Positions 1 to 17,897 of a stretch of DNA of 17,897 bases are shown one piece after another; the stretch's first letter is position 1; the number at the start of each line of letters is the position of its first letter. The stretch spans positions 1-17,897 of the forward strand of contig CANBTK010000001.1 in the NCBI GenBank assembly GCA_947372365.1, read 5' to 3'. A program made the translations under genes and the position numbers. The notes below the pieces were generated by a model. It was not told where the DNA came from and did no database searches. It was given only the letters and a program-made list of their open reading frames with translations. The DNA comes from Flavipsychrobacter stenotrophus (GTDB lineage: Bacteria; Bacteroidota; Bacteroidia; Chitinophagales; Chitinophagaceae).

Positions 1-497
1 TGTCCGAAGCGCTTATTGCGCTCATACTGGAAAAGGGTTATGAGCAGGTAACCATACAGGATATTGTAGCCCGGGCCAATACCGGAAGGTCTACATTTTA
101 TACCCACTATGAAAGTAAGGAGCAGTTGTTGATGGATGGGCATAAAAACCTTGGCGTAGCGTTTTTTGATGGAAGCCATGAATTCAATTTCCTGCCACTG
201 TTTGAGCATGCAGCACAGAACCTGCACCTGGCAAAGGCAATGTTTGGCAAAATGAGTGGCAACATCATTGTCAATTCATTCAGGAATCACGCCGCCGACA
301 AAATAAAGGAACAGCACAAAAGCAAGTTTGGCAAAAGTAAGAGCGATAAGCTTTTATTGGCCTATTATGCCGATGCCGCAGCTGCAGCTGTAATAAGCCT
401 GCTCGTTTCATGGATGGAAGGAGGTACACCCTTTACCAGCACCGAAATGGCAGCACAGTGCCAGCGCATTGTGGATGGGATTTTTAGTGGGAGGTGA
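1..497 (+). CDS. TetR/AcrR-family transcriptional regulator, 5' end outside the window
   Basis: The reading frame is open from base 3 and ends with TGA at 495-497; the start lies upstream of the window. The first visible residues, SEALIALILEKGYEQVTIQD followed by IVARANTGRSTFYTHYESK, are a classic TetR helix-turn-helix. The rest is a helical ligand-binding/dimerisation region of about 120 residues with no recognised subfamily. Such proteins usually repress a neighbouring gene and release DNA on binding a small ligand. The stop overlaps the start region of the next gene, so the two are probably co-transcribed and translationally coupled, which makes the ADP-ribosylglycohydrolase a likely co-regulated partner. 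The ligand cannot be told from sequence. Confidence 0.9.
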   Translation, partial: SEALIALILEKGYEQVTIQDIVARANTGRSTFYTHYESKEQLLMDGHKNLGVAFFDGSHEFNFLPLFEHAAQNLHLAKAMFGKMSGNIIVNSFRNHAADKIKEQHKSKFGKSKSDKLLLAYYADAAAAAVISLLVSWMEGGTPFTSTEMAAQCQRIVDGIFSGR

Positions 498-1420
498 TGT
501 TAATAATGGGGATTGAAAAGCAATGTAAGATTTTTATGGAATTACAGGATAGGGTTAAAGGGTGTTTTTACACAGGCGCAATAGGCGACTGCATTGGAGG
601 GTATTTTGAAAATAACACACGGGCCAGCGGTGGCTTTCTAAATTTTGAATGGCAGCTTTCTGATGACACACAGCTTACCCTTGCCACATGCGAATCTATA
701 ATTGCAACAAAAGGAATAAGCGCCGAAAATATTGCTGCCAGGTTCCTGCTATGGTTTAATGAAAATCGTATAACCGGCCTGGGAAGTAGTACACTTGGTG
801 CGCTAAAGGCGTTGCAAGTGGGAGGGCATTGGGCTCTGGCGGGTAGGCAGGGCGAATATGCAGCCGGAAACGGTGCTGCCATGCGCATAGCGCCATTAGC
901 ATTTTGGGAGCCGGGCAGGCAGGCCATAGCGGATGTTTGCAGGATAACACACCGAAACGATGAAGCCTATGCCGGCGCACTAGCGGTAGTGGAAAGTATA
1001 CAGGCTAGCATAAATGGGAGGTGGCATGATGGCGCAAAGTTGATACCCTTTTTGCTGGAGGCATTACCCGACACACAGGTGCGTGATCGTTTAATAGCAC
1101 TTAATAATGAAACAGCACCAATTTCCGAAGTTGGAAGGAAATATGGCAACAGTGGTTTTGTTGTTGATACTGTACCTCTTGCTGTTTACGCAGCTCAGTA
1201 TGCTACTGCCGGTTCCCTGCCAGAAATTTTTGAAGAAATTGTAAAATCTGGCGGAGACACTGATACCATATGCGCCATTGCTGGAAATATAGCTGGTGCA
1301 CATTTGGGGTATGGTCAACTGCCGCTTTTGTATAAGTCAAAGCTACACACAATCAAAGAAGCTGCGCTTCTCGAGCGACTGGTTGAGGAGTTTATTGAAG
1401 TTGTTTTAGCTGTTCGGTAA
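497..1420 (+). CDS. ADP-ribosylglycohydrolase (DraG/ARH family)
   Basis: About 300 residues, the usual family length. Two metal-binding signatures are present: SDDTQLT near residue 55 and GGDTDTICAIAGNIAGA near residue 253. The typical GNGAAMRIAPLA stretch lies near residue 124. The family uses two Mg2+ ions to remove ADP-ribose from protein side chains or to cleave related ADP-ribose compounds; the substrate here is unknown. No signal peptide is seen, so it is cytoplasmic. The start is uncertain. ATG 497 overlaps the upstream TGA as TGATG, which suggests coupling; GTG 494 and ATG 506 are alternatives, the latter 11 bases after GGGAGG; ATG 536 gives the family-typical beginning MELQDRVKGCFYTGAIGD. 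All motifs are retained, so it is probably active. Confidence 0.88.
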   Translation: MLIMGIEKQCKIFMELQDRVKGCFYTGAIGDCIGGYFENNTRASGGFLNFEWQLSDDTQLTLATCESIIATKGISAENIAARFLLWFNENRITGLGSSTLGALKALQVGGHWALAGRQGEYAAGNGAAMRIAPLAFWEPGRQAIADVCRITHRNDEAYAGALAVVESIQASINGRWHDGAKLIPFLLEALPDTQVRDRLIALNNETAPISEVGRKYGNSGFVVDTVPLAVYAAQYATAGSLPEIFEEIVKSGGDTDTICAIAGNIAGAHLGYGQLPLLYKSKLHTIKEAALLERLVEEFIEVVLAVR

Positions 1421-1481
1421 AATTTATCAATTCCGCTCCATCTTACCCCTCCCCACCGGCCTTTAGTCCCTTAGTAAAACA

Positions 1482-1521
1482 ATTATGCGCGCAATACGTT
1501 CTCTGGTATTGCGCGCATAAT
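1482..1521. terminator. Bidirectional intrinsic terminator, perfect 16-bp inverted repeat
   Basis: The arm attatgcgcgcaatac (1482-1497) is exactly reverse-complementary to 1506-1521, with an 8-base loop. It sits in the 149-bp gap between two convergent genes, ending at 1420 (plus) and 1570 (minus). The A/T-rich outer arms make it a plausible terminator in both directions, although no long T run follows the stem. Confidence 0.75.
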
Positions 1522-1569
1522 CTTATGATTGCAGTCATCTGCTGAACCCGATTGCCAGCCCTGTGGCAA

Positions 1570-3234
1570 CTATTTGTACTTGATATTAAGCAGGCGCCTG
1601 GCATCGGCAGCTGTAATGCCGAAGCCTATGCCCTCGGTTAGGTCTGATAGCTTGCCTGTAACAATGCCTAGAATAATGCCATTACCATTGATAACTGCAC
1701 CACCCGAATTGCTGGCGTTGATGGAAGCATCTGTTTGCAGCATGGTTACGCCGTTCTTTTTCCTCACGCCGGAAATTATACCTTTAGACAGCGAGGTATA
1801 AGAAGATGTATCGCCGGATGCGCCTATTATCCAGGCATCATTGCCTATTTCAGGCTCGGCATCGGAGCTAAGGGCTAATGGGGCCAGCCCTGTTTTATTT
1901 ACCTTAAGCAGTGCAATATTTCCATCAGCGTTTTTCCTTACTACTTCGGCATCGGCTTTTGAACTGTCGTTGAAGGTGATAGCCACTTTTGTGGCGTTCG
2001 CTATGCTGGTATAGCTGGTGAGTATATACCCGTCGGTTGATATAATAACGCCGCTATAATTTTTTTTGCCGTTTTGAATTACAACGCTGGCGCTGTAGCA
2101 TTCTGAAGGCTTTTTTACTGCTGTTGTGGCAACAGGTGCTATCTCAATAGCAGCTTCGGTGGGCGTGCTGCCCACCGCTTTATTGATGGTTATGAGGCTC
2201 CTGTTCCTGAGGTCCTTTCGCACTGCCATAAGCGAATATTCAAGGTTATCCTTAATAATAGTGGTAACCAGGGTATTAATTTCCGCGTTCCCTGATCCTG
2301 CCTCCAGCGGATAGTAGTCCGATGTTTCGCGTGTTGTAATTGTTGCTACGTTTTGTTTATAATAGTCCAGCAGGTTCCATTCTATAGACAGCTCCACAGC
2401 CAGAAGTGCGCCACCACCGTTGCCGGAATTATTATACTTGCCTGATATCATATGGAATTTGATGTTCTTGATGGTAGCATCAATGTACATACTGTTGGTA
2501 ACGTCTGTAAATACCGAGCGTGACGTGTCAATAAAATTCATTTTATTGAGCGTCTTATTCAGCGAGTAGGTGAAAATGGTTTGCTCTACATTCAGGCGGT
2601 CTCGGCTTATTTTCTTGCCACTTTTTTCACGCCCGTTCAGCTGCCGGTTGCGTTCTTTCTCCAGTGTTTTATAGTTCACTACTTTGATGTCACCCTTTTT
2701 AACATCTATAGCTGTGCGGTTTACGAGCAGGTATTTTTCGTTGGCTTCGCGGCTCTCATAGGGCATCAGTTCGGGTATGGTGTACTTATTCTTGAACCTG
2801 TGCGTTTTGCTGGAAAATTTGTCCACACCAAGGAAGGCAAGTGTGAAAACGCCTTCTACAATTGCGGAGGTAGTACCTGACCCATCGTCGTTTTTGGCGC
2901 TGGTACTTATAAGCGCACCAGTGACACCTGCAGCTACATCAATTGCTGCGCCAACATAAAGTGATGTGCCTGGTTTTTCGAGGTTAAAGGCAAAACTGCG
3001 GGGCTTATAACCGTCTTTTTGTGCTGTAACGCAGTAGTATACGGCTGATTTGCGCAGTTTTTTACGCCCGGTGCCAATGCCCAGTGTGTCTTCCCCTAAA
3101 ATAATCCGGGCACCGGGAGTGGCGGTAGTAAAGGCTACACGCTGTTTGCGCGACGCAATAAAATAACCACACCCCGACAAGAAGAGGCAAGCGCACACAA
3201 GTGCAGCTGTTATCGCTTTAAATGAATGGCCCAT
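1570..3234 (-). CDS. Lipoprotein with C-terminal trypsin-like domain, predicted inactive (pseudoprotease)
   Basis: 554 residues. The N-terminus is a lipoprotein signal with lipobox LSGC (Cys22). Residues about 30-90 resemble a PEGA-type beta domain (ATPGARIILGEDTLG ... KDGYKPRSFAF). An unrecognised middle region follows, about 155-350, which also occurs in the upstream paralogue. Residues about 375-554 are a Deg/HtrA-like trypsin fold without a PDZ domain. Aligned by eye with the neighbour, the catalytic His position is Thr409 (ILTSYTSIAN instead of IVTNYHVVAG). The catalytic Asp position is Asn439 (DGNIALLK instead of LADLALLK). The Ser position, Ser510 (NASNSGGAV), is kept. Both substitutions were checked in the DNA (codons at 2008-2010 and 1918-1920), so it probably binds rather than cleaves. 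It follows the active paralogue by 6 bp, in one operon. The substrate is unknown. Confidence 0.85.
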   Translation of the reverse strand: MGHSFKAITAALVCACLFLSGCGYFIASRKQRVAFTTATPGARIILGEDTLGIGTGRKKLRKSAVYYCVTAQKDGYKPRSFAFNLEKPGTSLYVGAAIDVAAGVTGALISTSAKNDDGSGTTSAIVEGVFTLAFLGVDKFSSKTHRFKNKYTIPELMPYESREANEKYLLVNRTAIDVKKGDIKVVNYKTLEKERNRQLNGREKSGKKISRDRLNVEQTIFTYSLNKTLNKMNFIDTSRSVFTDVTNSMYIDATIKNIKFHMISGKYNNSGNGGGALLAVELSIEWNLLDYYKQNVATITTRETSDYYPLEAGSGNAEINTLVTTIIKDNLEYSLMAVRKDLRNRSLITINKAVGSTPTEAAIEIAPVATTAVKKPSECYSASVVIQNGKKNYSGVIISTDGYILTSYTSIANATKVAITFNDSSKADAEVVRKNADGNIALLKVNKTGLAPLALSSDAEPEIGNDAWIIGASGDTSSYTSLSKGIISGVRKKNGVTMLQTDASINASNSGGAVINGNGIILGIVTGKLSDLTEGIGFGITAADARRLLNIKYK

Positions 3235-3240
3235 GGCTCC

Positions 3241-4872
3241 CTATTTATATTTGATGTTTAATTTGCTGAATACTTCCCTGGTGGCTATCGCAAATGATAA
3301 GCCCTCTATGCCTGTGCCTACAATTTTAGAAGATACAATGCCCAGCACAAGGCCGTCTTTGTTAATAAGCGCCCCGCCGCTATTTCCGGGGTTTACCTTT
3401 ACGTCAGTTTGTATATAATCAATGCCTTCCCGGGCCCTAGTATTTGACACTACGCCTTTCGAAACGCTTTGACCCAGCTCCAGGCTACGTGGGGTGCCTA
3501 TTGCCCAAACGTCGGTGCCGCTTTCTATAGCCTGCGATTCGTTCAGTGGCAGTGGCTGCAGTCCATCCTTATTTATTTTCAGAAGGGCCAGGTCGGCCAG
3601 AGGGTTAGTTTTTACAACTTCAGCAATAACTGAGGTGCCATCATCAAAAATTATTTCTGTTTTTTTAGTGCCGGCAACTACGTGGTAGTTGGTTACAATA
3701 TACCCGTTGGCCGATATTACAACCCCGCTGCCATGCCCGTCATCTACCTTTACGGTTACTGAAGATTTAAGGTAGTCGTTAATCCTGCTTCCCGCTTTCA
3801 GTGGCTGCCGCTCTATCAATATTGCCATCGAAGTATCTGCCCTGGCATCGCCCGACATTTTTAAGAAGCCATTTTTGGCGAGTTCTTTCCGTACCTGCAT
3901 AAACGACAGCTGTATATTGTCCTTTATCGCATCAGCCACCCTTTCTTTAGTTGAGTCTTCAGGCCTTGGCTTGTCCTTGTGCCATTGCACTTTATGGGTG
4001 TTTATGGCATACATGCCTGATATTCGCGTTGTTTGCAGCGAGGTTACTTTTTGCTTGTAAACATCCAGCAGTTCCCAGTCAATATGCAGTTCGGCACATA
4101 CCAGGCTGTTGGGGTTAACTGCAGATGTTGACACGTCGCGCGGGAAGGCGACCTCATGTATGATTATCTTCTTGATAGTGGCGTTCAGGTAAAGGGAATT
4201 GCCATTGTGCGAAAACACGGAGTTGGTATCAATAAAGCCCATTTGCACCAGCGTACTATTGAGCGCGTCGGTGAAAACAGTGTTTTCAACAGATATGCTT
4301 TCTTTTACGAGCGATTTTTCATTTTTGCTTTTTTTGCCGCCGGAGTTAATAAACGCATTGTACCTTTTCATGCCTTTGTGGCGTATATAGGTAATATCTT
4401 CTTTTGCGGCTTCAATGGCTATTTTGTTGGCCTGTAGGTATTTTTCGTTGTTGCGTGGTTCTAATTTTTCAAGCGCGGGAATATTTTGCACCTTTTTGTA
4501 CCTGAATGTGCGCGGCGAGCCCAAATCCATCATGATGAACATCATCCATCCGCTTAGTGGGAAAGCGTCCAGGACTGCAAAAGCAAAGGCAGGGCTGCGC
4601 TTGTTAAGTGCCACAATGTGGTTGGCGCTTTTATACCCCTCTTTTGTAACAGTAAGCTGCTGGTAAGTGCGCCTTTTTCTGAATTTTACCCTTGCCTTGG
4701 TCTCGCCAACTTTGGCGCCGTTATAGGTGATAGTGCCTCCCGGGGTAGCGCTGTTTATAGTTACCCACTGGTTGCGTGAGCAAAAGATACTGCCGCAGCC
4801 GGCAAGTAGGGTACTTATAGCAATGATGGGGGCGTAAAAAAACGAGGAAGGTGCAAAACGGGTTGCCTGCAT
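3241..4872 (-). CDS. Lipoprotein with C-terminal trypsin-like serine protease domain (S1C-like), predicted active
   Basis: 543 residues. It has a signal peptide with lipobox LAGC (Cys26). A PEGA-like segment follows at about 35-90 (TPGGTITYNGAKVG ... TKEGYKSANHIVAL), then an unrecognised middle region at about 135-335. The serine protease domain spans about 365-543. The triad is complete: His397 (TNYHVVAG), Asp427 (NPLADLALLK) and Ser498 (VNPGNSGGAL). There is no PDZ domain, unlike DegP/DegS, and the enzyme is placed at the C-terminus of a lipid-anchored protein, which is an uncommon layout for the family. It is probably anchored in the periplasm or at the outer membrane. It is the first gene of a two-gene operon with the inactive paralogue. 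Cleavage targets are not indicated by the context. Confidence 0.87.
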   Translation of the reverse strand: MQATRFAPSSFFYAPIIAISTLLAGCGSIFCSRNQWVTINSATPGGTITYNGAKVGETKARVKFRKRRTYQQLTVTKEGYKSANHIVALNKRSPAFAFAVLDAFPLSGWMMFIMMDLGSPRTFRYKKVQNIPALEKLEPRNNEKYLQANKIAIEAAKEDITYIRHKGMKRYNAFINSGGKKSKNEKSLVKESISVENTVFTDALNSTLVQMGFIDTNSVFSHNGNSLYLNATIKKIIIHEVAFPRDVSTSAVNPNSLVCAELHIDWELLDVYKQKVTSLQTTRISGMYAINTHKVQWHKDKPRPEDSTKERVADAIKDNIQLSFMQVRKELAKNGFLKMSGDARADTSMAILIERQPLKAGSRINDYLKSSVTVKVDDGHGSGVVISANGYIVTNYHVVAGTKKTEIIFDDGTSVIAEVVKTNPLADLALLKINKDGLQPLPLNESQAIESGTDVWAIGTPRSLELGQSVSKGVVSNTRAREGIDYIQTDVKVNPGNSGGALINKDGLVLGIVSSKIVGTGIEGLSFAIATREVFSKLNIKYK

Positions 4873-4942
4873 TTTTATAGTTTTATAAGGTACATTTTTT
4901 GATTAGGCGCAATAAGGATAGCCCTCAGGTAGCACTGGTGGG

Positions 4943-4950
4943 CAAAGATA
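4943..4950 (-). promoter_or_regulatory. Candidate Bacteroidota -7 promoter element for the lipoprotein protease operon
   Basis: On the minus strand this reads TATCTTTG followed by C, an exact match to the TAnnTTTG -7 element of Bacteroidota sigma-A promoters. It lies about 70 bp upstream of the ATG at 4872. No convincing TTTG-type -33 element is seen at the usual distance, so this is a candidate only. Confidence 0.45.
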
Positions 4951-4988
4951 TTTAAAGGATGTCATAAATAGAAATACAGGGCTACCCC

Positions 4989-5708
4989 TTACCCATTCAG
5001 TGCCCTCTTATACATCTGTATAGTATTTTCAAGCCCATAGTAGAGGGCATCAGCGACCAATGCATGGCCTATAGATACTTCCTGCAGGCCGGGTATTTGC
5101 TGGGCGAAGTAGCCGAGGTTTAAACGGTCAAGGTCGTGGCCTGCATTGATGCCCAGGTTGTGGGTGTTGGCTACCTGCGCAGCTTTTATATAGCTGGCTA
5201 TAGCGGCCTCTTTGTTGGTGTGGTAGTTGCGGGCGTAATCTTCAGTGTACAGTTCTATGCGGTCGGTGCCCGTAGCGGCGGCGGCGGCAACCAGGTTTTC
5301 AACCGGGTCTACAAATATAGATACCCTTATGCCTGCCTGCTTAAAAACGCCTATTATCTGTTTCAGGTAGGCTTGTTCCTTTATGGTGTCCCAGCCGTGG
5401 TTGCTAGTAAGCTGGTTAGGGCCGTCAGGGACCAGCGTAACCTGTGCGGGCCTGGTTTCCAGTACCAGTGCAACGAACTTATCTTCAACGGGGTTGCCCT
5501 CAATATTAAACTCAGTTGTTATTATTTTATTTATTTCCCTTACATCGCTATAACGTATGTGGCGTTCATCGGGCCTTGGGTGCACCGTAATGCCATCAGC
5601 ACCAAATTTCTGGCAGTCAATAGCTACCTGCAGCACATTGGGGTTATCGCCGCCACGGCTATTGCGCAGGGTTGCAATTTTATTAATATTGACAGAGAGC
5701 TTGGCCAT
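4989..5708 (-). CDS. pdxJ: Pyridoxine 5'-phosphate synthase PdxJ
   Basis: 239 residues, full length for the family. PdxJ condenses 3-amino-2-oxopropyl phosphate with 1-deoxy-D-xylulose 5-phosphate to make pyridoxine 5'-phosphate, the last ring-forming step of the DXP-dependent vitamin B6 pathway. Family motifs appear in order: VNINKIATLRNSRGG at the N-terminus, GADGITVHPRPDERHIR with His43, FNIEGNP with Glu70, VTLVPDGPNQLTS, IELYTEDYA near 151-159, NAGHDLD with His191 and VSIGHALVADALYYGL. It is a cytoplasmic TIM barrel. It stands alone, with a 201-bp gap upstream to the VanZ-like gene and 116 bp downstream. GcvH and DapD nearby do not share its pathway. Confidence 0.95.
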   Translation of the reverse strand: MAKLSVNINKIATLRNSRGGDNPNVLQVAIDCQKFGADGITVHPRPDERHIRYSDVREINKIITTEFNIEGNPVEDKFVALVLETRPAQVTLVPDGPNQLTSNHGWDTIKEQAYLKQIIGVFKQAGIRVSIFVDPVENLVAAAAATGTDRIELYTEDYARNYHTNKEAAIASYIKAAQVANTHNLGINAGHDLDRLNLGYFAQQIPGLQEVSIGHALVADALYYGLENTIQMYKRALNG

Positions 5709-5909
5709 TTGAAAAATTAAAACTTAAAAGTAAAAAAGTAAAAATGCCCATGCGGTTGCTGCATGGCCTACATTTTTGAAAACTAAAAGGTAAAAGTAGA
5801 AAATTTAAAGCGTGTGGCAATAAATGCAGGGGCAGGCCGTGCGCCTGCCCGGCATAACATGTTCCCATTACCAATCTCCTGTATTAGGGCAACCGAAAGG
5901 TGTTGCCCC
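5709..5909. repeat. A-rich phrase repeats and a GC-rich hairpin in the gap between pdxJ and the VanZ-like gene
   Basis: The interval starts with two similar A-rich stretches (about 5710-5744 and 5775-5812) built from variants of the phrase taaaagtaaaa. Between them ccatgc/gcatgg forms a 6-bp dyad. At 5830-5850 gggcaggc pairs perfectly with gcctgccc around a 5-base loop. At 5887-5908 gggcaac/gttgccc forms a 7-bp stem just after the VanZ-like stop codon. None has a clear T tail, so termination is uncertain. No gene is seen here. Confidence 0.5.
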
Positions 5910-6311
5910 CTACGCCTCTATATGGATTTTTTTTGAAAACCTCGCCCCAATTGAAAACAACGCGATACCGATAATACCGCCTATGCTATCGGCAACAACG
6001 TCTAAAACCTCGCTTGAGCGGCCAAGGGATGGCAACGCACCCTGCAATATTTCAATAATAGTGCCGTAGGCGATAGCCAGCGCCAATACCAGGCACAAAC
6101 GCACTAACCCTGTAGAAGGCTGCGAGCAGAGCGCTAAAAAAGTGAAACCGCCAAAGAAAATGAAGTGTACCCACTTATCAATAAGGGGCAGCGGTACGTG
6201 GGGTACATTGCGGGCTGGCATAAGGCAACCCACTAAAATGAGCAAGGCCCATAGCATAGCTAAGAACCTTGCCCGTCTTTTATAAGGGGAATACTCAGTA
6301 AATAATAACAT
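5910..6311 (-). CDS. VanZ-like family membrane protein
   Basis: 133 residues with about four hydrophobic segments: near 16-32 (FLAMLWALLILVGCLMP), 46-63 (DKWVHFIFFGGFTFLAL), 70-88 and 103-124. The pattern DKWVHFxxFG in helix 2, EILQGALPSLGRSSEVLDVVAD and then a Gly-rich final helix (SIGGIIGIALF) is typical of VanZ-like proteins. VanZ itself gives low-level teicoplanin resistance, but most homologues, including this compact type, have no proven role. The start lies 3 bp after the gcvH stop, so the two genes are almost certainly co-transcribed. This gcvH linkage gives no obvious functional reason. Confidence 0.8.
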   Translation of the reverse strand: MLLFTEYSPYKRRARFLAMLWALLILVGCLMPARNVPHVPLPLIDKWVHFIFFGGFTFLALCSQPSTGLVRLCLVLALAIAYGTIIEILQGALPSLGRSSEVLDVVADSIGGIIGIALFSIGARFSKKIHIEA

Positions 6312-6314
6312 TTA

Positions 6315-6692
6315 TTATCCTACAAGCGCTTTGTAAGCAGCGGCATCAAGCAGGCCTTCAACGTCAGCAACATTGTCAACGTCCATTTTAATCATCCAGC
6401 CTGCGCCATATGGGTCGGTATTTACGCTTTCTGGCTTGCTTTCCAGGCCGGTATTTACTTCTGTAACGGTGCCGCTAACAGGTAAATAAAGGTCCGATAC
6501 TGTTTTTACAGCTTCTACGGTGCCGAATATTTCGTTCGCTGCCAGGTGCTTACCTTCAGTAGGTACATCTACGTAAACGATATCACCCAGTTCGTGCTGT
6601 GCGAAATCTGTAATACCGATAGTAGCGGTGTTGCCTTCAATGCTGATCCATTCGTGATCCTTGGTATAGCGTAAATTGCTTGGGAATTCCAT
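6315..6692 (-). CDS. gcvH: Glycine cleavage system H protein
   Basis: 125 residues, the normal length. GcvH carries the lipoyl arm that shuttles the methylamine group between the P, T and L proteins of glycine cleavage. The lipoylation site is Lys63 in the motif [16 protein letters not shown]. The N-terminal [20 protein letters not shown] and the middle [14 protein letters not shown] are diagnostic. The C-terminal [13 protein letters not shown] is also conserved. It is cytoplasmic. It is the first gene of a short minus-strand operon with the VanZ-like gene and diverges from dapD across 203 bp. The other gcv genes are not in this window. Confidence 0.97.
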
Positions 6693-6797
6693 TTGTATAA
6701 TTTTGGGGTAAAAATAGCAAAATACTTTGCAGTACGAAATGATAGTTGTTACTATATTTCTTAGTTAACCTTTTGACAACTTCGCCAACAGGGGAAA

Positions 6798-6824
6798 TTG
6801 TTTTGGCGGCATCGCTTACTTTTG
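6798..6824 (+). promoter_or_regulatory. Candidate dapD promoter (-33 TTG, -7 TACTTTTG)
   Basis: TACTTTTG at 6817-6824 matches the Bacteroidota -7 consensus TAnnTTTG. TTG at 6798-6800 (followed by TTTTGG) lies 16 bp upstream as a possible -33 element. The predicted start is about 65 bp before the dapD ATG. The gcvH promoter must lie in the same 203-bp divergent gap; TATTTTGC on the minus strand near 6715-6722 is one weak candidate. Confidence 0.4.
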
Positions 6825-6895
6825 TTTTTAAGGGCTGCTTTTAGGTTAAATTGCAGGCCAATAGTTTCGATAAATTTAAAATAATTATATAAAAT

Positions 6896-7714
6896 ATGAA
6901 TAACCAGCTACAAGGCCACATAGAGGCAGCATTCGGCAACCGTGAATTATTAAAGGATGAAGCTTATAAAAACTACATACGCGAGGTGATAGAGGAAGTG
7001 GACAAGGGCCGCCTGCGGGTTGCACTGCCAACTGCCACCGGCTGGGAAGTGCAGGAATGGGTAAAAAAGGCAATCCTCCTTTATTTTGGCATACAGCCTA
7101 TGCAAACCTGGACCGTAGGGCCAATGGAGTTTTATGATAAAATGCTGCTGAAGCAGGATTATGCTTCGCTGGGCGTGAGGGCGGTGCCGCATGCTGTGGC
7201 CAGATATGGCGCTTATATAGCCCGTAATGTGGTGCTGATGCCGAGCTATGTGAACATAGGCGCATATGTAGATGAAGGTACAATGGTAGATACCTGGGCA
7301 ACTGTGGGCTCATGCGCGCAGATAGGCAAGGGTGTGCACCTGAGTGGCGGCGTAGGCATAGGCGGTGTTTTAGAGCCATTGCAGGCATCGCCGGTAATTA
7401 TAGAAGACGGCGCCTTTATCGGTTCCCGCTGCATAGTGGTAGAAGGCGTAATTGTGGAAAAAGAAGCGGTTTTAGGCGCTAACGTGGTGCTTACCCAGTC
7501 CACCAAAATAATAGATGTGAGCGGCAGCGAGCCAGTGGAGTATAAGGGCAGGGTTCCGGCACGGAGTGTGGTGATACCGGGCAGCTATACCAAAAAATTC
7601 CCGGCAGGGGAGTATAATGTGAGCTGCGCGCTGATAATAGGCACGCGCAAACCATCAACCGACCTTAAAACCAGCCTGAACGATGCGCTTAGGGAGTTTA
7701 ACGTGGCAGTTTAG
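6896..7714 (+). CDS. dapD: 2,3,4,5-tetrahydropyridine-2,6-dicarboxylate N-succinyltransferase
   Basis: 272 residues, the family length. DapD transfers succinyl from succinyl-CoA to tetrahydrodipicolinate in the lysine/meso-diaminopimelate pathway. The N-terminal helical domain (about 1-100) includes RLRVALPTATGWEVQEWVKK and ILLYFGIQPMQT. The left-handed beta-helix of hexapeptide repeats spans about 105-230, with YVNIGAYVDEGTMVDTWATV, GSCAQIGKGVHLSGGVGIGG and EDGAFIGSRCIVVEGV. The C-terminal CALIIGTRKPSTDLKTSLN segment is also conserved. It acts in the cytoplasm as a trimer. The ATG follows an A/T-rich leader without a Shine-Dalgarno site, normal in Bacteroidota. It is not in an operon with other dap genes here. 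Confidence 0.96.
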   Translation: MNNQLQGHIEAAFGNRELLKDEAYKNYIREVIEEVDKGRLRVALPTATGWEVQEWVKKAILLYFGIQPMQTWTVGPMEFYDKMLLKQDYASLGVRAVPHAVARYGAYIARNVVLMPSYVNIGAYVDEGTMVDTWATVGSCAQIGKGVHLSGGVGIGGVLEPLQASPVIIEDGAFIGSRCIVVEGVIVEKEAVLGANVVLTQSTKIIDVSGSEPVEYKGRVPARSVVIPGSYTKKFPAGEYNVSCALIIGTRKPSTDLKTSLNDALREFNVAV

Positions 7715-7726
7715 TTTTTTTAGCAG

Positions 7727-7925
7727 AAAGTATAGGGTAGAAAGCTGAAAGCCTTGATAGCAGAGGCTCGCATCCTATGCTTGGAGGTAAGAAGCCGGGC
7801 TTATTTCTACTTTATACTTGTGGCATCACCTGCGGTTTTGCTTCTATTATAGGAAACAATAGAACAGCTTTTTGCTTTCGACTTACAACTTTCGACTCTC
7901 TACTTACAACTCTCTACTAACTACT
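7727..7925. repeat. Phrase-like repeats between dapD and the MscS gene
   Basis: At the right end, acttacaact occurs at 7881-7890 and 7902-7911, within longer similar units of period 21 bp. At the left end (7727-7752) a purine-rich stretch reads, on the minus strand, as the same kind of phrase (ctttcagctttctac), so the two ends form a loose inverted pair around about 120 bp of unique sequence. The right repeat runs up to the MscS start codon and creates an in-frame repeat-encoded extension that is unlikely to be translated. Confidence 0.6.
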
Positions 7926-9056
7926 ATGTACTATTTACTTTTCACCATTGACTGGGATTTTTTCAATAAGGTTTACTACAACCAAAAGGTATCCGACTAC
8001 CTGCTGTTTGTGGGTATCATTATAGGCACGCTGGTACTCAAAAAGCCATTGGCGTCTTGGCTTACGCGCATGAGCAGCGGGCTTGCTGCACGGTATAGCT
8101 ACATGAAGCATAAGGACACCATCCGCGAAATGCTTTTCAAGCCTTTTGAGCGGCTGCTTCAAACTGTGCTTTTCTTTGTTGCTACTGAACAACTGGCTAA
8201 TATACTGGATAGCGTAGTATTTAAGCGGCTGGTATCAACCAAGCAGGGGGTGCGCATAAACCTGGGCGATATTACCGACCATGTGTTCCTTTTCCTGTTT
8301 ATCGTGTTCTTTACGCAGCTCGTTACCCACTTTATTGACTTCATTTATTATTTGCGGATGGGCAAAGCCCAGGAAGAAAAAAACGTTTCGCGGGAGCAGA
8401 TGCTGCCCCTGATAAAGGAAATGTCGAAGCTGCTGGCGTGGATTTTGGGTAGTTTCTGGGCACTGGGCAGTGTTTTTCATGTCAATGTGCCCGCGCTTAT
8501 TACCGGCCTGGGCATCGGTGGTGTAGCCATTGCACTGGCAGGCAAGGAAACTGTTGAAAACTTTTTTGCTGCATTTACCATACTGTCCGATAAGCCATTT
8601 CAGGCGGGCGATGTTATAAAACTGGGCGAAATAGAAGGTGTTGTAGAACGCATGGGCTTTCGCAGTACCCGCATCCGCAATGCCGATGGCTCTGCCTACA
8701 TTATACCTAACCAAAACCTGGTTAGCCAGAACGTCATCAACCTGTCTACGCGCAGTACCCGGGGCATGAAGGTCGTGGCCAACATCAGGTACGGCATTTC
8801 GCATGCTGCACTGGAAGGGCTGATAGGGGAGATAAAAGAGGCGCTGCTTAAAACACCGCCTGTAACAGAGCCTGTAACAGCCATTGTAGAGAATTTTGAT
8901 AAAGAAACATTCCAGTTGGTAGTGTCTTACCACCTGCCGCACCCGCTTCCTGAAGGTAAAAACCTGCTGGCTATGAAGCATGAAATCAACCTCAAGGTAT
9001 TCGAAATTATTACCCGGCAGGCCAAATTAGGGGCATTGCCAGGCACTATTGAGTAA
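7926..9056 (+). CDS. MscS-family mechanosensitive ion channel
   Basis: 376 residues from ATG 7926. Four hydrophobic segments lie near 22-38, 72-94, 115-142 and 165-205. The last is the pore-lining TM3 type: ALITGLGIGGVAIALAGKET, running into VENFFAAFTIL. It is followed by the beta domain with KPFQAGDVIKLGEIEGVVE and the MscS signature GFRSTRIRNADGSAYIIPNQ. The C-terminal cytoplasmic vestibule ends near 376. The channel opens on membrane tension to release solutes during osmotic downshock, in the inner membrane. An upstream in-frame TTG at 7872 would add 18 residues made from the repeat phrase (LSTYN twice), so ATG 7926 is preferred. It appears monocistronic. Confidence 0.92.
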   Translation: MYYLLFTIDWDFFNKVYYNQKVSDYLLFVGIIIGTLVLKKPLASWLTRMSSGLAARYSYMKHKDTIREMLFKPFERLLQTVLFFVATEQLANILDSVVFKRLVSTKQGVRINLGDITDHVFLFLFIVFFTQLVTHFIDFIYYLRMGKAQEEKNVSREQMLPLIKEMSKLLAWILGSFWALGSVFHVNVPALITGLGIGGVAIALAGKETVENFFAAFTILSDKPFQAGDVIKLGEIEGVVERMGFRSTRIRNADGSAYIIPNQNLVSQNVINLSTRSTRGMKVVANIRYGISHAALEGLIGEIKEALLKTPPVTEPVTAIVENFDKETFQLVVSYHLPHPLPEGKNLLAMKHEINLKVFEIITRQAKLGALPGTIE

Positions 9057-9150
9057 TTTTAACGGGTTTATATTATAAAATAATCGCCTGCAATTCGGTC
9101 TTTTTTGCTGAAAAATGTGCACCTGAATTTACCATTCAAAGGATAAATCG

Positions 9151-9180
9151 TGCATTTCACACCCCAAAACATGCATTTCG
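9151..9180 (+). promoter_or_regulatory. Two 9-bp direct repeats (tgcatttca / tgcatttcg), possible regulator binding site
   Basis: tgcatttca at 9151-9159 and tgcatttcg at 9172-9180 are separated by 12 bp, giving a 21-bp centre distance, so both face the same side of the helix. A related tgcaattcgg is at 9089-9098. LytTR-type regulators are known to use 9-bp direct repeats with about 12-bp spacing, so this spacing fits them. The regulator itself is unknown. Confidence 0.35.
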
Positions 9181-9186
9181 GAAGAT

Positions 9187-9209
9187 AGCCCACTTTTTTT
9201 GTGTGGGCT
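9187..9209. other. Hairpin with a T-rich loop
   Basis: agcccac (9187-9193) pairs with gtgggct (9203-9209) around a loop containing seven T residues. It lies 130 bp after the MscS stop. The T run is in the loop, not after the stem, so it is not a standard intrinsic terminator. Confidence 0.4.
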
Positions 9210-9380
9210 GAAGGTATATTGCATCATCAATCAGCGAAGAGCTAAGGCGCAATAAAGCATTAATAAAAAAATGGTTGTTTGCAGCGCAGGTTGGTTTGCA
9301 ATAAAAAATTATATAACCGTTCAAGGGTTATGAAAGATATAGGGAAAAATATACCTCATTTATTTTCATTTTTTCCCAAT

Positions 9381-9409
9381 AGCTGCCTAATCATAGGCAG
9401 CTTTTTTTT
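9381..9409 (+). terminator. Strong intrinsic terminator
   Basis: agctgccta (9381-9389) pairs with taggcagct (9394-9402) around a 4-base loop, and the stem runs into a continuous T tract to 9409. It is 325 bp beyond the MscS stop and 113 bp before the next start. It ends either a long MscS 3' UTR or a separate small transcript. The 440-bp gap (9057-9497) otherwise has no supported gene. Confidence 0.8.
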
Positions 9410-9521
9410 GTCCGCCCATTAGCAACTTTACCTAACTTCATAGCCGAAAAAAGCAAGCCCAGGCCAGCAATAAGCCAGGCTGGGTATTTTATTCACCGTG
9501 GGCCACCTATGTGCCAGTTGT

Positions 9522-11021
9522 ATGGGTAGATTTATAATAGCAGCGTTATTCCTATTGTCATTGGCGGCAAAGCTATGCGGGCAGGTTGTGCCTGCCGATG
9601 GTGCATTGTTGCATTACAGGCTTATTGGCTTTTCGGCCCCAGGCATGGCTTCAGGTGGTAGTTATATTTTACAGGTAGCAGAGGGCTATTATAACGAGCC
9701 GGATTCTTTTAAGAAGAATATCGCTTTTACCCTCGCAGCGAAGGCTGGTAAAATTGTAGCTGAAGTGCCGCACTGGGGTAAGGCTTACACCTGGTGTATG
9801 GTGGCTGCCAGCGGGGGCGCAGGCGCGCTACACCATTTCAGCACACAAGCCATAGCCTCCAGCGGGCCTGATGCCCGCAGGCTAAGGTTAGTGCAGCCCG
9901 CACTGAAATACGCCGATGCTTTTGTTTTTTCAGATGCGGCTAAGGCCTTGTATAACATGAAGGGGGAGGCGGTTTGGGTAATGCCTGCCATAGAAGGCGT
10001 TGTAAATGAAGGCACTGTGGTACGCGACCTCAAAATATCGCCTGCCGGCACCATTACTTTTATGACCATGGCCATGGCTTATGAGATTGATTATTATGGC
10101 AAAGTGCTGTGGCAGGCTCCTAACAGGGGGGAGGTAAGTGGCGAAAGCGTAGAGCATTACCACCATGAATTTACCCGGCTGGGCAATGGGCACTACATGG
10201 TGCTGGGGCAGGAGCTGGTGGCGTGGGGCTGGCAGCTTACCAGTACAGGCGATAGCACGCTCGTGTTTGCAGGCGGCGTGGGCCAGGATAATACCTTCAG
10301 GAAAACGTTTAAAATGCCTTTCGGTACTGTGTTGGAATATGATGCTGCCGGGAAGCTGGTTTGGGGCTGGCGGTATTCCACGTATTTCAGGGAAGCGGGG
10401 CTGAATACACAGATAGCCAAACGGGCTTACCTGGATAGCCATGAAAACGCGTTCTATTTTGATGAGAAGGCTGGCTTGCTTTATGTGAGCTTTAAAAACC
10501 CCAGCGAGGTTTTAAAGGTAAAATACCCCGAAGGCAAGGTGCTGGCTGTTTATGGCAAAGATTTTAAACATGCCTACGATACTCAAGCCACCGCGCCCTT
10601 TTGCCAGCAGCACGGCTGCAAAAAAGGTAAGGGGGGCGGTTTGTATTTGTTCAACAATAACTTCTGCAACCCCGGTGCATTGCCATCGGTGGCTATGTTT
10701 GAGGAACCTGCTGCAAAGCAGGGGCAACTGAAATTGGCCTGGGCATACCAATACCCTATAGCAGCTAAAGATGTAGTAAAAGTGGCAGCCACAACCGGGG
10801 GCAATGTGATAGAAATGCCGGGCGGCGAGGTTTTTGCTTCCATGTGCGCACCCTACGGCAATGTTTTTATTGTGGGCAAGGGCAAAAAGAAGCTTTGGGA
10901 TGCGGTGCTGGAAAAATGGGATGCAGCAGCTAACAAATGGGTGCCGCAAGACCAGTACCGCGCCAGCATAATAACCAGCCGCCAGCAACTGGAGCGGTTA
11001 ATAGGGAATGCCCAAAAGTGA
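9522..11021 (+). CDS. Secreted arylsulfotransferase (ASST)-like beta-propeller protein, copy 1
   Basis: 499 residues from ATG 9522, which starts a clear signal peptide (MGRFIIAALFLLSLAAKLCG). GTG 9498 would add eight residues before it. Residues about 23-108 look like an Fn3-type beta domain. A propeller of short repeats follows (DLKISPAGTITFM, YEIDYYGKVLWQ, GTVLEYDAAGKLVWGW). ASST-type histidine motifs are present: HYHHEFTRLGNGHYMV (His214/215), DSHENAFYFDE (His307) and FCQQHGCKK (His364), matching by position the three active-site histidines of E. coli AssT as I recall them. The active-site Arg position of AssT appears to be Lys325 here (VSFKNP). The family moves sulfate from aryl sulfates to phenols; substrates here are unknown. 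The stop overlaps only a possible early start of the next gene. Confidence 0.8.
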   Translation: MGRFIIAALFLLSLAAKLCGQVVPADGALLHYRLIGFSAPGMASGGSYILQVAEGYYNEPDSFKKNIAFTLAAKAGKIVAEVPHWGKAYTWCMVAASGGAGALHHFSTQAIASSGPDARRLRLVQPALKYADAFVFSDAAKALYNMKGEAVWVMPAIEGVVNEGTVVRDLKISPAGTITFMTMAMAYEIDYYGKVLWQAPNRGEVSGESVEHYHHEFTRLGNGHYMVLGQELVAWGWQLTSTGDSTLVFAGGVGQDNTFRKTFKMPFGTVLEYDAAGKLVWGWRYSTYFREAGLNTQIAKRAYLDSHENAFYFDEKAGLLYVSFKNPSEVLKVKYPEGKVLAVYGKDFKHAYDTQATAPFCQQHGCKKGKGGGLYLFNNNFCNPGALPSVAMFEEPAAKQGQLKLAWAYQYPIAAKDVVKVAATTGGNVIEMPGGEVFASMCAPYGNVFIVGKGKKKLWDAVLEKWDAAANKWVPQDQYRASIITSRQQLERLIGNAQK

Positions 11022-11091
11022 CGGTTATTTTTTCACGCCTTGGCCCATGATGCCATGCTTTACTATCTTTACCCGGCTATTACCGCCTACT

Positions 11092-12657
11092 ATGCCAAAA
11101 ATCTGCTGCGTATTGGTTTTACTATTGTTGTTAACCAACAAATTGGGTGCACAGCTGCACCCCCGCGAGGGCGATTCGCTTAATTACAGGCTTGTAGCCT
11201 TTATTGTGCCTTCGGGTGGTGAGCGCAAGATGGCAAGAAGCTATGATGCAGGCGCCCGCTATACCCTACAGGTAGCTACCGGTACTTATGATAACGATAG
11301 TGCGTTTAACGCGCATATTGATTTAACCCGGGAGTCGAAAGAAAACGTAATTATGGCTAAAGTAGCGCAGTTTGGCACTGCCTACACCTGGCGTGTGGCC
11401 TATAAGCCGAAAAACGGGGCTGTGCAGCCCGGGCCTTTGCGCCATTTTACCACCAGGCGGCCTATTGAAACTATTGGCGGCAGCACACGGCTAAGGGTAA
11501 CCCGCAGCGCGAAAAAGTATGCTGATGCCTATGTGATGCTTGACCATAACAAGTCGCTATATGATATGAACGGGGAGCTGCTTTGGTTCCTGCCGGATAT
11601 AAAGGGTGTTACTGACCGGGCCAGCCTGCGCGACTTAAAAATATCGCCAAGGAACACTATTACCTTCCTGGTAGATATGATGGCTTATGAAATAAACTGG
11701 GATGGCGACATTTTATGGAAGGCTCCTGATAATGGCAAGGTTAGCGGCGAAAAGCGGGAGTATTACCACCACGAATTTTCTATGCGGAGCAACTGGCATT
11801 ATATGGTTATGGGCAACCAGACCTTGCTGTGCAAGCTGCCCACGCCCGAAAATAAGTATGAGCTGCCTACCATTTGTAAAAACCAGTCAAAGCCCGATTC
11901 AGCCAGCAAGCTATACCGCAAACTGCAGTTTGGGACACTTATAGAGTATGGCCCCAAAGGCGATGTTCTATGGTCGTGGAAATCGGCGGAGCATTACGGC
12001 GACAAGCGCCTTAAAGATTACCTGAAATTAGCTGGCATAAGTGAATATGCGCTGCACGACAATGCCTTTTATTTCGATGAGCGCAACAAAGACATCTATA
12101 TCAGTTGTAAGAATTTCAGCGCCATACTCAAAATAAAATACCCACAGGGTACTATTACTGCTATATACGGCTCTAAGTTTGTGCCCGGTAGCGAAGCGGT
12201 GGCTGACACCCTGTTTTGCGCACAGCACAGCATAATGAAGGGGGCGGATGGCAGCCTATACCTGTTCAATAACAACAACTGCAATTTTGGCGAAGCACCC
12301 AAAATTATAAAGCTACAGGAGCCAGCAAGGAAAGGCGAGGGGGCTACAAAAATATGGGAATACACCTGCCCTCTTGAAGGTGCCAATATGGAGAAAGTAA
12401 AAAGTGCCAGCATAACCACTGGCGGCAGCGTTTACGAACTGCCCGATGGGTCCATTTTTACCAGCCTTTGCAGCCCGTATGCATCAGTTTTTATAGTAAG
12501 CCCGGAGAAAGAAATACTGTGGAGCGCCATACCCGAGCTGCTGAGCAAAGCAGAAGGCAGGTGGGTACTGCTGCCACAATACCGGGCCAGCATAATCACC
12601 GACCCGCGCAAAATTGAATATGTGGCCAGGAATACGAATTTGCTGCGTTTTGAATAA
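11092..12657 (+). CDS. Secreted arylsulfotransferase (ASST)-like beta-propeller protein, copy 2
   Basis: 521 residues from ATG 11092, which begins a clean signal peptide (MPKICCVLVLLLLLTNKLGA). ATGs at 11008, 11047 and 11050 are also in frame; the first overlaps copy 1 by 14 bp. The layout matches copy 1 throughout: an Fn3-like segment, DLKISPRNTITFL, YEINWDGDILWKAPDNG, YYHHEFSMRSNWHYMV (His226/227), LHDNAFYFDE (His322), FCAQHSIMKG (His379), SLYLFNNNNCN and PQYRASIITDPR at the end. Lys340 (ISCKNF) occupies the AssT arginine position, as in copy 1. The two are tandem paralogues, probably co-transcribed. Copy 2 has a Cys-containing insertion near 247-275 (CKLPTPENKYELPTICK). The stop lies 5 bp from that of the convergent DUF62 gene. 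Confidence 0.8.
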   Translation: MPKICCVLVLLLLLTNKLGAQLHPREGDSLNYRLVAFIVPSGGERKMARSYDAGARYTLQVATGTYDNDSAFNAHIDLTRESKENVIMAKVAQFGTAYTWRVAYKPKNGAVQPGPLRHFTTRRPIETIGGSTRLRVTRSAKKYADAYVMLDHNKSLYDMNGELLWFLPDIKGVTDRASLRDLKISPRNTITFLVDMMAYEINWDGDILWKAPDNGKVSGEKREYYHHEFSMRSNWHYMVMGNQTLLCKLPTPENKYELPTICKNQSKPDSASKLYRKLQFGTLIEYGPKGDVLWSWKSAEHYGDKRLKDYLKLAGISEYALHDNAFYFDERNKDIYISCKNFSAILKIKYPQGTITAIYGSKFVPGSEAVADTLFCAQHSIMKGADGSLYLFNNNNCNFGEAPKIIKLQEPARKGEGATKIWEYTCPLEGANMEKVKSASITTGGSVYELPDGSIFTSLCSPYASVFIVSPEKEILWSAIPELLSKAEGRWVLLPQYRASIITDPRKIEYVARNTNLLRFE

Positions 12658-12662
12658 GCGGG

Positions 12663-13460
12663 TCAGGAAAGTAAGTTGATGCTTATTTTGTCGTAGTTGA
12701 TGCTGCGTTCAGGCATAGGCGATGGCTTCATAGCATTGCCGGGCGACTGGTTAATGGCAATTTCAAGGAACCCGGCACTGTTGAACCTGCAAAGCAGCCG
12801 GCCTTCGGCCACATCGTTATAATGCTGGCTTACAGTGCCAACCTCATCGCGTATGCCCAATAATTTTATGCTGAACTTCCGGTCGGCGGTCAGCGAGTCA
12901 AATTGTGCCTTATTAATGTTGATTACAATATTGCCGTAGCGGTCAATGTGCAATATGCTGCAGTCAACGCGGTTGCTAAACATTATAGGTGCAGTTGCCA
13001 TAAGTGCACGGTGCGGCACATGGGCCGGGTACTTGCTTTCAGGTGCGGCACCGCTATCCAGGAAACCGATGGCTTTAGTTACCTGGCCCATCCATTCCTG
13101 TAGCCCTGTGGTGGCATTAAATTCATGGCAAAGAAGGGTAGTAGGCTGCTGTTCGCCGAAAATAAGCGGCAGCAAACCATTGTCGGGTGCCAGGAAGTAG
13201 TGGCCACCATGCAGCGCAAGTATTAGTTTTTGCCTGTTATTAGGGAAAGCGCCAGCCAGCAACAGGTGGATAGTGCCAGCAGGGAAATATTTATATGTAG
13301 ATAATGTTAAGTAAGCGCCGTGCTGAATATCGCCACGGTTTACGGCATGCGATATGTCCACAATATCAGAGAAATACCGGTGGCGTGCCAGCATCACTTT
13401 TATATGGCTTACATACGTATCTTGCGTACCTAGGTCCGAAAGGATTGTAATAACTTGCAT
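12663..13460 (-). CDS. DUF62 / SAM hydroxide adenosyltransferase-family protein, divergent catalytic motif
   Basis: 265 residues from ATG 13460 (MQVITILSDLGTQDTYVSHI); an ATG at 13493 adds 11 unconserved residues. Family signatures: the N-terminal SDLGTQDTYV, VDISHAVNRGDIQHGAYL, YFPAGTIHLLL, HGGHYFLAPDNGLLPLIF near 84-101 and DRYGNIVINI near 173-182. Characterised members convert SAM to adenosine and methionine, with an Arg-Asp-His triad whose Asp lies in DPGVG. Here that stretch is AGAFPNNR (69-76): the Arg is kept but the Asp position is Ala, and I could not find the usual FHGRD His. The domain is clear, but the usual chemistry is doubtful. It is a single gene with its stop 5 bp from that of the convergent ASST-like gene. 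Confidence 0.8.
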   Translation of the reverse strand: MQVITILSDLGTQDTYVSHIKVMLARHRYFSDIVDISHAVNRGDIQHGAYLTLSTYKYFPAGTIHLLLAGAFPNNRQKLILALHGGHYFLAPDNGLLPLIFGEQQPTTLLCHEFNATTGLQEWMGQVTKAIGFLDSGAAPESKYPAHVPHRALMATAPIMFSNRVDCSILHIDRYGNIVININKAQFDSLTADRKFSIKLLGIRDEVGTVSQHYNDVAEGRLLCRFNSAGFLEIAINQSPGNAMKPSPMPERSINYDKISINLLS

Positions 13461-13750
13461 TGTAGTAACTAAGTAAGGGGATTGTATGACCAAAAGTACG
13501 CCTTTCGGGCAAAATGATTACGGTAAATTATATAAATACATTGCACCTAATAATTATTTTGTTGCATAAATGTAATAGTGATACCCACTTACGTGGTTTT
13601 CAGGCGGGTGGGGCTTAACTGAGTAGGGTAAGGGGCGGCTTTATATGCATATATTCTGCATTTTTTGATATTTTTTTGTATTTTGTGTCAAATTCTAAAA
13701 AAAAACCCAACCATTACAAAGTTGGTACTGTCTTTTAAGTTAGAAAAAAT

Positions 13751-13780
13751 ATTATCTTGCACTAAATTAATTTAATTATG
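13751..13780 (+). promoter_or_regulatory. Promoter/leader of the first DUF2911 gene, shared with the second copy
   Basis: The 30 bases ending in the ATG at 13778-13780 match the equivalent 30 bases before the second copy (14436-14465) at 22 positions without gaps. The shared part includes a -7-like TATCTTGC (TATTTTAC in copy 2) and the following CACT. The 284-bp divergent gap (13494-13777) otherwise holds only A/T-rich sequence. Confidence 0.45.
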
Positions 13781-14266
13781 AAACAAATTACATCCTTAGC
13801 CTTAGTTATGCTTTTTGCGTTCGGTAGCTCATTTGCAAAAGACCGAATGAGTAAACATGTAACCGTAAAAGGCGACAATGTTACCGTTACCTACGGCCAA
13901 CCATCAAAGAAACAAGGGAATGTTATCCCGGAATTTGGCAAGGCATGGCGCACTGGTGTTGACGAGCCAACTATTGTTACACTGCCTAAGGGTTGTATGT
14001 TTGCCGGCAGGCAGGTAAACCCGGGTACTTACAGCCTGGTTACTATCCCTTATAAGGGTGAGTGGATCATCTACCTGTCAAGCAATTTGAACCTTGACGA
14101 AAACTTTGACGCTGAAAAAGTAAAAGCAGAAAACCTGTTGTATAGCAACGAGTTGATAGGCCATTCAGCAAAAGGCGTTGATGCCTTCACTATCGAAGCT
14201 GTAAAAGACGGTTTGTTGGTATCTTGGGATAACAGCAACATCATGATCCCAGTTCAGCCTTGGTAG
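13778..14266 (+). CDS. Secreted DUF2911 protein, copy 1
   Basis: 162 residues. The signal peptide MKQITSLALVMLFAFGSSFA is followed by a DUF2911 domain: VTVKGDNVTVTYGQPSKK, FGKAWRTGVDEPTIVTLPKG, GRQVNPGTYSLVTIPYKGEW and FTIEAVKDGLLVSWDNSNIM. DUF2911 is common in Bacteroidota and has no established function. It is likely periplasmic. This copy lacks the KGRDIFGGL segment after the first strand that copy 2 retains (here KKQGNVIPEFG), so it is the more diverged of the tandem pair. It is followed by its own hairpin. Confidence 0.85.
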   Translation: MKQITSLALVMLFAFGSSFAKDRMSKHVTVKGDNVTVTYGQPSKKQGNVIPEFGKAWRTGVDEPTIVTLPKGCMFAGRQVNPGTYSLVTIPYKGEWIIYLSSNLNLDENFDAEKVKAENLLYSNELIGHSAKGVDAFTIEAVKDGLLVSWDNSNIMIPVQPW

Positions 14267-14298
14267 TCTTAAACTGACCAAAAACTATTTTTAGTGAC

Positions 14299-14322
14299 AA
14301 AGGCGTGCCATGGTGCGCCTTT
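14299..14322 (+). terminator. Hairpin after DUF2911 copy 1
   Basis: aaaggcgtgc (14299-14308) pairs with gtgcgccttt (14313-14322), allowing two G-T pairs, around loop catg. No strong T run follows, so termination may be weak. The sequence closely resembles the terminator after copy 2, as if the hairpin was duplicated with the gene. Confidence 0.55.
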
Positions 14323-14435
14323 AGTCGTTTGGCCCCGGTGCTTACAATGGGAGGGCATGTGCTGTATCAAGTGTTAAACTTTATTCCAACCGTGCGGAAC
14401 CAGCTTATTTCTTTTGATTGCCTCATTTTAATTAC

Positions 14436-14465
14436 ATTATTTTACACTCAAAATCTATAATTATG
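14436..14465 (+). promoter_or_regulatory. Promoter/leader of the second DUF2911 gene
   Basis: The 30 bases ending in ATG 14463-14465 align without gaps to those before copy 1, with 22 identities, including a -7-like TATTTTAC and CACT at the same distance from the start codon. This suggests that each gene has its own promoter. Confidence 0.4.
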
Positions 14466-14957
14466 AAACAATTTTCCGCATTATTGTTAGTTATGGTGCT
14501 CGCCATAAGCAGCTCATTTGCCAAAGACCGTGCCAGCGCACATTCAACAGTTAAAGGTGATTTCATTAGCATTACTTATGGCCAGCCCAAGATGAAGGGC
14601 CGCGATATCTTTGGTGGCTTAGTGCCGTTCGGGCAGGTTTGGCGCACAGGTGCTGACGAAGCAACCGAAATTACCATAACTAAGGGCTGTGTAATAGCAG
14701 GCAAGCAGGTGAGCCCGGGTACTTACTCATTGTTTACTATCCCTGAAAAAGGCGAGTGGACAATAATATTGAACTCAGAACTGAAACAATGGGGTTCATT
14801 CGGCTACGATAAGATTGCTGACAAAAACGTATTAGTAGCTACCGTGCCGGTAACCAAACTGAGCAAGCCAGTTGAAACATTTACTATCGAGGTAATGAGC
14901 ACAGGTTTTACCATGTCATGGGACAAAACAAGTGTATTTGTTGAAACTAAACTGTAG
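14463..14957 (+). CDS. Secreted DUF2911 protein, copy 2
   Basis: 164 residues from ATG 14463, chosen because it begins the signal peptide MKQFSALLLVMVLAISSSFA, parallel to copy 1; an ATG at 14418 would add 15 residues with no signal character. The DUF2911 features are more typical than in copy 1: ISITYGQPKMKGRDIFGGL, VPFGQVWRTGADEATEITI, GKQVSPGTYSLFTIPEKGEW, TIILNSELKQWGSFGYD and FTIEVMSTGFTMSWDKTSV. It is probably periplasmic, with no known function. It is the tandem paralogue of the gene 196 bp upstream and is followed by a strong terminator. Confidence 0.88.
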   Translation: MKQFSALLLVMVLAISSSFAKDRASAHSTVKGDFISITYGQPKMKGRDIFGGLVPFGQVWRTGADEATEITITKGCVIAGKQVSPGTYSLFTIPEKGEWTIILNSELKQWGSFGYDKIADKNVLVATVPVTKLSKPVETFTIEVMSTGFTMSWDKTSVFVETKL

Positions 14958-14980
14958 TATGCACACAGCATTTATATAGG

Positions 14981-15008
14981 AAGGCGCACCCAATGGTGCG
15001 CTTTTTTT
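14981..15008 (+). terminator. Intrinsic terminator after DUF2911 copy 2
   Basis: aaggcgcacc (14981-14990) pairs with ggtgcgcttt (14995-15004), with one G-T pair, around loop caat, followed by more T residues to 15008. It is a canonical terminator 23 bp after the stop codon. Confidence 0.85.
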
Positions 15009-15081
15009 ATTCCCTTACCAGCCGCCGATTGCTATTGGTATAGGCATCCATTATTTTTAGAAAAAAATTTTTTGCTTTTTC

Positions 15082-15110
15082 TGTAACTTTTTTTCCAAGC
15101 GCACGATATA
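15082..15110 (+). promoter_or_regulatory. Candidate ECF-type promoter upstream of the sigma factor gene
   Basis: TGTAAC at 15082-15087 followed by a T run resembles the AAC-containing -35 element of ECF promoters; CGATATA at 15104-15110 lies 16 bp downstream as a possible -10. The ATG at 15119 is very near, so the leader would be almost absent. If real, the operon would be autoregulated. Confidence 0.35.
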
Positions 15111-15118
15111 TATACTGA

Positions 15119-15595
15119 ATGGAAGTTAATGAGTACAATGCATGTGTTAACGAATGGTCGGATGCGCTTTTCAGGTTTGCCTGCAAAAGCACCGGCAATG
15201 CGGATGATGCACGCGATGTAGTACAAAATAGCTTCGAAGTTCTTTGGCAAAAAAGGGAAGGTGTAGAACCAGCAAAAGCAAAGGCGTTCCTATTTCAGGT
15301 TGCCTACCGGCAGTCGGTAGACAACTACAGGAGGAAATCGCGGCTTTCGTATGGCGAAGCGCCCGACGAGGGCTATACCCCAGCCAACCCCGGCCTGAAA
15401 AGGGTGTTGGACAGGGCACTGGCCCAGCTCGATGACCAGGCACGGGCTTTGGTACTGCTGAAGGATTATGAAGGTTACCGCTATGAAGAAATAGCGCAAA
15501 TAACAGGGCTTAACGAATCGCAGGTGAAGGTGTACCTGCACAGGGCACGGAACGTACTGAAGGACTATTTAGTAAGCATGGAGCACGTACTATAA
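15119..15595 (+). CDS. ECF-type RNA polymerase sigma factor
   Basis: 158 residues, normal for ECF sigma factors. Region 2 is seen at about 8-75 (ALFRFACKSTGNADDARDVV, FEVLWQKREG, AFLFQVAYRQSVDNYRRKSR). Region 4 is seen at about 97-150 (LAQLDDQARALVLLKDYEGY, then RYEEIAQITGLNESQVKVYL and HRARNVLKDYL), including the helix-turn-helix. It directs RNA polymerase to a small regulon, presumably in response to an envelope signal relayed by the membrane protein encoded next. It is the first gene of a three-gene plus-strand operon: sigma, then 47 bp, anti-sigma, then 20 bp, barrel. Confidence 0.93.
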   Translation: MEVNEYNACVNEWSDALFRFACKSTGNADDARDVVQNSFEVLWQKREGVEPAKAKAFLFQVAYRQSVDNYRRKSRLSYGEAPDEGYTPANPGLKRVLDRALAQLDDQARALVLLKDYEGYRYEEIAQITGLNESQVKVYLHRARNVLKDYLVSMEHVL

Positions 15596-15642
15596 TAGGG
15601 CAGGCAACAACGGGTTAACAGTTTTTTGAAAACTAAAGCATT

Positions 15643-16527
15643 ATGATAACGCTGGATAATTATGAAGAGTACCTGGTAATGCACGCCGATGGCGAGCTGC
15701 AGCCCCACGAGGAGGATGCATTGCAGGTGTTTCTTAATGAGCATCCGCACTTCAGGGAGGAGCTGCATGCTTACGGGCAGGCACGCTTAGTGCCTGATAC
15801 CGAAGTAGTATATGCCAATAAGGAAGCCCTGCTAAAAACGTTGCCTGCAAAGCGTATAGCCCTGGCTCCTTTCTGGCGCAACCTAAGCATGGCAGCAGGC
15901 TTTGCTGCAATAATAGTAATAGCGGCAGTAGCCCTGCACGATGGTGGCAATAATACAAAAGTGCCAGTGGCAACAACTGCCGTAAGTAACACAACACAGC
16001 CTGTAGCCAGCACGGATACGGTAGTGGCGCAAAGTGATGTAGCAACAAACAGCAATGCTGCAGATAGTGGTGCAGCTGCAACAATAAGCACACCCGTAAT
16101 AAGCCAGCAACCAAAGCATGAAAGGCATGCAACTGCTGCCCTGGTAGTACCACCTACCAGCAATAAACAACCACAAGCTATAGCAAAGCAGGAAGCTATA
16201 ACTAAGCAGGAAGCAGCGCCAGCCATGAACGCGCGTGTTTATTTGAGCCCGGTTGCTGCCAGTGAGTTTAAAAAATTGCCAGTGGATGCAGCCCACTTTA
16301 ACAACGTTGGCAATGCGCCCGATGATGGCTTTATAGCCAGCGCACCCGCCCGTAGGCAAACATGGATAGACAGGCTGCCTATAGAAGACGAAAAGAAGGA
16401 GCACCTCAATGCTATAGCGTCGGCAGTAACAACCGGAATAGATAAAGCCAGCGCATTTGAGAGCAGCATCAGCGATAAAAAGCTCACTATTAAAGTAGAA
16501 AAAAGAAAACTCATTTTATCCTTTTAA
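15643..16527 (+). CDS. Single-pass membrane anti-sigma factor-like protein
   Basis: 294 residues. The N-terminal cytoplasmic part (about 1-75) has the anti-sigma-type pattern YEEYLVMHADGELQPHEEDA and then FLNEHPHFREELHAY, without the HxxxCxxC zinc motif. One transmembrane helix lies at about 80-99 (LSMAAGFAAIIVIAAVAL). A low-complexity Ala/Thr/Ser/Gln linker spans about 100-195, followed by a small charged C-terminal segment. Its position right after an ECF sigma gene supports sequestering of that sigma factor until an envelope signal acts on the periplasmic part. The C-terminal region has no recognised fold. The function is inferred mainly from context and layout. Confidence 0.75.
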   Translation: MITLDNYEEYLVMHADGELQPHEEDALQVFLNEHPHFREELHAYGQARLVPDTEVVYANKEALLKTLPAKRIALAPFWRNLSMAAGFAAIIVIAAVALHDGGNNTKVPVATTAVSNTTQPVASTDTVVAQSDVATNSNAADSGAAATISTPVISQQPKHERHATAALVVPPTSNKQPQAIAKQEAITKQEAAPAMNARVYLSPVAASEFKKLPVDAAHFNNVGNAPDDGFIASAPARRQTWIDRLPIEDEKKEHLNAIASAVTTGIDKASAFESSISDKKLTIKVEKRKLILSF

Positions 16528-16547
16528 CTAACACTAATACAAACGTT

Positions 16548-17402
16548 ATGAAACAAGCAATTTGCGCTATTGTAGCAGTAGCAGGGCTATTCTTTGCCCA
16601 GGCCGCTAACGCACAGGACAAGAAAGAAGAAAAGAAAGATGAAAAGAAGAAGAAAACCGCACTTATGATATCTAACAACGGCTTATCTATTGAGCGGACA
16701 GATAGTACTGGCGTAAAGGAAAAAGAGCAGAAGCAATGGAGCACCTATACCAACTTTGATATTGGCGTGAACATGCTGCAGGACAATACCAACTACAATG
16801 ACCCTGCAGTAAAAAGCTACCTGAATGTGCCAGCTTCCAAACAAAACAGCAACTTGTTCAAACTGAGGCAGAGCAAGTCTATCAACATCAATATCTACCC
16901 TTACCTCAAGTCGTTCAGGGCTTTGAAAACCGCAGGGCAGAAGATATATATTACTACAGGTATTGGCATGCAGATTTATAACTTCAGGTACGAAGATAAT
17001 ATTTCCTATACCCGCAACCCGTCCACCATTGTTATGGATACCTTATCATTCAGCAAGAACAAAGTGGGCATTGACTACCTGAATATACCGCTGATGTTTA
17101 CGTTTAAAACAAGGTTGCACACCAACCATTCAAACCCTAAGAAAAGCACATGGCTGGTATATGGCGCAGGCATAACTGAAGGTTACAACATAGCATCGTG
17201 GACCAAACAGAAATCAAGCGAAAAGGGCAAGGTAAAAATGCACGATGATTTCAGCTTCTCCAACTTTAATACCTGCGTAACTGCTGAGATAGGCATAGAA
17301 AATATACTGAAGCTGTATGGCTCTTACCAGGTTACATCGCTTTACAGCAACGGTATTGACCAGCACCCTATTTGCATAGGCATAAGGATTGGCGGGATAT
17401 AA
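16548..17402 (+). CDS. Outer-membrane beta-barrel protein
   Basis: 284 residues. The signal peptide MKQAICAIVAVAGLFFAQAA ends before NAQD. A very Lys/Glu-rich stretch follows (KKEEKKDEKKKKTA, about 25-38). The rest (about 60-284) alternates short strands rich in aromatic and polar residues: STYTNFDIGVNML, KSININIYPYLKSF, KIYITTGIGMQIYNFRYEDN, GIDYLNIPLMFTFKTRL, TWLVYGAGITEGYNIASW, CVTAEIGIENILKLYGSYQV and CIGIRIGGI at the end. This fits the small OMP_b-brl type barrels common in Bacteroidota. It is the third gene of the ECF operon, so it may be the regulated output or part of envelope signal sensing. No ligand can be named. Confidence 0.8.
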   Translation: MKQAICAIVAVAGLFFAQAANAQDKKEEKKDEKKKKTALMISNNGLSIERTDSTGVKEKEQKQWSTYTNFDIGVNMLQDNTNYNDPAVKSYLNVPASKQNSNLFKLRQSKSININIYPYLKSFRALKTAGQKIYITTGIGMQIYNFRYEDNISYTRNPSTIVMDTLSFSKNKVGIDYLNIPLMFTFKTRLHTNHSNPKKSTWLVYGAGITEGYNIASWTKQKSSEKGKVKMHDDFSFSNFNTCVTAEIGIENILKLYGSYQVTSLYSNGIDQHPICIGIRIGGI

Positions 17403-17404
17403 AT

Positions 17405-17438
17405 CAATGGTCAATTGTTAATGGGCAATGGTCAATTG
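17405..17438 (+). repeat. 13-bp direct repeat caatggtcaattg, 21-bp period
   Basis: Exact copies at 17405-17417 and 17426-17438 begin three bases after the barrel gene stop. They belong to the same class of phrase-like intergenic repeats as those before the MscS gene, with the same 21-bp period. No terminator hairpin is seen after this operon. Confidence 0.6.
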
Positions 17439-17482
17439 TGTTGTTAATTATGCGCCAGGTAGAAGTTATGATGCTGAAGGCA

Positions 17483-17793
17483 TCAAATATTTATAGGCAA
17501 CGGGATACCTCCCGAGCCGATGCTGTAGGCATCGTATGTAAAATCCAGGTTTGTGGTGGCATTCGATACCTGCGGCATCAGTTTTTGCCTTAATGAAACC
17601 GCAAAGCTGGGCTGAATATTATGGTTCATTCGTGCTATGACTATGCCCTCAGCAACAATACCTTTCTTAAATACCAATCATTGTTGTCCGATAAAAATAG
17701 CTTACTTATGGCAAGAGGCGACATTGGCAATGCTTTTGGCCGCCCCCGCTTTGGAACAGGCTGCTTTATTGGTTGATTTAATCGCGTCTCCAT
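17483..17793 (-). pseudogene. Possible frameshifted small coding remnant with an AT-hook-like motif
   Basis: On the minus strand, ATG 17793 opens a 50-residue frame to 17641 that includes KQPVPKRGRPKALPMS, with the AT-hook core RGRP flanked by basic residues. Near 17656-17665 a one-base shift in an A/G run would join SDNNDWYLRK to a second open frame (GIVAEGIVIARMNHN ... GGIPLPINI) ending at 17483. The joined product would be about 103 residues. No homologue is recognised and the coding nature is uncertain; it could be chance open frames in intergenic DNA. A further minus-strand frame (17897-17778, ending EIKEWRRD) enters from the window edge and overlaps the ATG by 16 bases. Confidence 0.25.
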
Positions 17794-17846
17794 TCCTTTA
17801 TTTCGTAATTGTTTATTGTTTTAAAGGACTCAATGAGGGCTTGCGC

Positions 17847-17878
17847 CGTTCTTTTTTCTTGGCGAAAAAGAAAGGAAC
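17847..17878. other. Imperfect dyad of T-rich and A-rich arms at the window edge
   Basis: gttctttttt on the left and aaaagaaaggaac on the right can pair imperfectly around ggcga. It could be a terminator for a gene beyond the window or a dispersed repeat. The region 17439-17897 otherwise shows no confident gene. Confidence 0.3.
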
Positions 17879-17897
17879 AAAGAAAAACGCCACCTTT

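Follow-up and report, generated by a model that had tools for sequence, protein, structure and literature searches.

The downstream member of a tandem pair of predicted lipoproteins with trypsin-like protease domains has lost its catalytic site, and in this one family the active site of the downstream twin seems to have been broken several times, at different residues, with the upstream copy left intact. The pair (genes A and B; Table 1) lies in the window, the stretch of 17,897 nucleotides that was analysed. We give about an even chance to the reading that selection keeps B as a non-catalytic partner for A, like MamO beside MamE. The source genome was incomplete (70.8% complete, 568 contigs).

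Table 1. Features of the A-B region, in nucleotide positions of the window or in residues of the protein.
Feature	Position	Strand	Description
pdxJ	4989-5708	minus	upstream of gene A
Gap	4873-4988	minus	116 bp, pdxJ (same strand) to gene A
Gene A	3241-4872	minus	543 aa, predicted lipoprotein (Cys26), intact S1C trypsin-like protease domain
Gene A PEGA domain	residues about 37-91		Pfam match above cutoff in A only
Gene A middle domain	residues about 140-335		limits are our reading of the structure model
Gene A S1C trypsin-like protease domain	residues about 370-543		H397/D427/S498, GNSGG
Spacer	3235-3240	minus	6 nt (GGAGCC), stop of A to ATG of B
Gene B	1570-3234	minus	554 aa, predicted lipoprotein (Cys22), built as gene A; pseudoprotease domain

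Translation of gene A placed the catalytic residues His397, Asp427 and Ser498, as a sequence-only reading of this DNA had claimed, in standard surroundings (NYHVV, DLALL and GNSGG), and the protein was matched by Pfam Trypsin_2 at 114 bits (cutoff 27.6). Trypsin-like fold, His-Asp-Ser triad and GNSGG are those of S1C (HtrA-type) serine proteases. The C-terminal PDZ domain of DegP- and DegS-type HtrA proteins was lacking: the protein ends with the protease domain, and PDZ was absent by Pfam from A and B of the window and from 20 A-type and 10 B-type members. Gene A is thus predicted to encode a PDZ-less, active protease of the HtrA-like (S1C) kind. A PEGA-like N-terminal domain is common to A and B. 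The middle domain of neither window protein matched a Pfam family, and stray weak matches were returned among the 20 and 10 members; in structure searches with the models of both proteins, the protease domain was matched in the best rows. Lipobox-like patterns (LLAGC26 in A, FLSGC22 in B; sequence patterns only) mark both as predicted bacterial lipoproteins with a putative envelope location.

The earlier claim of two lipoproteins of like architecture, 6 bp apart, was borne out: A and B have the same build and are identical in 193/561 alignment columns (34%, BLASTP). Thr409, Asn439 and Ser510 of B (codons ACC, AAT and TCG) were confirmed by translation and face H397, D427 and S498 of A in the BLASTP alignment. 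Two base changes separate ACC from either His codon, so a single sequencing error does not explain Thr409. Ser508 of B replaces the oxyanion-hole Gly496 of A, which we take to be residue 193 (chymotrypsin numbering), being two before the catalytic Ser; the GTPxxLELGQ and GHG (379-381) stretches of A are likewise missing. With T409, N439 and S508, B thus has neither the triad nor the oxyanion-hole Gly of an active serine protease. Residues 370-554 contain no His, which rules out a replacement triad built on a His from within this domain; that other residues supply the triad had been named beforehand as a result that would count against a pseudoprotease. The protein is otherwise whole, as had been proposed, with a 554-aa open frame and its lipobox pattern. 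Its chymotrypsin fold is kept: Pfam Trypsin_2 was matched at 80 bits (cutoff 27.6), and the best ten Foldseek rows were MucD, DegS and related proteins (E 7e-15 to 2e-14, rmsd 2.2-2.9, TM by target 0.53-0.77; mean pLDDT of the model 75).

To judge from their spacing, A and B are likely to be carried on one transcript, and the operon start may lie within the gap between pdxJ and gene A. A TAnnTTTG promoter match in this gap (4943-4950) was rejected as a candidate, as the window holds 15 such matches where 19.7 are expected.

Relatives were collected as the best 120 of 284, 120 of 6573 and 120 of 299 protein matches, and trees were built by FastTree; the 138-protein set left out proteins below 450 aa and 4 duplicates. 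Among the matches listed, B fell on a long branch (0.8) in a clade of 12 members with support 1.0: window B (P0001), P0002-P0006, P0160, P0164, L013B (= P0007), L014B, L015B and L016B. A triad residue is lost in six of them, every loss being different (window T-N-S, L016 H-D-V, P0164 H-D-N, L013 H-D-G, L014 H-D-T, L015 R-D-S). The His-to-Thr and Asp-to-Asn combination of window B was absent from all other proteins examined, so that the expectation of the same losses in relatives failed: Ser was replaced by Gly, Thr, Val or Asn, and His by Arg. This breakage of the second gene by other mutations suggests that the inactive copy is retained for some function besides proteolysis.

The remaining six B-clade members keep H-D-S, the kind of full-triad orthologue that had been set down as a refutation, and in four of these GNSGG is altered (GNSGS, TNSGG, ANSGG and ANSGG). 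Standard triad and motif are both present in P0002 and P0160, and inactivity is therefore not universal in the clade. Taken together, a non-standard triad or GNSGG was found in 10/12 B-clade proteins vs 1/126 other family proteins of the 138-protein set (Fisher p 1.4e-12, relatedness ignored). Outside the clade H-D-S is present in 126/126, which places the loss in B beyond chance, and GNSGG in 125/126 (exception P0207, GSSGG). Residue 193 is other than Gly in 6/12 members. A 17-position cleft score was 14-17 in the 126 others and 4-16 in the B clade, where P0002 (16/17) was the sole member within the normal range; this score describes rather than tests, as most positions were picked after the B clade had been seen. 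Window B and its nearest relative, L016B, have lost different residues, and intact-triad members are interspersed on the trees, from which we count at least five loss events, assuming no regain; the number is approximate because the inner branches of the clade are weak, with a branching order that is weakly supported and varies between trees. Triad loss was seen in 5/5 B-clade members with DNA vs 1/7 known as protein alone.

All five B-clade members with DNA have an intact A immediately upstream of B, in the same orientation (gaps: window 6, L013 30, L014 18, L015 24, L016 2 nt). The forecast of a conserved pair thus held for synteny, kept in 4 further genomes, and for the recurrence of active/inactive pairing, and failed for the identity of the residues lost. 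Among protein-only members, P0002/P0126, P0005/P0136 and P0164/P0141 are candidate A-B pairs, each B-clade protein coming from an assembly whose longest contig equals in length that of the A-type protein's assembly. The pair was present in 2/11 genomes of the window's genus, its own genome counted, and in 2/5, 1/3 and 1/2 genomes of three other genera; no shared neighbour genes were recognised on reading the open reading frames of L013-L016.

The wider family was surveyed in 395 genomes of the window's class with an A-type alignment (A2), and 46 genomes, the window's own included, gave a match. Regions around every match listed were covered, including all 51 places outside the window's own genome, and the best 3 candidates per genome were scored. 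Triad loss was found in 4/7 multi-copy vs 0/41 single-copy loci (Fisher p 0.00018), in L077 (H-D-T), L078 (E-G-L), L083 (C-N-N) and L084 (C-N-N); the last two come from one genus, so the effective number is below the nominal one. Addition of loci from the family, order and genus searches gave 9/15 multi-copy and 0/48 single-copy loci, and the last additions (the window; L154, multi-copy and intact; single-copy L153, L155, L156 and L157) brought the count for all loci surveyed to 10/17 and 0/52, the latter including some single-copy loci so close to the end of a contig that a partner may have been missed. These totals combine loci from B-type queries (the window, L013-L016 and L153-L157) with the class survey; L074, a single gene spread over two frames, was excluded; L129 (= L016), L151 (= L013) and L152 (= L015) were counted once.

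The degenerate copy was immediately downstream of an intact copy in 10/10 triad-loss loci, and in 9/10 the two were at most 30 nt apart. At L071 it is the middle of three, and the contig stops within the intact copy upstream, of which 294 aa are present. Every triad-losing copy has an open frame; nine are 530-587 aa long, and the tenth (L078) has 437 aa, with residue assignments that rest on a weak alignment. Degenerate copies outside the B clade fell in three places on a tree of 207 proteins: L077, L071, and L078 with L083/L084, the last a grouping (0.962) that possibly reflects long-branch attraction. Three or four origins are thus indicated besides the B-clade losses. All triads were intact in 7/17 multi-copy loci (L017, L072, L075, L080, L097, L100 and L154). 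H-D-S with a non-standard motif was seen in the first copies of L080, L097 and L100 (GSSGG) and in single-copy L118 (GNSGS).

The usual assembly of HtrA-type protease domains is a trimer in which loops carry activation from one subunit to another, so a dead subunit can still help a live neighbour. In the mechanism proposed here, A and B would be co-expressed envelope lipoproteins derived from an old duplication, and B would be kept by selection for a non-catalytic job beside A. B would most likely join A, in physical contact and with a positive effect, helping to present substrate to A or switching A on, as MamO does for MamE. Once the cleft of B was freed from cutting, it could have been broken at a different residue in each lineage, with constraint persisting on the fold and on the N-terminal and middle domains. 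Cross-activation in trimers, taken with the promotion of MamE-dependent proteolysis by MamO, whose site is degenerate (PMC4794232), leads us to prefer the reading of B as a non-catalytic partner of A.

Conservation was compared by domain across 5 loci (10 genome pairs), with domain limits set by us. Mean pairwise identity was 49% (PEGA), 44% (middle) and 50% (protease) for B, and 41%, 37% and 61% for A; B was the more conserved in 9/10 genome pairs for PEGA, 10/10 for the middle domain and 0/10 for the protease domain. Taking positions with conservation of 92% or more among 47 A-type neighbours, B had lost 12/51 in the protease domain (376, 379-381, 398, 406, 460, 461, 466-468 and 496) and 0/22 elsewhere. 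By alignment, 11 of the 12 fall in four kinds of stretch: beside the catalytic His, ahead of the first strand motif, in the loop that follows the Asp region, and at the oxyanion hole. The number of lost positions was discarded as a hallmark of B: of eleven nested A-type control clades, nine had lost 0-3 conserved protease-domain positions and two had lost 8/65 and 11/64. These control losses lie partly beside catalytic residues (N395, L428, P495), with none in the triad or GNSGG; apart from outer sites of the G521 type, the control clades kept all 12 positions that B has lost. B is therefore set apart by which positions were lost and not by how many.

The same domain comparison, in which the PEGA and middle domains are better conserved than those of A and the protease domain less, lends weight to the main rival of the partner reading, namely that B is non-catalytic and works alone through its PEGA and middle domains, with the protease domain as a leftover scaffold or peptide-binding module and adjacency as a trace of duplication. 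Pseudoproteases can take unrelated jobs, metal binding by MamO being an example (PMC4794232). A stand-alone role is nevertheless rather unlikely, given that a triad-less copy away from an intact one was found in none of the 52 single-copy loci and that the downstream position was kept in all ten triad-loss loci, closely spaced in nine. An inhibitor or decoy, in which mixed trimers or substrate binding by B dampen proteolysis, is improbable: like architecture and likely co-expression would allow mixed trimers, and a B without a working cleft could act as a dominant negative, but MamO, the closest studied case, activates (PMC4794232).

Decay of B after duplication, under relaxed constraint and en route to a pseudogene, would account for lineage-specific residue losses, the long branch and the patchy distribution. 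Synonymous sites were saturated between the five A-B pairs (whole-gene pS 0.74-0.86), and dN/dS of B and its orthologues was therefore not usable. Omega was instead obtained from a C-N-N pseudoprotease common to two genomes of another genus (G906 and G952; 86% identical), and was 0.373 for the whole protein (95% bootstrap 0.263-0.520), 0.274 (0.171-0.450) for the protease part and 0.493 (0.307-0.809) for the N-terminal part; the active partner gave 0.235, 0.123 and 0.284, respectively. A triad-less copy of the family is thus under purifying selection, weaker than that on its partner throughout; a dN/dS close to 1 had been set down beforehand as a refutation, and the value for this analogous copy is not of that kind. 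Stronger N-terminal constraint was not seen in this pseudoprotease, which differs in this from the B-clade pattern. Relaxed decay is disfavoured by this omega of 0.37 (upper bound 0.52), from another genus, and by the 44-50% identity of B-clade proteins by domain despite saturated synonymous sites; with open frames in 10/10 triad-losing copies besides, we hold it to be very improbable. Residual or substitute catalysis by B, at least in H-D-S members, is given just as little credence, since the protease domain of window B lacks His altogether, has no Asp at the triad position and carries Ser at the oxyanion-hole glycine, even though 6/12 B-clade members keep H-D-S and P0002 and P0160 also GNSGG.

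The protease domains of A and B are like those of DegP, DegQ, DegS and HtrA (MEROPS S1C) in fold and sequence; the two differ from these proteins in having no Pfam PDZ domain, in being predicted lipoproteins with PEGA and middle domains and, for B, in lacking the triad. Active and inactive paralogues are also used together in rings of the ClpP/ClpR type, whose assembly is known, whose fold is unrelated to that of A and B and which are ATP-dependent.

The non-catalytic partner reading is closest to MamE/MamO (MamE1/MamE2), in which an HtrA-family protease and a pseudoprotease with a degenerate triad are likewise encoded in one gene cluster (PMC4794232); A and B are an active-looking and a degenerate HtrA-type paralogue so arranged. 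A further likeness is the non-Gly residue 193 of half the B clade: in the MamO crystal study, such a residue was argued to block the active conformation of the oxyanion hole (PMC4794232). By this analogy, a mechanism in which the pseudoprotease raises the activity of its partner may apply to A and B as well. Differences are clear. A and B are PEGA-type Bacteroidota lipoproteins in a two-gene array with no PDZ matches, whereas MamE and MamO are magnetosome proteins. The surface di-His metal site of the MamO protease domain is excluded for window B by its lack of His, and B has no Trp at residue 192, Ala507 standing before Ser508. B matched the NCBIfam MamO model at 35 bits vs a cutoff of 800, and the A/B family as a whole scores well short of the curated values for MamO and MamE; the trees contained no MamE or MamO sequences.

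The idea of such pairs is already known, since active/inactive HtrA pairing, with inactive copies arising repeatedly after duplication, has been described in magnetotactic bacteria (PMC4794232). No paper on such pairs in Bacteroidota was found among the open-licence papers listed. New here is a family apart from MamO/MamE by score, architecture and Bacteroidota host. It is possible, and put forward tentatively, that Bacteroidota have widespread but patchy envelope protease complexes in which the second tandem gene was repeatedly made a non-catalytic subunit required for the first, with the loss itself selected, whatever mutation came first. Repeated breakage raises the testable question of whether loss of catalysis in the partner is selected or merely tolerated.

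The pair points to a family of lipoprotein proteases without PDZ domains that is as yet uncharacterised, and annotations as 'S1C serine protease' in this group should be read with caution, as they include dead copies. Named records carrying this protease family are Bacteroidota. Of the named records that carry the pair, the nearest is a MAG labelled Flavipsychrobacter stenotrophus (Chitinophagaceae); it matches a genome of the window's own genus (G595), with B 100% identical over 570 residues and A over the 488 compared.

Among the loci surveyed, L083 and L084, which belong to one genus other than that of the window, held the only pseudoprotease pair (pseudoprotease, a copy without the catalytic triad) in which identical residues were lost in two genomes. 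An active copy and a copy with C-N-N at the His-Asp-Ser (H-D-S) positions were found abutting in 2/5 genomes analysed from this genus.

Three-gene arrays were found in other genomes. At L071 (G379:C61), the middle copy (893-2656) carried E-E-T at the H-D-S positions and was flanked by two copies with intact triads. At L097 (G815) and L100 (G899), all three genes belonged to the same protease family as window genes A (intact) and B (degenerate); the first copy in each retained H-D-S and had a GSSGG motif around the catalytic Ser and 9 of the 17 cleft residues. Judged by these residues, this copy is possibly a further degenerate family member, placed upstream in the array rather than downstream. 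The family member at L074 (G536:C420, 3640-5197) is apparently broken into one frame of 252 aa and another of 276 aa that overlap, by a frameshift or an assembly error.

Coordinates of abutting copies in other genomes and of further window genes
Feature	Location	Strand	Basis or spacing
Active and C-N-N copies	L083 2978-6115		zero spacing
Active and C-N-N copies	L084 3991-7164		zero spacing
TetR C-terminal-region protein gene and ADP-ribosylglycohydrolase gene	window, together within 126-1420	+	
ASST-like gene 1	window 9498-11021	+	weak Pfam arylsulfotransferase (ASST) match
ASST-like gene 2	window 11008-12657	+	weak Pfam arylsulfotransferase (ASST) match
DUF2911 protein gene	window 13778-14266	+	Pfam DUF2911
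Neighbour of DUF2911 gene	window 14418-14957	+	sequence similarity to 13778-14266 product

Besides A and B, the window held a second pair of similar genes, the ASST-like genes, which overlap by 14 nt and encode products resembling each other. The proteins encoded by the DUF2911 gene and its adjoining neighbour were likewise similar in sequence. The ADP-ribosylglycohydrolase gene shares 4 nt with the TetR C-terminal-region gene, the real start of which perhaps lies further upstream.
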